A stretch of DNA of 64,000 bases from Burkholderiales bacterium. Lineage in GTDB: Bacteria > Pseudomonadota > Gammaproteobacteria > Burkholderiales > Burkholderiaceae. Location of the stretch: contig JAMFSK010000025.1 in assembly GCA_026225235.1 (NCBI GenBank), forward strand, positions 1 to 64,000, in the 5' to 3' direction. This document shows positions 1 to 64,000 of this stretch, piece by piece. The notes beneath the pieces were generated by a model that was not told where the DNA came from, did no database searches, and saw only the letters and a program-made list of their open reading frames with translations. Numbering within the stretch: position 1 is the first letter of the stretch; each line of letters starts with the position of its first letter. Made by a program: the position numbers and the translations under genes.

Positions 1-131
1 AATGATAAGTCCATTCGAGCGACAGCTTCTCGCAGCGACGCCACCGTGTGTGCAGGCAAGGGTCGCGCCGCGTTCAGTTCGATCTTGTCATGTTCGACCT
101 TGGCGAGCAGTGCCTGCAGTGAGCTGTCCAT
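1..131 (-). pseudogene. Fic-family protein, N-terminal fragment with a broken frame (cut by window edge)
   Basis: An ATG at 131 opens a frame six bases after the metC stop. It reads like the N-terminus of Fic/DOC-domain AMPylator-type proteins, with an 'RPLPAHTVASLRE' stretch. In such proteins this is normally followed by a '.LEWTYHSNAIEGNTLT' block. Here the 'KLSLEWTYH' part is present but in a different frame, overlapping the codons at about 26-30, so the two halves cannot be joined without a frameshift. The first frame stays open to the window edge, and nothing beyond base 1 is visible. Either the gene is frameshifted or there is a base error. Family assignment rests on motif recognition only. 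The position suggests co-transcription with metC. Confidence 0.5.
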
Positions 132-137
132 GATCGT

Positions 138-1334
138 CTAGGAGGTGGATGGCAGATGGGCGAGCAAGCTTTGCTCGATATCGGCGTGCAGATCGCGTTC
201 GTCTTCAAGGCCGACGAAGAAGCGCACGAGCACGCCGTCGTGCGGCCAGTGCGTCGCGGTACGCATCGGGCGGATGTCATAGGGCAGCGCCAGACTCAGC
301 GCACCGCCCCAGCTATAACCCAGCTTGAACAGCCGCAAACCTTCGACGAAAGCATCGACCTGGGCGCTCGTATAGGCCGGTTTGAAGACCACTGAGAACA
401 AGCCCCCCGCACCCGTAAAGTCCCGCTTGAACGAGGCATGACCCGGGCAGTCGGGCAAGGCTGGGTGAAGCACGACATCGACTTCAGGACGTGTTTTGAG
501 CCAATGCGCAAGCGCGAGCGCGCTACGATCGTGAGCGTCATAGCGGACTTGCATGGACGGCAGGCTGCGCAGCACGAGCGAACAGTCGTCGGACGAGACG
601 CCGATACCAAAGCGCATCCGCGCGCGCTTGAGTTCACAATGGATATCTTCGTTCGAGGTGATCGTCGCTCCCATCATTACGTCACTGCCCCCCGACTGGT
701 ACTTGGTCAGCGCTTGCACGACGATATCGACGCCGTGTTCGAGCGGACGAAACGACAGGCCAGCTGCGTACGTGCTATCGATTGCGCTCAGCACACCCCG
801 CGCACGGGCTACACGGGCGATGGCGCCCACATCCGGCACTTCCATCGTCACCGAGCCGGGCGCCTCGATCCAGATCAGGCGGGTATTGTCCTGCAGCAGG
901 TCGTCGATCTTCTCGCCGATCATAGGATCGTAGTAGCGCACCGAAACACCAAAGTCCGTCGCGTACCAGTCAGCAAGTTCGCGGTTCGGCCCATACGCAT
1001 TGTCGGGCACGAGGATGTCGTCACCGGGGCGGACAAAGGCGAGATAGACGTTGGTGATCGACGACAGCCCGGACGGGTGCAACAGCGCATGCTTGCCGCC
1101 CTCGAGTGCGGCGAGGCGCTGCATGAGCGCCATCGATGTCGGCGTGGCGTGCAGGCCGTAGCGCCATTTCGTGTCGTCGCGCCAGTTCATCGCGCGAATC
1201 GAAGCGAGGTCCGGGAACAGCACCGTCGACGCACGCGCTACCGGCACCGGCACGGCCGTCCAGCCGGGCGTGATGCGGTCTTCAGGATGAATGGAAAGCG
1301 TTTGCGGATGGAGCTTCGGACCGGCGTCGGACAT
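138..1334 (-). CDS. metC: Cystathionine beta-lyase (PLP, Cys/Met metabolism family)
   Basis: Full-length 398-residue PLP enzyme of the Cys/Met metabolism family (fold type I). It is predicted to cleave cystathionine to homocysteine, ammonia and pyruvate in the cytoplasm during methionine synthesis. The PLP-binding lysine is K211 in 'ALTKYQSGGSD'. The 'YGLHATPT' segment near residues 59-66 and the 'SGLSSI' turn near residue 88 are typical of the family. The tryptophan-rich C-terminal part (KLGYSWGG) is characteristic of the MetC branch rather than of gamma-synthases. The start is the first ATG of the frame and no strong Shine-Dalgarno is visible. A Fic-like fragment follows six bases downstream. 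Cystathionine gamma-lyase or another beta-C-S lyase is the main alternative. Confidence 0.9.
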   Translation of the reverse strand: MSDAGPKLHPQTLSIHPEDRITPGWTAVPVPVARASTVLFPDLASIRAMNWRDDTKWRYGLHATPTSMALMQRLAALEGGKHALLHPSGLSSITNVYLAFVRPGDDILVPDNAYGPNRELADWYATDFGVSVRYYDPMIGEKIDDLLQDNTRLIWIEAPGSVTMEVPDVGAIARVARARGVLSAIDSTYAAGLSFRPLEHGVDIVVQALTKYQSGGSDVMMGATITSNEDIHCELKRARMRFGIGVSSDDCSLVLRSLPSMQVRYDAHDRSALALAHWLKTRPEVDVVLHPALPDCPGHASFKRDFTGAGGLFSVVFKPAYTSAQVDAFVEGLRLFKLGYSWGGALSLALPYDIRPMRTATHWPHDGVLVRFFVGLEDERDLHADIEQSLLAHLPSTS

Positions 1335-1580
1335 GGCTGCGTGGGGGAAATAGAGGCGGGAATAAGGCCGTCGAGGATAGCATAGGCCGCCCAGCCGCTC
1401 AGGCTTGCGCGACCTGTGTTTTCAGGGAGATTTCTCGAAGTACTGCCAGTGCATTGACCCGCGTATGTCGGCCGTGCGGTCTGAGGTTCGGTTCGCCCGC
1501 ATCCACCCTCGGCTTTGCCGCTCAATGCCGTGGCGCCTGTTTGCCGGCTTGAGTTTCGCCACCGCTGCGGTGTCTGAGGG

Positions 1581-2189
1581 CTACTGCCCTACGCCCGGCG
1601 CTCCGCCCGAAATGCGATGAAGATCGATCGATTCGGTCACGGACTCATCGACATTGCTCCATACGCCCTTGAAGACGCCATCTGCCCCGAGCTTACCGAC
1701 CCACTGGCCCGAGATCCGAATGCCGTCATCGGACTCGTCAAGCTCAATGACGCCGCCCTCGCCGCTATCTCCCGCCACGAGCCGGATCTCGCCGGTGTCG
1801 ACAAACTGATACTCGCCATGCAGACCGCCCGCATCTTCGGGGTCGGTCTTCGCGCCGAAATGAAGCACGATCATCCGTTTGCCGAGCGTCCCTTCGTAAC
1901 GCGGCAGGTTGGCATAGACCGGGTTCGGATGGAGCGGGACCGCAGGTTTGGACATCGCGGAACCGCTGCCCGGCGACTGCGTCGCGCAGCCTGCCAAGCT
2001 TGTCAAACCGCCGGCCATACCGCCTATCAGAGCCACGCCGACGATGGCTCGCAGACTCGCGCGCAGGTTCGCTTGCCACTTCGCACGAAGCCGTGCTTTC
2101 GGATGAGTCCACGCGAAAGCACGGAAGCCCTCGTGAGAAGCCTTACCTGAGGACGTCCCGTAAACGATCCTTCTCAACCTGTTCGACAT
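1581..2189 (-). CDS. Hypothetical lipoprotein with unusually long leader
   Basis: I do not recognise the family. The frame contains a hydrophobic run ending in a lipobox-like 'LTSLAGC', which suggests an exported, lipid-anchored protein. The mature part is about 130 residues, rich in Asp/Glu/Gly, and looks like a beta-strand domain with repeated 'I.GQW.G' and 'FKGVWS' turns. The start is uncertain. The ORF opens at a GTG (2240) and I chose the internal ATG at 2189, but either gives about 65 residues before the lipobox, longer than a normal signal peptide. The gene is divergent from the lipoprotein gene at 2387, with about 200 bases between the starts. Confidence 0.55.
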   Translation of the reverse strand: MSNRLRRIVYGTSSGKASHEGFRAFAWTHPKARLRAKWQANLRASLRAIVGVALIGGMAGGLTSLAGCATQSPGSGSAMSKPAVPLHPNPVYANLPRYEGTLGKRMIVLHFGAKTDPEDAGGLHGEYQFVDTGEIRLVAGDSGEGGVIELDESDDGIRISGQWVGKLGADGVFKGVWSNVDESVTESIDLHRISGGAPGVGQ

Positions 2190-2386
2190 CCGTTCAGCCC
2201 GTTCAAATCCACCCGAAATCGCCGATTGCGGTGCGCGCACCCCTGAGCTCTACGACTTCGCGCATCATCGGCCTCCGCTCTATTCCTTACGCCGTAACGT
2301 GCCCCCATTTGTTCAGGTCGGGCACCGGGCAATGCCGCACGGTATCATCGCGGTTCCGCTTTTTGAAGTACGGCAGGAGAAATCAG

Positions 2387-2989
2387 ATGCAGATGTCGTT
2401 GCGCGCGCCCTGGCGCGTGGTTGCCGCAGTTCCGCTGGTGCTGGCCCTGAGTGCATGCAGCATGATGCCGTGGTCGAAGTCATCGTCCCCTTCGTCGTCC
2501 TCGTCGGCACCGGCGGCGCAAACCGCGCCGGCTGACGCCGCTCAGTCCCGCACGGTCTTCAGCGAGGAGAAAACCGCCCTGACCCCGGCAAGCAGTACCG
2601 CAGACAATATGGTCCGGCTCGATGCGACCACGCGCTCGGGCTGCACGACGGTCACCAATATCGACCGCTCCGCCGAACCGGTTGGCGACACGCCTCAGCT
2701 CTGGACGGCCCATACCTGTCATGGCGACCTCGTCTACGAGGTGCGCGCCACGAAAGGACCGGATGGCCCGGTCGTGACGGTGCTTCCTGCGGGCGGTTCG
2801 ATCGATAAACCGGCCAACCCGCATTTCACGCCGGCCAAGGGAGAGGACACCGTGGACACGACCGCCGAACCGGCTGCTGCCTCCTCAGAAGCCTCCCAAG
2901 CCTCCGACGCCTCGGCTGCGGCGCCTGCGCCTGCACCACTTACGATTCAGCTGCCACCCAGCGACGATTCGAGCAAGCCCAAGCAATAG
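2387..2989 (+). CDS. Small Ala/Ser-rich lipoprotein of unknown function
   Basis: 200-residue protein with a clear lipoprotein signal: basic start, hydrophobic core and 'LALSAC' lipobox with Cys at about residue 24. A Ser/Ala-rich linker follows. The middle domain has two cysteines, in 'RSGCTTVT' and 'AHTCHGDLVYEV', that could form a disulfide. The tail is low-complexity (Ala, Ser, Pro). The start was chosen at 2387 because an AGGAGA Shine-Dalgarno lies six bases upstream; the longer ORF opening at 2000 is overlap with the divergent gene. It is probably a periplasm-facing envelope protein. Function is unknown. A strong bidirectional terminator follows. Confidence 0.75.
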   Translation: MQMSLRAPWRVVAAVPLVLALSACSMMPWSKSSSPSSSSSAPAAQTAPADAAQSRTVFSEEKTALTPASSTADNMVRLDATTRSGCTTVTNIDRSAEPVGDTPQLWTAHTCHGDLVYEVRATKGPDGPVVTVLPAGGSIDKPANPHFTPAKGEDTVDTTAEPAAASSEASQASDASAAAPAPAPLTIQLPPSDDSSKPKQ

Positions 2990-3042
2990 CCGCCTGAAGC
3001 CCGAACTCGCGGAAAATCGCCGAAATTCGGGCTAAAGCACAC

Positions 3043-3085
3043 AAAAAAAACGCCGGATCCCATGAAAACAGGATCCGGCGTTTTT
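3043..3085. terminator. Bidirectional intrinsic terminator between the lipoprotein gene and rimO
   Basis: A perfect stem AACGCCGGATCC / GGATCCGGCGTT with a ten-base loop has an A-run on the left and a T-run on the right. It can therefore stop transcription from both convergent genes. Confidence 0.92.
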
Positions 3086-3108
3086 GCATCTGCCTGCCGA
3101 CTACTAAC

Positions 3109-4473
3109 TCAGACCGTACCCCACAAATCGTGGCCATCCGCGCCGGTGATTTTCACCGAGACGAACTCGCCCGCTTTGTAGCGCTTGGACGGCTTGGAGG
3201 CCGGATCGATATAGACAACGCCATCGATCTCAGGCGCATCCGCTGCCGAACGGCCCACACCGCCTTCAGCATTGACTTCGTCGACCAGCACCTTGAGCGT
3301 TCGGCCGACCTTGCGCTTGAGCCGGGCGGCCGAAACGGTTTCAGCCACTTCCATGAATCTTGCGCGGCGCTCTTCGCGAACTTCGTCAGGCAATGCGCCT
3401 TCCAGTTCGTTCGCCGTGGCGCCTTCGACCGGAGAATACGCAAAGCAGCCGACGCGATCGAGTTCAGCTTCGCGAACGAAGTCGAGAAGCGTCTCGAACT
3501 GCGCTTCGGTCTCGCCCGGGAAACCGGCGATAAAGGTGCTGCGGATCGTCAGGTCCGGGCAGATCTCGCGCCAGGCCTTGACTCGCTCCATGACCTTCTC
3601 GGCATTCGCAGGCCGCTTCATCCGCTTGAGCACATCGGGATGAGCGTGCTGGAACGGCACGTCGAGATACGGCAGCACATGGCCTTCGTTCATCATCGGG
3701 ATGATCTCGTCGACATGCGGATACGGATAGACGTAGTGCAGACGGACCCAGGCGCCATATTCCTTAGCAAGCTCGCCGAGCGCGCCGACCAGTTCGGTCA
3801 TGCGCGTCTTGACCGGGCGGCCATTCCAGAAACCCATCCGATATTTGACGTCCACGCCATAGGCGCTCGTGTCTTGCGAGATGACGAGCAGTTCCTTGAC
3901 ACCTGACTTGAACAGATTCTCGGCCTCGAGCATCACGTCCGCGATCGGGCGCGACACAAGGTCGCCGCGCATCGACGGGATGATGCAGAAGGTGCAGCGA
4001 TGGTTGCAGCCTTCGGAAATCTTGAGATACGCGTAATGGCGCGGGGTGAGCTTGACGCCGGCCGCCGGCACGAGGTCGGTGAACGGGTCATGCGGCTTGG
4101 GCAGATGGGCGTGCACAGCATGCATGACTTCGCCGAGCGCGTGCGGGCCGGTGACGGCGAGCACCTTCGGGTGGACTTCCTGAATCAGGCCACCACCGCT
4201 GGCGCTCTTTTTGACGCCGAGACAGCCGGTCACGATCACCTTGCCGTTCTCTGAAAGCGCTTCGCCGATGGCGTCGAGGCTTTCCTGGACCGCTTCGTCG
4301 ATGAAACCGCAGGTATTGACGACGACGAGGTCGGCGCCCTCATAGCTGCCGTGGATCGAATAACCTTCGGCGCGCAGCTGGGTGATGATTTGTTCAGAAT
4401 CGACGAGTGCCTTTGGGCAGCCGAGCGAAACGAAGCCGACCTTCGGCGCGGCAATCGGGGGGGTGGCAGACAT
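3109..4473 (-). CDS. rimO: Ribosomal protein S12 methylthiotransferase RimO
   Basis: 454-residue radical-SAM methylthiotransferase that adds a methylthio group to the conserved aspartate of ribosomal protein S12. The N-terminal UPF0004 domain carries the auxiliary-cluster cysteines C19, C55 and C84. The radical-SAM motif CX3CX2C is C156, C160 and C163 in '[16 protein letters not shown]'. A TRAM domain ends the protein ([20 protein letters not shown]). The '[12 protein letters not shown]' start region is typical of RimO and separates it from MiaB. The track ORF extends 40 residues further upstream, but homology starts right after the ATG at 4473. It stands alone, transcribed toward the bidirectional terminator. 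Confidence 0.96.
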
Positions 4474-4509
4474 GGGGGGACCGCTTGAAGACGTTAAACC
4501 GCGAATTGT

Positions 4510-4592
4510 AGCGGTTCGGCACTGCCGCCGCTCGTAAGTCTTTGAATTCTCGCCTTCAACCGGTCGCGACACCTGCCGGATCGAGCCGGCCA
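4510..4592. repeat. Imperfect direct repeat, copy A (3' end of dusC)
   Basis: About 80 bases resemble 5636-5717. Two exact blocks are shared: 'CCGCTCGTAAGTCTTTGAAT' (4528-4547 and 5655-5674) and 'CTGCCGGATCGAGCCGGCC' (4573-4591 and 5697-5715). The spacing differs by three bases. Copy A encodes the last dozen codons of dusC, in a frame different from that used by the acetyltransferase in copy B. Confidence 0.8.
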
Positions 4593-5578
4593 AGGGGTGA
4601 CCCCGGGAGCGCCGGGGTGAAGTCTTTGAACGGCAAAGCGCGCTCGATCACTTCGAGAATCTCGCGCGAATCATGCAGACGACGGATCGCCGCATGGAGT
4701 TCGGCGGCCTGCGGCCAGGTCCGTTTCAAATAACTGAGCCACATTTTGACGCGGCCGTGCTCATGCCGTGAGGCGATCCGGGTCTGCAGTTTCTTCAGGT
4801 ACTCGGCAATATGCCCGAGCACGGATGGCCATTCTTCGCCGGATGGCAACCGGTCCATCAGCCCCCGGATGCGCAGAGCCAGGTAAGGATCGGACACAGC
4901 GCCCCGGCCGATCATCACGTCCGCGCAGCCGCTGACCGACCGGCATCGCTCCCAGTCGGCCACGGTCCAGACTTCTCCGTTGGCGATCACAGGCACGTCC
5001 ACCGCCGCATCGATATGCGCGATCCATTCCCAGTGGGCCGGCGGCCGGTAGCCGTGATCACGCGTTCTGGCATGCACGACGAGCGAGGCGGCGCCGCCTT
5101 CAACGAGCGCCGTGGCACAGTCGATCGCCAGCGATGTATCGGACACGCCGAGTCGCATTTTTGCGGTGACGGCGATATGGGGGGGCACGGCAGCGCGAAC
5201 GGCCGACACGATCCGGTTTAGCTGCTCGGGGTCGGCCAGCAGCATGGCGCCGCCGCCGTGCCGGTTGACCACCTTGGCGGGACATCCGAAGTTCAGATCA
5301 AGTCCATGCGGCGACAGGGTCGCCGCATAGGCTGCATTCCGCGCGAGCCACTCCGGGTCGCTCCCGAGCAGTTGGATCACCATCGGCGTGCCGCCAGGGG
5401 TATGACCTCCCTCGAGGACCTCGGGGGTGTCGCGCTCGTAGACCCGTTCGGGAAGCAGAGAGCCTGTCACCCGGACAAATTCGGACACGCATCCGTCGAA
5501 GCCGCCCGTGCAGGTGAGCACGTCGCGCAACACGTAGTCAGCAAGCCCTTCCATGGGGGCAAGAAACAGCCGGCTCAT
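4556..5578 (-). CDS. dusC: tRNA-dihydrouridine synthase C
   Basis: 340-residue FMN enzyme that reduces a uridine in tRNA to dihydrouridine. The N-terminal '[17 protein letters not shown]' is the FMN-binding start of the DusC branch. The catalytic cysteine is C99 in 'DLNFGCPAK'. 'KMRLG' and '[10 protein letters not shown]' are substrate and flavin contacts known in the family, and 'VIANGEV' and 'MIGRGA' bind the FMN phosphate. A second Dus gene (dusA) lies at 54995, so two paralogues are in the window. The last about twelve residues come from an 80-base repeat also present at the 3' end of the neighbouring GNAT gene, so the exact C-terminus may be a recent replacement. Confidence 0.93.
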
Positions 5579-5635
5579 ACGAAAGCGGGCGCCCCCGAAT
5601 GGCGGCGCTTATCCTGGCAATGAAAGACGGGATTC

Positions 5636-5717
5636 TAGCGGTTTGGCCGTGGCACCGCTCGTAAGTCTTTGAATGCTAGTCGACTTGCCTCGACATCTGC
5701 CGGATCGAGCCGGCCGA
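5636..5717. repeat. Imperfect direct repeat, copy B (3' end of the GNAT gene and spacer)
   Basis: Partner of copy A at 4510-4592. It covers the last about 14 codons of the acetyltransferase plus about 40 bases of spacer upstream of dusC, so the two copies bracket dusC. In the GNAT frame copy B reads 'AGSIRQMSRQVD*' and copy A would read '[13 protein letters not shown]'. Confidence 0.8.
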
Positions 5718-6140
5718 CGTGCGCACATTGATGTGCCGGTAGCCCAGCCGCTCATAGAGCCGGGCAGCCGGGTTGTCGACAAAGACCCGCAGCACGAGTG
5801 TGCGGCGTTCCCGCCGCCGGGCAATCGCCTGGGCCGACTCGAGCGCGAAGGTCCCGGCACCCCGATTTCGATGGGTGGAGATCACATGGATATCGTGCAC
5901 ATACAGTGCGTCGACATCTTGGTCGATCCGCAGCACGCCGATGACCATGTCCGCCCATTCGATCATGTAGTTTTCCGAACCGTTCCAGCTTGCCAGAAAC
6001 AGGTCGCTGCGCCAGACAAGCCCATGCCGGCGGTAGTAGCCGATCATATTGCTGCGAGTAAGCGTGTGGGCGAAGTCGTAGTCCGCGGGTGTGGCGCGGC
6101 GTAGGGAAAAGTCCTCGTCAAACGGGATGGGCGCGAACAT
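5676..6140 (-). CDS. GNAT-family N-acetyltransferase
   Basis: 154-residue protein with one GNAT fold. The acetyl-CoA pyrophosphate loop is 'HRNRGAGTFAL'. It is followed by the typical 'NPAARLYERLGY' helix-strand of the C-terminal half. The N-terminal half 'FSLRRATPADYDFAH' is the usual beta1-alpha1 entry. Substrate unknown; small-molecule or protein N-acetylation are both possible. I chose the ATG at 6140 because the fold starts about ten residues later; the ORF could also begin at 6176. Neither start has a good Shine-Dalgarno. The 3' end lies inside the repeat that brackets dusC. Confidence 0.85.
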   Translation of the reverse strand: MFAPIPFDEDFSLRRATPADYDFAHTLTRSNMIGYYRRHGLVWRSDLFLASWNGSENYMIEWADMVIGVLRIDQDVDALYVHDIHVISTHRNRGAGTFALESAQAIARRRERRTLVLRVFVDNPAARLYERLGYRHINVRTSAGSIRQMSRQVD

Positions 6141-6235
6141 GGACGATGGGTCGTGGCGGGGCGCGATGCCCGACATTACCGCGAGCGCCCCCGCGATGCA
6201 ATGCGGACGACCGGGCTCGGCCCGGCGCTACGCGC

Positions 6236-6270
6236 AAAAAAAAGCCGCCAGCCCTTACGGGCGGCGGCTC
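6236..6270 (-). terminator. Intrinsic terminator downstream of clpB
   Basis: Read on the minus strand, a GC-rich hairpin (GCCGCCGCCCGTAAGGGCTGGCGGC) is followed by eight T. It lies about 40 bases after the clpB stop. Confidence 0.85.
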
Positions 6271-6311
6271 CATGCGAGTTTATCCGGCGTGTCCGGCGAA
6301 CCCTTGCAGGC

Positions 6312-8906
<2,595 letters not shown>

Positions 8907-8934
8907 GAACCCCTCCGATTCATCACTGCAACCA

Positions 8935-8962
8935 AAGTAGGGCTTTTTGCGCGCTTTTCAAG
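8935..8962 (-). promoter_or_regulatory. Sigma-32 heat-shock promoter of clpB
   Basis: On the minus strand CTTGAAA (8962-8956), 13 bases, then CCCTACTT (8942-8935). This matches the RpoH consensus CTTGAAA-N(11-16)-CCCCATNT closely and lies about 28 bases before the clpB ATG. Confidence 0.85.
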
Positions 8963-9027
8963 CGGGCATCACAAGAAAAAAGGGCACGAACGACGCATAC
9001 GCTGTCTGGTGTACCGACAAAGCAGCG

Positions 9028-9525
9028 TCAACTCATCGCTTCGGCCAGTTCCGGGTCCGCGTGAATCACCTTGATCGGAATCATGCCGAGCAAGGTCGAC
9101 AGCGCACCGGCTGGCTCGGCGATTTGCTCGAGCGTCTGGCTGTCAAGTTCACGGAGGAAGGCGTCGCGAGCACGGGCAAACACACCCTTGAGCTGGCAGG
9201 AAGGCTCGATCACGCAGGGCGTACCGCCGGCGCGGCCTTCGTGGTGGGGGAAGCAGGCCATCAGGGCGAAGTCGGTCTCGGTTTCCCGGACGATCTCGCC
9301 GATCGTCAGTCCGCGCGACTGAGGCGCGAGCCTCAGGCCGCCTTTGCGGCCTCGCACGGTATCGATCCAACCCAGTTCGCCGAGGCGTTGGGCGATCTTC
9401 ATCAGATGGTTCTTGGAAACGCCATACGCGTCGGCGATTTCCTGAATCGTTGCCAGTCTGTCTCGTCGTACCGTGAGGTAGAGCAAAACACGCAACGAGT
9501 AATCGGTATAGTCGGTCAGTCGCAT
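9028..9525 (-). CDS. Rrf2-family regulator, NsrR/iron-sulfur type
   Basis: 165-residue winged-helix regulator of the Rrf2 family. The start 'MRLTDYTDYSLRVLLYL' is typical, and 'EIADAYGVSKNHLMKI' is the recognition helix region. Three cysteines, in 'MACFPH', 'GTPCVIE' and 'PSCQLKG', occupy the cluster-binding loop. The arrangement resembles NsrR, which senses nitric oxide through a 4Fe-4S cluster, so an NO- or redox-sensing role is likely by family knowledge. Targets cannot be read from this window. It lies upstream of clpB in the same direction but with its own spacer. I took the second Met as start; the ORF opens three codons earlier. Confidence 0.85.
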   Translation of the reverse strand: MRLTDYTDYSLRVLLYLTVRRDRLATIQEIADAYGVSKNHLMKIAQRLGELGWIDTVRGRKGGLRLAPQSRGLTIGEIVRETETDFALMACFPHHEGRAGGTPCVIEPSCQLKGVFARARDAFLRELDSQTLEQIAEPAGALSTLLGMIPIKVIHADPELAEAMS

Positions 9526-9830
9526 CGGGATCACCGTGGTTCTGACATTGGGCGGCCCTGCCCATGCAGGACAGCCGCTCCGCGTGGTGCGCCGCCGCTG
9601 GTAGCGTCGACGCGTGCTCCGGGCCGCGGGATGGGCGGCACGGGGGGCAAAACTGCGCGGTATGTCAAAGTTCTAGGGCGCGATTATCACGCTTTGCCGC
9701 TGTTTGTGCTGGCTGAACAAAAAAAAGCGAGTGAAATGCCTAATTCATGGCGGCTAAGAGCGTCAGGGTTTCTCTCAATCGTTTGCGCGCCACCTTGATC
9801 CGGCGCGGCCTGCGCAGGAGTAAAGCCGTT

Positions 9831-10313
9831 TTAGTCGGTCGGCGGATTGGCGTTGCGTGATTGCACACCCCAACGCGCGAGTGCGGCATCGTCGGCTTCG
9901 CGTGCGTCGACCCAGCGCTCGCCGGCGGGGGTGCTTTCCTTTTTCCAGAACGGCGCGGCCGTTTTCAGGAAGTCCATCACGAATTCGCAGGCGGCAAAGG
10001 CGTCGCCACGGTGCGACGAGGTCACCGCCACCAGCACGATCTGGTCGGTCGGCGCGAGCGCGCCAACGCGGTGGATGACGAGCACGTCGATGAGCTTCCA
10101 GCGCGCCCTCGCCTGCTCGATGATCTCCTCGATCGATTTCTCGGTCATGCCCGGGTAATGTTCGAGGACCATGCCGGACACGGCACTGCCGTCATTGATA
10201 TCGCGCACTGTCCCGACGAAACAGGCGAGCGCGCCAACTGCGCGATTCGCCGCGCGCAGCGCGAGCGTCTCGGCGCCGAGGTCGAAGTCTTCGGTCTGGA
10301 TGCGTACGGTCAT
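9831..10313 (-). CDS. moaE: Molybdopterin synthase catalytic (large) subunit MoaE
   Basis: 160-residue MoaE. It forms the heterotetrameric molybdopterin synthase with MoaD and inserts two sulfurs into precursor Z (cPMP). Conserved parts: 'GALACFVGTVRD', 'LEHYPGMTEK', 'IHRVG', 'SSHRGDAFAACEFVMDFLK' and the lysine-rich active site 'PFWKKE'. It is the last gene of the moeA-moaD-moaE run, 13 bases after moaD, and the 296-base spacer down to the Rrf2 gene has no strong terminator that I can see. Confidence 0.95.
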   Translation of the reverse strand: MTVRIQTEDFDLGAETLALRAANRAVGALACFVGTVRDINDGSAVSGMVLEHYPGMTEKSIEEIIEQARARWKLIDVLVIHRVGALAPTDQIVLVAVTSSHRGDAFAACEFVMDFLKTAAPFWKKESTPAGERWVDAREADDAALARWGVQSRNANPPTD

Positions 10314-10326
10314 GGAGTGGGCCGGC

Positions 10327-10584
10327 TCAGCCGCCCGTGACGGGCGGAAAAAATGCGACTTCGCACTGTTCGGTCAGTCGCGTCGTCGCATCGGTCATCA
10401 CCTGGTTACAGGCCATACGCAACGCGCGCCCCTCGGCCAGCGTCTCGCTCCAGGGTTCGCCGCGCAGACGCAGCCAGCCGCGCACGTCGCCGACGGTCGC
10501 GATGCCGTCCGGTACCTCGACGTTCTCGTCACTGACGCCAAGCGCTTCACGCACGCTCGCAAAGAATTTCAATTGAATCCGCAT
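10327..10584 (-). CDS. moaD: Molybdopterin synthase sulfur carrier subunit MoaD
   Basis: 85-residue ubiquitin-like sulfur carrier. It ends in the required Gly-Gly ('FFPPVTGG'), which is adenylated by MoeB and thiocarboxylated before docking into MoaE. 'IQLKFFASVREALG' is the usual first strand and helix. I chose the ATG at 10584 (MRIQLKFF); ATGs at 10590 and 10599 are in frame and would add two to five residues. It sits between moeA and moaE with short spacers, so the three molybdopterin genes are likely one transcript. Confidence 0.93.
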   Translation of the reverse strand: MRIQLKFFASVREALGVSDENVEVPDGIATVGDVRGWLRLRGEPWSETLAEGRALRMACNQVMTDATTRLTEQCEVAFFPPVTGG

Positions 10585-10615
10585 GCTCATGCCTGACACC
10601 GAGTCCAGCGACTCA

Positions 10616-11905
10616 TCAATAAAGCAGTTCGGAAAATGGCAGGAAGCGGACCCGCTCGCCCGCCTCGATCCGGTGATTCGGCGGGTTGTCGATCAGGCCG
10701 TCGGCCCAGACCGTCGAGGTCAGCACGGCCGAGCTCTGGTTCGCGAACAATTCCAGCCCACCGTCCGGCCCGATGCGCGCGCGCAGGTACTCATGGCGGC
10801 GATCGGCTTTTTTAAGCGAGAAGTTTGCGTTGAGCATCCAGCCGCGCGGTTCGAGCTCGGTGGCACCCTGGAGTTTGAGCACGAAGGGGCGCACGAACAA
10901 CAGGAAACCGACAAAACTCGAGACGGGGTTGCCCGGCAGACCGATGAAATAGGCGGTGCGGCCCCGCGCGCCGGTGGTGCCGCCGATCGTGTCGCTTGCG
11001 GCAGCACTGCCGGGCACCGCCGCGGCGCTGCGATCGTGGATTTCACCGAACGCCAGCGGTTTGCCGGGTTTCATCGCAATGCGCCACATGTCGATACGAC
11101 CTTCGGCCTCGACGGCGGCCTTCACATGGTCTTCCTCGCCGACCGAGACACCACCCGAGGTCAACACCAGGTCGTGGCCTTGCGCCGCCCGGCGCAACAC
11201 CTCGCGGGTCGCGTCGAGCTTGTCCGGCACGATGCCGAAGTCAGTGACTTCACAGCCGAGGTTCTCGAGCAGGGTCGTCAGCGTAAAACGGCTCGAGTTG
11301 TAAATCGACCCGTCACGCAACGGCATCCCGGGCATGGTCAGCTCGTCGCCGGTGAAGAAGATCGCGACCTTGGGCCGGCGCGCGACCGACAGCGAGGCGC
11401 GCCCGACCGAGGCGGCCAGGCCGAGCGCCTGCGCATCGAGACGATGGCCGGCCTGAAGCACCGCCGCACCCGCACGGATATCCGCGCCTTGCCGATTGAT
11501 ATTGGCTGCCGGCGCGGCCGTGACGTTCAACGTGACATGGTCGCCGTCGGCCGTCGTATCTTCCTGGATCACCACCGTGTCGGCGCCCGGCGGAATCTGC
11601 GCACCGGTGAATATGCGGGCCACCGTGCCCGGTTCGAGCGGCTGCGGCGGATGGCCGGCCGGCACGCGCTGCGAGATACGAAAGCGGCTGCCGGCGCTCG
11701 TGGCATCGGCCGCGCAGAGCGCGTAGCCGTCCATCGCACTGATGTCCGCGGGCGGCACGTTCAACGGCGACACCACGTCGACCGCAAGCACCCGCCGGTT
11801 GGCGGCGAGCGTATCGACCGTCTCCGTCACGGCAAAGGGTCGCGCCGCGGCGAGCACGCACTCGCGCGCCTCGGCGGGGGTCAACATGGGCATCTCTGCG
11901 CTCAT
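10616..11905 (-). CDS. moeA: Molybdopterin molybdenumtransferase MoeA
   Basis: 429-residue MoeA, which inserts molybdate into adenylated molybdopterin. The N-terminal 'DISAMDGYAL' and 'RIFTGAQIPPGAD' segments, the central MoCF/MPT-binding domain with 'FFTGDEL', 'TSGGVSVGEEDH' and 'MKPGKPLAFG', and 'GLPGNPVSSF' are all family hallmarks. The C-terminal domain IV is present. The start lies five bases after the thrC stop, so it is coupled to the threonine genes, an arrangement seen in Burkholderiaceae. A roughly 20-residue Ala/Gly/Thr-rich insertion sits just before the 'GLPGNP' motif. Confidence 0.95.
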   Translation of the reverse strand: MSAEMPMLTPAEARECVLAAARPFAVTETVDTLAANRRVLAVDVVSPLNVPPADISAMDGYALCAADATSAGSRFRISQRVPAGHPPQPLEPGTVARIFTGAQIPPGADTVVIQEDTTADGDHVTLNVTAAPAANINRQGADIRAGAAVLQAGHRLDAQALGLAASVGRASLSVARRPKVAIFFTGDELTMPGMPLRDGSIYNSSRFTLTTLLENLGCEVTDFGIVPDKLDATREVLRRAAQGHDLVLTSGGVSVGEEDHVKAAVEAEGRIDMWRIAMKPGKPLAFGEIHDRSAAAVPGSAAASDTIGGTTGARGRTAYFIGLPGNPVSSFVGFLLFVRPFVLKLQGATELEPRGWMLNANFSLKKADRRHEYLRARIGPDGGLELFANQSSAVLTSTVWADGLIDNPPNHRIEAGERVRFLPFSELLY

Positions 11906-11910
11906 CGCCT

Positions 11911-13461
11911 TCAGGCTCCGGTGTGCGAGGCCACGTATGCCTTCACGCTGCCAGCATCGGCGGGCAGCACGTCAAAGCGCTGCGGCAGTGCCTCAAGCCC
12001 CTCAAACGCTGCCGGACGATCGGCTTCGCGCTCGAGCGCCTCACGAATGGTCTCGCCGAATTTGATCGGCTGCGCGGTTTCCAGCACGACCATCGGCACG
12101 CCGGGCTCGAGATACTCACGCGCGACAGCCAGGCCATCGGCCGTATGCGTGTCAATCATGGTTTGGTAACGCCGGTAGACATCGCGAATCGTCTCGACAC
12201 GCCCCTCGTGGGTGCTGCGGCCCGAAACAAAACCGAACTGCGCCACGCGCGCGAAATCGCCGCTTTTCGCGAGATCGAAACCGCCCTGCGTCTCGACGTC
12301 ATGAAACAACTGGCGCACCCGCGCCGGCTCGCGGCCGAGTAAGTCGAACACGAAGCGCTCGAAGTTCGAAGCCTTCGATATGTCCATGCTCGGACTGGTC
12401 GTGTGATACGTCTCGGCGGCCTTGCGTACGCGGTAGACACCGGTGCGGAAGAACTCGTCGAGCACATCGTTCTCGTTGGTCGCGACGACCAGCCGATGAA
12501 TCGGCAGGCCCATCATGCGCGCGATATGGCCGGCGCAGACGTTGCCGAAATTCCCCGACGGCACGGTGAAGGAGACTTTGGGCCAGTCGGCGAGTGGCGT
12601 GGTCGCAGCGACCGCAGCGCGTTGTTCGGCCGAGGCGCCTTCAGGCACCGAACCCACCGGCTGCCCTTCGATCGCCGCAAAGTAGCCGCGGAAGTAATAC
12701 ACGACCTGCGCAACCACGCGTGCCCAGTTAATCGAGTTGACCGTGCCGATCGCGTGCCGCGCCTTGAAGGCGTGATCGTTCGAGACGGCCTTGACGATAT
12801 CCTGCGCATCGTCGAACACGCCTTCGACCGCGACATTGAAGATATTCGCGTCCTGCAGGCTGTACATCTGCGCCGTCTGGAACGCGCTCATCTTGCCGCG
12901 TGGCGAGAGCATGAACACGCGCACACCGGCCTTGCCCCGCATCGCGTACTCGGCCGCGCTGCCGGTATCGCCGGACGTAGCACCGAGGATATTCAAATGC
13001 TGGCCGGTCTTCGCGAGCGTGTACTCGAACAGGTTGCCGAGCAACTGCATCGCCATATCCTTGAAGGCGAGCGTCGGGCCGTTCGAGAGCTCGAGCAGCG
13101 ACAGCGGCGCACCGTTCTCGACACCGAGCGAATGCAGCGGGGTGATCTGGGCCGCGCGCTCGGCTGCCGTATGGCCATGCTGGGGATCGGGCCGTACGTT
13201 CGCATACACCTCGGCCCGATAGGTCTTGTGCGTCAGGGCGCGCAGGTCCTCGGCGGGGATGTCGTCGCAGAACTTGCTCAGCACCTCGAAGGCCAGTTCC
13301 GCATACGAGAGACCCCGCCAGCGCGCCAGTTCCGCTGCACTGACCTGCGGATACTCGCTGGGGAGATAGAGGCCGCCATCTTTCGCGAGGCCGCCCAGCA
13401 GAATGTCGGAGAAGGTGTGGCGCTCGCCGGCGCCCGCCCCCCGGGTCGAAATGTAGTTCAT
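11911..13461 (-). CDS. thrC: Threonine synthase
   Basis: PLP enzyme (fold type II) converting O-phosphohomoserine to threonine. The ORF is 516 residues, slightly longer than the usual about 480, because of an Ala-rich insertion near 'VGSVPEGASAEQRA'. The PLP lysine is K134 in 'GPTLAFKDMAMQ'. The 'GATSGDTGSAA' phosphate loop and 'SGNFGNVCAG' are present. The start ATG is two bases after the hom stop, so hom-thrC is translationally linked. It is followed after five bases by moeA. Confidence 0.96.
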   Translation of the reverse strand: MNYISTRGAGAGERHTFSDILLGGLAKDGGLYLPSEYPQVSAAELARWRGLSYAELAFEVLSKFCDDIPAEDLRALTHKTYRAEVYANVRPDPQHGHTAAERAAQITPLHSLGVENGAPLSLLELSNGPTLAFKDMAMQLLGNLFEYTLAKTGQHLNILGATSGDTGSAAEYAMRGKAGVRVFMLSPRGKMSAFQTAQMYSLQDANIFNVAVEGVFDDAQDIVKAVSNDHAFKARHAIGTVNSINWARVVAQVVYYFRGYFAAIEGQPVGSVPEGASAEQRAAVAATTPLADWPKVSFTVPSGNFGNVCAGHIARMMGLPIHRLVVATNENDVLDEFFRTGVYRVRKAAETYHTTSPSMDISKASNFERFVFDLLGREPARVRQLFHDVETQGGFDLAKSGDFARVAQFGFVSGRSTHEGRVETIRDVYRRYQTMIDTHTADGLAVAREYLEPGVPMVVLETAQPIKFGETIREALEREADRPAAFEGLEALPQRFDVLPADAGSVKAYVASHTGA

Positions 13462-13463
13462 GA

Positions 13464-14795
13464 TCAGTTCAGCGACTCCATGCGCAGCTTCGTCACGGCG
13501 CCCTTAACCGTATCGAGGGCCTCGATCAGCGCGATGGCCACGTTCACGTTCTTTTCGATCGTCTCGTGCGTGACGAGCACGATGTCCGTTTCCGAGCGGC
13601 CGTCGACGCTGACCTCTTCCGATTCCTTCTGCAACAACGCGTCGATCGAGATGTCCCGATCGGCGAGGATGCGCGTGATGTTCGCCAACACGCCGGTCAC
13701 GTCGGCCACCCGCAGGCGCAGGTAGTAGCTACTCGTGATCTCGTCGATCGGCAGGATCGGCGTATCGGAAAGCCGGTCGGGCTGAAACGCCAGATGCGGC
13801 ACGCGGTTATGCGGGTCGGCCGTGTGCAGGCGCGTCACGTCGACCAGATCGGCGACCACAGCCGAGGCCGTCGGCTCAGCGCCGGCGCCCTTCCCGTAAT
13901 AGAGCGTGGCACCCACTGCATCACCCTGCACCACAATCGCGTTCATCGCCCCTTCCACATTGGCGAGCAGCCGCTTGGATGGTATCAGTGTCGGATGCAC
14001 GCGCAGTTCGATCCCGGTCGCAGCACGGCGAGCAATGCCGAGCAACTTGATCCGGTAGCCGAGCTCTTCCGCGTAACGAATATCGATCGAGTCGAGCTTG
14101 CTGATGCCTTCGATATGCGCGCGCTCGAACTGCACGGGCACGCCGAACGCAATGGCGCTCATGATCGTGACCTTGTGCGCGGCGTCCACGCCTTCGATAT
14201 CGAAGGTCGGATCGGTTTCCGCATAGCCGAGGCGCTGGGCGTCGGCAAGTGCAGTCGCAAAGTCGACGCCGCGTTCGCGCATCGACGATAGGATGAAATT
14301 GGTCGTGCCGTTGATGATCCCCGCGATCCATTCGATCCGGTTCGCTGTCAGCCCTTCGCGCAGGGCCTTGATGATCGGCACCCCGCCGGCCACCGCTGCC
14401 TCGAACGCGACCATCACACCGCGCTGGCTCGCTGCCTCGAAAATTTCGCTGCCATGCACCGCGAGCAAGGCCTTGTTGGCCGTGACTACATGCTTGCCGT
14501 TGCGAATCGCACGCAGCACGAGATCGCGTGCGATGCCCGTGCCGCCGATCGTCTCGACGACAATATCGACCTTCGGGTCGTCGACAAGCGCTGCACCGTC
14601 GGTATCCACCGGTATCGATGCACCTGCCTCGCCGAGGCCGCTGCGGGCCTTGGCAATATCGCGCACGGCAATGCGTGTGACTTCGATGCCGCGCCCAGCG
14701 CGGCGCTTGATCTCTTCCTGGTTACGTTTGAGCACGTCGTACGTGCCCTTGCCAACCGTGCCGAAACCCAGCAGGCCGATTTTGATTGATTCCAT
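13464..14795 (-). CDS. hom: Homoserine dehydrogenase
   Basis: 443-residue single-function homoserine dehydrogenase (NAD(P)H-dependent reduction of aspartate semialdehyde). The Rossmann motif is 'GFGTVGKG' at residues 10-17. The catalytic region contains 'VTANKALLA', 'GGVPIIK', 'GIINGTTNFIL' and 'YAETDPTFDIEG'. A C-terminal ACT domain (about 360-443, 'YYLRLRVADVTGVLANI') predicts feedback control by threonine. It is not fused to aspartokinase. The gene follows the aminotransferase by eleven bases and precedes thrC by two. Confidence 0.97.
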   Translation of the reverse strand: MESIKIGLLGFGTVGKGTYDVLKRNQEEIKRRAGRGIEVTRIAVRDIAKARSGLGEAGASIPVDTDGAALVDDPKVDIVVETIGGTGIARDLVLRAIRNGKHVVTANKALLAVHGSEIFEAASQRGVMVAFEAAVAGGVPIIKALREGLTANRIEWIAGIINGTTNFILSSMRERGVDFATALADAQRLGYAETDPTFDIEGVDAAHKVTIMSAIAFGVPVQFERAHIEGISKLDSIDIRYAEELGYRIKLLGIARRAATGIELRVHPTLIPSKRLLANVEGAMNAIVVQGDAVGATLYYGKGAGAEPTASAVVADLVDVTRLHTADPHNRVPHLAFQPDRLSDTPILPIDEITSSYYLRLRVADVTGVLANITRILADRDISIDALLQKESEEVSVDGRSETDIVLVTHETIEKNVNVAIALIEALDTVKGAVTKLRMESLN

Positions 14796-14806
14796 CTGAC
14801 GTTGGT

Positions 14807-16075
14807 CTATTGATGTGAGGCCGCGCCAGCCACGGCCAGCGCGCGTAGCGGCTTGGCGTGTCGTTTCCGGTAGCCATCGAGGAAGCGGGCAATCCGTCCG
14901 ATCGCTTCGGTGAGATCGTCGATGTTCGGCAGGAACACCACCCGGAAATGATCCGGCTGAGCCCAGTTGAAGCCACTGCCTTGCACGATCAGCACACGCT
15001 CTTCGAGCAACAGTTCGAGGATGAACTGCTGATCGTCTTCGATCGGGTACATGACCGGATCGAGCTTCGGAAACATATACAGCGCGGCTTTCGGTTTTAC
15101 GCAGGTGACGCCCGGAATGGCCGTCAGGAGTTCATAGGCAAGCTCACGCTGCCGGTACAGGCGTCCACCGGGGAGTATCAGGTCGTTGATGCTCTGGTAG
15201 CCGCCGAGTGCAGTCTGTATTGCGTACTGGCCAGGTACGTTTGGACAGAGCCGCATGGACGAGAGGATGTTGAGCCCCTCGATATAGTCACGTGCGCCGC
15301 GCTTGTCGCCCGACACCGTCATCCAGCCCGCGCGGTAGCCGCAGGACCGGTAAGCCTTGGAAAGACCATTGAAGGTCACCGTCAATACATCTTCTGAAAG
15401 CGCGGCGATCGAGGTATGCGTCTCGCCGTCGTACACGATCTTGTCGTAGATCTCGTCCGCATAGAGCACGAGCTGATTCTTGCGCGCAATTTCGACGATT
15501 TCCTGGAGCAGCGCGTCCGGGTAGAGCGCACCGGTCGGGTTGTTCGGGTTGATGACGACGATCGCGCGCGTGTTCGGCGTGATCTTCGCGCGGATATCGT
15601 CGAGATCCGGCAGCCAGCCGTTCGACTCGTCGCAGATGTAGTGCACCGGGCGCCCGCTCGAGAGCGAAACCGCGGCCGTCCACAGCGGATAGTCGGGCGC
15701 GGGGATCAGCACTTCGTCGCCGTCGTTGAGTAGCGCCTGCATCGCCATCACGATGAGCTCGGACGCGCCGTTGCCGATATAGATATCGTCGAGGTCGATA
15801 CCGGCAATGCGCTTTTCCTGCGTGTAATGCATGATCGCCTTGCGTGCGGCAAACACGCCCTTCGAATCGGAATAGCCCGATGAAGCCGGCAGATTGCGGA
15901 TCATGTCCTGGACGATTTCGTCCGGCGCTTCGAAGCCGAACGGCGCAAGATTGCCGATGTTCAACTTGATGATGCGGTGCCCTTCTTCCTCGAGACGCTT
16001 GGCGTGATCGAGCACGGGACCGCGGATGTCATAGCAGACGTTAAGCAGTTTGTTGGACTTGAGAATGGGCTTCAC
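14807..16075 (-). CDS. alaA: Alanine-type pyridoxal phosphate aminotransferase
   Basis: 422-residue class I aminotransferase of the AlaA/AlaC branch, interconverting pyruvate/glutamate and alanine/2-oxoglutarate. The Schiff-base lysine is K240 in 'NGLSKAYRSCGYRAGW'. 'LNIGNLAPFGFEAP' near residue 38, 'YSDSKG', 'NPNNPTGALY' and the C-terminal 'HFRVVFLP' arginine are characteristic. A conserved neighbour of hom-thrC in Burkholderiaceae; it opens this transcription unit. The exact donor could be another amino acid, so the symbol is a family-level call. Confidence 0.85.
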   Translation of the reverse strand: MKPILKSNKLLNVCYDIRGPVLDHAKRLEEEGHRIIKLNIGNLAPFGFEAPDEIVQDMIRNLPASSGYSDSKGVFAARKAIMHYTQEKRIAGIDLDDIYIGNGASELIVMAMQALLNDGDEVLIPAPDYPLWTAAVSLSSGRPVHYICDESNGWLPDLDDIRAKITPNTRAIVVINPNNPTGALYPDALLQEIVEIARKNQLVLYADEIYDKIVYDGETHTSIAALSEDVLTVTFNGLSKAYRSCGYRAGWMTVSGDKRGARDYIEGLNILSSMRLCPNVPGQYAIQTALGGYQSINDLILPGGRLYRQRELAYELLTAIPGVTCVKPKAALYMFPKLDPVMYPIEDDQQFILELLLEERVLIVQGSGFNWAQPDHFRVVFLPNIDDLTEAIGRIARFLDGYRKRHAKPLRALAVAGAASHQ

Positions 16076-16176
16076 GGGCGCGCACCGGTTAAAATCCTGG
16101 TCTGACCGATTATGACACGCTTCGATGCGCGTTCTGCCCGCTGTAGCGGGATTGCCGCCTCTTCCGGAAATTTGCC

Positions 16177-16554
16177 TTGAAACTGAGCCAGGAATCGTCT
16201 CCGACGACGAACACCATTACCGCGCATGGCGACGGATACGTCGATGTCAACCTGCGTCGCCACACCACGAGCGTGGTCATCGAGCCCGAAGGTCCGGTGC
16301 GCGAATGGCCCGTGACGCACTTCGACCAGCTGACCCCCGAGAACTTTGCCGAGCTCGGCGCGAACGCGCCCGAAGTCGTCGTGTTTGGCACCGGCGCCAA
16401 GCTGCGCTTTCCGCACCCACGCCTGACTGCGCCGCTGATGGCGCGCGGCATCGGTGTCGAGGCGATGGACAGCGGCGCCGCGTGCCGGACCTACAACATC
16501 CTCATGCAGGAAGACCGCCGGGTTGTCGCGGTGATTCTGATCGAGGCGCCCTGA
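16177..16554 (+). CDS. Mth938-like (DUF498) domain protein
   Basis: 125-residue single-domain protein of the Mth938/NDUFAF3-like family. It has the typical core 'WPVTHFDQLTPENFAEL', 'PEVVVFGTG' and 'GIGVEAMDSGAACRTYNIL'. In mitochondria the family acts in complex I assembly; in bacteria the role is not settled. The start is a TTG at 16177 with a weak GGAAA upstream. It is divergent from the aminotransferase and stops four bases before the arnT-like gene, so it probably shares the promoter of the Ara4N operon. Whether it takes part in lipid A modification is unknown. Confidence 0.85.
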   Translation: MKLSQESSPTTNTITAHGDGYVDVNLRRHTTSVVIEPEGPVREWPVTHFDQLTPENFAELGANAPEVVVFGTGAKLRFPHPRLTAPLMARGIGVEAMDSGAACRTYNILMQEDRRVVAVILIEAP

Positions 16555-16558
16555 GTCC

Positions 16559-18244
16559 ATGTTCGACACGACGGAACGGCATTTCCTCCCGCGCGGCCTG
16601 TTACTGCTCCTGCTTCTGGCCTTTGTGGTGCTCTGGTTCATCGGGCTCGACTACCGGCACCTCGTGCCGAGCGATGAAGGCCGCTACGCGGAGATGGCGC
16701 GCGAGATGTTCGTGACCCATGACTGGATCACGCCGCGCTACAACGGCTATAAGTACTTCGAGAAGCCGCCCCTGCAAACGTGGGCCAATGCGCTGACCTA
16801 TGCAGGGTTCGGTATCGGCGCCTGGCAGGCCCGGCTCTATACCGCGCTGACCGGTCTGGCGGGCATCCTCGTGCTCGCCTACACCGGCACGCGCGTGTTC
16901 AACCGCTCGACCGGCTTCTTCGCTGCGCTGGTGCTCGCGAGCGCGCCCTACTGGTTCCTGATGGGCCACTTCGACACGCTCGACATGGGCCTGTCGTTCT
17001 GGATGGAGGCCTGCCTCTGCGCGCTGCTGCTCGCGCAACGCGCCCAGTTACCCGGCTGGCGTGCCCGCCTGTGGATGTGGGTGTGCTGGGGCTCGATGGC
17101 GCTCGCGGTGCTCTCGAAGGGCCTGGTCGGCATCGTGCTGCCGGGCGCCGTGCTCGTGCTCTATACCCTGGTCGCGCGCGACTGGGCGTTATGGCGCCGG
17201 CTCTATCTGGGCAGCGGACTCGTGATCTTCTTCGCGATCTGCGTGCCGTGGTTCGTGCTCGTCGAACAGCGCAACCCGGGCTTCCTGAACTTCTTCTTTA
17301 TCGTCCAGCAGTTCGAGCGCTATCTGACGCCCGCGCAGAACCGCCCCGGGCCACCCTATTACTTCATCCCCGTGCTGCTGGTCGGCTTCCTGCCCTGGCT
17401 TTCGATGAGCTGGCAAAGCGTGCGATACGGCTGGCGCCTGCAGCGGCAGAACAATGGCTTCTCGCCGGTGCTGCTGTTGATCGTCTGGATTGTTTTCATC
17501 TTCATCTTTTTCAGTGTTTCGCATTCGAAGCTGCTCTCGTACGTGCTGCCGGTCGCGCCTGCGATCGCCCTGCTGATCGGGCTTTACCTGCCGCATGTCG
17601 AACGCGCCCAGCTCGGGCGTCACCTGGTCGGTTATGCCGTGCTGCTGGTGCTCGGCTGTTTCGGCGCGCTCGCCCTGCTGCGTGCCGGCGATCCGCGAAC
17701 CCCCAATGCCCTGTACCGCGACTACCTGGTCTGGGTATATGCCGCGCTGGTGGTGGGACTGGCGGGGATCGGGCTGGCGATGCTCAAGCTGCGCGCCTCG
17801 CGCACTGGCGCTACCGGCCCTGCGCTGGTAATCTTCGCGGCCGCATGGTGCTTGCTGCTCAGCATTGCTGGCAACGGTTATGAAGTATTTGCTGTACAGC
17901 GTTCGGGCGCCCCGCTCGCGCCGGCCATTAAGGCCGCGCTCGCGAAGTTGCCCGCTGATGCGCCTTTCTATTCAGTGAGAATGCTCGATCACACCATTCC
18001 CTTCTACGCGGAACACACGACCATCATGGTCGAGACCCCCGATGAGCTCGCCTATGGCGTGTCTGTCGAACCGCAAAAGTGGATCCCGAGCGTCTCGCAG
18101 TGGATCGAACGCTGGCGTGCCGATCCGGCCGCGCTCGCGCTGATGTCGCCCGAAACCTACCAGCAGCTCGCCAAAGAAGGCGTGCCGATGAGGCTGGTGG
18201 CGCGCGACCCGCGCCGCGTTATCGTCGAGAAACCCGCCTCATGA
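16559..18244 (+). CDS. arnT: Lipid A 4-amino-4-deoxy-L-arabinose transferase (ArnT/GT83 family)
   Basis: 561-residue integral-membrane glycosyltransferase. It moves Ara4N from undecaprenyl phosphate to lipid A on the periplasmic side of the inner membrane, which lowers negative charge and gives polymyxin resistance. About a dozen hydrophobic segments are visible. The periplasmic loop motif 'PSDEGRYAEMAREM' after the first helix and 'YFEKPPLQTW' carry the conserved acidic and basic residues of the family. The C-terminal soluble domain starts near residue 440. Length is close to that of enterobacterial ArnT. It overlaps the next gene by ATGA. Confidence 0.92.
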   Translation: MFDTTERHFLPRGLLLLLLLAFVVLWFIGLDYRHLVPSDEGRYAEMAREMFVTHDWITPRYNGYKYFEKPPLQTWANALTYAGFGIGAWQARLYTALTGLAGILVLAYTGTRVFNRSTGFFAALVLASAPYWFLMGHFDTLDMGLSFWMEACLCALLLAQRAQLPGWRARLWMWVCWGSMALAVLSKGLVGIVLPGAVLVLYTLVARDWALWRRLYLGSGLVIFFAICVPWFVLVEQRNPGFLNFFFIVQQFERYLTPAQNRPGPPYYFIPVLLVGFLPWLSMSWQSVRYGWRLQRQNNGFSPVLLLIVWIVFIFIFFSVSHSKLLSYVLPVAPAIALLIGLYLPHVERAQLGRHLVGYAVLLVLGCFGALALLRAGDPRTPNALYRDYLVWVYAALVVGLAGIGLAMLKLRASRTGATGPALVIFAAAWCLLLSIAGNGYEVFAVQRSGAPLAPAIKAALAKLPADAPFYSVRMLDHTIPFYAEHTTIMVETPDELAYGVSVEPQKWIPSVSQWIERWRADPAALALMSPETYQQLAKEGVPMRLVARDPRRVIVEKPAS

Positions 18245-18612
18245 ACCCGATTTCCCTGACCTGCATCCTGATCGGCGTGGCGCTCAATGCCGGCGCCCAG
18301 TTACTGCTCAAGGCCGGTGTGCGCGCCGTCGGACAGTTCGACTTCACGGTGGGCAATATCGTGCCGATTGGCCTGAAAGTCGCCACGCAATGGCCGATCA
18401 TCGGCGGTCTGGCATGCTATGTGATCAGTGTGGTTGTGTGGATCGTTGGGCTGTCGCGGGTCGATGTATCGATCGCCTATCCGATGCTCTCGCTCGGCTA
18501 CGTCGTCAACGCCTTTCTCGCCTGGTATCTGTTCGGCGAGGTGCTGACGATGCAGCGCCTGCTCGGCATCGCGATCATCCTGATCGGCGTCGTCGTGCTG
18601 ACGCGCCACTGA
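18241..18612 (+). CDS. SMR-like Ara4N flippase subunit (ArnE/ArnF-like)
   Basis: 123-residue protein with four predicted membrane helices of the EamA/SMR superfamily. It resembles ArnE/ArnF, the two small proteins that flip undecaprenyl-phosphate-Ara4N across the inner membrane in enterobacteria. 'NAGAQLLLKAG' in helix 1 and 'SIAYPMLSLGYV' in helix 3 are SMR-type. Only one such gene is present here, not an arnE-arnF pair, so a homodimer or a distant partner must be assumed. The ATG overlaps the arnT stop. The exact substrate is inferred from the neighbours. Confidence 0.82.
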   Translation: MNPISLTCILIGVALNAGAQLLLKAGVRAVGQFDFTVGNIVPIGLKVATQWPIIGGLACYVISVVVWIVGLSRVDVSIAYPMLSLGYVVNAFLAWYLFGEVLTMQRLLGIAIILIGVVVLTRH

Positions 18613-18777
18613 AGGCCGCTGTCAGGCGGCAGGCGCGCGCCATACCACGGGGGGCCCGGGCCGCCCGCGCCGCATCGACGCCAGCGCCCCGCCACACCGG
18701 CCGTTTCCCGAATCATGAAGACCGCACACACGCAGATCGAAGCGCAAGCAAGCGGACCCAAGCAGACTAAGGTAGAC

Positions 18778-19932
18778 ATGAGCGAGCCATCCAATTCCTC
18801 TTTTATTCCTTTCGTAAAGCCGGAAATCGATGAGGAAACCATCGCTGGCGTGGCCGAGGTGCTTCGATCCGGATGGATTACCACCGGCCCACAGAACCAG
18901 AAATTCGAAGCCGCCCTGTCGGCGTTCGTCGGCGGCCGCGAGGTGCGCACCTTCAACTCAGGCACCGCCACGCTCGAGATTGGCCTGCGCATAGCCGGCG
19001 TCGGCCCGGGCGATGAGGTCATCACGACGCCGCTGTCGTGGGTTGCGACCAGCAACGTGGTCTATGAAGTCGGCGCGACGCCAGTCTTTGCCGATATCGA
19101 TCCGCGCACCCGCAACCTGGACCTTGACCGGCTCGAAGCCAGTATCACGGCGCGCACCAAGGCCATGATCCCCGTCTATCTGTCGGGTCTTCCCGTCGAC
19201 ATGGACCGCCTCTACGCGATCGCCGCCAAGTACCGGTTGCGCGTGATCGAAGACGCCGCGCAAGCATTCGGTTCGACCTGGAAGGGCAAGCGCATCGGCG
19301 CCTTCGGCGATCTGGTGTCGTTCAGCTTCCACGCCAACAAGAACCTCACCTCGATCGAGGGCGGCGCGCTCGTGCTCAACAATGCCGAGGAAGCTCGGCT
19401 CGCCGAGAAATACCGTCTGCAGGGCGTGACGCGCAGCGGATTCGACGGCATGGAAGTCGACGTACTCGGCGGCAAGTACAATTTGACCGATGTCGCCGCA
19501 CGTGTCGGCCTGGGCCAGATGCCGCATCTCGAGCGCTTTACCGAGCGCCGCCGCGCGCTCGCCCAGCGTTATTTCGACGCATTCCGCGAGGGAGCCGCGG
19601 TGCGCGTCGGAGTCGAACTGCCGGTGGCCGACTTCGAGAACAGCAACTGGCATATGTTCCAGATCGTGCTGCCGCTTGATAGGCTCACCATCACCCGCGC
19701 CGAATTCATGGCAGAACTCAAGGAACGCGGCGTCGGCAGTGGTGTCCACTATCCACCGATCCACCTGTTCAAGTTGTACCGGGAACGCGGCTTCGGGCCG
19801 GGCATGTTCCCGCACGCCGAGCGGATCGGCGCGTCGATCGTGACGCTGCCGCTCTTTACGCAGCTCGCCGACGCGGATGTTGATCGTGTCGTCGCCGCCG
19901 TCAACGCCATCTGCGAGCATCGCGCCAAATGA
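18778..19932 (+). CDS. arnB: UDP-Ara4O aminotransferase ArnB
   Basis: 384-residue DegT/DnrJ/EryC1-family PLP enzyme that transaminates UDP-4-ketopentose to UDP-Ara4N. Conserved: 'FNSGTATLEIGLR', 'TPLSWVATSNVV', 'PVYLSGLPVDMD', 'VIEDAAQAFGSTWKG' and the PLP lysine in 'FSFHANKNLTS'. The track ORF starts at 18715, but the ATG at 18778 has an AAGGT Shine-Dalgarno and matches the family N-terminus ('FIPFVKPEIDEET'). A 165-base spacer separates it from the SMR gene; this is the only large gap in the operon. It overlaps arnC by ATGA. Confidence 0.94.
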   Translation: MSEPSNSSFIPFVKPEIDEETIAGVAEVLRSGWITTGPQNQKFEAALSAFVGGREVRTFNSGTATLEIGLRIAGVGPGDEVITTPLSWVATSNVVYEVGATPVFADIDPRTRNLDLDRLEASITARTKAMIPVYLSGLPVDMDRLYAIAAKYRLRVIEDAAQAFGSTWKGKRIGAFGDLVSFSFHANKNLTSIEGGALVLNNAEEARLAEKYRLQGVTRSGFDGMEVDVLGGKYNLTDVAARVGLGQMPHLERFTERRRALAQRYFDAFREGAAVRVGVELPVADFENSNWHMFQIVLPLDRLTITRAEFMAELKERGVGSGVHYPPIHLFKLYRERGFGPGMFPHAERIGASIVTLPLFTQLADADVDRVVAAVNAICEHRAK

Positions 19933-21047
19933 CCGCCACCCTGCAACCCGACCTGTCGGTCGTGATCCCGATCTACAACGAGGAAGCCGGCCTGTCCGCC
20001 CTCTTCGGGCGTCTCTACCCGGCGCTCGATGCGCTGTCGTGCAGCTACGAGGTCATCTTCGTGAACGACGGCAGCCGCGACCGCTCGGCGTCCCTGCTTG
20101 CCGACCAGTGCCATGTGCGCGCCGACGTCACGCGCGTCGTACTGCTCAACGGCAATTACGGCCAGCACATGGCGATTCTCGCTGGCTTCGAGCAGGCCGT
20201 CGGCGAGATGATTGTCACACTCGACGCGGACTTGCAGAACCCGCCTGAGGAAATCGGCAAACTCGTCGACAAGATGCAGGAAGGCTACGACTACGTCGGC
20301 ACCATCCGCAAGCAGCGCCAGGACACGTATTTCCGCCGCAAGGCCTCGCGCGCGATGAACCGGCTGCGCGAGCGCATCACGCGCATCAAGATGACCGACC
20401 AGGGCTGCATGCTGCGCGCCTATAGCCGACGCATCGTCGAAACGATCAATCGCTGCGGCGAGGTCAACACCTTCATCCCGGCGCTCGCCTACACCTTCGC
20501 GCAGAACCCGGTTGAAATCGAGGTGGCGCACGAAGAACGCTTTGCGGGCGAATCGAAGTATTCGCTCTATAGCCTGATCCGGCTCAATTTCGACCTCGTC
20601 ACCGGCTTTTCGGTGGTTCCGCTGCAGTGGCTGTCGTTTATCGGCGTGGTGCTGTCGGTGCTCTCGGCGGGCCTGTTCCTGCTGCTGGTCATACGGCGCT
20701 TCATCCTGGGCTCGGAAGTTCAGGGTGTGTTCACCCTGTTCGCCATCACGTTCTTCCTGCTGGGCGTGATCCTGTTCGCACTCGGCCTGCTCGGCGAATA
20801 TATCGGGCGCATTTATCAGCAAGTGCGCGCACGGCCGCGCTACCTGATTGCGACGGTGCTCGACGAGCGCGCGACCGCGCTCGCCCAGCACCGCGGCAGC
20901 GAACACCTCGGGGCAAGCGGGCTGACGGGCGGCGCGTCTGAAGACTTCAGCCTCGACGCCGGCCGGCACCCGGGCGAAGCGATCAACGAAAACGTCGACG
21001 GCCTGCCAGAAGACCGCAGCATCCAGGCGCGGCAGGGCGGCCAATGA
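19929..21047 (+). CDS. arnC: Undecaprenyl-phosphate Ara4FN transferase ArnC
   Basis: 372-residue family 2 glycosyltransferase that attaches formylated Ara4N to undecaprenyl phosphate. The catalytic domain shows 'VVIPIYNEEAGL', 'FVNDGSRDRS', 'TLDADLQNPPEEI' (DXD-like) and 'QGCMLRAYSR'. Two C-terminal membrane helices lie near residues 230-290. Compared with the usual about 320 residues it has an extra tail of about 50 residues rich in Ala, Gly and charged residues, of unknown role. It overlaps arnB and the formyltransferase gene by ATGA-type junctions. Confidence 0.93.
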   Translation: MTATLQPDLSVVIPIYNEEAGLSALFGRLYPALDALSCSYEVIFVNDGSRDRSASLLADQCHVRADVTRVVLLNGNYGQHMAILAGFEQAVGEMIVTLDADLQNPPEEIGKLVDKMQEGYDYVGTIRKQRQDTYFRRKASRAMNRLRERITRIKMTDQGCMLRAYSRRIVETINRCGEVNTFIPALAYTFAQNPVEIEVAHEERFAGESKYSLYSLIRLNFDLVTGFSVVPLQWLSFIGVVLSVLSAGLFLLLVIRRFILGSEVQGVFTLFAITFFLLGVILFALGLLGEYIGRIYQQVRARPRYLIATVLDERATALAQHRGSEHLGASGLTGGASEDFSLDAGRHPGEAINENVDGLPEDRSIQARQGGQ

Positions 21048-21961
21048 GCGAACGCGCAGTCGTATTCGCCTACCACAACGTCGGCGTACGATGCCTGCAA
21101 GTGCTGCTCGCTCGCGGCGTGGACGTCGCGCTGGTGGTCACCCACGAAGACAACCCCGCCGAGAACATCTGGTTCGGCAGCGTGCGCGCCTTGGCCGCCG
21201 AGCACGGCATCGCCACGATCACGCCCGACGATCCGCGCTCGCCCGAGTTGTTCGAGGCAGTGCGCGCAGCGCGCCCTGACTTCATTTTTTCCGCCTACTA
21301 CCGGCATATGCTGCCGGTCAAACTACTGGCGCTCGCGCCGCGCGGCGCGTTCAATATGCATGGCTCGCTGCTGCCGAAATATCGGGGCCGCGTGCCGGTC
21401 AACTGGGCCGTGCTCAATGGCGAGACCGAGACCGGCGCAACGCTGCACGAGATGACCGCCAAGCCTGATGCGGGCGCGCTGATCGACCAGACGGCGGTGC
21501 CGATCCTGCCCGACGACACGGCCGGCCAGGTATTCGACAAAGTCACGGTCGCCGCCGAGCAAACGCTGTGGCGCGTGCTGCCCGCATTGCTCGCAGGCAA
21601 CGCGCCGCGCCTGCCCAACGAGCGCGCACAAGGCAGTTACTACGGTGGCCGCAAGCCCGAAGATGGCCGCATCGACTGGAGCCAACCGGCCCAGCAGGTC
21701 TACAACCTCGTGCGTGCAGTCGCACCGCCCTATCCGGGCGCTTTCACCGATCTGGCAGAGCAGCGTTTCGTGATCGCGCGCGCACGCCCTGCACCAGGCC
21801 GGTTCGCGAATTTGCCGACGGGCTTGCAGGTAGAGGATAATGCGCTCCTTGGCGTCTGCGGCGACGGCCGCGCCCTCGTGATCCACGAACTCTGGCACGA
21901 CGGCCGCGCGATCGAACCGGCTGCTTTTGCCCGCCTCATCCACTCTTCTCGTCATTCATGA
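21044..21961 (+). CDS. arnA: UDP-Ara4N formyltransferase (ArnA N-terminal activity)
   Basis: 305-residue stand-alone formyltransferase equivalent to the N-terminal half of enterobacterial ArnA. It transfers a formyl group from N10-formyl-tetrahydrofolate to UDP-Ara4N. The catalytic Asn-His pair is in 'FNMHGSLLPKYRGRVPVNW', and the partner Asp follows in 'EMTAKPDAGALID'. A C-terminal OB-like domain (about 205-300) is present. In Escherichia coli this domain is fused to a decarboxylase; here the two are separate genes with overlapping ends (ATG of the next gene at 21958). Confidence 0.92.
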   Translation: MSERAVVFAYHNVGVRCLQVLLARGVDVALVVTHEDNPAENIWFGSVRALAAEHGIATITPDDPRSPELFEAVRAARPDFIFSAYYRHMLPVKLLALAPRGAFNMHGSLLPKYRGRVPVNWAVLNGETETGATLHEMTAKPDAGALIDQTAVPILPDDTAGQVFDKVTVAAEQTLWRVLPALLAGNAPRLPNERAQGSYYGGRKPEDGRIDWSQPAQQVYNLVRAVAPPYPGAFTDLAEQRFVIARARPAPGRFANLPTGLQVEDNALLGVCGDGRALVIHELWHDGRAIEPAAFARLIHSSRHS

Positions 21962-22998
21962 AAAAAGTCCTGATCCTCGGCGTCAACGGTTTCATTGGCC
22001 ATCATCTTTCCAAGCGGATTCTCGAAACGACCGACTGGGAAGTGTATGGGATGGACATGCAGACCGACCGCCTCGGCGACCTCGTCAAGCACGAGCGGAT
22101 GCATTTCTTCGAAGGCGATATCACGATCAACAAGGAATGGGTCGAATACCACGTGCGCAAATGCGACGTGATCCTGCCCCTCGTCGCGATCGCGACACCG
22201 GCGACCTATGTCAAGCAGCCCCTGCGCGTGTTCGAACTCGATTTCGAGGCGAACCTGCCGATCGTGCGTTCGGCCGTCAAGTACGGCAAGCATCTGGTCT
22301 TCCCGTCGACCTCCGAGGTCTACGGCATGAGCCCCGACGCGGAATTCGACCCGGAGGCGTCGCCGCTGACCTATGGCCCGATCAACAAACCGCGCTGGAT
22401 CTACGCGTGCTCGAAGCAGCTAATGGACCGTGTGATCTGGGGCTATGGGATGGAAGGCCTGAATTTCACCCTGTTCCGCCCGTTCAACTGGATCGGCCCG
22501 GGTCTCGACTCGATCTACACGCCCAAGGAAGGTAGCTCGCGCGTGGTCACGCAGTTCCTCGGCAATATCGTGCGCGGCAAGAACATCAGCCTGGTGGACG
22601 GCGGCCAGCAAAAGCGGGCCTTCACCGATATCGACGACGGCATCAGCGCGCTGATGAAGATCATCGCGAACAAGGATGGCATCGCGACGGGCAAGATCTA
22701 CAACATCGGCAACCCGACCAATAACTTCTCAGTGCGCGAACTCGCCAACATGATGCTGAAGCTGGCTCGCGAGATCACCGAGTACGCCGAGACGGCTGGT
22801 CAGGTCGAGCTCGTCGAGACCTCGTCGAACGCTTACTACGGCGAGGGCTATCAGGACGTGCAGAATCGCGTGCCGAAGATCACCAATACGATGGAAGAGC
22901 TCGACTGGAAGCCCGTGTCGACGATGGACACCGCACTGCGCAAAATCTTCGAGGCCTATCGCGAGCAGGTTGCCGAAGCCCGCGCGCTCGTGGAATAA
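21958..22998 (+). CDS. UDP-glucuronic acid decarboxylase (ArnA C-terminal activity)
   Basis: 346-residue short-chain dehydrogenase equivalent to the C-terminal half of ArnA. It oxidises and decarboxylates UDP-glucuronate to UDP-4-ketopentose with NAD. NAD-binding 'LILGVNGFIGHHLSK' starts at residue 4. Catalytic Ser/Thr-Glu are in 'PSTSEVYGM', the Tyr-x3-Lys pair is in 'IYACSKQLMD', and the Asn/Arg signature 'FRPFNWIGPG' fits the family. 'YYGEGYQDVQNRVP' is the ArnA-type loop. It is coupled to the formyltransferase gene, so the two activities are made together although not fused. Confidence 0.93.
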   Translation: MKKVLILGVNGFIGHHLSKRILETTDWEVYGMDMQTDRLGDLVKHERMHFFEGDITINKEWVEYHVRKCDVILPLVAIATPATYVKQPLRVFELDFEANLPIVRSAVKYGKHLVFPSTSEVYGMSPDAEFDPEASPLTYGPINKPRWIYACSKQLMDRVIWGYGMEGLNFTLFRPFNWIGPGLDSIYTPKEGSSRVVTQFLGNIVRGKNISLVDGGQQKRAFTDIDDGISALMKIIANKDGIATGKIYNIGNPTNNFSVRELANMMLKLAREITEYAETAGQVELVETSSNAYYGEGYQDVQNRVPKITNTMEELDWKPVSTMDTALRKIFEAYREQVAEARALVE

Positions 22999-23005
22999 CC
23001 CAGGC

Positions 23006-23902
23006 ATGGGCCGGATTGCGCTGAAAATCGACGTCGACACCCTGCGTGGAACGCGCGAAGGCGTGCCGAACCTGGCACGCATTCTCGATCGTGCCCGCGC
23101 ACGGGCCACCTTTCTGTTCAGCCTGGGGCCGGACCACACAGGCTGGGCCTTGCGCCGGGTGTTTCGCCCGGGCTTCCTCAAGAAAGTGTCACGGACTTCG
23201 GTGGTCGAGCACTATGGGGTGAAGACGCTGATGTATGGCGTGCTGTTGCCGGGTCCGGATATCGGCCGGCGCGCGGCCGCGCAGATGCGGGCGATCCGCG
23301 ATGCGGGCTTCGAGTGCGGGATCCATACCTGGGATCACGTCCTCTGGCACGACAACGTGCGAGAACGCGACCGCGAGTGGACCATCGAGCAGATGACCAA
23401 CAGCTACAGGCGTTATGCCGAAGTGTTCGGTGCCCCGCCCGCGACCCACGGCGCTGCGGGATGGCAGATGAACGAACACGCGTTCCAGCAGATCGACACC
23501 TGGGGCATGCGCTACGCATCGGATGGCCGCGGCCATGGTCCCTACCGACCCTGCGTGGACGGTGAGCCGCTGCGTCACGTGCAGATGCCGACCACGCTGC
23601 CCACCTTCGACGAAGTGCTGGGGATCGACGGCGTCGACGAGACGAGCATCGCCGCCAAGATGCTATCGCTGACGGCAGCCAACGATCGCGACCATGTCTT
23701 CACGTTGCACGCCGAGCTCGAGGGCCAGAAACTGGCACCCGCGTTCGAACAGCTGTTGGAAGGCTGGCGCGCCCAGGGTCATCAGCTGGTTGCGATGGCC
23801 GACTATTATGCGGCGCTGGACCTCTCGCAGGTTCCGAGCGCCGATATCGCGTGGGGCGAAGTGCCGGGTCGTTCGGGCGAGTTGATCGTCCAGTCCCTCT
23901 GA
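23006..23902 (+). CDS. arnD: 4-deoxy-4-formamido-L-arabinose-phosphoundecaprenol deformylase ArnD
   Basis: 298-residue NodB-type polysaccharide deacetylase that removes the formyl group after transfer to undecaprenyl phosphate, committing Ara4N to export. The metal-binding start 'LKIDVDTLRGTREGVPNL', 'GIHTWDHVLWH' (His motif) and 'PATHGAAGWQMNE' are ArnD hallmarks. The start ATG at 23006 is eight bases after the decarboxylase stop; the track ORF begins earlier inside that gene. Last gene of the Ara4N operon. Confidence 0.94.
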   Translation: MGRIALKIDVDTLRGTREGVPNLARILDRARARATFLFSLGPDHTGWALRRVFRPGFLKKVSRTSVVEHYGVKTLMYGVLLPGPDIGRRAAAQMRAIRDAGFECGIHTWDHVLWHDNVRERDREWTIEQMTNSYRRYAEVFGAPPATHGAAGWQMNEHAFQQIDTWGMRYASDGRGHGPYRPCVDGEPLRHVQMPTTLPTFDEVLGIDGVDETSIAAKMLSLTAANDRDHVFTLHAELEGQKLAPAFEQLLEGWRAQGHQLVAMADYYAALDLSQVPSADIAWGEVPGRSGELIVQSL

Positions 23903-24022
23903 CACGGGTCGTCACGCACCGAGATCGAATCCGCCCGTTCCCGGTCGACAGGCAGGCACGTGGAGTGCACTGCGCCGGAGCGGGCCTTGAACCTGCGTTG
24001 TTTTTCAATTCTGGAGAACCTT

Positions 24023-24484
24023 GTGCCTGTCGCACTCGATCAAGCCGTCCCCGATTTCACCGCAGCAGCGACCGGCAGCCCGTTTACGCTGTCCGCCCAG
24101 CGCGGCAAGAAACTCGTGCTGTATTTCTATCCGAAGGACAACACCCCCGGCTGCACGACCGAGGGCATGAATTTTCGCGACATGTATCCGCAATTCGAAG
24201 CCGCGGGTGCGGACATCGTCGGCATCTCGCGCGACAGCGTGAAATCGCATGAAAACTTCAAGTCGAAGCTCGAGCTGCCGTTTACATTGATATCGGACGG
24301 CGACGAAGCAGTGTGTGCGCTGTTCGGCGTCATCAAGATGAAAAAGATGTACGGCAAGGAGGTGCGGGGCATCGAACGCTCGACCTTTCTGATCGACGGC
24401 GACGGTGTGCTGCGGCGCGAATGGCGTGGCGTGAAGGTCGCCGGCCATATCGACGACGTGCTCGCCAACGTCAAGAGTGTGTAG
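24023..24484 (+). CDS. bcp: Thioredoxin-dependent thiol peroxidase, Bcp/PrxQ family
   Basis: 153-residue peroxiredoxin reducing hydrogen and organic peroxides in the cytoplasm. The peroxidatic cysteine is C44 in 'KDNTPGCTTEG'. The resolving cysteine found five residues later in the Escherichia coli protein is missing (Met/Asn there); C98 in 'DEAVCALFG' is the only other cysteine, so this is the one-Cys or C-terminal-resolving subtype. The start is a GTG at 24023 with a GGAG Shine-Dalgarno; an ORF from 23960 lacks one. A hairpin terminator lies about 155 bases downstream. Confidence 0.92.
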   Translation: MPVALDQAVPDFTAAATGSPFTLSAQRGKKLVLYFYPKDNTPGCTTEGMNFRDMYPQFEAAGADIVGISRDSVKSHENFKSKLELPFTLISDGDEAVCALFGVIKMKKMYGKEVRGIERSTFLIDGDGVLRREWRGVKVAGHIDDVLANVKSV

Positions 24485-24637
24485 ATTTTGCGGTGATGCA
24501 ACGACGGCCTTGCAGCCGTCTCTGTACATCGTCTAAGTGGAGCGTTATAGTCGTTCGCAATGATGGACTGTAAAGCCGACTCTCTCTGGATGGACTGCGG
24601 TGCAGGTAAAACTGGCGCCGCCTTGACTGTCATCCCG
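24485..24637 (+). other. Long 3' region between the bcp stop and its terminator
   Basis: About 150 bases without a convincing ORF lie between the bcp stop and its terminator. It could be a long 3' UTR or hold a 3'-derived small RNA ending at the terminator. No clear promoter was seen. Confidence 0.3.
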
Positions 24638-24680
24638 AACGCCGCTGTCCCCTTGACGGGACCGCGGCGTTTTTGTTTTT
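24638..24680 (+). terminator. Intrinsic terminator after bcp
   Basis: Stem AACGCCGC / GCGGCGTT, with an inner GTCCC/GGGAC stem, is followed by a T-rich run (TTTTTGTTTTT). The remaining bases up to phoH (24681-24872) hold no gene that I can support. Confidence 0.88.
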
Positions 24681-24872
24681 GATTCGCGTGTTTTTGTGGT
24701 GTTTTTTGCTGTGTCTTTCATTGAGTTTTGACCTGAGCATTCGAGGAGCCGATGACACGATAGGCGACAGGCGCATAGCCCAAGAGCGGCGCCGTTAAAC
24801 ACTGCTCCCCGCGCACCACGCGGTGAGTCATGCTGCGGCGCACAAGCTGACCGACATTGCTGAGAGGATTCC

Positions 24873-26801
24873 ATGCCTTTGCCTACCCTGCCGAGCAAAC
24901 TCGGCGACATGTTGTCTGCGGATGAATACTCCGCCAAGGCCAAGCCGTCGGCGCGTGGCCCCAGGAAACAGCCGAGCGAAGCGGATGCCGCCGCGTCCCG
25001 ACGTCCCAACCTAGTCGCGGTGCCGTCGTCCGTTCCGGTCGCCCAGACCGCCGCTGCGCCCGAAGCGCCCTTGCCCCGCAGTCGCAGAAGCACGCAGACC
25101 GCCGCGCTGCTTAAGCCCGCGGTGCCCGCTGTAGCGCCAGCCGTTGCGGCCGACGACAGTGTCGAGACGACTGCCGTGACCGCCAATACGGTCGCTGAAG
25201 CGACGCAAGCCGCCCCGAGCACCGGCAAGTCACGCGGGGCGCGGCGTGCTGAAGTGGCCGCTGCATTCGAACCCGCTGTCGAAACCGTCGAAGCACCGCA
25301 GGCGCGTGGCGACTCGGCGCCGGCCGCCACCCCGCCGGGTGCCGCACGCGGCGCTGCTGCCGGGACCGGCAAAAAAGGCGGCCGCGGCAAGCAGACTACG
25401 CCAATGCCGGGCAAGCTTTTCGTGCTCGACACCAACGTCCTGATGCATGATCCGTCGAGCCTGTTCCGCTTCGAGGAACACGACGTGTATCTGCCGATGA
25501 TGACGCTCGAAGAGCTCGACAACCACAAGAAAGGAATGTCGGAAGTCGCGCGAAACGCGCGTCAGGTCAGTCGTACCCTCGATGCGCTGGTCGCCGATAC
25601 GGGGAACCTGCTCACGGCGGGTATTCCGCTGTCGCGCCTGGGCAATCGCGAAGCGGCCGGGAATCTGTTTTTCCAGACCACGCTCAACGAGATCGCCCCG
25701 GTTGAAGGCTTGCCCGAAGGCAAGGCGGACAACCAGATCCTCGGTGTCGTGCGTGCCTTGCAGGCACAACAGCCCGACCGTCAGGTCGTATTGGTGTCGA
25801 AAGACATCAATATGCGAATCAAGGCCCATGCACTCGGCCTGCCGGCGGAAGACTACTTCAACGACCAAGTTCTGGAAGACAAGGACCTGCTCTACCCCGG
25901 CGTCCTGTCGCTGCCGCTCGATTTCTGGAGCAAGCACGGCAAGGGCATGGAGAGCTGGCAAGACACCAAGACCGGCACCACCTATTACCGTGTGACCGGC
26001 CCCTTGTGCGGATCGATGCTGGTCAACGAGTTTGTCTATCTCGAACCGCGTAACGGCGAACCTGCTTTCCACGCACAGGTTCGCGAGATCAACGGCAAGA
26101 CGGCCCTGCTGCAGACGCTGCGCGACTATGGTCATCACAAGAACAACGTGTGGGGCATCACCGCTCGCAATCGCGAACAGAACTTCGCGCTGAACTTGTT
26201 GATGAATCCGGAAGTCGACTTTGTCACCCTGCTCGGCCAGGCTGGCACCGGCAAGACCTTGATGGCGCTCGCGGCGGGTCTGGCACAAGTGCTTGACGAC
26301 AAACGCTACAACGAGATCATCGTCACGCGCGCGACCGTGCCGGTCGGCGAAGACATCGGTTTCCTGCCGGGTACCGAGGAAGAGAAGATGCAGCCATGGA
26401 TGGGTGCATTCGACGACAACCTCGAAGTCCTTCAGAAGACCGACGATGCAGCGGGCGAATGGGGCCGCGCGGCGACGCAGGAACTGATCCGCTCACGGCT
26501 CAAGGTCAAGAGCATGAACTTCATGCGCGGACGCACCTTCGTCGACAAGTACGTGATCATCGATGAAGCGCAAAACCTGACGCCCAAGCAAATGAAAACG
26601 CTGGTCACGCGCGCGGGTCCGGGTACCAAGATCATCTGCCTCGGCAATATCGCGCAGATCGATACGCCGTACCTGACCGAAGGCAGTTCGGGCCTGACCT
26701 ACGTGGTGGATCGTTTCAAGGGCTGGCGGCATAGCGGCCATGTCACGCTCGCTCGCGGTGAACGTTCGCGGCTGGCCGATTATGCGTCGGAGATTCTGTA
26801 G
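24873..26801 (+). CDS. phoH: PIN-domain PhoH family ATPase
   Basis: 642-residue protein of the PhoH2 type: a PIN ribonuclease domain fused to a PhoH RNA-helicase-like ATPase. The PIN domain begins at about residue 182 ('KLFVLDTNVLMHDP') with acidic residues in 'MMTLEELDNHKKG' and 'VSKDINMR'. The PhoH domain has Walker A 'GQAGTGKT' near residue 454 and 'YVIIDEAQNL' as Walker B. A likely role is RNA unwinding and cleavage. Residues 20-180 are an Ala/Pro/Thr-rich disordered extension. The ATG has a GAGG Shine-Dalgarno. Confidence 0.9.
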   Translation: MPLPTLPSKLGDMLSADEYSAKAKPSARGPRKQPSEADAAASRRPNLVAVPSSVPVAQTAAAPEAPLPRSRRSTQTAALLKPAVPAVAPAVAADDSVETTAVTANTVAEATQAAPSTGKSRGARRAEVAAAFEPAVETVEAPQARGDSAPAATPPGAARGAAAGTGKKGGRGKQTTPMPGKLFVLDTNVLMHDPSSLFRFEEHDVYLPMMTLEELDNHKKGMSEVARNARQVSRTLDALVADTGNLLTAGIPLSRLGNREAAGNLFFQTTLNEIAPVEGLPEGKADNQILGVVRALQAQQPDRQVVLVSKDINMRIKAHALGLPAEDYFNDQVLEDKDLLYPGVLSLPLDFWSKHGKGMESWQDTKTGTTYYRVTGPLCGSMLVNEFVYLEPRNGEPAFHAQVREINGKTALLQTLRDYGHHKNNVWGITARNREQNFALNLLMNPEVDFVTLLGQAGTGKTLMALAAGLAQVLDDKRYNEIIVTRATVPVGEDIGFLPGTEEEKMQPWMGAFDDNLEVLQKTDDAAGEWGRAATQELIRSRLKVKSMNFMRGRTFVDKYVIIDEAQNLTPKQMKTLVTRAGPGTKIICLGNIAQIDTPYLTEGSSGLTYVVDRFKGWRHSGHVTLARGERSRLADYASEIL

Positions 26802-26809
26802 TCGGCGCT

Positions 26810-26833
26810 TCTCGGGTCAGGTTTGACCCGAGA
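26810..26833 (+). other. Perfect inverted repeat after phoH
   Basis: A ten-base stem (TCTCGGGTCA / TGACCCGAGA) with a four-base loop lies just after the phoH stop. There is no T-run, so it may stabilise the mRNA end rather than terminate. Confidence 0.5.
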
Positions 26834-26915
26834 GGTCCGGGCCGGTGCAGCGACGCGTCGAAGCCGTTGCTGACCTGGGTTGCCTCGGACGCCGGCATCA
26901 ACGCCTTGTTTCAAA

Positions 26916-26955
26916 GAACGGGCCGATCTCATGAATGGGATCGGCCCGTTTTCTT
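26916..26955 (+). terminator. Intrinsic terminator downstream of phoH
   Basis: Stem AACGGGCCGATC / GATCGGCCCGTT with a ten-base loop is followed by TTTCTT. It lies about 115 bases after the phoH stop. Confidence 0.88.
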
Positions 26956-27000
26956 ATGGTCTTTTATCTTTTATCTTTTCTCTTTTGCCTATCGCATGCC
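26956..27000. other. Pyrimidine-rich low-GC tract
   Basis: A tract of repeated CTTTTAT / CTTTTCT units, much lower in GC than its surroundings. It starts the gene-poor stretch that runs to the NlpC gene at 27402. Confidence 0.4.
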
Positions 27001-27315
27001 TTAGACGTGCCAGACGCGGTCGAGCAAAAAATGCGTTTGACCCCGTGCTTGGGGAAAGCCTTCTGTGAGCGGAATCTTGATCTGAAGCTGGAGGGCCTTG
27101 CTGATGGCTGCGCCTGCTTCGCGAATCGCATCCGCGTCCCCTTCAAGTCCCATCTGACTTAGCATGGCTGGGAGCTCGTTTTTTTGCAGATGACACCTGT
27201 TCAGATTTTCACGTTTCGCTCGAGCCGGGCCAATTAAATACCTCGGCGCGCCCGGCTATCGAATCAGCAAGAAAGCCACGCCCCGCCAGCGCTTGAACTT
27301 AAAGTGCTTTCTCAA
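27001..27315 (-). pseudogene. Possible decayed gene, unknown family
   Basis: Not in the ORF track. On the minus strand a TTG at 27315 opens about 19 codons (including 'KRWRGVAFLLIR'), ends at a TAG (27256-27258), and the same frame then continues without stops for 85 codons to TAA at 27001. The continuation includes 'RAKRENLNRCHLQKNEL', 'DADAIREAGAAISKALQ' and 'QTHFLLDRVWHV'. The amino-acid composition looks like real protein. The only ATG in the second part is at 27165, which would give a 54-residue product. I do not recognise the family. Either an old gene broken by an in-frame stop, or a short real gene starting at 27165, or chance. Confidence 0.3.
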
Positions 27316-27401
27316 CTATGTGATTCAAGCCTATGATGTGCGCTGGTCTGCTCCGAGGCCATGCTGGCTGAACTTGCGCCGTGCGGCCTCCTCGTCTTCC
27401 G

Positions 27402-28556
27402 ATGCTGCGAGTCTTTTTACTGATGATCGTGCTCGCGCTGGCCGCGTGCTCCAGCGTGCCGACGCGCCAGAGCTCGGCAGGCATGCCGACTGGCGCTGCG
27501 CCGCGTGCGTGGAAGCCGCCGGCGGACCTGCCCGTCTTTGTCGACCACAGCGTGGGCGAAGAAGAAGTCTCGATTCAGGCCATGAGCCTCGTCGGTGTGC
27601 CCTATCGCTGGGGCGGCAATACACCCGATGCGGGTTTCGATTGCAGCGGGCTGGTGCGGTATGTCGTCGCACGCGCCGCACGGGTCGACTTGCCCCGGAC
27701 GACATCTGAAATGAGCCTCGTGGGCAATTCGATCGAGCCTGGCGAGGTCGCGCCTGGCGACCTTATTTTCTTCAATACCACCGGACGTCCTCATTCTCAT
27801 GTTGGGATCTACGTCGGCGGCTATCGCTTCGTGAACGCTCCGTCGACCGGTGGTACCGTTCGTATCGACTACATCTCCAATCCGTATTGGGCCAAGCGCT
27901 TCGACGGCATTCGGCGGGTCGCCGCAACGAACAAGTCGGCTACCCCATTCGATGCACCTCGGCTTGTGACTTCTGTGGCGCCGGAACCGTCGGCCACGAG
28001 ACCGGTGACCCGAGTGACCGAAAACATGCCAGAACGAGCGGTGCCTGTGACTGCGGTCGCGGCCTATGAAGTGCCAGCCCAGCAAGATGGGCGTCTGGTG
28101 CCCGCAGCGACCACTGTCTCACCTGCTGCCACTGTGCCAACTATGGCTGCGGCGCCTGTCTCTCGTGTCGCACCCGTTACCGCTCTTGCGCCCGTTGCGG
28201 CTGTTGCACAGCCCGATCCATACGAGCCGCCAATACCCCATCTCGCCCCTGCGGCGCAAGCGTCGATCTCGCCATCTGGCCAGGCAAATACCGCAGCCGC
28301 CGATGCGTTTGAGCCACCTCCGCCGTCACGCGTCGCTGCCGAATCCCAGGCGGCAGCAGAGCATGCCGCTGCCATCGACCCGATTGCTGCGTTTGCAGGT
28401 TCGAACAACGGCGCTTCCCGCACAGAAAGCACGCGTGAAGAAGTTCCGGTTCGCGCCGCGACGGGTGAGACCCGCCCTGAAGGCCGCGCGACGCATTGGT
28501 CAGGCTCGCCGGCAGCGACCGACGACCCCATCGCCCGGTTTGCGAACGGAGGCTAG
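27402..28556 (+). CDS. NlpC/P60-family peptidoglycan endopeptidase lipoprotein
   Basis: 384-residue secreted cell-wall hydrolase, probably cutting peptide stems of peptidoglycan. A lipoprotein signal ends at C16 ('LALAAC'). The NlpC/P60 domain (about 55-165) has catalytic C81 in 'GFDCSGLVRYV' and His in 'PHSHVGIYVGG'. 'GVPYRWGG' precedes it as usual. Residues 175-384 are a long Ala/Pro/Val-rich tail without a recognisable fold, perhaps a spacer through the periplasm. I took the ATG at 27402, which begins the signal peptide directly; the GTG at 27381 would add seven residues. A terminator follows. Confidence 0.9.
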   Translation: MLRVFLLMIVLALAACSSVPTRQSSAGMPTGAAPRAWKPPADLPVFVDHSVGEEEVSIQAMSLVGVPYRWGGNTPDAGFDCSGLVRYVVARAARVDLPRTTSEMSLVGNSIEPGEVAPGDLIFFNTTGRPHSHVGIYVGGYRFVNAPSTGGTVRIDYISNPYWAKRFDGIRRVAATNKSATPFDAPRLVTSVAPEPSATRPVTRVTENMPERAVPVTAVAAYEVPAQQDGRLVPAATTVSPAATVPTMAAAPVSRVAPVTALAPVAAVAQPDPYEPPIPHLAPAAQASISPSGQANTAAADAFEPPPPSRVAAESQAAAEHAAAIDPIAAFAGSNNGASRTESTREEVPVRAATGETRPEGRATHWSGSPAATDDPIARFANGG

Positions 28557-28603
28557 GCGCCCAACGGCGGCCGATCAAGCGTAGCGAATATTGAGCACGC
28601 AAA

Positions 28604-28644
28604 AGAAAGGCGTTTGGCCGCAAAGCCAACCGCCTTTCGTTTTC
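28604..28644. terminator. Intrinsic terminator between the NlpC gene and pit (likely bidirectional)
   Basis: Stem GAAAGGCG.TTGGC / GCCAA.CGCCTTTC around CGCAAA, with A-rich flank on the left and CGTTTTCT on the right. It lies between convergent genes. Confidence 0.8.
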
Positions 28645-28691
28645 TGCGCACGCGGATTCTTTCACACGTCACGCGAGGGGACCCGCCGGGT

Positions 28692-29702
28692 CTACAGGAA
28701 GTGGTGCCCGATCCACCATGCCACGGCTGCCATTGCGGCCGAGGCGGGAATCGTCAGAATCCACGCCCAGACGATGTTACCCGCCACGCCCCAGCGAACC
28801 GCACTGAGCTTGCGGGTCGCGCCGACGCCGACGATCGCGCCCGTGATCGTGTGCGTGGTCGATACCGGAATCCCAAGCCACGAAGCCGTGAACAGCGTGA
28901 CCGCTCCGCCGAATTCGGCACAGAAGCCCCCGACCGGCTTGAGCTTCGTGATCTTTTGGCCCATGGTCCGCACGATCCGCCAACCGCCGAACAGCGTGCC
29001 CATGCCGATGGCCATATAGCAGCCGCCGATGACCCAGATCGGAGGCGCCTCAGCCGCCGCGGACACGTAGCCCGTGGCGATCAGCAACATCCAGATGATG
29101 CCGATGGTCTTCTGCGCATCGTTACCGCCATGCCCGAGGCTATAAAGCCCGGCCGATACAAGCTGGTAGCGCCTGAAACGCCGGTCGACTTGGCTCGGGG
29201 GCGTTCGGAAGTAGAACCACGAAACGCCGAGCATGAACGCCGAACCCAGCACGAAACCCAGCAAGGGCGAGATGAAGATAAACGAGATCGTCTTGATCAG
29301 GCCATCGACGTTAAGCGATGACGGCCCGGTTTTCGCGAGGGCTGCGCCCACGAGGCCACCGATCAGCGCATGCGAAGAACTCGACGGAATCCCGTAGATC
29401 CAGGTGATCACGTTCCAGCCGATCGCCCCAACCAGCGCGCCGAATACCACGTACTGATCGACAATCGCCGGGTCGATCGTGCCGCGTCCGACCGTTTGCG
29501 CGACCTTCAGATGGAAGATGAAATACGCGATGACGTTGAACACGGCCGCAAACGCGACCGCCTGATGCGGCTTGAGCACCCCCGTGGACACCACGGTCGC
29601 AATCGAGTTCGCCGCATCATGAAAACCGTTCATGAAGTCGAAGATTAGCGCGACGGCGATCAGAAACGCGACGGCCCACAGGCCGATTTGAATCGAAGAC
29701 AT
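28692..29702 (-). CDS. pit: Low-affinity inorganic phosphate transporter, Pit family
   Basis: 336-residue inner-membrane protein with about ten hydrophobic helices. The duplicated Pit signatures are visible: 'FDFMNGFHDAANSIATVVSTGVL' near the N-terminus and 'GGNDAQKTIGII' in the second half, with 'GIPSSSSHALIGGL' and 'GIPVSTTHTITGAIVGVG' as the paired serine/threonine motifs. It takes up metal-phosphate with protons. The gene follows the DUF47 gene by 15 bases, a common pairing in which DUF47 modulates Pit. The 336-residue size fits the short Pit subgroup. Confidence 0.95.
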   Translation of the reverse strand: MSSIQIGLWAVAFLIAVALIFDFMNGFHDAANSIATVVSTGVLKPHQAVAFAAVFNVIAYFIFHLKVAQTVGRGTIDPAIVDQYVVFGALVGAIGWNVITWIYGIPSSSSHALIGGLVGAALAKTGPSSLNVDGLIKTISFIFISPLLGFVLGSAFMLGVSWFYFRTPPSQVDRRFRRYQLVSAGLYSLGHGGNDAQKTIGIIWMLLIATGYVSAAAEAPPIWVIGGCYMAIGMGTLFGGWRIVRTMGQKITKLKPVGGFCAEFGGAVTLFTASWLGIPVSTTHTITGAIVGVGATRKLSAVRWGVAGNIVWAWILTIPASAAMAAVAWWIGHHFL

Positions 29703-29717
29703 TCGTGGGCGCCTTGC

Positions 29718-30344
29718 TTACGCGTTTTCCAGCACGATGCCTTCGATGATGTTCGCCACATCCTCGCATTTGTCGGTCACGCTTTCGAGCAGCTCATACA
29801 CCGCCTTGAGCTTGATCAGCGTCTTGACGTCGTTTTCCTCGCGGAACAGTTTCGACATCGCCGAACGCAGCACACGGTCCGCATCGGACTCGAGCCGGTC
29901 GATTTCCTCGCAGATCTTGAGAATCGCGCCGGCGCGCTTCATGTCGTCGAGCATCGCCACAGCTTGCTCGACGCGTTCGCAGCAGGCCGTGCAGATATGC
30001 GAAAGTTGCGAGGCTTCGACGGGCAGGTGATTGATGTCGTACAGCCAGATGGCGGTCGCCACGTCTTCCATCAGGTCGAGGATGTCGTCCATCGTCGTGA
30101 TGAGTTTGTGGATCTCGTCGCGGTCCAGCGGTGTGATAAAAGTCTTGTGAAGCAGGTCGATGGTTTCGTGCGTGAGCTTGTCGGCACGTTTTTCATTCGA
30201 CTGCACATTCTGTTTGTGCACCTCGGCGTCGTCGAGGTTGTCGATCATCAGTTCGAGCTCGCGGCTGGCCGCGACGCTGCACTTGGCGTGCGCGTTAAAG
30301 ATCTCGAAGAATTTGCCTTCGGTAGGCATGAAACGACCAAACAT
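29718..30344 (-). CDS. DUF47/PhoU-like Pit accessory protein
   Basis: 208-residue all-helical protein of the DUF47 (PhoU_div) family. It is a relative of PhoU found beside Pit transporters and thought to regulate phosphate uptake. Typical segments: 'MFGRFMPTEGKFFEIFNAHA', 'NEKRADKLTHETIDLLHKTFITPLDRDEI' and 'EIDRLESDADRV'. The start was set at 30344, where a GGAGAC Shine-Dalgarno precedes the ATG; the ORF would otherwise extend 24 residues upstream. Co-directional with and close to pit. Confidence 0.92.
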   Translation of the reverse strand: MFGRFMPTEGKFFEIFNAHAKCSVAASRELELMIDNLDDAEVHKQNVQSNEKRADKLTHETIDLLHKTFITPLDRDEIHKLITTMDDILDLMEDVATAIWLYDINHLPVEASQLSHICTACCERVEQAVAMLDDMKRAGAILKICEEIDRLESDADRVLRSAMSKLFREENDVKTLIKLKAVYELLESVTDKCEDVANIIEGIVLENA

Positions 30345-30486
30345 GAGGTCTCCAGCAGGAATAGACAGCGTGGCAACGGCCGTGTAGCCCGATCCGAAAC
30401 GCCCTCTTTCGGGCAAATGGATCGCGGACTTTCACAAAAGTGCCACATTGTAGCCGCACTCGGCGCGAGGAGCGCCGTTTGTAAGC

Positions 30487-31869
30487 CTATTCCGCGCTGA
30501 AGAAAGCGTTCGCACCCGCGAAATTATCGAACTTGGTGTATTGACCGAGGAAGGTCATGCGCACTGTGCCGATCGGGCCGTTACGTTGCTTGCCGATAAT
30601 GATTTCGGCGGTGCCCTTGTCCTGGCTGTCGGGGTTGTAGACCTCGTCCCGATAGATGAACAGGATCACGTCCGCATCCTGCTCGATGGCGCCCGATTCC
30701 CGCAGGTCGGACATCACGGGCCGTTTGTTGGGGCGTTGCTCGAGACTCCGGTTCAACTGCGAGAGCGCGACGACCGGAACGTTGAGTTCCTTGGCCAGGC
30801 TCTTGAGCGAACGCGAGATCTCGGAAATTTCCGTCGCGCGATTTTCGCCCGTCGACGAGCCGCTCATCAACTGAAGATAGTCGATCACGATCAGACCGAG
30901 CTGGCCGCATTGACGCGACAGACGCCGCGCCCGCGAACGCAATTCCATCGGATTCAAGCCGCCCTGCTCGTCGATAAAGATCTGCGCCTCGCTCATCTTC
31001 TGCATGGCGTGGGTCAGCTTTGGCCAGTCCTCGTCGATCAGCTTGCCAGTGCGCAGCCGGTGCGCGTCGAGACGGCCGACCGAGCCCATCATCCGCATTG
31101 CGAGCTGGGTGCCCGGCATTTCCATCGAAAACACCGCAACCGGGAGGCCGTACTCGACGGCCACGTATTCGGCCATGTTCATCGCAAGCGACGTCTTGCC
31201 CATCGAGGGCCGGCCCGCCACGATGATCAGTTCGCCGCCATGCATGCCCGAGGTCATCTTGTCGAGATCGACGAAGCCGGTTGGCGTGCCGGTCACATCG
31301 CTCGGGTTGTCCTGGTGGTAAAGCGTGTCGATACGCTCCACCACCTGCGAGAGCAGCGGCTTGATTTCGAGGAAACCTTGCGTGCCGCGCGAACCCGCTT
31401 CGGCGATCGCAAAAACCTTGGCCTCGGCCTCGTCCAGGATTTGGCGGACTTCCTTGCCCTGCGGATTGAAAGCGTCACCCGAAATCTCGTCGGCAACCGT
31501 CACAAGCTTGCGCAGCACCGCGCGGTCGTGAACGATTTCCGCATAGCGGCGGATGTTCGCCGCACTCGGCGTGTTCTGCGCGAGCGCGTTCAGATAAGCG
31601 AGGCCGCCGACGTCGTCCGACTTGCCCGCCGAGGTCAGCGATTCGAATACCGTGATCACGTCAGCCGGCCGCGTCGCGGAGATCAGACGGCCGATATGCT
31701 GAAAAATGAGGCGGTGGTCGAAGCGGTAGAAATCGCTTTCGTGGATGAAATCGGCGACCCGATCCCATGCGCCGTTATCGAGCAGCAGCCCACCGAGCAC
31801 CGATTGTTCGGCCTCGACCGAATGCGGGGGGACTTTGAGCGAATCGACTTGAGGATCTTTGGCGTTCAT
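30487..31869 (-). CDS. dnaB: Replicative DNA helicase DnaB
   Basis: 460-residue hexameric helicase that unwinds DNA at the fork. The N-terminal collar domain (about 15-115) has 'PPHSVEAEQSVLGGLLLD'. The RecA-like domain has Walker A 'GRPSMGKT' near residue 218, 'LIVIDYLQLM' Walker B and 'ALSQLNRSLE.R' in motif H4. No intein is present. An ideal -10 (TATAAT) sits so close to the ATG that a leaderless transcript is possible. It lies downstream of the rpsF-priB-rpsR-rplI operon after a terminator. Confidence 0.97.
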   Translation of the reverse strand: MNAKDPQVDSLKVPPHSVEAEQSVLGGLLLDNGAWDRVADFIHESDFYRFDHRLIFQHIGRLISATRPADVITVFESLTSAGKSDDVGGLAYLNALAQNTPSAANIRRYAEIVHDRAVLRKLVTVADEISGDAFNPQGKEVRQILDEAEAKVFAIAEAGSRGTQGFLEIKPLLSQVVERIDTLYHQDNPSDVTGTPTGFVDLDKMTSGMHGGELIIVAGRPSMGKTSLAMNMAEYVAVEYGLPVAVFSMEMPGTQLAMRMMGSVGRLDAHRLRTGKLIDEDWPKLTHAMQKMSEAQIFIDEQGGLNPMELRSRARRLSRQCGQLGLIVIDYLQLMSGSSTGENRATEISEISRSLKSLAKELNVPVVALSQLNRSLEQRPNKRPVMSDLRESGAIEQDADVILFIYRDEVYNPDSQDKGTAEIIIGKQRNGPIGTVRMTFLGQYTKFDNFAGANAFFSAE

Positions 31870-31877
31870 AGGGAGGG

Positions 31878-31883
31878 ATTATA
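31878..31883 (-). promoter_or_regulatory. Candidate -10 element of dnaB (TATAAT)
   Basis: A perfect TATAAT on the minus strand ends only eight bases before the dnaB ATG. No Shine-Dalgarno fits between, and no good -35 is seen, so the promoter call is tentative. Confidence 0.45.
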
Positions 31884-31976
31884 TCGGGTATGACCGACCG
31901 TTCCGCTGCGACGATTTGGCATTGTCCCCGTGCAAAACAGAACTGCAAAGGGATGCACTTTATGTGCCGACAGGCG

Positions 31977-32011
31977 AAAAAAAACGGAAACCACAAGGGT
32001 TTCCGTTTTCT
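31977..32011 (-). terminator. Intrinsic terminator after rplI
   Basis: On the minus strand the stem AACGGAAACC / GGTTTCCGTT is followed by eight T. It separates the ribosomal protein operon from dnaB. Confidence 0.9.
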
Positions 32012-32070
32012 GGGCCTTCAGGCAAGCCGGCGCTCAACGCACCTGCCTGCACCTCCGTGCGACAAATCGC

Positions 32071-32523
32071 TTACGCGTGCTCGCCGACCACTGCAACCGT
32101 CACGTCGACGACGACGTCCGTGTGCAGGGCGATCTGGACAGCGTGTTCGCCAACCAGCTTCAGCGGGCCATTCGGCAGACGCACTTGCATCTTTTCGACG
32201 GCGAAACCAGCAGCCTTCAACGCTTCAGCGATGTCGAAGTTTGTGACCGAACCGAACAGACGGCCATCGACGCCGGCCTTCTGGCTGATCGAGATGGTCG
32301 AACCCGACAGCTTTTCGCCTTGCGCTTGCGCGGCGCTGAGCTTGTCAGCGGCTGCCTTCATACGCTCGGCGCGTTCAGCTTCGAACGTGGCGAGGTTTTC
32401 CTTGGTCGCGCGCTTGGCGAGACGTTGCGGAATCAGGAAGTTACGTGCGTAACCGTCCTTCACTTTGGCGACTTCGCCGAGATCGCCAACGTTCGCGACC
32501 TTCTCCAACAAAATGACTTGCAT
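32071..32523 (-). CDS. rplI: 50S ribosomal protein L9
   Basis: 150-residue L9 that binds 23S rRNA near the L1 stalk base. The N-terminal rRNA-binding domain '[32 protein letters not shown]' is canonical. A long connecting helix (about 45-75) and the C-terminal domain ending '[12 protein letters not shown]' follow. Last gene of the rpsF-priB-rpsR-rplI operon, 24 bases after rpsR, with a terminator downstream. Confidence 0.98.
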
Positions 32524-32547
32524 TCGAATTCTCCGAAAGGTCGACGC

Positions 32548-32829
32548 TTAGGACTTGTGCAGGTCCGTGTACGGCAGCAGGGCCAGGAAACGGGCGCGCT
32601 TGATGGCGCTGTCCAGTTGGCGCTGATAGTGCGCCTTGGTGCCCGTCAGGCGTGCCGGCGTGATCTTGCCGTTTTCGCCGATGAAGTCCTTCAGCGTTTC
32701 GAGGTCTTTGTAGTCGATCTGGTCGACATTGGCAGCGGTGAAGCGGCAGAACTTCTTACGCTTGAACAGCGGGTTCTGCTGCTGGCGGCGGCGGTCAAAC
32801 TTCTTACCTTTACCAGTGGGACGCGGCAT
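32548..32829 (-). CDS. rpsR: 30S ribosomal protein S18
   Basis: 93-residue S18 that pairs with S6 on the platform of the small subunit. The core '[36 protein letters not shown]' is typical, with a basic N-terminus. The start ATG is two bases after the priB stop. Slightly longer than the Escherichia coli protein (75 residues) at both ends. Confidence 0.97.
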
Positions 32830-32831
32830 GA

Positions 32832-33131
32832 TCAGTCCTTTTCAATCTCTAGCAATTCTGTGATGTGAAAAACCAAGCTCTTGGCGTTGCGATGGCGCGG
32901 TGCCAGAAATCCGGCGAAGCGGGCCGACTGGCCGAGTTCGAGATTCGCAATACTGCCGCTGATCTCGCCGGCGGCCATCGCCGCTAACGTCAGTTCAATC
33001 TGGCGCTCACTGCCTGCTTCCTGCGTGCTGCCCCGGTGGGCCAATAGACAATTGACGATCGGCACCCCGGCCGGGGTATAACGCAGGGGCTCGCGCTCGA
33101 CGACTTGTGCGTCCAGTTGGAGCCGGTTCAA
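32832..33131 (-). CDS. priB: Primosomal replication protein N (PriB)
   Basis: 99-residue single-stranded DNA-binding OB-fold protein used in PriA-dependent replication restart. It has '[31 protein letters not shown]' and '[16 protein letters not shown]'. Its place between rpsF and rpsR is the conserved one in beta- and gammaproteobacteria. The ATG is 21 bases after the rpsF stop. The last residues 'LLEIEKD' give a complete OB fold. Confidence 0.94.
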
Positions 33132-33152
33132 CGCCTTCTCTCGGGTCCGGGC

Positions 33153-33527
33153 TTACGCCTGGGCTTCGCTCGGTTGTGCGGCAGCGGCCTTCTTGGCCTC
33201 TTCCCGTGCAACTTCCTTCATCATCGGCGACGGAGCCGTTTCAGCTTTCTTCGTCGAGACGATCAGGTGGCGCAGCACAGCGTCGTTAAACTTGAACGCG
33301 TGTTCGAGTTCGTCCAGAGTCGTCTGGTCGCATTCGATGTTCAGGCAAACGTAGTGGGCCTTGGCGAGCTTGTCGATCATGTAGGCCAACTGGCGGCGAC
33401 CCCAGTCTTCAACACGGTGGATTTGACCGCCGTGGGACGTGATGGTGGTCTTGTAGCGCTCGATCATCGCGCCAACCTGTTCGCTTTGGTCGGGGTGCAC
33501 GATGAATACGATTTCGTAGTGACGCAT
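33153..33527 (-). CDS. rpsF: 30S ribosomal protein S6
   Basis: 124-residue S6. '[25 protein letters not shown]' and '[23 protein letters not shown]' are canonical. An Ala/Glu/Lys-rich tail (about 95-124) follows the globular domain. The ATG at 33527 has an AGGAGAG Shine-Dalgarno; the track ORF extends 31 codons further without support. First gene of its operon. Confidence 0.97.
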
Positions 33528-33647
33528 GTACTCTCCTTGTGGATATAGCCACCCGAGCGTCGAATTCGGTGTGGCAAGGGGGAAACGCGGGATTCTAGCC
33601 CGATGTGGAGGGCTTGACAAGGACGATCTGGCTTTACCGCCAGGGGA

Positions 33648-34562
33648 TCAGGCCGGTGGCAGGCCGATCGCGGGTCTGGGGGTGAGTTCGGGAGCGGCCG
33701 GCGGCGCGGCGCCCGCCTGGCCATGGTCCCCGGTTTGCGCAACCGATTGCACGGCAAGCGGTTCAGTGAGGGCGCCGGGCCACGCCGCGCGCGGCGGCAA
33801 GGCAGAGGCCGATCCCCCGGCTACCGGCAAGGCGTCGATCGGGGCCCATTCCGGGTCCGGAATCTCGCCGAATACCTGGCGCAGGCGTGCGCCCCAGGTC
33901 GAATGGATCATCTGGAAATACTGATTGTCGTGATCCATCGAGACGAAACGCGTGACCTTCAGCGAATCTTTCTCATACACGAGCAAATCGAGCGGCAGGC
34001 CGACCGACAGGTTCGACCGCAAGGTCGAGTCCATCGATATCAGGGCGCATTTGGCCGCTTCGTCGAGCGGGGTGTCCGGCGTGAGCACCCGGTCGATAAT
34101 CGGCTTGCCGTACTTGGCCTCGCCGATCTGCAGATAGGGATTCACCGACGACGCTTCAATATAGTTGCCGGCTGCGTAGACCTGGAACACGCGCATGCGC
34201 TGCTGGCCGATCTGGCCGCCGATCACGAAGCTGCAATTGAATTCGACGCCGAATTGCTGGAGCGACTCGGCATCGCGCCGATGCACGGCCCGCACCGCAT
34301 CGCCGACCACGCGCGCGGCGTCATGCAGCGTCTCGGCAGTCCACACCGTCGTACCGGGCTCGGTCGGCTCGTTGAGTTCCTGGCAGACCGCCTGAGAAAT
34401 GGCGAGATTGCCGGCTGACATCAGCACCAGCACCCGTTCGCCGGGTTTCTCGAACACCGACATTTTGCGAAACGTGCTGATCTGGTCGACGCCGGCATTG
34501 GTGCGGGTGTCCGACAAAAAGACCAGGCCGTCGTTCACACGCATCGCGACACAGTAAGTCAT
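33648..34562 (-). CDS. Anbu (bacterial proteasome-related) peptidase
   Basis: 304-residue protein of the Anbu/BPH family, a self-assembling relative of proteasome beta subunits. After removal of Met the N-terminal residue is Thr (MTYCVAMRV), the catalytic nucleophile of the family. 'LVFLSDTRTNAGVDQISTFRKM' supplies the conserved Asp and Lys. 'VLVLMSAGNLAISQ' and 'CALISMDSTLRSNLSVG' fit the Ntn-hydrolase fold. Residues about 245-304 are an Ala/Pro-rich tail beyond the usual length of about 240. It is the last gene of the ATP-grasp/alpha-E/transglutaminase cluster, separated by a 149-base spacer with a hairpin. Confidence 0.93.
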   Translation of the reverse strand: MTYCVAMRVNDGLVFLSDTRTNAGVDQISTFRKMSVFEKPGERVLVLMSAGNLAISQAVCQELNEPTEPGTTVWTAETLHDAARVVGDAVRAVHRRDAESLQQFGVEFNCSFVIGGQIGQQRMRVFQVYAAGNYIEASSVNPYLQIGEAKYGKPIIDRVLTPDTPLDEAAKCALISMDSTLRSNLSVGLPLDLLVYEKDSLKVTRFVSMDHDNQYFQMIHSTWGARLRQVFGEIPDPEWAPIDALPVAGGSASALPPRAAWPGALTEPLAVQSVAQTGDHGQAGAAPPAAPELTPRPAIGLPPA

Positions 34563-34683
34563 GTCCTTCGCCTTCTGATTGCTTGACCAAACCCGGCATT
34601 GTAGCCGGGCCGCCCTGTTCTTTATTAAACCGACCTTACGGCGAAAGCAAGGTATGGGTCAACGGGCGCTGAACCCTCCGCCG

Positions 34684-34705
34684 CGCCGTTCATTGTTGAA
34701 CGGCG
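34684..34705. other. Perfect hairpin in the spacer before the Anbu gene
   Basis: Nine-base stem CGCCGTTCA / TGAACGGCG with a TTGT loop, between the transglutaminase stop and the Anbu start. No T-run on either strand. It could be an mRNA processing or stability element that sets the Anbu level. Confidence 0.45.
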
Positions 34706-34711
34706 TGCGCG

Positions 34712-35512
34712 CTATTGAAGGCCATCCGCATTTACCCTCACGGAGACCTGCAGCTTCTCCTCGCGTCCGCCGATACGTGTGCCGCGCACAGGTGCGGCGG
34801 CCTCGTAGTCGCGGCCGACAGCGACCCGGCAATATTTCTCGCTCGCGAAGTCGCTGCGCGTCACGTCGACGCTGACCCAGCCCAGATCATGCAGCCAGAC
34901 ATCGACCCACGCGTGACTCGCCGTCTGCGGCACTTCACCCGGATCGAGATAGCCGCTCACATAACGCGCCGGTACACCTTGGTTCCGGCAGCAGGCGAGC
35001 ATCAGATGCGCATGATCCTGGCATACGCCCTTGCCCGCTTCGAGCGCATCGCCTGCTGAACTGGTGACATCCGTTGCACCGGGTTGATAGGCGACGCGTT
35101 CGCAGATCGCCTCCGCAAGCGCGATCAAGGCCGCCGGTTTGTCGAGTGGCCCCGCCACCACGGCCAGCTCAACGATCGCCGGGTTGACATCGGTGAGCCG
35201 CGTCGCGCACGTGAAATGTTCGAGCGGAATCGCCCCGACGACCTCGCCAAGCTGGCCGTCGTGCAGCGGCACCGTATCGACCTCCCCGCTGACCCGCAGG
35301 CGGATCTCACCGTGGGGCCGGGTCAGCACCAGAGTGTGCAGCGTATTGCCATAGGCATCGACTGCTGCATCGAGCTTGGCCGGCGCATCGATCTGCCATT
35401 GGCGAACGAACTGGGCCGACGCATTGGAGGGCGTCAGCCTCAGCTGCTGAATCGAGTACTGCACCGGGGATTCGTACCGGTACGTCGTGTCGTGATGGAT
35501 CGCCAGGCGCAT
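34712..35512 (-). CDS. Transglutaminase-like cysteine peptidase family protein (Anbu cluster)
   Basis: 266-residue protein with an N-terminal beta-rich domain (1-115, 'HHDTTYRYESPVQYSIQQLRLTP') and a C-terminal transglutaminase core. The triad is visible: C164 in 'GKGVCQDHAHL', H200 in 'ASHAWVDVW' and D216 in 'WVSVDVTRS'. In this family such proteins usually act as peptidases or amide-bond isomerases. It lies 12 bases after the alpha-E gene. Predicted cytoplasmic, with no signal peptide. Partner of the ATP-grasp ligase and Anbu in a conserved cluster. Confidence 0.92.
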   Translation of the reverse strand: MRLAIHHDTTYRYESPVQYSIQQLRLTPSNASAQFVRQWQIDAPAKLDAAVDAYGNTLHTLVLTRPHGEIRLRVSGEVDTVPLHDGQLGEVVGAIPLEHFTCATRLTDVNPAIVELAVVAGPLDKPAALIALAEAICERVAYQPGATDVTSSAGDALEAGKGVCQDHAHLMLACCRNQGVPARYVSGYLDPGEVPQTASHAWVDVWLHDLGWVSVDVTRSDFASEKYCRVAVGRDYEAAAPVRGTRIGGREEKLQVSVRVNADGLQ

Positions 35513-35524
35513 GGCTCGCCTCCG

Positions 35525-36574
35525 TCAATAAACAGGCAGCATCAGGAAGGTCCGCGAGATGGCATTGCCCAACTCGTAGACCCGTGCAAGGAACTGCGTC
35601 AGATAGGCATGCAGGCCTGTTTCAAGAATCTCGTCGATCTCGGCGTAAAGCAGGTCAGAACGCAATTTGCCGGCCGTGCGTTCGCAGGCCCGTGAACCAT
35701 CGGTGCTCAGGAGCGCGAGGTTCCGGCAGACCGCATCCAGCGAGGCGATCAGAGAGCGCGGCATATTCGGGTTCAGCATCAGCAGCTCAATCACGCGTTC
35801 AGGCGTGACGACATCGCGATAGACCTTGCGGTAGATCTCGAGCGCCGACACCGAGCTGAGCACCGATGTCCAGTAATAGAAGTCCTCGAGCTGACCCTCC
35901 TTCGGATCGATCTGGGACTGACTCTGCGACTGGCCACCCTGCGACTGGGACTGCGACTGCGATTGGGATTGCGACTGCAACTGATTCTGGACCGCGGCCT
36001 CGGCGTTTTCAGCGTCGAGAAAACGCACATCCAGAATTCGCGCCGTGTTGTCGGCCCGCTCGAGCACCGTGCCGAGCTGAGTGAAGACGAACGCATCGTC
36101 CTGCAGCGCCGTGCCGAGCGTGACGCCACGCGACAGATGCGAGCGAAACTTGACCCATTCGAACAGCGAATTGGCGTCGTGGGTCAGCTCGCCGGCCTCG
36201 AGTCGTTCGACATAGTCGAGCCACGTGAAGTTGATCGTCTCCCAGGCTTCGGTCGTCAGCACGCCACGGACAGCGCGTGCGTTCTCCCGCGCCGCCTGCA
36301 GGCAGGCATAGATGCTCGACGGGTTGTCGGGCGCGGCAGCCAGGAAGTCGAGCACGTTCTCGCGTGTCGGGCCGCCCTTGTCCGCGTAACGCGCATCGAA
36401 AGCCGGCTCGAGCTCCGAGATCCGCAACACGGCCCGCTGCGCGCGCTCCTCATGCTTGGCGCTCTGCGGCAACAGCAGGGTCTTGAGGTTGATGTCGAGC
36501 ATCCGCGCGGTGTTTTCCGCTCGTTCCATATAGCGCGCCATCCAGAACAGATGGTCGGCGGTGCGGCTTAGCAT
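35525..36574 (-). CDS. Alpha-E domain protein with Gln-Ser repeat
   Basis: 349-residue alpha-helical protein of the alpha-E family ('MLSRTADHLFWMARYMERAENTARMLD'), the usual partner of permuted ATP-grasp ligases. The second half has 'TSVLSSVSALEIYRKVYRDVVTPERVIELLMLNP' and 'GNAISRTFL'. Residues about 197-221 are a run of Gln-Ser pairs encoded by hexanucleotide repeats, placed in a loop between the two helical halves. The usual length without it is about 315-320. The start lies 15 bases after the ATP-grasp stop. Function unknown; perhaps a scaffold or carrier for the ligase. Confidence 0.9.
   Translation of the reverse strand: MLSRTADHLFWMARYMERAENTARMLDINLKTLLLPQSAKHEERAQRAVLRISELEPAFDARYADKGGPTRENVLDFLAAAPDNPSSIYACLQAARENARAVRGVLTTEAWETINFTWLDYVERLEAGELTHDANSLFEWVKFRSHLSRGVTLGTALQDDAFVFTQLGTVLERADNTARILDVRFLDAENAEAAVQNQLQSQSQSQSQSQSQGGQSQSQSQIDPKEGQLEDFYYWTSVLSSVSALEIYRKVYRDVVTPERVIELLMLNPNMPRSLIASLDAVCRNLALLSTDGSRACERTAGKLRSDLLYAEIDEILETGLHAYLTQFLARVYELGNAISRTFLMLPVY
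35912..35986. repeat. Hexanucleotide repeat coding for Gln-Ser
   Basis: Variants of CTGCGA/CTGGGA/TTGGGA repeat in register and encode a (QS)n run in the alpha-E protein. A tract of this kind can change length by slippage without shifting the frame. Confidence 0.8.
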
Positions 36575-36589
36575 GGTGCTCCTTCGTCG

Positions 36590-38005
36590 TTAATCGACCA
36601 TCCAGGTATCTTTGGTCCCGCCGCCCTGCGAGGAATTCACCACCAGTGACCCTTCTTGCAACGCCACACGCGTCAGACCGCCGGCCGCCATCGTCACCGT
36701 CTTGCCCGAGAGCACGAACGGGCGCAAGTCGATGTGGCGCGGCGCGATGCCCGCTTCCACGAAGGTCGGACAGGCAGACAGCGCCAGCGTCGGTTGTGCG
36801 ATGTAGCCCGCGGGGCGTGCCAGCAGCCGCTGCCGGAACGCCTCGATCTCGGCCTTGGTCGAGGCCGGGCCGACCAGCATCCCGTAGCCGCCGGCGCCAT
36901 GGACTTCCTTGACCACCAGGTCGGGCAGATGATCGAGCACGTAGGCCAGATCGTCGCGCTTGCGGCACTGATAGGTCGGCACGTTGTTGAGGATCGGCTT
37001 CTCGCCGAGATAGAACTCGATCATGTCGGGCACGTACGGATAGATCGACTTGTCGTCGGCTACCCCCGTCCCCACCGCGTTGGCCAGTGCAACGCGACCC
37101 GCGCGATAGACCGATAACAACCCCGGTATGCCGAGCGCCGAGTCGCCGCGGAATGCGAGCGGATCGAGAAAATCGTCGTCGAGGCGCCGGTAGATCACAT
37201 CGACCCGCTTCGGCCCCTGCGTGGTCCGCATGAACACCGCATTGTCGTCGACAAAGAGATCCTTGCCTTCAACGAGTTCCACGCCCATCTGCTGGGCCAG
37301 GAAGGTATGTTCGAAGTAAGCAGAGTTGTACATGCCCGGCGTGAGCACGACCACGGTCGGGTCGTCGACGCCCGAGGGCGAGACCGAGCGCAGCGTGTCG
37401 AGCAGCAAGTCCGGGTAGTGGGCGACCGGCGCGATCTTGTTCTGCACGAACAGATCGGGAAAGAGCCGCATCATCATCTTGCGGTTCTCGAGCATGTACG
37501 AGACACCCGAGGGCACCCGCAGGTTGTCCTCGAGCACGTAGAACTCGCCATTGTCGCCGGCCCGCACCACATCGACGCCGGCAATGTGCGCATAGATGTT
37601 GAGCGGCACGTCGACGCCCTGCATCTCGGCCCGATACTGTGCGTTCGTATAAACCTGTTCGGCCGGAATCACGTTGGCCCGCACGATGTTGCGGTCGTGA
37701 TAGACGTCGTGGATGAACATGTTGAGCGCCTTGACGCGCTGCCGCAGCCCTTCCTCGAGCACCGTCCACTCATGCCGCGGGATGATCCGCGGAATCAGGT
37801 CGAACGGAATGAGCCGCTCGGTCCCGGAGTCCGCCCCGTAGACGGCGAACGTGATGCCGACCCGGCGGAACACGAGGTCCGCTTCGGCCCGCTTGCGCGC
37901 CATCGTGGCGTCTGACTGACGTCCGAGCCAGTCATTAAAGCGCTGGTAATGCGGCCTGATCAAGCGAGCCGCGTCGTTCTCATGCATTTCGTCGTAGAAC
38001 CGCAT
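36590..38005 (-). CDS. Circularly permuted ATP-grasp ligase (Anbu cluster)
   Basis: 471-residue protein of the circularly permuted ATP-grasp family (DUF404/DUF407 type). 'DLIPRIIPRHEWTVLEEGLRQRV', 'GVDVVRAGDNGEFYVLEDNLRVPSGVSYMLENR' and 'VVKEVHGAGGYGMLVGP' are characteristic, the last being the glycine-rich ATP loop. Predicted to form peptide-like amide bonds, substrate unknown. The ATG at 38005 follows an AAGGG Shine-Dalgarno; the ORF could extend 20 residues further. First gene of the four-gene Anbu cluster. Confidence 0.93.
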   Translation of the reverse strand: MRFYDEMHENDAARLIRPHYQRFNDWLGRQSDATMARKRAEADLVFRRVGITFAVYGADSGTERLIPFDLIPRIIPRHEWTVLEEGLRQRVKALNMFIHDVYHDRNIVRANVIPAEQVYTNAQYRAEMQGVDVPLNIYAHIAGVDVVRAGDNGEFYVLEDNLRVPSGVSYMLENRKMMMRLFPDLFVQNKIAPVAHYPDLLLDTLRSVSPSGVDDPTVVVLTPGMYNSAYFEHTFLAQQMGVELVEGKDLFVDDNAVFMRTTQGPKRVDVIYRRLDDDFLDPLAFRGDSALGIPGLLSVYRAGRVALANAVGTGVADDKSIYPYVPDMIEFYLGEKPILNNVPTYQCRKRDDLAYVLDHLPDLVVKEVHGAGGYGMLVGPASTKAEIEAFRQRLLARPAGYIAQPTLALSACPTFVEAGIAPRHIDLRPFVLSGKTVTMAAGGLTRVALQEGSLVVNSSQGGGTKDTWMVD

Positions 38006-38192
38006 GGATCCCTTCCTGCGCCGTTGCGTACAAGAGAAAAAGCAAACCGCGTGCCAATGGACCAAGCGATGTTTCGGTGCAGCCTATTGTCATGCAACGC
38101 ACCGGAAACGAACAGCCCCTTGCTTATCCAGCACGCGGCGGTGCGCGAAGACTCCTTCAGGTGCGCGAGAGGGCTCGCGCCTTGCTCATGCA

Positions 38193-39248
38193 CTAGAACG
38201 TGTCGAATGCTGCCTGTAACACATCGAACTCCCGCATCCCGGCAGCGAGAGCCAGCATCAGGAGCACGCGCGCCTTGTAAGGCGAGAGTGTCCCGGCGCT
38301 GATAAAACCCAGTCGATCGTCGGCCGCCGAACCGTTGCGCAGGATATGACCCGAGCCCACGCGCGAGGCACGCACCACGATGACGCCTCGCTCGACGGCT
38401 TCTGCGAGCGCGAGTTGCAGATCATGGTGCAGCGAGCCGCTGCCGGTCCCCGCGACGATAATGCCAGCCGCCCCGGCCGCGACGAAGGCATCGACCGGAA
38501 CCCGGGACGCGCCCGCGTAGCTGGTCACGAGGCCGATCATCGGCAAGGGCTCGAGCGCGTCGTGCAGCACCGCGTCTGTCACGGGCGCTGCCGCGCTGCG
38601 AGCGAGGCGGAACGGCGTCGCCACCGTATGGCGGTGCTCGACGCGCCGGCCATATTCAACCCTGCCGTCATGCACCCAGCCGAGCGGCCCTGCCTCCGGC
38701 GAGTCGAACGCATCGATCGAGAACGTGCTGGTCTTGGTGACGTCGCGCGCCGAATGGATCCGGTTGGCGAACGCCACGAGTACGCCCCGCCCGTGCGAGA
38801 CCGGCGCCGCGGCAACGCTCACTGCGTTGAGCAGGTTCATGGGTCCGTCGGCTGACAGCGCGGTCGCCGGGCGCATCGCGGCCGTCAGCACGACCGGTTT
38901 GGCGGACTTCAAAGTCAGATGCAGGAAGTAGGCGGTTTCTTCGAGGGTGTCGGTGCCGTGCGTAATAACCGCCCCGTCGATTTCATCGCTCGCCAGCAGG
39001 CTGTCGAGACGTTTTGAAAGCTGGAGCCAGAGCGCGAGGCTCATATCCTTGCTGTCGATCGAAGCCAGTTGTTCGCCGGCGATGCGGGCAACCGTGCCTA
39101 GGGCGGGCACGGCATCGAGCAATTGCGAGACGGACAAGGCGCCGGCCTGATAGCCGGTCGTCTGCGCGGCAGTCGGGGCCGAGCCGGCGATGGTGCCTCC
39201 CGTGCCGACCACGACCACTCGAGGCAAAGAGGAGGTCTCTGATGTCAT
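38193..39248 (-). CDS. Type I/II asparaginase
   Basis: 351-residue L-asparaginase family enzyme releasing ammonia from asparagine. The first active-site threonine is in 'GTGGTIAGSA' and the second in 'AVITHGTDTLEETAYFL' with the Thr-Asp pair. 'AMRPATALSADGPMNLLNA' is the usual third block. There is no convincing signal peptide, so a cytoplasmic enzyme is likely. The C-terminal 'GSGHILRNG' and 'LSPYKARVLLMLAL' complete the fold. Its neighbours (cysB, ATP-grasp) do not suggest a special role. Confidence 0.93.
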   Translation of the reverse strand: MTSETSSLPRVVVVGTGGTIAGSAPTAAQTTGYQAGALSVSQLLDAVPALGTVARIAGEQLASIDSKDMSLALWLQLSKRLDSLLASDEIDGAVITHGTDTLEETAYFLHLTLKSAKPVVLTAAMRPATALSADGPMNLLNAVSVAAAPVSHGRGVLVAFANRIHSARDVTKTSTFSIDAFDSPEAGPLGWVHDGRVEYGRRVEHRHTVATPFRLARSAAAPVTDAVLHDALEPLPMIGLVTSYAGASRVPVDAFVAAGAAGIIVAGTGSGSLHHDLQLALAEAVERGVIVVRASRVGSGHILRNGSAADDRLGFISAGTLSPYKARVLLMLALAAGMREFDVLQAAFDTF

Positions 39249-39309
39249 GCGGCGATTGTAGCGAACCTTTTGGGGTTCTTCGCCGCAAATCCGCCGCGTG
39301 CAGGCGAAC

Positions 39310-40236
39310 TTACGCGGTCTGACGAAGCAGCGCCGAGATATCCGCTTCCTTGAGCTGGGGGGCGAACATTTCGATCAGCTTGTAGGCATAGGCACGCAGA
39401 AAGGCACCTTTGCGCAGGCCGACGCGCGTCGTGTTGGCCTCGAACATCTCACCGGTATCGATGCGCACGAGCTCGGTATCTTTCTTTTCGTCGACGGCCA
39501 TCGCTGCGACGATCCCGATCCCCATGCCGATCTCGACATAGGTCTTGATCACGTCGGCATCGATCGCCGTCAGCACGACGTCCGGCACCAGACCGGCCGC
39601 GGCGAACGCGGCATCGATGTGCGAACGGCCCGTAAAGTCCTGGTCATAGGTGATGATCGGGAACTCGGCGAGATGCTCGATCGTCAGTGTCCCGACCGAC
39701 GCGAGCTTGTGCCCCTTCGGGACCACGACCTCATGGCGCCACGAGTAGCACGGGAAGGTCACGATATCCGGATAACGGTCGAGCGCCTCGGTCGAAATGC
39801 CGATATCGGCTTCGCCGTCGATGATCATCTGGGCGATCTGCTGCGGATTGCCCTGGCGCAGAGCCAGGTGCACCTTGGGAAACACCGACTTGAACTGCTG
39901 GATGACCTTGGGCAGCGCATAACGCGCCTGCGTATGGGTCGTGGCAACGACCAGGTGCCCGGCATCGTGTTCGGAAAACTGGCGCGCGACACGGCGCAGG
40001 TTCTCGGCATCGAGAAGCATCCGCTCGATGGTCTGATGCACGGCCTTGCCTGGCTCGGTGAGGCCGGTCAGCCGCTTGCCGCGGCGCACGAAAATATCGA
40101 CGCCAAGTTCGTCTTCGAGATCCTTGATCTGCTTCGACACGCCCGACTGCGACGTGTAAAGCACATTGGCGACCTCGGTCAGATTCATATTCTGGCGTAC
40201 CGCCTCTCGGACGAAACGCAATTGCTGGAAGTTCAC
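39310..40236 (-). CDS. cysB: LysR-type regulator CysB
   Basis: 308-residue LysR-family activator of sulfur assimilation. The winged-helix DNA-binding start 'MNFQQLRFVREAVRQNMNLTEVANVLYTSQSGVSKQIKDLE' is the CysB/Cbl type. The effector domain has 'VATTHTQARYALP' and 'GEADIGISTEAL', which hold the sulfate or O-acetylserine site in characterised members. It lies 54 bases after cysA, downstream of the sulfate transporter it likely controls. Cbl, a CysB paralogue, cannot be fully excluded. Confidence 0.94.
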   Translation of the reverse strand: MNFQQLRFVREAVRQNMNLTEVANVLYTSQSGVSKQIKDLEDELGVDIFVRRGKRLTGLTEPGKAVHQTIERMLLDAENLRRVARQFSEHDAGHLVVATTHTQARYALPKVIQQFKSVFPKVHLALRQGNPQQIAQMIIDGEADIGISTEALDRYPDIVTFPCYSWRHEVVVPKGHKLASVGTLTIEHLAEFPIITYDQDFTGRSHIDAAFAAAGLVPDVVLTAIDADVIKTYVEIGMGIGIVAAMAVDEKKDTELVRIDTGEMFEANTTRVGLRKGAFLRAYAYKLIEMFAPQLKEADISALLRQTA

Positions 40237-40290
40237 GTGGACCTCGTCTCTATTTTTTTGTACGACTGCGCCAGACCCTGTGCGCTCAGT

Positions 40291-41367
40291 TCACCGGCGC
40301 GCCGATGCGGGAAACACGCGCAACTCACGCGGTACGGCGGTGACGCCGTCGCCGACGCTGAGCTTGAGGCCACGCCAGGTTTCGCGATCGAGTTCAGCTT
40401 CGAGCACGCCGCCCGTCGGCACCTTCAATTCGACCCGAACCTGGCCGCCTAGCGGGACGATGCGCTGAACGTCGACCACGATGCCGTCGGCATGCGTCGA
40501 CTCGGCCTCCACACGCGGGAACAGCAGCAAGTCGTGGGGGCGGACGTAGGCATAGGCCGGCCCCTCGAACGGAGCCTTCGCGGTGATCGGGCGATGCGCG
40601 CCGTCGACCAGAAAGCCGTTCGTATCGATGCGTCCCTTCAGCTGGTTGGCCGCGCCGAGGAATTCATAGACGAAAGGCGTTTGCGGGTGGTCATAGACAT
40701 CCTGCGGGCTACCGACCTGCTCCACTGCGCCTCGATTGAGTACGACGATACGGTCGGCCACTTCGAGCGCTTCTTCCTGATCGTGTGTGACGAACAGTGT
40801 CGAGATATGAAGTTCGTCGTGGAGCCGACGCAGCCAGCTGCGCAGTTCCTTGCGGACTTTCGCATCGAGCGCGCCGAACGGTTCGTCGAGCAGCAGCACC
40901 TTCGGTTCAACCGCAAGTGCACGCGCCAGGGCAATGCGCTGGCGCTGACCGCCCGAGAGTTCCGACGGATACCGGTCCGACAGCCAGTCGAGCTGAACCA
41001 ACTCCAGCAACTCATGCACCTTGCTGCGAATCGTCGCTTCGGTGGGTCGCTCGCTACGCGGCTTGACGCGCAAGCCGAACGCTACGTTTTCGAACACCGT
41101 CATATGACGGAACAAGGCGTAGTGCTGGAACACAAACCCGACCTGCCGCTCGCGTGCTCCGACATCGACCACGTCGCTTCCATGCAGCACCACTTGCCCG
41201 CGGTCGGCATATTCGAGCCCGGCGATTACGCGCAACAAGGTGGTCTTGCCACAGCCCGACGGACCGAGCAAGGCAACGAGTTCCCCCGAGGGGAAATCGA
41301 GCGAGACATCGTCGAGCGCGACGAAGTCACCGAACTGCTTGTGGAGATTGCGAACCTTGATACTCAT
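40291..41367 (-). CDS. cysA: Sulfate/thiosulfate ABC transporter ATP-binding subunit CysA
   Basis: 358-residue ATPase. Walker A '[12 protein letters not shown]', signature '[15 protein letters not shown]' and Walker B '[12 protein letters not shown]' are intact. A C-terminal TOBE-like regulatory domain (about 240-358) is present. The ATG overlaps the cysW stop (ATGA). Energises sulfate import with CysT, CysW and Sbp. Confidence 0.97.
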
Positions 41368-42329
41368 AGTGACTCCGATACCGCTGTTGTGCTGCTCTCA
41401 CGCACGTCTTCACCGGGCCCCCGCACCTGCTGGGCGATCTTGCGCTCGGCCATCAACTTGAGGCCCAGCGTGACGAGCGCCAGCAGAGCGAGTAGTGAGG
41501 CCACCGCGAACGCCGCCGCAAAGTTGTATTCGTTGTAGAGAATTTCGACATGGAGGGGCATCGTATTGGTCGAGCCGCGGATATGACCCGAGACCACCGA
41601 TACCGCACCGAACTCGCCCATCGCGCGCGCATTGCAGAGGATCACCCCATACAGCAGGCCCCATTTGACATTGGGCAGCGTGACACGGCGGAAGATCTGC
41701 CAGCCCGAGGCGCCGAGCACGCGCGCGGCCTCTTCTTCGTCGGTGCCCTGCGCTTGCATCAGCGGGATCAGCTCGCGCGCGACAAACGGGAAAGTCACGA
41801 AGATCGTCGCGAGCACGATGCCGGGCACCGCGAAGATGATCTGGACGTTGTGGTCTTCCAGCCAGGGGCCAAGCCAGCCCTGCGCACCGAACATCAGCAC
41901 ATAGACCAGGCCGGCGATCACGGGCGAGACCGAGAATGGCAGATCGATCAAGGTGGTCAGAAAACTCTTGCCACGAAACTCGAATTTGGCGATGGCCCAC
42001 GAAGCCGCAAGGCCGAACACCACGTTCAGCGGCACGGCGATCGCGGCCGTCAGCAGCGTGAGTTTGATCGCCGACCAGGCATCCGGATCGGCAAGCGCGG
42101 CCAGGTAGTATTCGATGCCCTTCGAAAAGGCCTGGACGAAGACGGAGACCAGCGGGACGACGAGAAAGCAGGCGAGAAACAACAAGGCGATCGTGATCAA
42201 CGTGACGCGGACCCACGCCCGTTCAGTCGTCGGCCGCAACCGTTCTGCGCGCGCACGGACTTCGGCGATTTCGGCCGCGCGTTGTTCATTCACGCGCTTC
42301 TTTTCCTGGGTGGCGAAATCCGCGCTCAT
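41364..42329 (-). CDS. cysW: Sulfate ABC transporter permease CysW
   Basis: 321-residue inner-membrane permease. Six hydrophobic helices and the cytoplasmic EAA loop '[23 protein letters not shown]' are visible. '[34 protein letters not shown]' is characteristic of CysW. The ATG at 42329 overlaps the cysT stop (ATGA), so the longer ORF start at 42395 is not used. An about 35-residue charged N-terminus precedes helix 1. Confidence 0.96.
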
Positions 42330-43201
42330 GCTTGCAGGGCCTCGATCGGGCGGCGTGACCCTGCTGCTTTGCTCACGCGATGCTGAAGCCACCATTGCAG
42401 CGTGTTGATCGCGAGCAGCAGGAAGAATGAGACGAGCAGCATCACCACGGCCAATGCCGTCGCCCCTGCATAGTCGTATTGTTCGAGTTTGGTAATGATC
42501 AGCAGCGACGTGATTTCCGATTTCATCGGCACATTGCCCGCGATGAAAATGACCGAGCCGTATTCACCCAGCGCACGCGCGAAGGCAAGCGCGAAACCCG
42601 TCAGCAGCGCGGGGGTTAGTGCCGGCAGGACCACGCGCCGGAATGTTTGCCAGCGCGTTGCGCCAAGGCATGCGGCCGCCTCTTCCTGTTCGCGCTCGAA
42701 ATCTTCGAGGATCGGTTGCACGGTCCGCACGACGAACGGCAGGCCGATAAAGGTCAAGGCAATCAACACCCCGACCCGCGTGAACGCGATCTTGATGCCG
42801 AACGGCACGAACAGCTGACCGATCCAGCCATTCTGCGCATAGACCGCCGCGAGCGCGATGCCGGCTACCGCAGTCGGCAGCGCGAACGGCAAATCGACGA
42901 TCGCATCGACCACGCGCTTGAACGGAAACTCATAGCGCACCAGCACCCATGCGACCAGGAAGCCGAACACCGCATTGACCAACGCGGCGCCAAGCGCCGC
43001 GCCGAACGTCAACTTGTACGAGGCGATGACCCGCGGCGACCATACCGCGCTGAGAAACGCATGCCATTCGAGCGTGGCCGCCTTCGCAAACAGCGCGACC
43101 AGCGGGATCAGCACGACCAGGCTCAGATAGGCAATCGTGATCCCAAGGGTGAGCCCGAAGCCGGGAAGCGCGCTGGGTTTGCGGAACGTCAAGCTCGCCA
43201 T
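42326..43201 (-). CDS. cysT: Sulfate ABC transporter permease CysT
   Basis: 291-residue permease with six helices. '[24 protein letters not shown]' is the typical start and '[31 protein letters not shown]' the EAA loop that docks on CysA. '[26 protein letters not shown]' marks CysT (CysU). It follows sbp by nine bases and forms the channel with CysW. Confidence 0.96.
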
Positions 43202-43210
43202 GAAATCGCC

Positions 43211-44317
43211 CTACTTCGTCTGATAGATCGAATCGAACACACCGCCATCGGCAAAGTGCGTCTTCTGCGCATTGGCCCAGCCGCCGAAGGTGTCATCGAT
43301 GGTGTAAAGCTTGAGCTTCGGAAACTGCTTCGTGAGCTCGGCCGGCACCTTGTCTGAACGCGGGCGATAGAAATTGCGCGCCGCGATGGCCTGGCCCTCA
43401 TCGCTATAAAGATACTGGAGGTAGGCTTCTGCCACCTTGCGTGTGCCGTGCCGGTCGACCACCTTGTCGACCACCGCGACCGGGGGTTCCGCGAGGATGC
43501 TCACAGACGGCACCACGATCTCGAACTTGTCCGGGCCAAATTCCTTGAGCGACAGGAAGGCCTCGTTTTCCCAGGCGATCAGCACATCGCCGATATCGCG
43601 CTGAACAAAACTCGTTGTCGCGCCGCGCGCGCCCGAATCGAGCACGCCTGCATTCTTATAGAGGGCCCCGACGAATTGCTTGGCCGTATCGGCATTGCCG
43701 CCCGGCTGATGAAGCGCATATGCCCAGGCCGCCAGGTAGTTCCAACGCGCCCCGCCCGAGGTCTTCGGGTTCGGCGTGACAATCGACACGCCCGGCTTCA
43801 CGAGGTCGTTCCAATCCTTGATGTGCTTGGGGTTGCCCTTGCGGACCAGGAACACGATCGTCGACGTATAGGGCGACGCGTTATCCGGCAGCTTCTTTTG
43901 CCAGCCCGGGTCAATCGAGCCCTTCGACGCGATCGCGTCGATGTCGTAGGCCAGCGCGAGCGTCACAACGTCGGCCTGCAGGCCGTCGATCACCGAACGC
44001 GCCTGCGCACCCGAGCCGCCATGCGACTGTTTAAAGGTGACGGTCTCGCCAGTGGTCTGCTTCCAGTGTTTCGCGAAGGCCTGGTCGAACTCCTGGTAGA
44101 GCTCGCGGGTCGGGTCGTAGGAGACGTTGAGCAAGGTCGTGTCTGCATGTGCTGCGACGGCGCCGAACATCCCGGCCGAGGCAAGCAACAGCGCCGCCAC
44201 CGATTTCGGCGCTGACTGCGAGAACCATGTCTTCGTGTTCGTCCAGGTTGTCCTGCCACGTTCTATGACCGTGACGGCCCGGTTGACCCTGCCTGCGTGC
44301 GTCGTTTGAAGCGCCAT
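43211..44317 (-). CDS. sbp: Periplasmic sulfate-binding protein
   Basis: 368-residue substrate-binding protein. A signal peptide ends near '[21 protein letters not shown]', preceded by an about 30-residue N-terminal stretch longer than usual. The ligand loop '[28 protein letters not shown]', '[21 protein letters not shown]' and '[29 protein letters not shown]' match Sbp. The start is supported by a GAGG Shine-Dalgarno seven bases upstream. First gene of the sulfate operon. The AT-rich region upstream (44390-44450) is where CysB would bind by analogy. Confidence 0.96.
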
Positions 44318-44389
44318 CTACTGCCTCTTTTTGTTTGATGATCTGCCGATGAGATCGAGGGCCGAGTGTAGCGATTTGGCTTCAGACAC

Positions 44390-44450
44390 AAAACGACTCG
44401 TTACTTATTCTTTTATATCGTTTCCTGTCTAAAAGAAAAAGATCGAGCTT
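44390..44450 (-). promoter_or_regulatory. AT-rich upstream region of sbp, candidate CysB site
   Basis: Low-GC stretch (TTACTTATTCTTTTATATC) between divergent sbp and lexA. CysB sites are AT-rich and degenerate, so this is only a candidate. Confidence 0.35.
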
Positions 44451-44482
44451 TTTTGCAGAGAGTGCTTGAAAGATTCCCAGTA

Positions 44483-44498
44483 CTGTATAAAACTACAG
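44483..44498. promoter_or_regulatory. LexA/SOS box 1
   Basis: CTGTATAAAACTACAG, the CTG-N10-CAG SOS palindrome, 48 bases before the lexA ATG. It overlaps a TATAAA that could be the -10 element. Confidence 0.92.
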
Positions 44499-44502
44499 CA
44501 AG

Positions 44503-44518
44503 CTGTTCATCCATACAG
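44503..44518. promoter_or_regulatory. LexA/SOS box 2
   Basis: CTGTTCATCCATACAG, a second CTG-N10-CAG, four bases after the first. Two tandem boxes at lexA imply tight autoregulation. Confidence 0.88.
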
Positions 44519-44545
44519 TGCTAAGAGAGTGCTTTCATTGACACC

Positions 44546-45205
44546 ATGGTCAAACTAACCGCACGGCAGCAGCAGGTATTCGATCTGATCCGGCGCGCGA
44601 TCGAGCGCTCGGGCTTTCCCCCGACGCGCGCGGAGATCGCCGCCGAGTTGGGATTCAGCTCGGCGAACTCGGCCGAGGAGCATTTGCGGGCACTTGCACG
44701 CAAGGGTGTGCTCGAGCTTGCTGCGGGGGCGTCGCGCGGGATCCGGCTCAAACCGGAAGCGCTTGAGGAGTTCGACAGCTCCCACCAGTTCACGCTTCCG
44801 CATCCGGCCTTGCAGCAGTTGTCGCTGCCGCTGATTGGGCGAGTCGCGGCAGGTAGCCCGATCCTCGCGCAGGAGCATGTTCAACAGCATTACACCGTCG
44901 ACCCCGCCTTGTTCACGACAACCCCCGACTACCTACTGAAGGTCCGTGGGATGTCGATGCGTGATGCCGGGATTCTCGATGGCGACTTGCTTGCCGTGCA
45001 GCGGCGTAGCGAGGCACGTGACGGCCAAGTGGTCGTGGCGCGGCTCGGTGACGATGTCACAGTCAAGCGGTTCCGCCGCCATGCGAGCGGCATCGAACTG
45101 ATCGCCGAGAACCCTGAGTTCCCGTCGATCATGGTCGCCGCCGGCCGCGAGGATTTCGAGCTCGAAGGCATCGCGGTCGGGCTGATCCGGTCGGGCGACT
45201 TTTGA
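44546..45205 (+). CDS. lexA: SOS repressor LexA
   Basis: 219-residue repressor of the DNA-damage response. The N-terminal winged helix starts '[20 protein letters not shown]' with recognition helix '[18 protein letters not shown]'. The self-cleavage site is A102-G103 in 'GRVAAGSPI'. The catalytic serine is S137 in '[10 protein letters not shown]' and the lysine K174 in 'VTVKRF'. Cleavage is triggered by RecA on single-stranded DNA. Two SOS boxes upstream indicate autoregulation. Divergent from sbp. Confidence 0.98.
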
Positions 45206-45292
45206 TTTAACGACCTGTGAGGGCATCGGGGTCACTGGCTTAGGCCACGACCCGGGGCCTCGTATTCACTAAAAAACCAGCGAAGGACCGAT

Positions 45293-45853
45293 ATGTTCAA
45301 GATCGCAATGGAAGTCGATGCCGCCCTCAGCGCTGCGTGGCCCGCCTGGCGTATGCCGCGAGGCAATCTCGTTCATTCTCTGGTCCGCTCATTCGTCGGC
45401 ACTTGTATTAGAACGACGGGGCAGTCGCAGCGCGTCGCGGCCGCCCGTGCCGCCGCACGGGCGGTGGCTGCGCGCAGCGCGGTGCAACCGAAGAGTTGTT
45501 CCGCGGCCTCGTCCGTGCCCGTTAAGTCTGCTGCGTCTGTTAAGTCCACCGGACTTATTAGGTCCGCCGGGCTTGATCAGTCCTCTGGGAAGGTCGCAAG
45601 GCCTGTCAAAGCCCCCCGGCCTGTGAATGCCCCCGTGCTCCCCCGCGGTCTGCCGGTTTCCGAACCCGCCTTCGCGCGCGTGTCGTCGCGCCGTGGCGCT
45701 CAACCCGCCACTGCGAATCCCGTTCGCATCTACTCGACGCCTTCGCGGACCGTGATGGTTGGCAACCTCAGCGAAGTCGCCCGGCTGCTCGACAAATCGA
45801 TCGAACGCGAACGTACGCGCTTGACCTCACGCACCGAAGCAGTGATCTGCTGA
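45293..45853 (+). CDS. Hypothetical protein downstream of lexA
   Basis: 186-residue protein of unknown family. It starts at an ATG with an AAGGA Shine-Dalgarno, 87 bases after lexA in the same direction, so it may be read from the SOS promoter. The middle (about 45-140) is low-complexity, rich in Ala, Ser, Pro, Arg and Val. The last about 40 residues ('SRTVMVGNLSEVARLLDKSIERERTRL') look like an amphipathic helical module. No membrane segment. SOS-linked cell-division inhibitors lie beside lexA in some bacteria, but no similarity is visible here. Confidence 0.6.
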   Translation: MFKIAMEVDAALSAAWPAWRMPRGNLVHSLVRSFVGTCIRTTGQSQRVAAARAAARAVAARSAVQPKSCSAASSVPVKSAASVKSTGLIRSAGLDQSSGKVARPVKAPRPVNAPVLPRGLPVSEPAFARVSSRRGAQPATANPVRIYSTPSRTVMVGNLSEVARLLDKSIERERTRLTSRTEAVIC

Positions 45854-46086
45854 CTCGCGGGCGATCCCTATCGGCGTGCGCCCGGCACCAAGCCGGCCGC
45901 GTCCTGGCACCAACATCACACCTTGAAAGGCTGACGCCCCCCGTCTGCCCGCCGCGATTTCCTGGCCGTTCGGTCGAGGATCGGTCTTAGCCGTTCCGAG
46001 CTTCATCGCTGAGCGCCCCGCTGCGCCTGCGTTTACGCCCCCTCCTTTCCTGGCCCGCCCTTTCTGACTTTGCGTCGCCCCGTCCG
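45854..46086 (+). other. Intergenic region upstream of the sigma-54 promoter
   Basis: No gene seen. Two direct GGCACCAA elements (45884-45891 and 45906-45913) are 22 bases apart, two helical turns, about 180-200 bases before the -24 element. This would suit an enhancer-binding activator; GCACCA resembles an NtrC half-site. Weak evidence. Confidence 0.3.
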
Positions 46087-46103
46087 TTGGCACACGCTTT
46101 GCA
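46087..46103 (+). promoter_or_regulatory. Sigma-54 (RpoN) promoter of the ureide/biuret operon
   Basis: TTGGCACACGCTTTGCA matches YTGGCACG-N4-TTGCW at all but one position. GG (46089-46090) and GC (46101-46102) are spaced by exactly ten bases. Predicted start near 46114, about 109 bases before the first gene. Confidence 0.82.
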
Positions 46104-46120
46104 TAAAGATGCGCGCAATC

Positions 46121-46130
46121 TTGTACACAA
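46121..46130. promoter_or_regulatory. Candidate GntR-type operator (TTGTACACAA)
   Basis: Near-palindrome TTGT-AC-ACAA just downstream of the predicted sigma-54 start. FadR-type GntR proteins bind short palindromes like this, and one is encoded at the end of the operon. Confidence 0.45.
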
Positions 46131-46222
46131 CATTCCATCTGGCAGGCGTCCCCGGCTGGCCTATGTTGGCGCGCTAGCCGTACTTATGCGCCCTATCCCC
46201 GCAACGCCCATAGGAGAACCTC

Positions 46223-47338
46223 GTGATTGATGATTCGTACTCCGCGAGTCGGCGCCGCTTCCTCGCCTCGTCTGCCGCACTCGCTGTCGCCAATGCCTTC
46301 CCCTTCGGTTCTGCGTTTGCTGCGGGCAAACCGCTGACTGTCGGTTTCCTCTACGTCGGACCGCGCGACGACTTCGGCTACAACCAGTCGCATGCGACCG
46401 CCGCAGCAGCCATAAAGCAACTCCCCGGCCTGAAGGTGGTGGAACAGGAGAACGTGCCGGAAACCGTCGCTGTCCAGAAAGCCATGGAAGCGATGATCAA
46501 CGAAGACGGCGCAACTGTCCTGTTCCCAACCTCCTACGGCTACTTCGATCCGCATGTGATCAAGATGGCCGAGAAGTATCCCGACATTCGTTTCGTCCAT
46601 TGCGGCGGACTCTGGAAGGAGGGCAAGGATCCGAAGAACGCAGCGAGCTTCTTTGGTTATATCGACGAGTGCGAATATCTCTCGGGTGTCGCAGCCGGCC
46701 ATGCGACCAAGTCGAAGAAACTGGGCTTCGTCGCTGCAAAGCCGATCCCCCAGGTGCTTCGCAACATCAATGCTTTCACGCTAGGCGCCCAATCGGTATC
46801 ACCGGATATCACGACGCATGTCGTGTTCACTGGCGACTGGTCGATGCCGGTCAAGGAAGCCGAGGCCACCAACAGCCTGATCGACCAGGGCGTCGATGTG
46901 ATCACCTGTCACGTCGACAGCCCGAAGGTCGTGATCGAGACCGCCGAGAAACGCGGCATCTTCAGCTGCGGCTATCACGTCAATCAGGCCGCGCTCGCAC
47001 CGAAAGGGTATCTGACCGGTGCCGAGTGGCATTGGGAAACCGTCTATAAGCAATATGTTGCCGATGCGCAGGCGGGCAAGCCACTTGTCAACTTCATGCG
47101 CGGCGGGCTCAAGGAAGGGTTTGTTAGACCGTCCGCTTATGGCCCGAATGATCCGATGGCGGCTCAACAGAGTGCCGACAAGATTAAGGCTTCGATGATC
47201 GCCGACCAGTTCACGATCTTCAAGGGACCGCTCAAGGACAACAAGGGCAACGTCGTGATCCCCGCTGGCTCGGCACAGCAGCAGACCAACGTCACCCTCG
47301 AAAGCATGAGCTACCTGATCTCCGGCGTGCAGGCCTGA
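46223..47338 (+). CDS. BMP-family ABC transporter substrate-binding protein (Tat-type signal)
   Basis: 371-residue binding protein of the basic membrane protein (BMP/PnrA-like) family, whose known members bind nucleosides or related heterocycles. A twin-arginine-type leader 'SRRRFLASSAALAVANAFPFGSAFA' is present. The mature domain has 'VGFLYVGPRDDFGYNQSH', 'VLFPTSYGYFDPHVIKMAEKYPDIRFVHCGG' and 'GVDVITCHVDSPKVV'. The start is a GTG with a GGAGAA Shine-Dalgarno. First gene behind the sigma-54 promoter. The neighbours suggest a small urea-like or ureide ligand rather than a nucleoside. If the leader works as read, the protein is exported folded. Confidence 0.9.
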   Translation: MIDDSYSASRRRFLASSAALAVANAFPFGSAFAAGKPLTVGFLYVGPRDDFGYNQSHATAAAAIKQLPGLKVVEQENVPETVAVQKAMEAMINEDGATVLFPTSYGYFDPHVIKMAEKYPDIRFVHCGGLWKEGKDPKNAASFFGYIDECEYLSGVAAGHATKSKKLGFVAAKPIPQVLRNINAFTLGAQSVSPDITTHVVFTGDWSMPVKEAEATNSLIDQGVDVITCHVDSPKVVIETAEKRGIFSCGYHVNQAALAPKGYLTGAEWHWETVYKQYVADAQAGKPLVNFMRGGLKEGFVRPSAYGPNDPMAAQQSADKIKASMIADQFTIFKGPLKDNKGNVVIPAGSAQQQTNVTLESMSYLISGVQA

Positions 47339-47420
47339 TGCGAGCGGCACCGATGGCCTGCGAGCCATCGGTGCCGTGACATCGTTCCCCGTGACACTGT
47401 TCCTTTAGAAGGCCTCCACG

Positions 47421-48797
47421 ATGACGTCCGCGCTGACATCGAGTCCTGTCCCTTCTTCCATGACGCTTGCCGACGGTGCGCCCGCGACCACGGGTGAGAT
47501 GCCGGCCGCGCAGTCCATGGCAACTGCAAGTGCTGGTGTATCGGGCGGCGGAATCGCGGACGGTATCGCTGAGTCTGTTGCTGCCGCGTCTGCCGACTTC
47601 GCGGGCGACACGCTGCCGACTCCCGTTTCGACAGGCGACGTTGGCCTGCCACCGATATCGCCCGTCATCGCGGTGCCCACGCTGATCGAACCGCCATGGT
47701 CGCGGCGAGCGCTGGCGGGCATCCCGCTCGACGCGCTTCCGACGATCTGTGCACTCATCAGCGCGATTGCGATGTTTTCAGTGTTGCTCGCGGTTCAGGG
47801 TGTCGATGTCGCGGACGCGCTTGGATTGATCGTCAAGGGCGCTTTCGGCAGCGCATTTGCGTTTCAGAACACCTTGCAACGTGCTGCCCCGCTGATGCTC
47901 ACCGCGCTCTGTGTCGCCTTGCCCGCGCGTGCGGGGCTCATCATCATCGGGGGCGAAGGTGCACTCGCCCTCGGTGGTTTGGCTGCTGCGATTGTGCCGA
48001 TGGTGTTGCCGGGTATCCCCGGCTCAGTCGGCATCGTGCTGATGGGGATTGCCTCGATCATCGCGGGCGGCATCTGGATTGCGATCTCCGGCGCGCTGCG
48101 TCAATGGCGCGGTATCAACGAGGTGATCTCGAGCCTGCTGATGTCGTATATCGCCATTGCGCTGTTCAAGTTTTTTGTCGAGGGCCCGCTGCGCGATCCG
48201 GCGAGTCTCAACAAACCGTCGACGCCGCCGCTCGCGGATGCCTGGATGATCGGTTCGATGCCCGGCCTCGACGTTCACTGGGGACTGGCGGGTGGTCTCG
48301 TGGCCTGCCTGCTCGCCTGGTTTGTCGTACGGCAGACGAGTTCGGGCTTCGCTTTGTCGGTGGTCGGTGGCAACGTCCGCGCGGCGCGCCTGGTTGGTCT
48401 TCCCGTCAACAAGATCATGCTGGCCGCCTGCGGTCTGGGCGGCGGTGCAGCCGGGCTCGCAGGCATGTTCGAAGTTGCCGCCGTGCAGGGCAGCGCGAAT
48501 GCCTCTCTGCTGTCGGGCTACGGATATGGCGGCATTCTCGTCGCTTTCGCCGCGCGTCAGAACCCGTTTGCCTGCATCGTCTGCGCGATCCTGGTCGGCG
48601 GCATCGGCGCGAGTGGCAGCCTCTTGCAACGGCGGCTCGGTCTACCCGATGCAACCGTCCTCGTGCTCCAGGGCATGATCTTCGCGCACCTGCTTGGCTG
48701 GGAAACCCTCGGCGGCAAGATTGAACAGTGGCGCGTGAAATTGCTCAAGCCCACGATCGTCCCCGCAGCCAACGTCACCGGAGCCACGCATGCCTGA
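47421..48797 (+). CDS. ABC transporter permease (BMP-type importer, subunit 1)
   Basis: 458-residue inner-membrane permease of the BPD_transp_2 family, partner of the BMP binding protein. Eight to ten hydrophobic helices start near residue 97. 'RAGLIIIGGEGALALGG' and 'LRQWRGINEVISSLLMSYIA' are the conserved loops. The first about 95 residues are Ala/Ser/Thr/Gly/Pro-rich and have no counterpart in typical members. Several in-frame ATGs inside that stretch could be the true start. Overlaps the next gene by eight bases. Confidence 0.9.
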   Translation: MTSALTSSPVPSSMTLADGAPATTGEMPAAQSMATASAGVSGGGIADGIAESVAAASADFAGDTLPTPVSTGDVGLPPISPVIAVPTLIEPPWSRRALAGIPLDALPTICALISAIAMFSVLLAVQGVDVADALGLIVKGAFGSAFAFQNTLQRAAPLMLTALCVALPARAGLIIIGGEGALALGGLAAAIVPMVLPGIPGSVGIVLMGIASIIAGGIWIAISGALRQWRGINEVISSLLMSYIAIALFKFFVEGPLRDPASLNKPSTPPLADAWMIGSMPGLDVHWGLAGGLVACLLAWFVVRQTSSGFALSVVGGNVRAARLVGLPVNKIMLAACGLGGGAAGLAGMFEVAAVQGSANASLLSGYGYGGILVAFAARQNPFACIVCAILVGGIGASGSLLQRRLGLPDATVLVLQGMIFAHLLGWETLGGKIEQWRVKLLKPTIVPAANVTGATHA

Positions 48798-49713
48798 TGC
48801 TTCCCAGTTTTCCACGCTGGCCATCGCGCTGTGTGCAGGCGCGATTCGGGTCGGGACACCGTTTCTGTTCGTGAGTCTGGGCGAGTGCATCACCGAGAAA
48901 GGGGGGCGCGTGAACCTCGGCCTCGAGGGCACCCTGGTGCTCGGCGCGGTCAGCGGTTATGCTGCCTCTTACCTGAGCGGCTCGGCCTGGCTCGGCGTGC
49001 TGTGTGCTGGTGTGACGGGCATGCTGTTCGGGCTGCTGCACGGCCTCGTGTGCTCGCTCAAACGTGTCAACGATATCGCGTTCGGCATTGCCATGATGCT
49101 GATCGGAACCGGGCTCGCGTTCTATATCGGCAAACCGTTTATTCAGCCTCAGGCGCCGCAGTTGCCCTCGCTGGCGCTCGGCGACTGGCTCGACAATCCG
49201 GTGCTGCGCAGTGCGCTGCGCATCAATGCGCTGTTCATTGTCGGTGTGCTTGCGGCCTTCGCCTTGCAATGGGGCATGCGCTCGACGCGTTGGGGCCTCG
49301 CCCTGCGCATCGTCGGCGACCATGCCGACAGTGCACGCGCGCTCGGCATCCGCGTGACTCCGGTACGCATCGCGGCGACCTCGGCCGGCGGCTTTTTCGC
49401 CGGCATCGGCGGCGCGTATCTGTCGCTCTACTACCCGGGCAGCTGGAGCGAAGGCCTCTCGAGCGGCCAGGGCCTGATGGCCGTGGCACTCGTGATCTTT
49501 GCCGGCTGGCAACCGGTGCGCTGTCTCTATGCCGCCCTGCTGTTCGGCGCGGCCGGTGCGCTCGGCCCGGCACTGCAATCGATCGGCGTGACGTCAGGCT
49601 ATTACTTGTATAACGCCGCGCCTTACGCTTTGACGCTTGCCCTGATGATCGCCACCTGCCGTCCGAACCGCACCATGAGTGGTGCGCCCGGGGAACTGTC
49701 ACTTAATCGATAA
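48790..49713 (+). CDS. ABC transporter permease (BMP-type importer, subunit 2)
   Basis: 307-residue permease of the same family, with 'GAIRVGTPFLFVSLGECITEKGGRVNLGLEGTLVLGAV' at the start and 'GLALRIVGDHADSARALGIRV' in the middle. It pairs with the first permease to form the channel, as in known purine/nucleoside importers. Overlaps the preceding gene by eight bases, so translational coupling is likely. Confidence 0.92.
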   Translation: MPDASQFSTLAIALCAGAIRVGTPFLFVSLGECITEKGGRVNLGLEGTLVLGAVSGYAASYLSGSAWLGVLCAGVTGMLFGLLHGLVCSLKRVNDIAFGIAMMLIGTGLAFYIGKPFIQPQAPQLPSLALGDWLDNPVLRSALRINALFIVGVLAAFALQWGMRSTRWGLALRIVGDHADSARALGIRVTPVRIAATSAGGFFAGIGGAYLSLYYPGSWSEGLSSGQGLMAVALVIFAGWQPVRCLYAALLFGAAGALGPALQSIGVTSGYYLYNAAPYALTLALMIATCRPNRTMSGAPGELSLNR

Positions 49714-49773
49714 CACTTGGCTCGTGCCCCACTGGGGTCATGACCGATCAACTTGCCAACAGGAGCTTTGCCG

Positions 49774-50457
49774 ATGCCTTTGACCCCCGTCGATGCCGAC
49801 CCCTATGCGTGGCCCTACGACGGCGAATTTGCGCCGGAGGACACGGCGCTGATCGTGATCGACATGCAGACCGACTTTTGCGGCGTCGGTGGCTATGTCG
49901 ATTCGATGGGCTATGACATCGCGCTCACGCGCGCACCGATCGAGCCGATTCGCTCGGTGCTCTCGCGCATGCGCACGCTGGGCTTCACGATCATCCACAC
50001 ACGTGAAGGGCACCGGCCTGACTTGTCGGACCTGCCCGCGAACAAACGCTGGCGTTCGCGCCAGATTGGCGCGGGCATCGGCGACCCGGGTCCGTGCGGC
50101 AAGATCCTGGTGCGCGGCGAACCCGGCTGGGAAATCATCCCCGAGCTCGCGCCGATCGAAGGCGAGATCGTGCTCGACAAACCCGGCAAGGGCTCGTTCT
50201 GTGCGACCGACCTTGAGTTGATCCTGCGCACCCAAGGCATTCGCAACCTGATCCTGAGCGGCATCACCACCGATGTATGCGTGCATACGACGATGCGCGA
50301 AGCCAATGATCGGGGGTTCGAATGTCTGTTGCTGGCCGACTGTTGTGCCGCGACGGACCCGGCCAACCATCTCGCGGCGCTGCATATGGTCAAGATGCAG
50401 GGCGGCGTCTTTGGCACGGTGTCGGATTCCGCGGCACTCTTGAAGTCCCTCGGCTAA
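49774..50457 (+). CDS. biuH: Biuret amidohydrolase-like cysteine hydrolase (isochorismatase family)
   Basis: 227-residue isochorismatase-like hydrolase with triad D30 ('[16 protein letters not shown]'), K136 ('DKPGKGSF') and C169 ('TTDVCVHTT'). The whole sequence, including '[17 protein letters not shown]'-type blocks (here '[18 protein letters not shown]') and '[19 protein letters not shown]', strongly resembles Rhizobium biuret hydrolase as I remember it, with the same spacing of the triad. It would split biuret to allophanate and ammonia. The start at 49774 has an AGGAG Shine-Dalgarno; a TTG at 49753 would lie before it. RutB-like ureidoacrylate hydrolase is the main alternative. No allophanate hydrolase is in the window. 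Confidence 0.82.
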
Positions 50458-50467
50458 GGAGAACGGC

Positions 50468-52045
50468 ATGCGCGCGCTGAAGGTGGAAGTGATCGGTGCC
50501 GGCAAATCGTTTGGCGCATTCCGTGCGCTCGACGAGGTGTCGCTGACGGTGCGTCCCGGCACGGTTCACGCCCTCCTGGGCGAGAACGGTGCGGGCAAGA
50601 GCACCCTGCTCAAGGGACTGATCGGCTATGCGCCGCTCGACCAGGGGCAGATCGCCGTCGACGATCGCGAAGTCTCGATCCACAATCCGCGCGCTGCCCA
50701 TGCGCTGGGCTTCGGCATGGTCTACCAGCATTTCACGGTGGCGCCAGGGCTTAGTGTGGCCGAGAACCTCCTGCTAGCAAAGGGTGGCCTGCCCTTTGCG
50801 ATCGACTGGAAAGCGTCGCGCGCGGGCCTCGAAGCGTTCATGGCGCAGGCACCTTTCAAGGTGCCGCTCGATGCCCTTGTCGGCACCCTCGCGGCCGGAG
50901 AAAAACAAAAGCTTGAGATTCTCAAGCAACTTTATCTACAAAGCCGTCTGCTGATTCTCGACGAACCGACCTCCGTGCTCACCGTGCAGGAAGCCTTCGA
51001 AGTGCTGGGCCTGGTGCGCAAGCTGGCACAGAGTGGTGAGCTCAGCGTGCTGATGATCACCCACAAGTTCGCCGAGGTGCTTGAGTTCGCCGATGATGTC
51101 ACGGTGCTTCGGCGCGGCCGTCTGGTCGGTGCGACCAAAGTGGCCGACACGAGTGCCGACGCACTCGCTCGATGGATGATGGGCGAAGAGGTCAAACGCG
51201 CGCTGGAAACGGGCACTCATGCCGCACGCGTTCCAACCGGTGAAGTGCGGCTGAAGGTTGACGGCCTGACGGTCGAAGACGATCATGGAATGGCACGCGC
51301 AAAGGGCGTCACACTTGATGTGCGACGTGGCGAAATCGTGGGCCTCGCGGGTATCGCGGGCAACGGCCAGAAAGAACTGATCGAAGCCCTGCTCGGTCAG
51401 CGGCCGCATGCCGCAGGCAGCATCGCGATGAACGGCGCGCCCTACCGCGCGACCCGCGAAGAGATGCGGCGTCACCGGGTCGGCACGCTCCCTGAGGAGC
51501 CCTTGGCCAATGGCTGTGTGGGCAAGATGAGCGTGGCCGAAAACCTTGCGCTGCGCGACTTCGATCAGCCCCCGATTCGTCGTCGTACCGGCTTGATCGA
51601 TCGAAACAAAATGCGTGAAGCGGCGCTCGTGCGGATCGCCGCGTTCAATGTGAAGCCGCCCGATCCACAGCGACCGATCGGCACGCTCTCGGGAGGTAAC
51701 GTGCAGCGAGCCATTCTCGCGCGCGAACTCGCAAGCGATGTCGACGTGCTAATCGTCGCCAACCCCGTGTTCGGTCTCGACTTTGCAGCGGTGGCCGATA
51801 TTCACGACAAATTGCGCCGCGCGCGCGACCGCGGCGCTGCCGTGCTGGTCGCGAGCGACGACCTCGATGAACTGCTGGAACTGGCCGACCGCCTGCTGAT
51901 CATCAGCGATGGTGAGATCGTCCACGAAACAACCGCGGCGCAGGCGTCGCGGGCCGAGATCGGTGCGTTCATGGCCGGCCGAGGCCATTCCGTCCAGGTG
52001 GGGCAGCCTGCTAGCCCGGCCGATGTCACAGGAGCCGCAAGATGA
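50468..52045 (+). CDS. ABC transporter ATP-binding protein with two nucleotide-binding domains
   Basis: 525-residue double ATPase of the type that goes with BMP-binding importers. The first domain has Walker A '[14 protein letters not shown]' and '[12 protein letters not shown]', with an atypical signature '[15 protein letters not shown]'. The second has '[16 protein letters not shown]' and a canonical signature '[16 protein letters not shown]', while its Walker B reads '[13 protein letters not shown]', with Asn in place of the usual Glu. This asymmetry is common in two-domain members. The start has an AAGGAGA Shine-Dalgarno. Overlaps the next gene by ATGA. Confidence 0.93.
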
Positions 52046-52722
52046 TTACAGTCGATGCCCTACCCTATGACTTTCGTTTCGAGCCCGAGTCGACCGCGAT
52101 CGTATCGATCGACATGCAGCGCGATTTCATCGAACCCGGCGGCTTCGGCGATACCCTCGGCAACGACATCAGTCGTCTTGCGGCCATCGTGCCGACCGTC
52201 GCCGCCTTGCTCGCCTGGGGCCGTGCGCTCGGACTGACCATCGTCCATACGCGCGAAGCCCATCTGCCTGACTTGTCGGACTGCCCGCCGGCCAAACGCT
52301 TGCGCGGCAACCCCAAAATCCGCATCGGCGACCCCGGTCCGATGGGTCGTCTGCTGGTGCGAGGCGAGCCCGGAAACCAGATCATTCCGCAGGTCGCGCC
52401 ATTGCCCGGCGAACTTGTGGTCGACAAGCCCGGCAAGGGGGCGTTCTATGCCACCACGCTCGGCGCCATGCTCGAAGCCCATGGTATCCGGCGGCTCATC
52501 GTCTGCGGCGTCACCACCGAAGTCTGCGTGCAGACCACCCTGCGCGAAGCCAACGACCGTGGCTATGAATGCCTGCTCGTCGAAGACGCGGCGGCCAGCT
52601 ACTTTCCGGCTTACCATGCACAGACCCTCGAGATGCTGCGCTCGCAGGGCGGCATCGTCTGCTGGACCGCGCCACTCGCTTCCCTTCTGCAGGTAACGGC
52701 TGAACTGGAAACCCGAACATGA
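52042..52722 (+). CDS. Second isochorismatase-like cysteine hydrolase (triuret/ureide hydrolase candidate)
   Basis: 226-residue hydrolase paralogous to the biuret hydrolase gene two positions upstream. Triad: D24 ('[17 protein letters not shown]'), K129 ('DKPGKGAF') and C162 ('TTEVCVQTT'). The active-site motifs match its neighbour, but the loop after the first Asp is different ('[13 protein letters not shown]' in place of '[13 protein letters not shown]'), suggesting a different substrate. Triuret hydrolases are close relatives of BiuH and are encoded beside it in some betaproteobacteria, so triuret or another ureide is a reasonable guess. ATGA overlaps at both ends. Confidence 0.75.
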
Positions 52723-53165
52723 GCCAAGAGATTGCAAACCCGGAATTATCTGATCGCGCTGCCAGTGCCGGCACCGTCGACCTCGGCAAAATCGCAGCCG
52801 AAGTCCGTGCCATCTTCGACGAATACGAAGCTGCCCTCGTGCGTCACGACAACGAAGTCCTGAGTAACTTCTTCTGGGACTCCCCGCACACGATTCGTTA
52901 CGGCGTGCGCGAGCATTCGCACGGCATCGATTCGATCCGCGCGTTTCGGGCCGATACGACACCCGTGCATCCGCAACGGCGCCTGCGCGAGACGGTGGTC
53001 GTCGCATTCAGCGCCGACAGTGCAAGCGCCTGCACACAATTCCTCGCCCCTGACACCACCTTGATCGGGCGGCAAACGCAAACCTGGATACGGTTTCCCG
53101 AGGGCTGGAAGATCGTCGCGGCTCACGTCAGCACTGTGAATCCGGACAAGCTCATCGTGTATTGA
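52719..53165 (+). CDS. HpxZ/AtzH-like SnoaL-fold protein
   Basis: 148-residue protein of the DUF3225 family, of the type called HpxZ (oxalurate catabolism) or AtzH (cyanurate catabolism). The core '[50 protein letters not shown]' and '[20 protein letters not shown]' is clear and predicts a small alpha+beta barrel. The enzymatic role is not settled. Its place with two amidohydrolases supports a ureide or biuret pathway. It overlaps the preceding gene by ATGA and precedes the regulator by four bases. The first about 20 residues look disordered. Confidence 0.85.
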
Positions 53166-53169
53166 AGCT

Positions 53170-53856
53170 ATGCCTCGAAATCCGAGCAATCCGCTGGCCG
53201 AAGAGATCTATGCGCGCGTCAAGGAAGATATCTTCGACTTCCGGTTGTTGCCGGGCGAACGCTTTACCGAAACCGAAGTCGCCGGGCGTTACGGCGTGTC
53301 GCGCACGCCCGTGCGTGACGCGCTCTATCGTTTAAAGCGAGAGGGGTTTCTCGAGGTCGCATTTCGTAGCGGCTGGTCGGTGAAGCCGCTCGATTTTGAC
53401 GTGTTCGACGATCTTTACGATCTGCGCATTGTGCTCGAGACCGCAGCGATCGAACGCATCTGCCATCTCGAAGATTTGTCGGCACTCGAAACGTTGTCGA
53501 GCACCTGGTTGGTCGAGCCGGATGCCCGTTGCCGCGAAGCGCGCGAGATGTCGAGTCTCGATGAAGCCTTTCATGTCAAGCTTGTCGAAGTCGCCGGCAA
53601 CCATGAAATGGCCCGCGTACATCACGAGCTGACCGAGAAAATCCGGATCATGCGCCGGCTTGATTTTCTCAAGCCCTTGCGCATCGATGCGACCTATGAA
53701 GAGCATGCCGTGATCCTTCGCCTGATCATCCGACGTTCGGCGAACGAGGCGTCAATGCTGATTCGCTCGCATATTCTCGAGAGCAAATCCGAAGTCAAGA
53801 AGATCACCTTGCACATGCTGCATCAGGCCCGCGAAGCGATGGTTATCGAGGGGTGA
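53170..53856 (+). CDS. FadR-subfamily GntR regulator
   Basis: 228-residue GntR-family regulator. The winged helix includes 'AEEIYARVKEDIFDFRLLPGERFTETEVAGRYGVSRTPVRDALYRLKREGFLEV'. The C-terminal FCD domain (about 80-220) keeps the usual metal-site pattern: D in 'YDLRIVLE', His in 'AFHVKLVEVAGN' and His in 'RSHILESK'. Four bases after the HpxZ-like gene, so in the operon it probably controls, with the palindrome at 46121 as a possible site. The ligand may be the ureide substrate or a product. Confidence 0.9.
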   Translation: MPRNPSNPLAEEIYARVKEDIFDFRLLPGERFTETEVAGRYGVSRTPVRDALYRLKREGFLEVAFRSGWSVKPLDFDVFDDLYDLRIVLETAAIERICHLEDLSALETLSSTWLVEPDARCREAREMSSLDEAFHVKLVEVAGNHEMARVHHELTEKIRIMRRLDFLKPLRIDATYEEHAVILRLIIRRSANEASMLIRSHILESKSEVKKITLHMLHQAREAMVIEG

Positions 53857-53949
53857 ACCCGAAGCACCGTTTGTTTCGCAATTTCGCCTTCGATCCTTGC
53901 TATTCTGTGGACTCGGCCGACCCGGCGTGAGGACAAAGGATCCGCAGAC

Positions 53950-54645
53950 ATGAGCTATATCCACTTCATTGGTGGCGAAAAGGGCGGCGTCGGCAAATCG
54001 CTGGTCGCCCGCGTGCTGGCCCAATACTTCATCGACAAGAGCCTGCCGTTCGTCGGCTTCGACACCGACAAGTCTCATGGCGCCCTGCTGCGTTTCTACT
54101 CGAACTATGCGGCACCCGTCGTGCTCGACCAGCATGACAGCCTCGATCCGGTAATCGAATACGCGATTGAGGACCCGCACCGACGTATCGTGATCGACCT
54201 CGCGGCACAAACCCAGCATGCCCTGGCGAAATGGATCGACGACTCGGACGTGCTGAACGTGGCCTCCGAGAACGGGCTGACATTGACCTGGTGGCATGTG
54301 ATGGATGCAGGCCGCGACTCGGTCGATCTGTTGCGTCAATGGCTCGACCAGTTCGGCGGACGGATCAAGCTGGTGATTGTGCTCAATCAGATCCGCGGCG
54401 ATCGCTTTGATATCCTCGAGGCCTCGGGCCAGCGCGAACGTGCCGAAGCCCTGGGTGCGAGCGTGATTTCCTTGCATCGACTGCCCGATACCACCATGCA
54501 GAAGATCGATCAGCAAAGCACCAGCTTCTGGGCTGCGGTCAACCATCCCGACCGCGCAAGCCTCGGCCTCGGATTGCTTGAACGGCAACGGATCAAGGTC
54601 TGGTTGCAGCGCGCGTACGCGGAACTGGATCGGTTGGGATTGTAG
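53950..54645 (+). CDS. ParA/MinD-like P-loop ATPase
   Basis: 231-residue single-domain ATPase of the ParA/MinD superfamily with a deviant Walker A 'GGEKGGVGKS' at residues 8-17 and Walker A' 'GFDTDKSHGAL'. 'RIVIDLAAQTQHALAKWIDD' is the Walker B region. No membrane-targeting helix of MinD type is obvious, and no ParB is nearby. Similar orphan proteins are known on plasmids and in secretion loci, but the role here is unknown. Preceded by an AAGGA-type site. Stand-alone gene with a terminator downstream. Confidence 0.8.
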   Translation: MSYIHFIGGEKGGVGKSLVARVLAQYFIDKSLPFVGFDTDKSHGALLRFYSNYAAPVVLDQHDSLDPVIEYAIEDPHRRIVIDLAAQTQHALAKWIDDSDVLNVASENGLTLTWWHVMDAGRDSVDLLRQWLDQFGGRIKLVIVLNQIRGDRFDILEASGQRERAEALGASVISLHRLPDTTMQKIDQQSTSFWAAVNHPDRASLGLGLLERQRIKVWLQRAYAELDRLGL

Positions 54646-54660
54646 AGAGACTGGCTCGCG

Positions 54661-54685
54661 AGCGCCTTGAAATCAGCAAGGCGCT
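54661..54685 (+). other. Perfect inverted repeat after the ParA-like gene
   Basis: Nine-base stem AGCGCCTTG / CAAGGCGCT with a seven-base loop, about 15 bases after the stop. No T-run; it precedes the true terminator. Confidence 0.5.
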
Positions 54686-54702
54686 GATCGGCTCGCAGAA
54701 AC

Positions 54703-54732
54703 AAAAAAGCCCTGCAAGAGCAGGGCTTTTTT
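54703..54732. terminator. Intrinsic terminator, bidirectional
   Basis: AAAAAAGCCCTGC / GCAGGGCTTTTTT with a short AAGA loop. It can serve both the ParA-like gene and the opposite-strand tRNA-His. Confidence 0.9.
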
Positions 54733-54810
54733 ATGAGGTTCGCGCCAAAGATGAAAGATCGCTTTCACGTTCCGACTTCTTCTTTGCTTACCCCGATGAA
54801 ACGTATCTGA

Positions 54811-54887
54811 TGGGGTGACCGATGGGACTCGAACCCACGACGACTGGAATCACAATCCAGGACTCTACCAACTGAGCTACGGCCACC
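54811..54887 (-). tRNA. tRNA-His (anticodon GTG), CCA encoded
   Basis: Full cloverleaf on the minus strand. Acceptor GTGGCCG pairs with CGGTCAC, D-loop TAGCTCAGTTGGTAGAG, anticodon loop TTGTGAT, and T-arm GTGGGTTCGAGTCCCAT. The 3' CCA is encoded (54811-54813). The extra 5' G(-1), at 54887, and C73 are both present, as required by histidyl-tRNA synthetase. Confidence 0.97.
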
Positions 54888-54994
54888 ACTGGAAAACTAT
54901 CTTTCGCTTGCCTGTGGGGCTCGCTAAAGAGAAAGCGATTATACAAACTCATCCTGCGTTTTGCTAGTGCTTCTTCTGCATGAGGCTAATTTTT

Positions 54995-55978
54995 TCAGAC
55001 GACCGCTTCAGCCTGCAGAAACTCGCGCGCTTCATCGAAGACCGACAAGTCACCGCGCGCCAGCCGCTTGTTGTCCGACAAAGTCCGGCGCCAGCCACGC
55101 GCACCCGCGGCGCCCTTGTAAAGTCCGAGCATATGGCGCGTGATGGCGCCGAGATAGCCACCCGCCGCCAGTTGCCGCTCGGCGTATTCGGCCATCTGAG
55201 CTTCCACATCGACACGGGTCAGGTTCGAAGCTGCCGCACCGTAAAACTGCTCGTCGATGCCCGCGAGTAGCCACGGATTGTGATACGCCTGGCGTCCGAA
55301 CATCACGCCATCGACATGCTCGAGATGCGTCTGCGCCTCTTCATACGTCTCGACCCCACCATTGATCAGAATTTCGAGCGCCGGAAAGTCCCGCTTGAGC
55401 TGGTAGGCAAACTCATACCGCAACGGCGGAATCTCGCGATTTTCCTTTGGACTCAAACCCTTGAGGATCGCGTTGCGCGCGTGCACGATAAAGACCTCGC
55501 AGCCCGCATCCGCAATGGTGCCCACGAAGTCGCGCACGAAGCCATATTCGCTGACATCGTCGATCCCGATTCGATGCTTGACCGTCACCGGAATCGCAAC
55601 GACATCGCGCATCGCCTTCACACAATCGGCCACCAAGGTCGGCTCCGACATCAGGCAAGCGCCGAATGCACCGCGCTGTACACGCTCCGACGGGCAACCA
55701 CAGTTCAGATTGACCTCGTCGTATCCCCATTGCTCCGCCAGCGTCGCACAGCGGGCCAGATCGCCGGGCTCGCTGCCGCCGAGCTGCAGCGCGACGGGAT
55801 GCTCTTCTTCATTGAACGCAAGATGGCGGGGCACATCGCCGTGCAGCAGCGCCCCGGTCGTCACCATTTCGGTGTACAGCCAGGTGTGCTTCGACATGAG
55901 CCGATGGAAATAGCGGCAATGGCGGTCTGTCCAATCCATCATCGGGGCCACGGAAATGCGCCGGGGGCTTGCGTTCAT
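54995..55978 (-). CDS. dusA: tRNA-dihydrouridine(20/20a) synthase DusA
   Basis: 327-residue FMN enzyme that reduces U20/U20a in the D-loop of tRNA. 'SVAPMMDWTDRHCRYF', 'LLYTEMVTTGAL'-type block, 'VALQLGGSEPGDLARC' and the catalytic C95 in 'NLNCGCPSERVQRGAFGACLM' are DusA hallmarks. 'KHRIGIDD' and 'HARNAILKGLSPKENREIPPL' follow. The ATG at 55978 starts the known family N-terminus; the ORF is open to 56233 without support. It lies downstream of tRNA-His on the map but is its own unit. Second Dus in the window beside dusC. Confidence 0.95.
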   Translation of the reverse strand: MNASPRRISVAPMMDWTDRHCRYFHRLMSKHTWLYTEMVTTGALLHGDVPRHLAFNEEEHPVALQLGGSEPGDLARCATLAEQWGYDEVNLNCGCPSERVQRGAFGACLMSEPTLVADCVKAMRDVVAIPVTVKHRIGIDDVSEYGFVRDFVGTIADAGCEVFIVHARNAILKGLSPKENREIPPLRYEFAYQLKRDFPALEILINGGVETYEEAQTHLEHVDGVMFGRQAYHNPWLLAGIDEQFYGAAASNLTRVDVEAQMAEYAERQLAAGGYLGAITRHMLGLYKGAAGARGWRRTLSDNKRLARGDLSVFDEAREFLQAEAVV

Positions 55979-56412
55979 TGATCTTACTGAGTCAGGTTGC
56001 AGGGGTATGGCACCGGTGTCGCTTCGAGGTAGAAGCTTCGCGCAAATTGTCATGAGCGGTGCTCTGTCGCTTATTCCATAAGGGCTTGCGAGGCGCACCA
56101 ACCCACTAGTATAGGCCACGCGGCGGCCCTCTGCTCCCGGGCGCCCTGCCCGAAACGCCGCTCGCAGCACGATCCGGCTGCCGATCTGCACTCTGTGCGG
56201 CAAACTCGCGGCGAGCCAGCAAAAAATACTCAATTCGCGTGCCTTCCTGCCGTTAATACAAACAACAGGAGATTCACCAGGTCGCTGGCCCCCGCGGATC
56301 CAGTGTCAGCAACAGCGTGATGCCCCATCGTGGATACGCGACGGATGTGGGCGGGACAACCGGCCACAGTGGTCATCCCGCCTCTCGAGCGCGATGCCCG
56401 GGCCGGAGTCCA
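55979..56412. other. 434-base region between dusA and the diguanylate cyclase gene
   Basis: Divergent promoter space. A TTGCGA...TATAGG pair with an 18-base gap (about 56084-56113) could drive the GGDEF gene. I see no ORF with real support; the ORF extensions of dusA and of the GGDEF gene here have no family match. Confidence 0.35.
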
Positions 56413-57582
56413 ATGACAAACAGCCTTTCTTTTCGTCGTGATTCGTCAATCTCCCTGCCGCCGCGGGGCGCTGCGAATGTGCTTGCGATGAACGATCTCA
56501 GGGAATCGGAACTGGCGGACCAACTGCGCTTCCTCGTGCAGACGGTCCAACGCAACGAAAGTACACTGCGGCGCTTTCAGAAGATCGAGCTCGCGCTGAT
56601 CAGCGCGCAAGGGCTCAGTAATTTCTTCGACACCCTGTTCTCCAGCCTGCCGATCGATTTCAACCTCTCGTGGGTCGGCCTCTGGCTTGACGAAGCCAGC
56701 GCGATGGTTCGCGAGCTGGTCGGCCACGATGCCGTGCGCGAATTGGCCGGTCAACGCGTGAAACTCGGCAGCAGCCAGGAGCCCTTGTTCGGCGAACTGC
56801 TCGAATCCGGGACACCGTGGCTTGGCAAGCCCAATGCCGACAACGTCGGCGATGCTCTGCTGTCCGGTCTCGAAGGCGTCACCGCCAAAAGCATGATCGT
56901 TTTGCCGCTAGTGAGCCAGGATGTCACGCTCGGGGTGCTGTGCCTCGCCAGCGATGATGCGGAACGGTTCGCGAGCGGAATGGCCACGGATCTGCTCGAA
57001 CGGTTCGCCACAGTGGTGGGCGCGAGCATGGACAACGTCTCGCATCGAGAACGTCTCAAGCGAATCGGTCTGACTGACCCCCTCACCGATCTGGCCAATC
57101 GGCGCTACTTTGACGAACGCCTGCGTGAGGAAATCACGCGCACCGCGCGGCACGGTACACCGCTGGCGTGCCTGTTCTTCGACATCGATCATTTCAAGCA
57201 GATCAACGACTTGCATGGACATGCGGCAGGTGACCGCGCACTCGTTGCCGTCGCGCGTTCCGCCCGGCGCCAGATGCGGCTCGCAGATACGCTTGCTCGC
57301 TATGGCGGCGAAGAGTTTGCAGGCCTGCTGCTGCAAGCCGACCAGCGTGGAGCGCTTGCTGTTGCCGAACGGATTCGCCGCGCGGTCAGCGAGCTCCAGG
57401 TGCTCGACGACAACGACCAGAACATGACGCTGACCGTGTCGATCGGTATCGCCTTGTTGCCGACCGCAGACCCCGGCGACACCGTCAGCAGCGCGAACAC
57501 CCTCGTGGCATCGGCCGATCGCGCGATGTACCTCGCCAAGCGCAACGGACGCAACCGGGTCGAACTCGAACTCAGCGCTTGA
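56413..57582 (+). CDS. Diguanylate cyclase with N-terminal DUF484/GAF-like sensor
   Basis: 389-residue cytoplasmic protein. Residues about 30-210 form a DUF484/GAF-like domain, preceded by a helical segment, with 'ALISAQGLSNFFDTLFSSLPIDFNLSWVGLWL'. The GGDEF domain (about 215-389) has the active 'GGEEF' at residues 298-302 and the inhibitory-site 'RLAD' (RxxD) at 289-292, so it should make c-di-GMP and be product-inhibited. The ATG at 56413 has a GGAG Shine-Dalgarno. No membrane helix. The signal sensed is unknown. Confidence 0.9.
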   Translation: MTNSLSFRRDSSISLPPRGAANVLAMNDLRESELADQLRFLVQTVQRNESTLRRFQKIELALISAQGLSNFFDTLFSSLPIDFNLSWVGLWLDEASAMVRELVGHDAVRELAGQRVKLGSSQEPLFGELLESGTPWLGKPNADNVGDALLSGLEGVTAKSMIVLPLVSQDVTLGVLCLASDDAERFASGMATDLLERFATVVGASMDNVSHRERLKRIGLTDPLTDLANRRYFDERLREEITRTARHGTPLACLFFDIDHFKQINDLHGHAAGDRALVAVARSARRQMRLADTLARYGGEEFAGLLLQADQRGALAVAERIRRAVSELQVLDDNDQNMTLTVSIGIALLPTADPGDTVSSANTLVASADRAMYLAKRNGRNRVELELSA

Positions 57583-57617
57583 GCCCTGTCAATGCAGGGC
57601 GCCTGGGAGCGGCGCGA

Positions 57618-58616
57618 TCAAATCAGCTTCACGACCTGCTTGCCGAAATTGCGTCCCTTGAGCAAACCGATAAACGCTTCGGGCGCGCTCGCGAGCCCTT
57701 CGGCGACTGATTCACGGTACTTAAGCTTGCCCTGTGCAACGAGACCGCCGAGTTCCCTGAGCGCTTGCGGCCAGACCTCCATATGCTCGCTGACGATGAA
57801 GCCTTCGAGCTTCAGACGCGAGACGAGCAAAAGCTGCGGCACCTTGAGCGGGATCGGTTGCCCGTTATAAGCCGCGATCATTCCGCACAGCGCGATCCGC
57901 CCGAATGCATTCATTCGCGGAAGCACCGCGTCGAGCACAGGGCCGCCGACGTTCTCAAAGTAGCCGTCAATGCCTTTGGGAGCTGCCGCTTTCAAATCGT
58001 CATGGAGGTTGTTCTGCTTGTAGTCGACACAGGCGTCGAAGCCTAGCGTCTCGACGACATAACGGCACTTCTCCTCACCGCCTGCGATGCCGACCACACG
58101 ACAGCCATGCGCCTTGGCGAGTTGACCTACCACGCCGCCGACCGCACCCGACGCCGAGCTGACGGCGACCGTTTCGCCGGCTTTCGGCGCGATGATCCGG
58201 TTAAGGCCGTACCACGCGGTGACACCCGGCATGCCGACCGCACCGAGGTACGCAGATAATGGGATATGCGTATCGTCGACCTTCTGGAGCCCGGTTCCAT
58301 CTGAGGTACCGAACTCCTGCCAGCCGAAGAAGCCCACGACCTTGTCTCCGGCCTGATATTTCGGGTGCTTCGACTCCACCACCTGACCGACCGTCCCGCC
58401 GAGCATGACCTCGTTCAACGGCTGGGGCGATGCGTACGATTTCGCTTCGCTCATGCGTCCGCGCATATAGGGGTCGAGCGAGAGGAAGTGATTGCGTACC
58501 CTGACCTGCCCTTCTTGCAAGGGGGCAAGCGGAGTCTCTACAAGCTTGAAATGTTCCGGTTCGACTTCGAGTTCGGGGCGCGCGGCCAATACGATCTGGC
58601 GGTTGATCTCGCTCAT
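57618..58616 (-). CDS. MDR-superfamily NADP-dependent oxidoreductase (CurA/PTGR-like)
   Basis: 332-residue medium-chain reductase without catalytic zinc. 'VRNHFLSLDPYMRGRM', 'SSASGAVGGVVGQLAKAHGCRVVGIAGGEEKC' (NADPH loop) and 'YFENVGGPVLDAVLPRM' match the CurA/prostaglandin-reductase-like group, which reduces alpha,beta-unsaturated carbonyls. Its substrate is unknown. It faces the GGDEF gene (convergent, about 35 bases apart) and lies downstream of the thioesterase gene. Confidence 0.92.
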   Translation of the reverse strand: MSEINRQIVLAARPELEVEPEHFKLVETPLAPLQEGQVRVRNHFLSLDPYMRGRMSEAKSYASPQPLNEVMLGGTVGQVVESKHPKYQAGDKVVGFFGWQEFGTSDGTGLQKVDDTHIPLSAYLGAVGMPGVTAWYGLNRIIAPKAGETVAVSSASGAVGGVVGQLAKAHGCRVVGIAGGEEKCRYVVETLGFDACVDYKQNNLHDDLKAAAPKGIDGYFENVGGPVLDAVLPRMNAFGRIALCGMIAAYNGQPIPLKVPQLLLVSRLKLEGFIVSEHMEVWPQALRELGGLVAQGKLKYRESVAEGLASAPEAFIGLLKGRNFGKQVVKLI

Positions 58617-58695
58617 GAGTGGTTGTCTCCGTCTGTGCCTGTCGGCTTATATTGGAATGAGGGGTGCCGCTGCGAAGGCAACGGCTGGTGATCGG

Positions 58696-59139
58696 CTAAT
58701 CCGAACCGCTCCCCGGGTGTTGCTGCTCGACGATCGTGCGTCCGACCGCGAGCTTGCGCAAGTACTTGAAAGTACCCAGCGCCTTGGCGACGAACGCGCC
58801 ATTTGCATCGCGCACTTCGCCTTCACAAAAAGCCATCGTGCTTGACTGATGCATCACGCGACCGTGCGCGCGCAATGCGCCGCGACCGGGTTGCATGAAA
58901 CTCGTATTCATCTCGACCGTGACCACGCCGGATTGATCGGCGGCGCTACGCGCGGCGAGCGATAGCGCCACATCAAGCAGTGTCATCGTAAGACCGCCAT
59001 GGGCCACGCCCCAGGTGTTCATATGCTGCGGCTCGAGCGTCAGCTCGATCTCGCTGACACCGTCTTCGGCGCGCACCAGTCGCATCCCCAATGATTCAAT
59101 AAACGGGCTGCGGACGGGAAACTCGGAATAGTCAGACAT
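58696..59139 (-). CDS. PaaI-like hotdog-fold thioesterase
   Basis: 147-residue hotdog protein. 'MNTWGVAHGGLTMTLLDVALSLAARS' has the catalytic HGG motif and the following acidic residue. 'VTVEMNTSFMQPGRG' is the typical second strand. Likely hydrolyses a small or medium acyl-CoA. It lies 12 bases after the Dabb gene, so the two are co-transcribed. Substrate not predictable. Confidence 0.92.
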   Translation of the reverse strand: MSDYSEFPVRSPFIESLGMRLVRAEDGVSEIELTLEPQHMNTWGVAHGGLTMTLLDVALSLAARSAADQSGVVTVEMNTSFMQPGRGALRAHGRVMHQSSTMAFCEGEVRDANGAFVAKALGTFKYLRKLAVGRTIVEQQHPGSGSD

Positions 59140-59151
59140 CAGCGCCCCACG

Positions 59152-59454
59152 TCAGATGATGTAGTCGACACATTGACGCGTTTCACGGACCTTGCCGATA
59201 AAGGCTTTGGCTTTTTCGTGCTCGGCGTGAACCTGGTAAGCATTGAGTGCGGCGTCATCGTCAAAGGTCGAGACCAGCACGAGGTCGTAGGTCGACTCTT
59301 CGCCGGGTGCGGCGATGCCGACATTGAACTCGCGCGTTCCTGGGGCAACATCGCGGCAGTTCTCGAGCAGCGTGCGCATCTTCTCCGCGTTCTCCGCGCG
59401 AGTGCCACCTTCGGCTTGGTCTTTGAGCTTCCACATCACGATGTGACGAATCAT
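59152..59454 (-). CDS. Dabb-domain (stress-responsive dimeric alpha+beta barrel) protein
   Basis: 100-residue single-domain protein of the Dabb family ('MIRHIVMWKLKDQAEG', 'DLVLVSTFDDDAALNAYQVHAEHEKAKAFI'). In plants and bacteria such proteins are dimeric barrels, some with cyclase or monooxygenase-like activity, most uncharacterised. The ATG at 59454 fits the family start; the ORF extends 28 residues further without support. It precedes the thioesterase by 12 bases. Confidence 0.9.
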   Translation of the reverse strand: MIRHIVMWKLKDQAEGGTRAENAEKMRTLLENCRDVAPGTREFNVGIAAPGEESTYDLVLVSTFDDDAALNAYQVHAEHEKAKAFIGKVRETRQCVDYII

Positions 59455-59614
59455 TCTTTCTTCATCCAGAGTTAGGGGCGTTTCGCGCATCCGACGCGCT
59501 AGTGGTCCACGTCGGGTCTTTGCCTGACATGCTGGCATCGGGGCGAATCATTGTAGCCGGATACGCATTTCCCTCGGAACGCACGCCCCACAGGATCACA
59601 GAGTCGCCGTCACT

Positions 59615-60253
59615 TCACACCATCGCCGCCCCCAACACCTCTTCCACCTCAAGCCGTTCTATACCCATATCAATGAACTGCAGCCACGCAGCCTCAAGCG
59701 AACCATCGAGGTCAATCGGACGACTTGCATCCTCAACCACGAACGACTGAAACCCGCACGCCAGCGCATCGAGTGCGCTCCACGCCACGCAGAAATCAGT
59801 GGCCAGCCCGCACACAAACACGCGCTTCACGCCAGTCTCGCGCAGATACCCCGTCAGCCCGGTCGGCGTCTTGCGATCGGCCTCAACAAACGCGGAATAA
59901 CTGTCGACGTTCGGGTGATGGCCCTTCCGAATCATCATTCGGGCATGGGGAATCGACAGGCCCTCATGCAGTTCAGCCCCACGCGTCCCCTGCACACAAT
60001 GCGCCGGCCACAAAACCTGCTCGCCATACGGCATGTGGGCACGTGAAAATGGGTGCGATCCCGGGTGATTCACAGCAAACGAAGCATGGTTCGCCGGGTG
60101 CCAGTCCTGGGTCAGCACGACGTGCGAAAACCCTTTGGCAAGCCGGTTGATCGGTGCGATGACCTCGTCTCCGTATGGCACGGCGAGCGCGCCTCCCGGC
60201 ATGAAGTCGTATTGCACGTCGACGACCAGCAGCACATCGCTCGACGGTCGCAT
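59615..60253 (-). CDS. pncA: Nicotinamidase (PncA-like)
   Basis: 212-residue isochorismatase-superfamily amidase that turns nicotinamide into nicotinic acid for NAD salvage. D12 in 'LLVVDVQYDFMPGGALAV' is the catalytic acid, 'LTQDWHPANHASF' and 'HPNVDSYSAF' give the metal and substrate site, and the catalytic cysteine is in 'GLATDFCVAWSALDA'. The ATG at 60253 has an AAGGAG Shine-Dalgarno; the ORF extends 35 codons upstream without support. A third superfamily member in the window, but of a different branch from the two ureide hydrolases. Confidence 0.94.
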   Translation of the reverse strand: MRPSSDVLLVVDVQYDFMPGGALAVPYGDEVIAPINRLAKGFSHVVLTQDWHPANHASFAVNHPGSHPFSRAHMPYGEQVLWPAHCVQGTRGAELHEGLSIPHARMMIRKGHHPNVDSYSAFVEADRKTPTGLTGYLRETGVKRVFVCGLATDFCVAWSALDALACGFQSFVVEDASRPIDLDGSLEAAWLQFIDMGIERLEVEEVLGAAMV

Positions 60254-60394
60254 CGAAGCTCCTTTGATCGGTTGATTGACGATACCTGCATCGCGCATCG
60301 CATCGCATTCCCTGCCTGGCAAAACAATGCACAAGGCATCGCGCGCCGGGCAAGTCATACGCCGCAGGCAACCGTCCAGTCGACCGATCCCCGC

Positions 60395-62479
60395 TTAGCG
60401 AGTGAACCCGCGTCCTTCCTTGGCGAGTCGTGTCAGCAACGGGGCAGGTTGTGCCCAGAAGCCGTCGCCCGTGGCTGCAGCATACCGCTCAATGGCGTCT
60501 TGCACACGAAGGAGGCCTACTGTGTCGGCGTACAGCATCGGACCGCCGCGGAAAAGCGGAAACCCATAACCGGTCAGATAAACCATATCGATATCCGACG
60601 CCTTCGATGCAATCCCTTCTTCGAGGATTTTCGCACCTTCGTTGACGAGGGCAAAGACTAGTCGTTCGACGATCTCCTGGTCGTTGATCGCACGACGCGT
60701 GACGCCAGTTTCCTTCGAATAACCGACGATCATTTCGTCGACGCTTGCCGAGGGTAAGGCTGCGCGCTCGCCCGGCTTGTAGTCGTACCAGCCGCCGCCC
60801 GTCTTCTGTCCAAAACGGCCTGACTCGCACAGGCGGTCAGCAATCTTCGAATACACGATTTCCGGGTGCTCCACGCTGCGCCGTTTGCGAATCGCCCAGC
60901 CAATGTCGTTGCCCGCGAGGTCGCTCATCCGGAACGGACCCATCGCAAAACCAAACTGCTCGGCTGCCTGATCGATTTGCGCAGGCAAGCCGCCTTCCTC
61001 GAGGAGGGAGAGTGCCTGGCGCACGTATTGTTCGACCATCCTGTTGCCAATAAAACCATCGCAGACGCCTGAAACCACGGCGGTCTTGCGGATCTTCTTG
61101 GCGAGCGCCATGACAGTGGCGAGCACGTCCTTGGAAGTCTGCGCGCCACGCACGACTTCCAGCAGCTTCATGACGTTCGCGGGACTGAAGAAATGCAGCC
61201 CGACCACGTCTTGCGGCCTGCTGGTGAAAGCGGCGATTTTGTTGAGATCGAGCGTTGAAGTGTTGGAAGCGAGGATCGCGCCAGGCTTGGCGATCGCGTC
61301 GATCTTCTGGAACACCTGCTCCTTGACCGACAACTCCTCAAATACGGCCTCGATGATGAGATCGGCGGACTTGAGATCGTCGTACGACAACGAAGGCTGA
61401 ATCAGCTTCATGCGCGCTTCAAGCTGCTCGGCAGTGAGCTTGCCTTTGCGGACGTTGCTTTCGTAATTCTTGCGGATCGTCGCGAGGCCGCGATCGAGCG
61501 CTTGCTGGGTGGTTTCGATCAGGACGACCGGCAGGCCTGCGTTGATGAAGTTCATCGCGATGCCGCCCCCCATCGTGCCGGCACCAATCACGCCGACTTC
61601 GCGAATCGGACGCACCGGGGTGTCCGACGGGACGTCGGGAATCTTGGACGCGGCGCGCTCGCCGAAGAAGGCATGCCGCAACGCGCGGCTCTCCGGGGTC
61701 TGGACCAGTTCGACAAAGCACTCTCGCTCGCGCACGAGGCCGGCATCGAAGCCTTGACGCAGGCCGTGCTCAACCGATTCGATGCACTTCGCTGGCGCCG
61801 GAAAATGCTTGCTCGCGACGGCGATGCCCTCGCGTGCCTTGGCAAGAATCGCGTCGGCGTCCGCTGCATCGATCTCGCGGTCGCGCACGCGCGGCAACGA
61901 TCCGCCCTTCCCGGCCACGCGGCGCGCGAACGCGACCGCCCCTTCACTCAGATCGCCGGCGATGATTTCATCGAACAAGGTGCCGTCGGCGAGCTCTTCG
62001 GAACGCACGGGCGCGCCTGTAACGATCATCGTCAGCGCGCGCGGCAGGCCGACCGCGCGCGGCAGACGCTGCGTGCCGCCCGCGCCCGGTACCAGGCCGA
62101 TCTTCACCTCGGGCAACGCGATCTGCGCGCCAGGCGTGGCAACGCGATAGTGCGCGCCAAGCGCCAGCTCGAGGCCGCCGCCCATCGCGAGCTTGTTGAT
62201 CGCAACGACGACCGGCTTGCCGCTCGACTCGACCGCGTCAATAAGAGTGTGAAGATTTGGTTCGGCTTGCGCCTTGGGGGTGTTGAATTCGGTGATGTCG
62301 GCGCCGCCGGAAAACACATTGGCGCCCGTCAGGACGATCGCGCTAATTTGCGGATCATCCTGCGCGCGCTTCAGGTTCTCGACGATCCCCGCGCGGGTCG
62401 CGTGATTCAGGCCGTTGACCGGCGGGTTGTCAAAGGTAATGACGGCGATGCCGTCTTGGGTCGAATAGGCCACTGCCAT
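60395..62479 (-). CDS. Bifunctional enoyl-CoA hydratase/3-hydroxyacyl-CoA dehydrogenase
   Basis: 694-residue FadB/FadJ-like enzyme. The crotonase domain (1-190) has '[13 protein letters not shown]', '[15 protein letters not shown]' and '[17 protein letters not shown]'. The NAD domain starts with '[16 protein letters not shown]' near residue 297, and '[18 protein letters not shown]' and '[11 protein letters not shown]' are standard. Two C-terminal 3HCDH domains follow. No thiolase is adjacent. The start at 62479 follows a GAGGAAG Shine-Dalgarno; the longer ORF start at 62650 has none. Acts in beta-oxidation of straight-chain or aromatic-derived acyl-CoAs; chain-length preference unknown. Confidence 0.93.
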
Positions 62480-62674
62480 CTGTCTTCCTCCACACCTCGT
62501 TGGCCAAGGGGCACGCCGGACGACGGCCCCGTGGCGGACGACCCGATGCTGCGAAGGATCTGTGTCCTCCTGATGGCACCCGGCCTGCCGCCAGCTTGAA
62601 TGGAGGCCAGGATACCGAAAAAAGCACGATCGTTCAATTGACTCGGCCAAATGAGGAAGATCGCCGTGCCTGAT

Positions 62675-64000
62675 TCACTGCGCAGCAGCCGCGTGTTCGA
62701 CCAGATAGTCCGCAAATCGGTCACGCAGCTTGAGCTTGAGCACCTTGCCGGTGGCGGTGTGAGGGATCTCCTCGACAAACACGACTTCATCGGGAATCCA
62801 CCATTTCGCGACCTTGCCTTCGTAGAAGCGCAAGATTTCGTCGCGCGTGACTTTCCCGCCGGGCTTGCGCACGATCACGAGCAGGGGCCGTTCAGCCCAC
62901 TTGGCGTGGCGCGCGGCGATACATGCGGCTTCGGCGACATCCGGGTGAGCGATCGCGATATTCTCGACATCGATCGAGCTGATCCACTCGCCGCCCGACT
63001 TGACGACGTCCTTGCTGCGATCGGTAATCTGCATATAGCCGTCGGCGTCGATCGTCGCGACGTCGCCGGTCGGGAACCAGCCGTCTTTCAACGGCGATTC
63101 GTCGTGGTTGAAATAGCGGTCGATCACCCAGAGTCCGCGCACATGGAGGTCGCCGAACGCGACCCCATCCCAGGGCAAGGACTCGCCCTTGTCGTCGACG
63201 ATTTTCATATCGACGCCGAACAAGGCATGGCCCTGCTTGCGCAGCGAGTGCTGTTGCTCCTCGAGTGTACGCGCAGCGAGGGTCGCGCTCAGTTTGCAGA
63301 CCGTGCCGAGCGGCGACATCTCGGTCATGCCCCAGGCGTGGATGGCTTGCACACCATACTTGTCCTGGAACATCGTCTGCATCGCAGGGGGCAAGGCGGA
63401 GCCGCCAACCAGCGTGCGCTCGAGTGTCGAGAACCGCGCTCCGGCCTGCTCCACGTGGTTGAGCAAGGCGAGCCAGACGGTCGGCACGCCGGCCGCGAAG
63501 GTCACCTTTTCGGTCTCCATGAGCTCGTACAGTGAGGCACCGTCGAGGGCCCGGCCGGGCAGCACGAGCTTGGCGCCGACCAGCGCGCCCGAATACGGAA
63601 TACCCCAGGCGTTGACGTGGAACATCGGCACCACGGGCATGATCACATTGAGCGCGGACAGTCCAAGCCCGTCGGGCATCGCGGACGCCATCGCATGCAG
63701 CACGTTCGAACGGTGGGTGTAGAGCGCGCCCTTCGGATGGCCGGTGGTACCCGAGGTGTAGCACAGCCCGCATGCGCTGCGTTCGTCGAGTTCGGGCCAT
63801 TCATAGGGCGCATCCTCGAAGCCCAGCAGGTCTTCGTAGCAAAGCACCGGCGTCTTCATCTCGGGCATCGTCGAGCGATCGGTCATCGCGATCCAGTGCC
63901 GGACCTGCGGGCATTGCGGCGCGAGCGTATCGACCAGGCCTGCAAAGGTCACATCGAACATGACGACGCGATCCTCGGCATCGTTGATGATGAAATTCAC
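62675..64000 (-). CDS. Acyl-CoA synthetase (AMP-forming), 5' end cut by the window edge
   Basis: At least 441 residues of an AMP-binding fatty acyl-CoA ligase. The P-loop is 'CYTSGTTGHPKGALYTHRS', then 'PMFHVNAWGIPYSG', 'HAWGMTEMSPLGT', 'GWFPTGDVATIDADGYMQITDR' and the catalytic lysine block 'PHTATGKVLKLKLRD'. It resembles the AlkK-like medium- to long-chain group. The first codon shown is not the start; about 100 residues are missing beyond 64000. Upstream partner of the FadB-like gene on the same strand. Confidence 0.92.
   Translation of the reverse strand: MNFIINDAEDRVVMFDVTFAGLVDTLAPQCPQVRHWIAMTDRSTMPEMKTPVLCYEDLLGFEDAPYEWPELDERSACGLCYTSGTTGHPKGALYTHRSNVLHAMASAMPDGLGLSALNVIMPVVPMFHVNAWGIPYSGALVGAKLVLPGRALDGASLYELMETEKVTFAAGVPTVWLALLNHVEQAGARFSTLERTLVGGSALPPAMQTMFQDKYGVQAIHAWGMTEMSPLGTVCKLSATLAARTLEEQQHSLRKQGHALFGVDMKIVDDKGESLPWDGVAFGDLHVRGLWVIDRYFNHDESPLKDGWFPTGDVATIDADGYMQITDRSKDVVKSGGEWISSIDVENIAIAHPDVAEAACIAARHAKWAERPLLVIVRKPGGKVTRDEILRFYEGKVAKWWIPDEVVFVEEIPHTATGKVLKLKLRDRFADYLVEHAAAAQ

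Follow-up and report, generated by a model that had tools for sequence, protein, structure and literature searches.

In Pseudomonas sp. ADP, the operon for cyanuric acid, whose pathway also runs via carboxybiuret and allophanate, is under NtrC/sigma54 control combined with a pathway-specific regulator, the LysR-type protein AtzR. At the hutU promoter of Pseudomonas, the GntR-family repressor HutC overlaps a sigma54 promoter in a nitrogen-yielding catabolic operon, which is activated by NtrC from distant upstream sites and relieved of repression by a pathway compound, urocanate (PMC12977541, PMC8871633). For the FadR subfamily of GntR proteins, those with an FCD domain, the operators are A/T-rich palindromes with TKGT/ACMA boxes, typically with a GT-AC gap of 3 nt and with extra half-sites beside the main box (PMC4494728, which mentions neither allophanate nor urea). 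Triuret is an impurity of urea fertiliser (PMC7948467), and its breakdown, as outlined in the pathway sections of PMC7948467 and PMC12625717, leads from triuret to carboxybiuret by TrtA, on to biuret by a decarboxylase (TrtB) and to allophanate by BiuH, after which AtzF frees ammonia. The sections of these two papers that deal with triuret/biuret operons describe no regulation, and we found no description of the control of such operons in the open-licence papers searched.

We analysed a stretch of 64,000 nucleotides of a Burkholderiales bacterium (contig JAMFSK010000025.1, positions 1 to 64,000; hereafter the window), in which an operon at 46223-53856 on the plus strand is, judging by a gene content that matches the published triuret pathway, one for biuret/triuret uptake and hydrolysis. 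Its first gene, bmp (46223-47338, GTG start), encodes the substrate-binding protein of a BMP/PnrA-type ABC transporter (PF02608, E=3e-40) and is followed by two ABC permease genes (47421-48797 and 48790-49713, both PF02653), the biuret hydrolase gene biuH (49753-50457; NF050097 at 420 bits with an equivalog cut-off of 370; best solved match 6azo, E=6e-120) and an ABC ATPase gene (50468-52045; PF00005 in two stretches). The isochorismatase-like product of the next gene (52042-52722) scores 342 bits to 6xix (TrtA), 217 bits to the biuret hydrolase 6xjm and below the BiuH cut-off, and the Cys of its TEVCVQT motif aligns with the residue that is changed to Ser in 6xj4; by its closest solved match and active-site Cys it is a TrtA-like enzyme, with triuret hydrolysis as its predicted activity. 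The AtzH/HpxZ-like protein encoded at 52719-53165 (PF11533; NF033625 at 147 bits, cut-off 135) is the probable carboxybiuret decarboxylase TrtB, a role that we take from the pathway sections of PMC7948467 and PMC12625717. The last gene, gntR (53170-53856; PF00392 and PF07729), encodes the predicted repressor of the operon, a FadR-subfamily protein with a winged helix and an FCD domain with Asp/His metal ligands. Residues D131, H135, H179 and H201, which we take from general knowledge of FCD domains to be these ligands, are near-invariant, and the ligand-binding domain therefore appears intact. In the parts of PMC7948467 and PMC12625717 that present them, the triuret/biuret operons of Herbaspirillum and Rhizobium and the biuH clusters of nitrifiers, respectively, share trtA, biuH, an AtzH-like trtB and a bmp-type transporter with the window, and the synteny figure legend of the latter paper also draws gntR; unlike the published triuret/biuret operons, the window operon is without atzF, the nearest homologue of which (49%) lies elsewhere in the genome.

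Upstream of bmp, the -24/-12 (sigma54) promoter element TTGGCACACGCTTTGCA occupies 46087-46103 on the plus strand. The preliminary description had called it near-perfect, and direct reading agrees, with GG at 46089-46090 and GC at 46101-46102 separated by ten bases and with a single difference from the consensus YTGGCACGN4TTGCW, at the eighth letter (A for G). Taking the C of GC as -12, we recomputed the predicted transcription start and again obtained 46114, a position that follows from the -12 letter only. At promoters of this class, transcription is expected to begin 11-12 nt past -12 and to require rpoN together with an enhancer protein. The genome carries two rpoN genes above the curated cut-off, and a search of the intergenic region returned no sigma70-like promoter, terminator or Rfam/known RNA element. 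The predicted GntR operator CTTGTACACAAC follows at 46120-46131 on the plus strand (+7 to +18), and the palindrome previously placed at about +8 to +17 was read as TTGTACACAA at 46121-46130, which is exactly +8 to +17 if +1 is 46114. The TTGT/ACAA arms match perfectly, the central AC dinucleotide is not self-complementary, and the repeat extends more widely as AAT-C-TTGT-AC-ACAA-C-ATT. With its TKGT/ACMA boxes (TTGT-AC-ACAA), the A/T-rich box matches the FadR-subfamily operator pattern, although its gap is 2 nt and not the typical 3 nt (PMC4494728).

In many relatives (for instance the loci L049, L055 and L060) the box forms part of a longer inverted repeat with co-varying outer arms (GAGTTC/GAACTC, GCGTTC/GAACGC), and the window copy lacks most of this repeat. 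We considered whether these long arms form an RNA hairpin in place of a DNA operator and rejected this, since most of the left arm precedes the predicted +1, which makes a hairpin in the transcript unlikely; extra GntR half-sites, a known feature of these regulators (PMC4494728), fit the flanking arms better.

Neither element is remarkable alone. Across the 6.11-Mb genome, sigma54-like sites with at most one mismatch number 19, so that the case from the letters alone is weak, and at up to two mismatches the forward pattern (286 sites) does not exceed the reversed-pattern control (308). Similarly, TTGTNNACAA has 50 copies genome-wide (control 39), and the chance that a copy falls no more than 40 nt from a given site is therefore about 3e-4. 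The combination of a sigma54 element and the box occurred in none of 60 dinucleotide shuffles of the window. Such close coupling is unlikely by chance, and the case rests on comparison with other genomes.

In the syntenic locus of a sister species of the same genus (G037:C34), lexA is 96% identical, biuH 92%, trtA 91%, trtB 84% and gntR 76%, and biuH is the first gene because this locus is without the transporter. In the same place stands TTGGCACAGCCTTTGCGTAAAGAGGCGCTCAATCTTGTACACAACA, identical to the window at 41 of the 46 nt of the promoter-operator block and with the same box CTTGTACACAAC, whereas the 46-nt flanks on either side show 13 and 12 matches and, in 200 comparisons after shuffling of the two regions, the number of matches reached 29 at most; the block is thus kept although the first gene differs, biuH there and bmp in the window. 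The sister genome contains two homologues of the regulator, one of 76% accompanied by CTTGTACACAAC and one of 52% accompanied by CTTGTATTCAAG, and this pairing of regulator type with box type is the best available evidence that the window GntR protein would bind CTTGTACACAAC. The gntR homologue of the syntenic locus (L227, 9168-9849) is split over two frames (residues 1-166 and 164-227), which reflects a sequencing error or a genuine frameshift. Between lexA and the window operon, an ORF of 186 aa (45293-45853) has no family match, and only its last third is conserved in the sister species (85% over 62 aa).

Next, we fetched 31 further loci around orthologous operons, which are homologous regions and not independent samples, and observed that 28 carry GG-N10-GC followed 13-18 nt on by CTTGTATTCAAG or a near variant. 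The module precedes bmp or, where an atzF (identified by us from its translation) is inserted, stands ahead of that gene, about 1.9 kb upstream; it is also present in Herbaspirillum loci. There are three exceptions, with a regulator but no recognisable module in L035, neither element in L064 and only the box in L065; a candidate operator CTTGTACGCAAC at -273 in L035 was rejected, as it lies inside an apparent atzF coding sequence. In L041 (genome G196), about 190 nt upstream of bmp, the box is followed by ATGGAAGCACCTGTGGCTGCT, which resembles the atzF start in L040 (ATGGAAGCGTCCGTGGCTGAT), as if atzF had been deleted there.

Upon scanning 84,980 species with the pattern TGGCAYN6TGCN{12,20}CTTGTATNCAAG, at least 120 stretches matched, with about eight expected by chance (an estimate from base counts under uniform composition). 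Of these we examined 80 loci, and in 59 atzF or bmp begins within 400 nt, while some other matches precede an NMT1-like transporter gene. Among the matches listed, Burkholderiaceae, Achromobacter, Herbaspirillum, Zoogloea, Acinetobacter and Pseudomonas are represented, and the few in archaea, Bacteroidetes and Omnitrophota are consistent with the chance expectation. The pattern also precedes genes that by translation resemble TonB-dependent receptors in Solimonas and Acinetobacter variabilis (L107 and L174), possibly for outer-membrane uptake of ureides, and in L174 a gntR homologue (47%) is found just upstream. Among 399 genomes of the order, the pattern was present in five, once in each, and its reversal in none, so that the module looks like a single-target local switch.

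These comparisons bear on whether the sigma54 element could be a chance match, with the operon transcribed from another promoter. Single-site matches are indeed common and the two-mismatch counts do not exceed the control, but the pair recurs in front of different first genes, both in the sister locus and in a range of genera, the control with the reversed pattern gave zero and the sigma70-like alternative was looked for without success. Conservation in the sister species and in 28 of the 31 further operons is, at the level of sequence, the decisive evidence for a real element pair, and together with the reversed-pattern control it leads us to reject the chance explanation, to which we assign a negligible probability. 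The anatomical parts of the preliminary description all hold; in many genera, promoter element and GntR box are kept together at near-constant spacing.

Further upstream, two tandem copies of the NtrC-like half-site GGCACCAA (45884-45891 and 45906-45913, plus strand) form a predicted enhancer, and the pair, with its 22-bp spacing, is kept in the sister locus. The best GCACC-N5-GGTGC palindrome in the window reaches only 7 of 10 positions, and the half-sites are GGCACC, not TGCACC. In relatives, TGCACC/GGTGCA half-sites are 4.3-fold enriched upstream (64 against 15 expected), NtrC palindromes of 9 of 10 positions are present in 15 regions against 1.8 expected, and 16 of 30 upstream regions contain same-strand GCAC[CT] pairs spaced by 20-22 bp, where shuffles give 0.33. 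Within the draft genome, the best ntrC match is an incomplete NtrC-like gene cut short where a contig ends; it spans positions 1-263 of 463 and scores 430 bits, the full-length cut-off being 558.6. It could be argued that the sigma54 element is real and that an enhancer protein other than NtrC acts on it, the signal then not being general nitrogen limitation, since the genome encodes many sigma54 activators and the window is without a full NtrC palindrome. We regard this as improbable, given that relatives show an excess of NtrC-type half-sites at regular spacing, that such half-sites are kept in the sister locus, and that the operon frees ammonia from nitrogen-rich substrates.

Elsewhere in the window, the only zero-mismatch sigma54 site of the genome, TTGGCACGCGGTTTGCT, lies on the minus strand at 38057-38041, before an operon whose translations resemble ATP-grasp, alpha-E and transglutaminase-like proteins; NtrC-like half-sites upstream of it are also kept in G016. 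A box CTTGTACGCAAC after this site (38041-38057, minus strand) was considered as a second GntR target and rejected, because it is not kept in a 94%-identical relative, which has CTTGTGACGCAAC.

With the position, sequence and conservation of the elements, the gene content and the presence of rpoN established here, we consider it very likely that 46087-46131 is a control region working as an AND gate, which joins NtrC/sigma54 activation under nitrogen limitation to a GntR roadblock relieved by a ureide. Under nitrogen limitation, phosphorylated NtrC would occupy the two GCACC boxes in tandem, some 180-200 bp upstream, loop to the RNA polymerase-sigma54 complex at the -24/-12 element and open the DNA near 46114. 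The product of the last gene in the operon, the GntR/FCD protein, would sit on CTTGTACACAAC at +7 to +18 and stop open-complex formation or escape, until a ureide, be it biuret, triuret or one of their breakdown products, frees it from the box; the operon would therefore be transcribed only when nitrogen is short and substrate is present. The preliminary description had proposed activation under nitrogen limitation and repression by GntR without its ligand, and our results support this interpretation, in which we infer the start, NtrC as activator, binding of GntR to the box, repression and release by ligand, as well as the ligand's identity and polarity. Precedents for dual GntR regulators exist, and the same promoter and operator could serve a GntR protein that is a dual regulator or depends on a co-repressor, with a product tightening its binding or its ligand-bound form aiding activation. 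The polarity of an effector is not readable from sequence, and an FCD domain whose metal residues are intact binds a ligand of some kind; a box located at +4 to +18, however, suits blockage and not activation, the pathway is catabolic, and release by substrate is usual in catabolic pathways, which makes such a protein an unlikely alternative to the ureide-relieved roadblock.

Compared with the described systems, HutC at the sigma54 promoter of hutU provides a close functional precedent for the predicted arrangement in the window, as both operons yield nitrogen; at hutU, NtrC acts from distant upstream sites and a pathway compound gives relief (PMC12977541, PMC8871633), roles that are predicted here for NtrC and a ureide. 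The two differ in that HutC belongs to the HutC/UTRA-type GntR subfamily and the window regulator is of the FCD type, in that the HutC-protected region overlaps the sigma54 site whereas the window box lies at +7 to +18, and in that the hutU pathway is a different one and CbrB also acts there. From the AtzR system the window departs in its regulator, a GntR protein in place of a LysR-type one.

Overall, the region very probably works as a genuine genetic switch for taking up and degrading biuret and triuret, both by-products in fertiliser, and by sequence comparison the same switch very probably stands upstream of related sets of genes of many soil bacteria. On balance we favour the view of a portable module in which an FCD-GntR operator directly past +1 is joined to a sigma54 promoter and NtrC boxes. 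In Beta- and Gammaproteobacteria this module would be kept as a unit at the head of ureide-nitrogen operons with at least four different first genes (atzF, bmp, biuH and the NMT1-like transporter gene), and operator and regulator would have co-diverged into two types that coexist in the sister species. Biuret is chemically next to triuret, and the enzymes that break them down are already known; a widely conserved promoter-operator module allows the regulator, the control by nitrogen and the class of the inducer to be predicted directly. The module would cleanly illustrate how a repressor can act immediately downstream of a sigma54 start and is a candidate natural ureide biosensor, and, if it is indeed portable, these GntR proteins would form a sensor group, undescribed so far, that is dedicated to biuret, triuret or allophanate.
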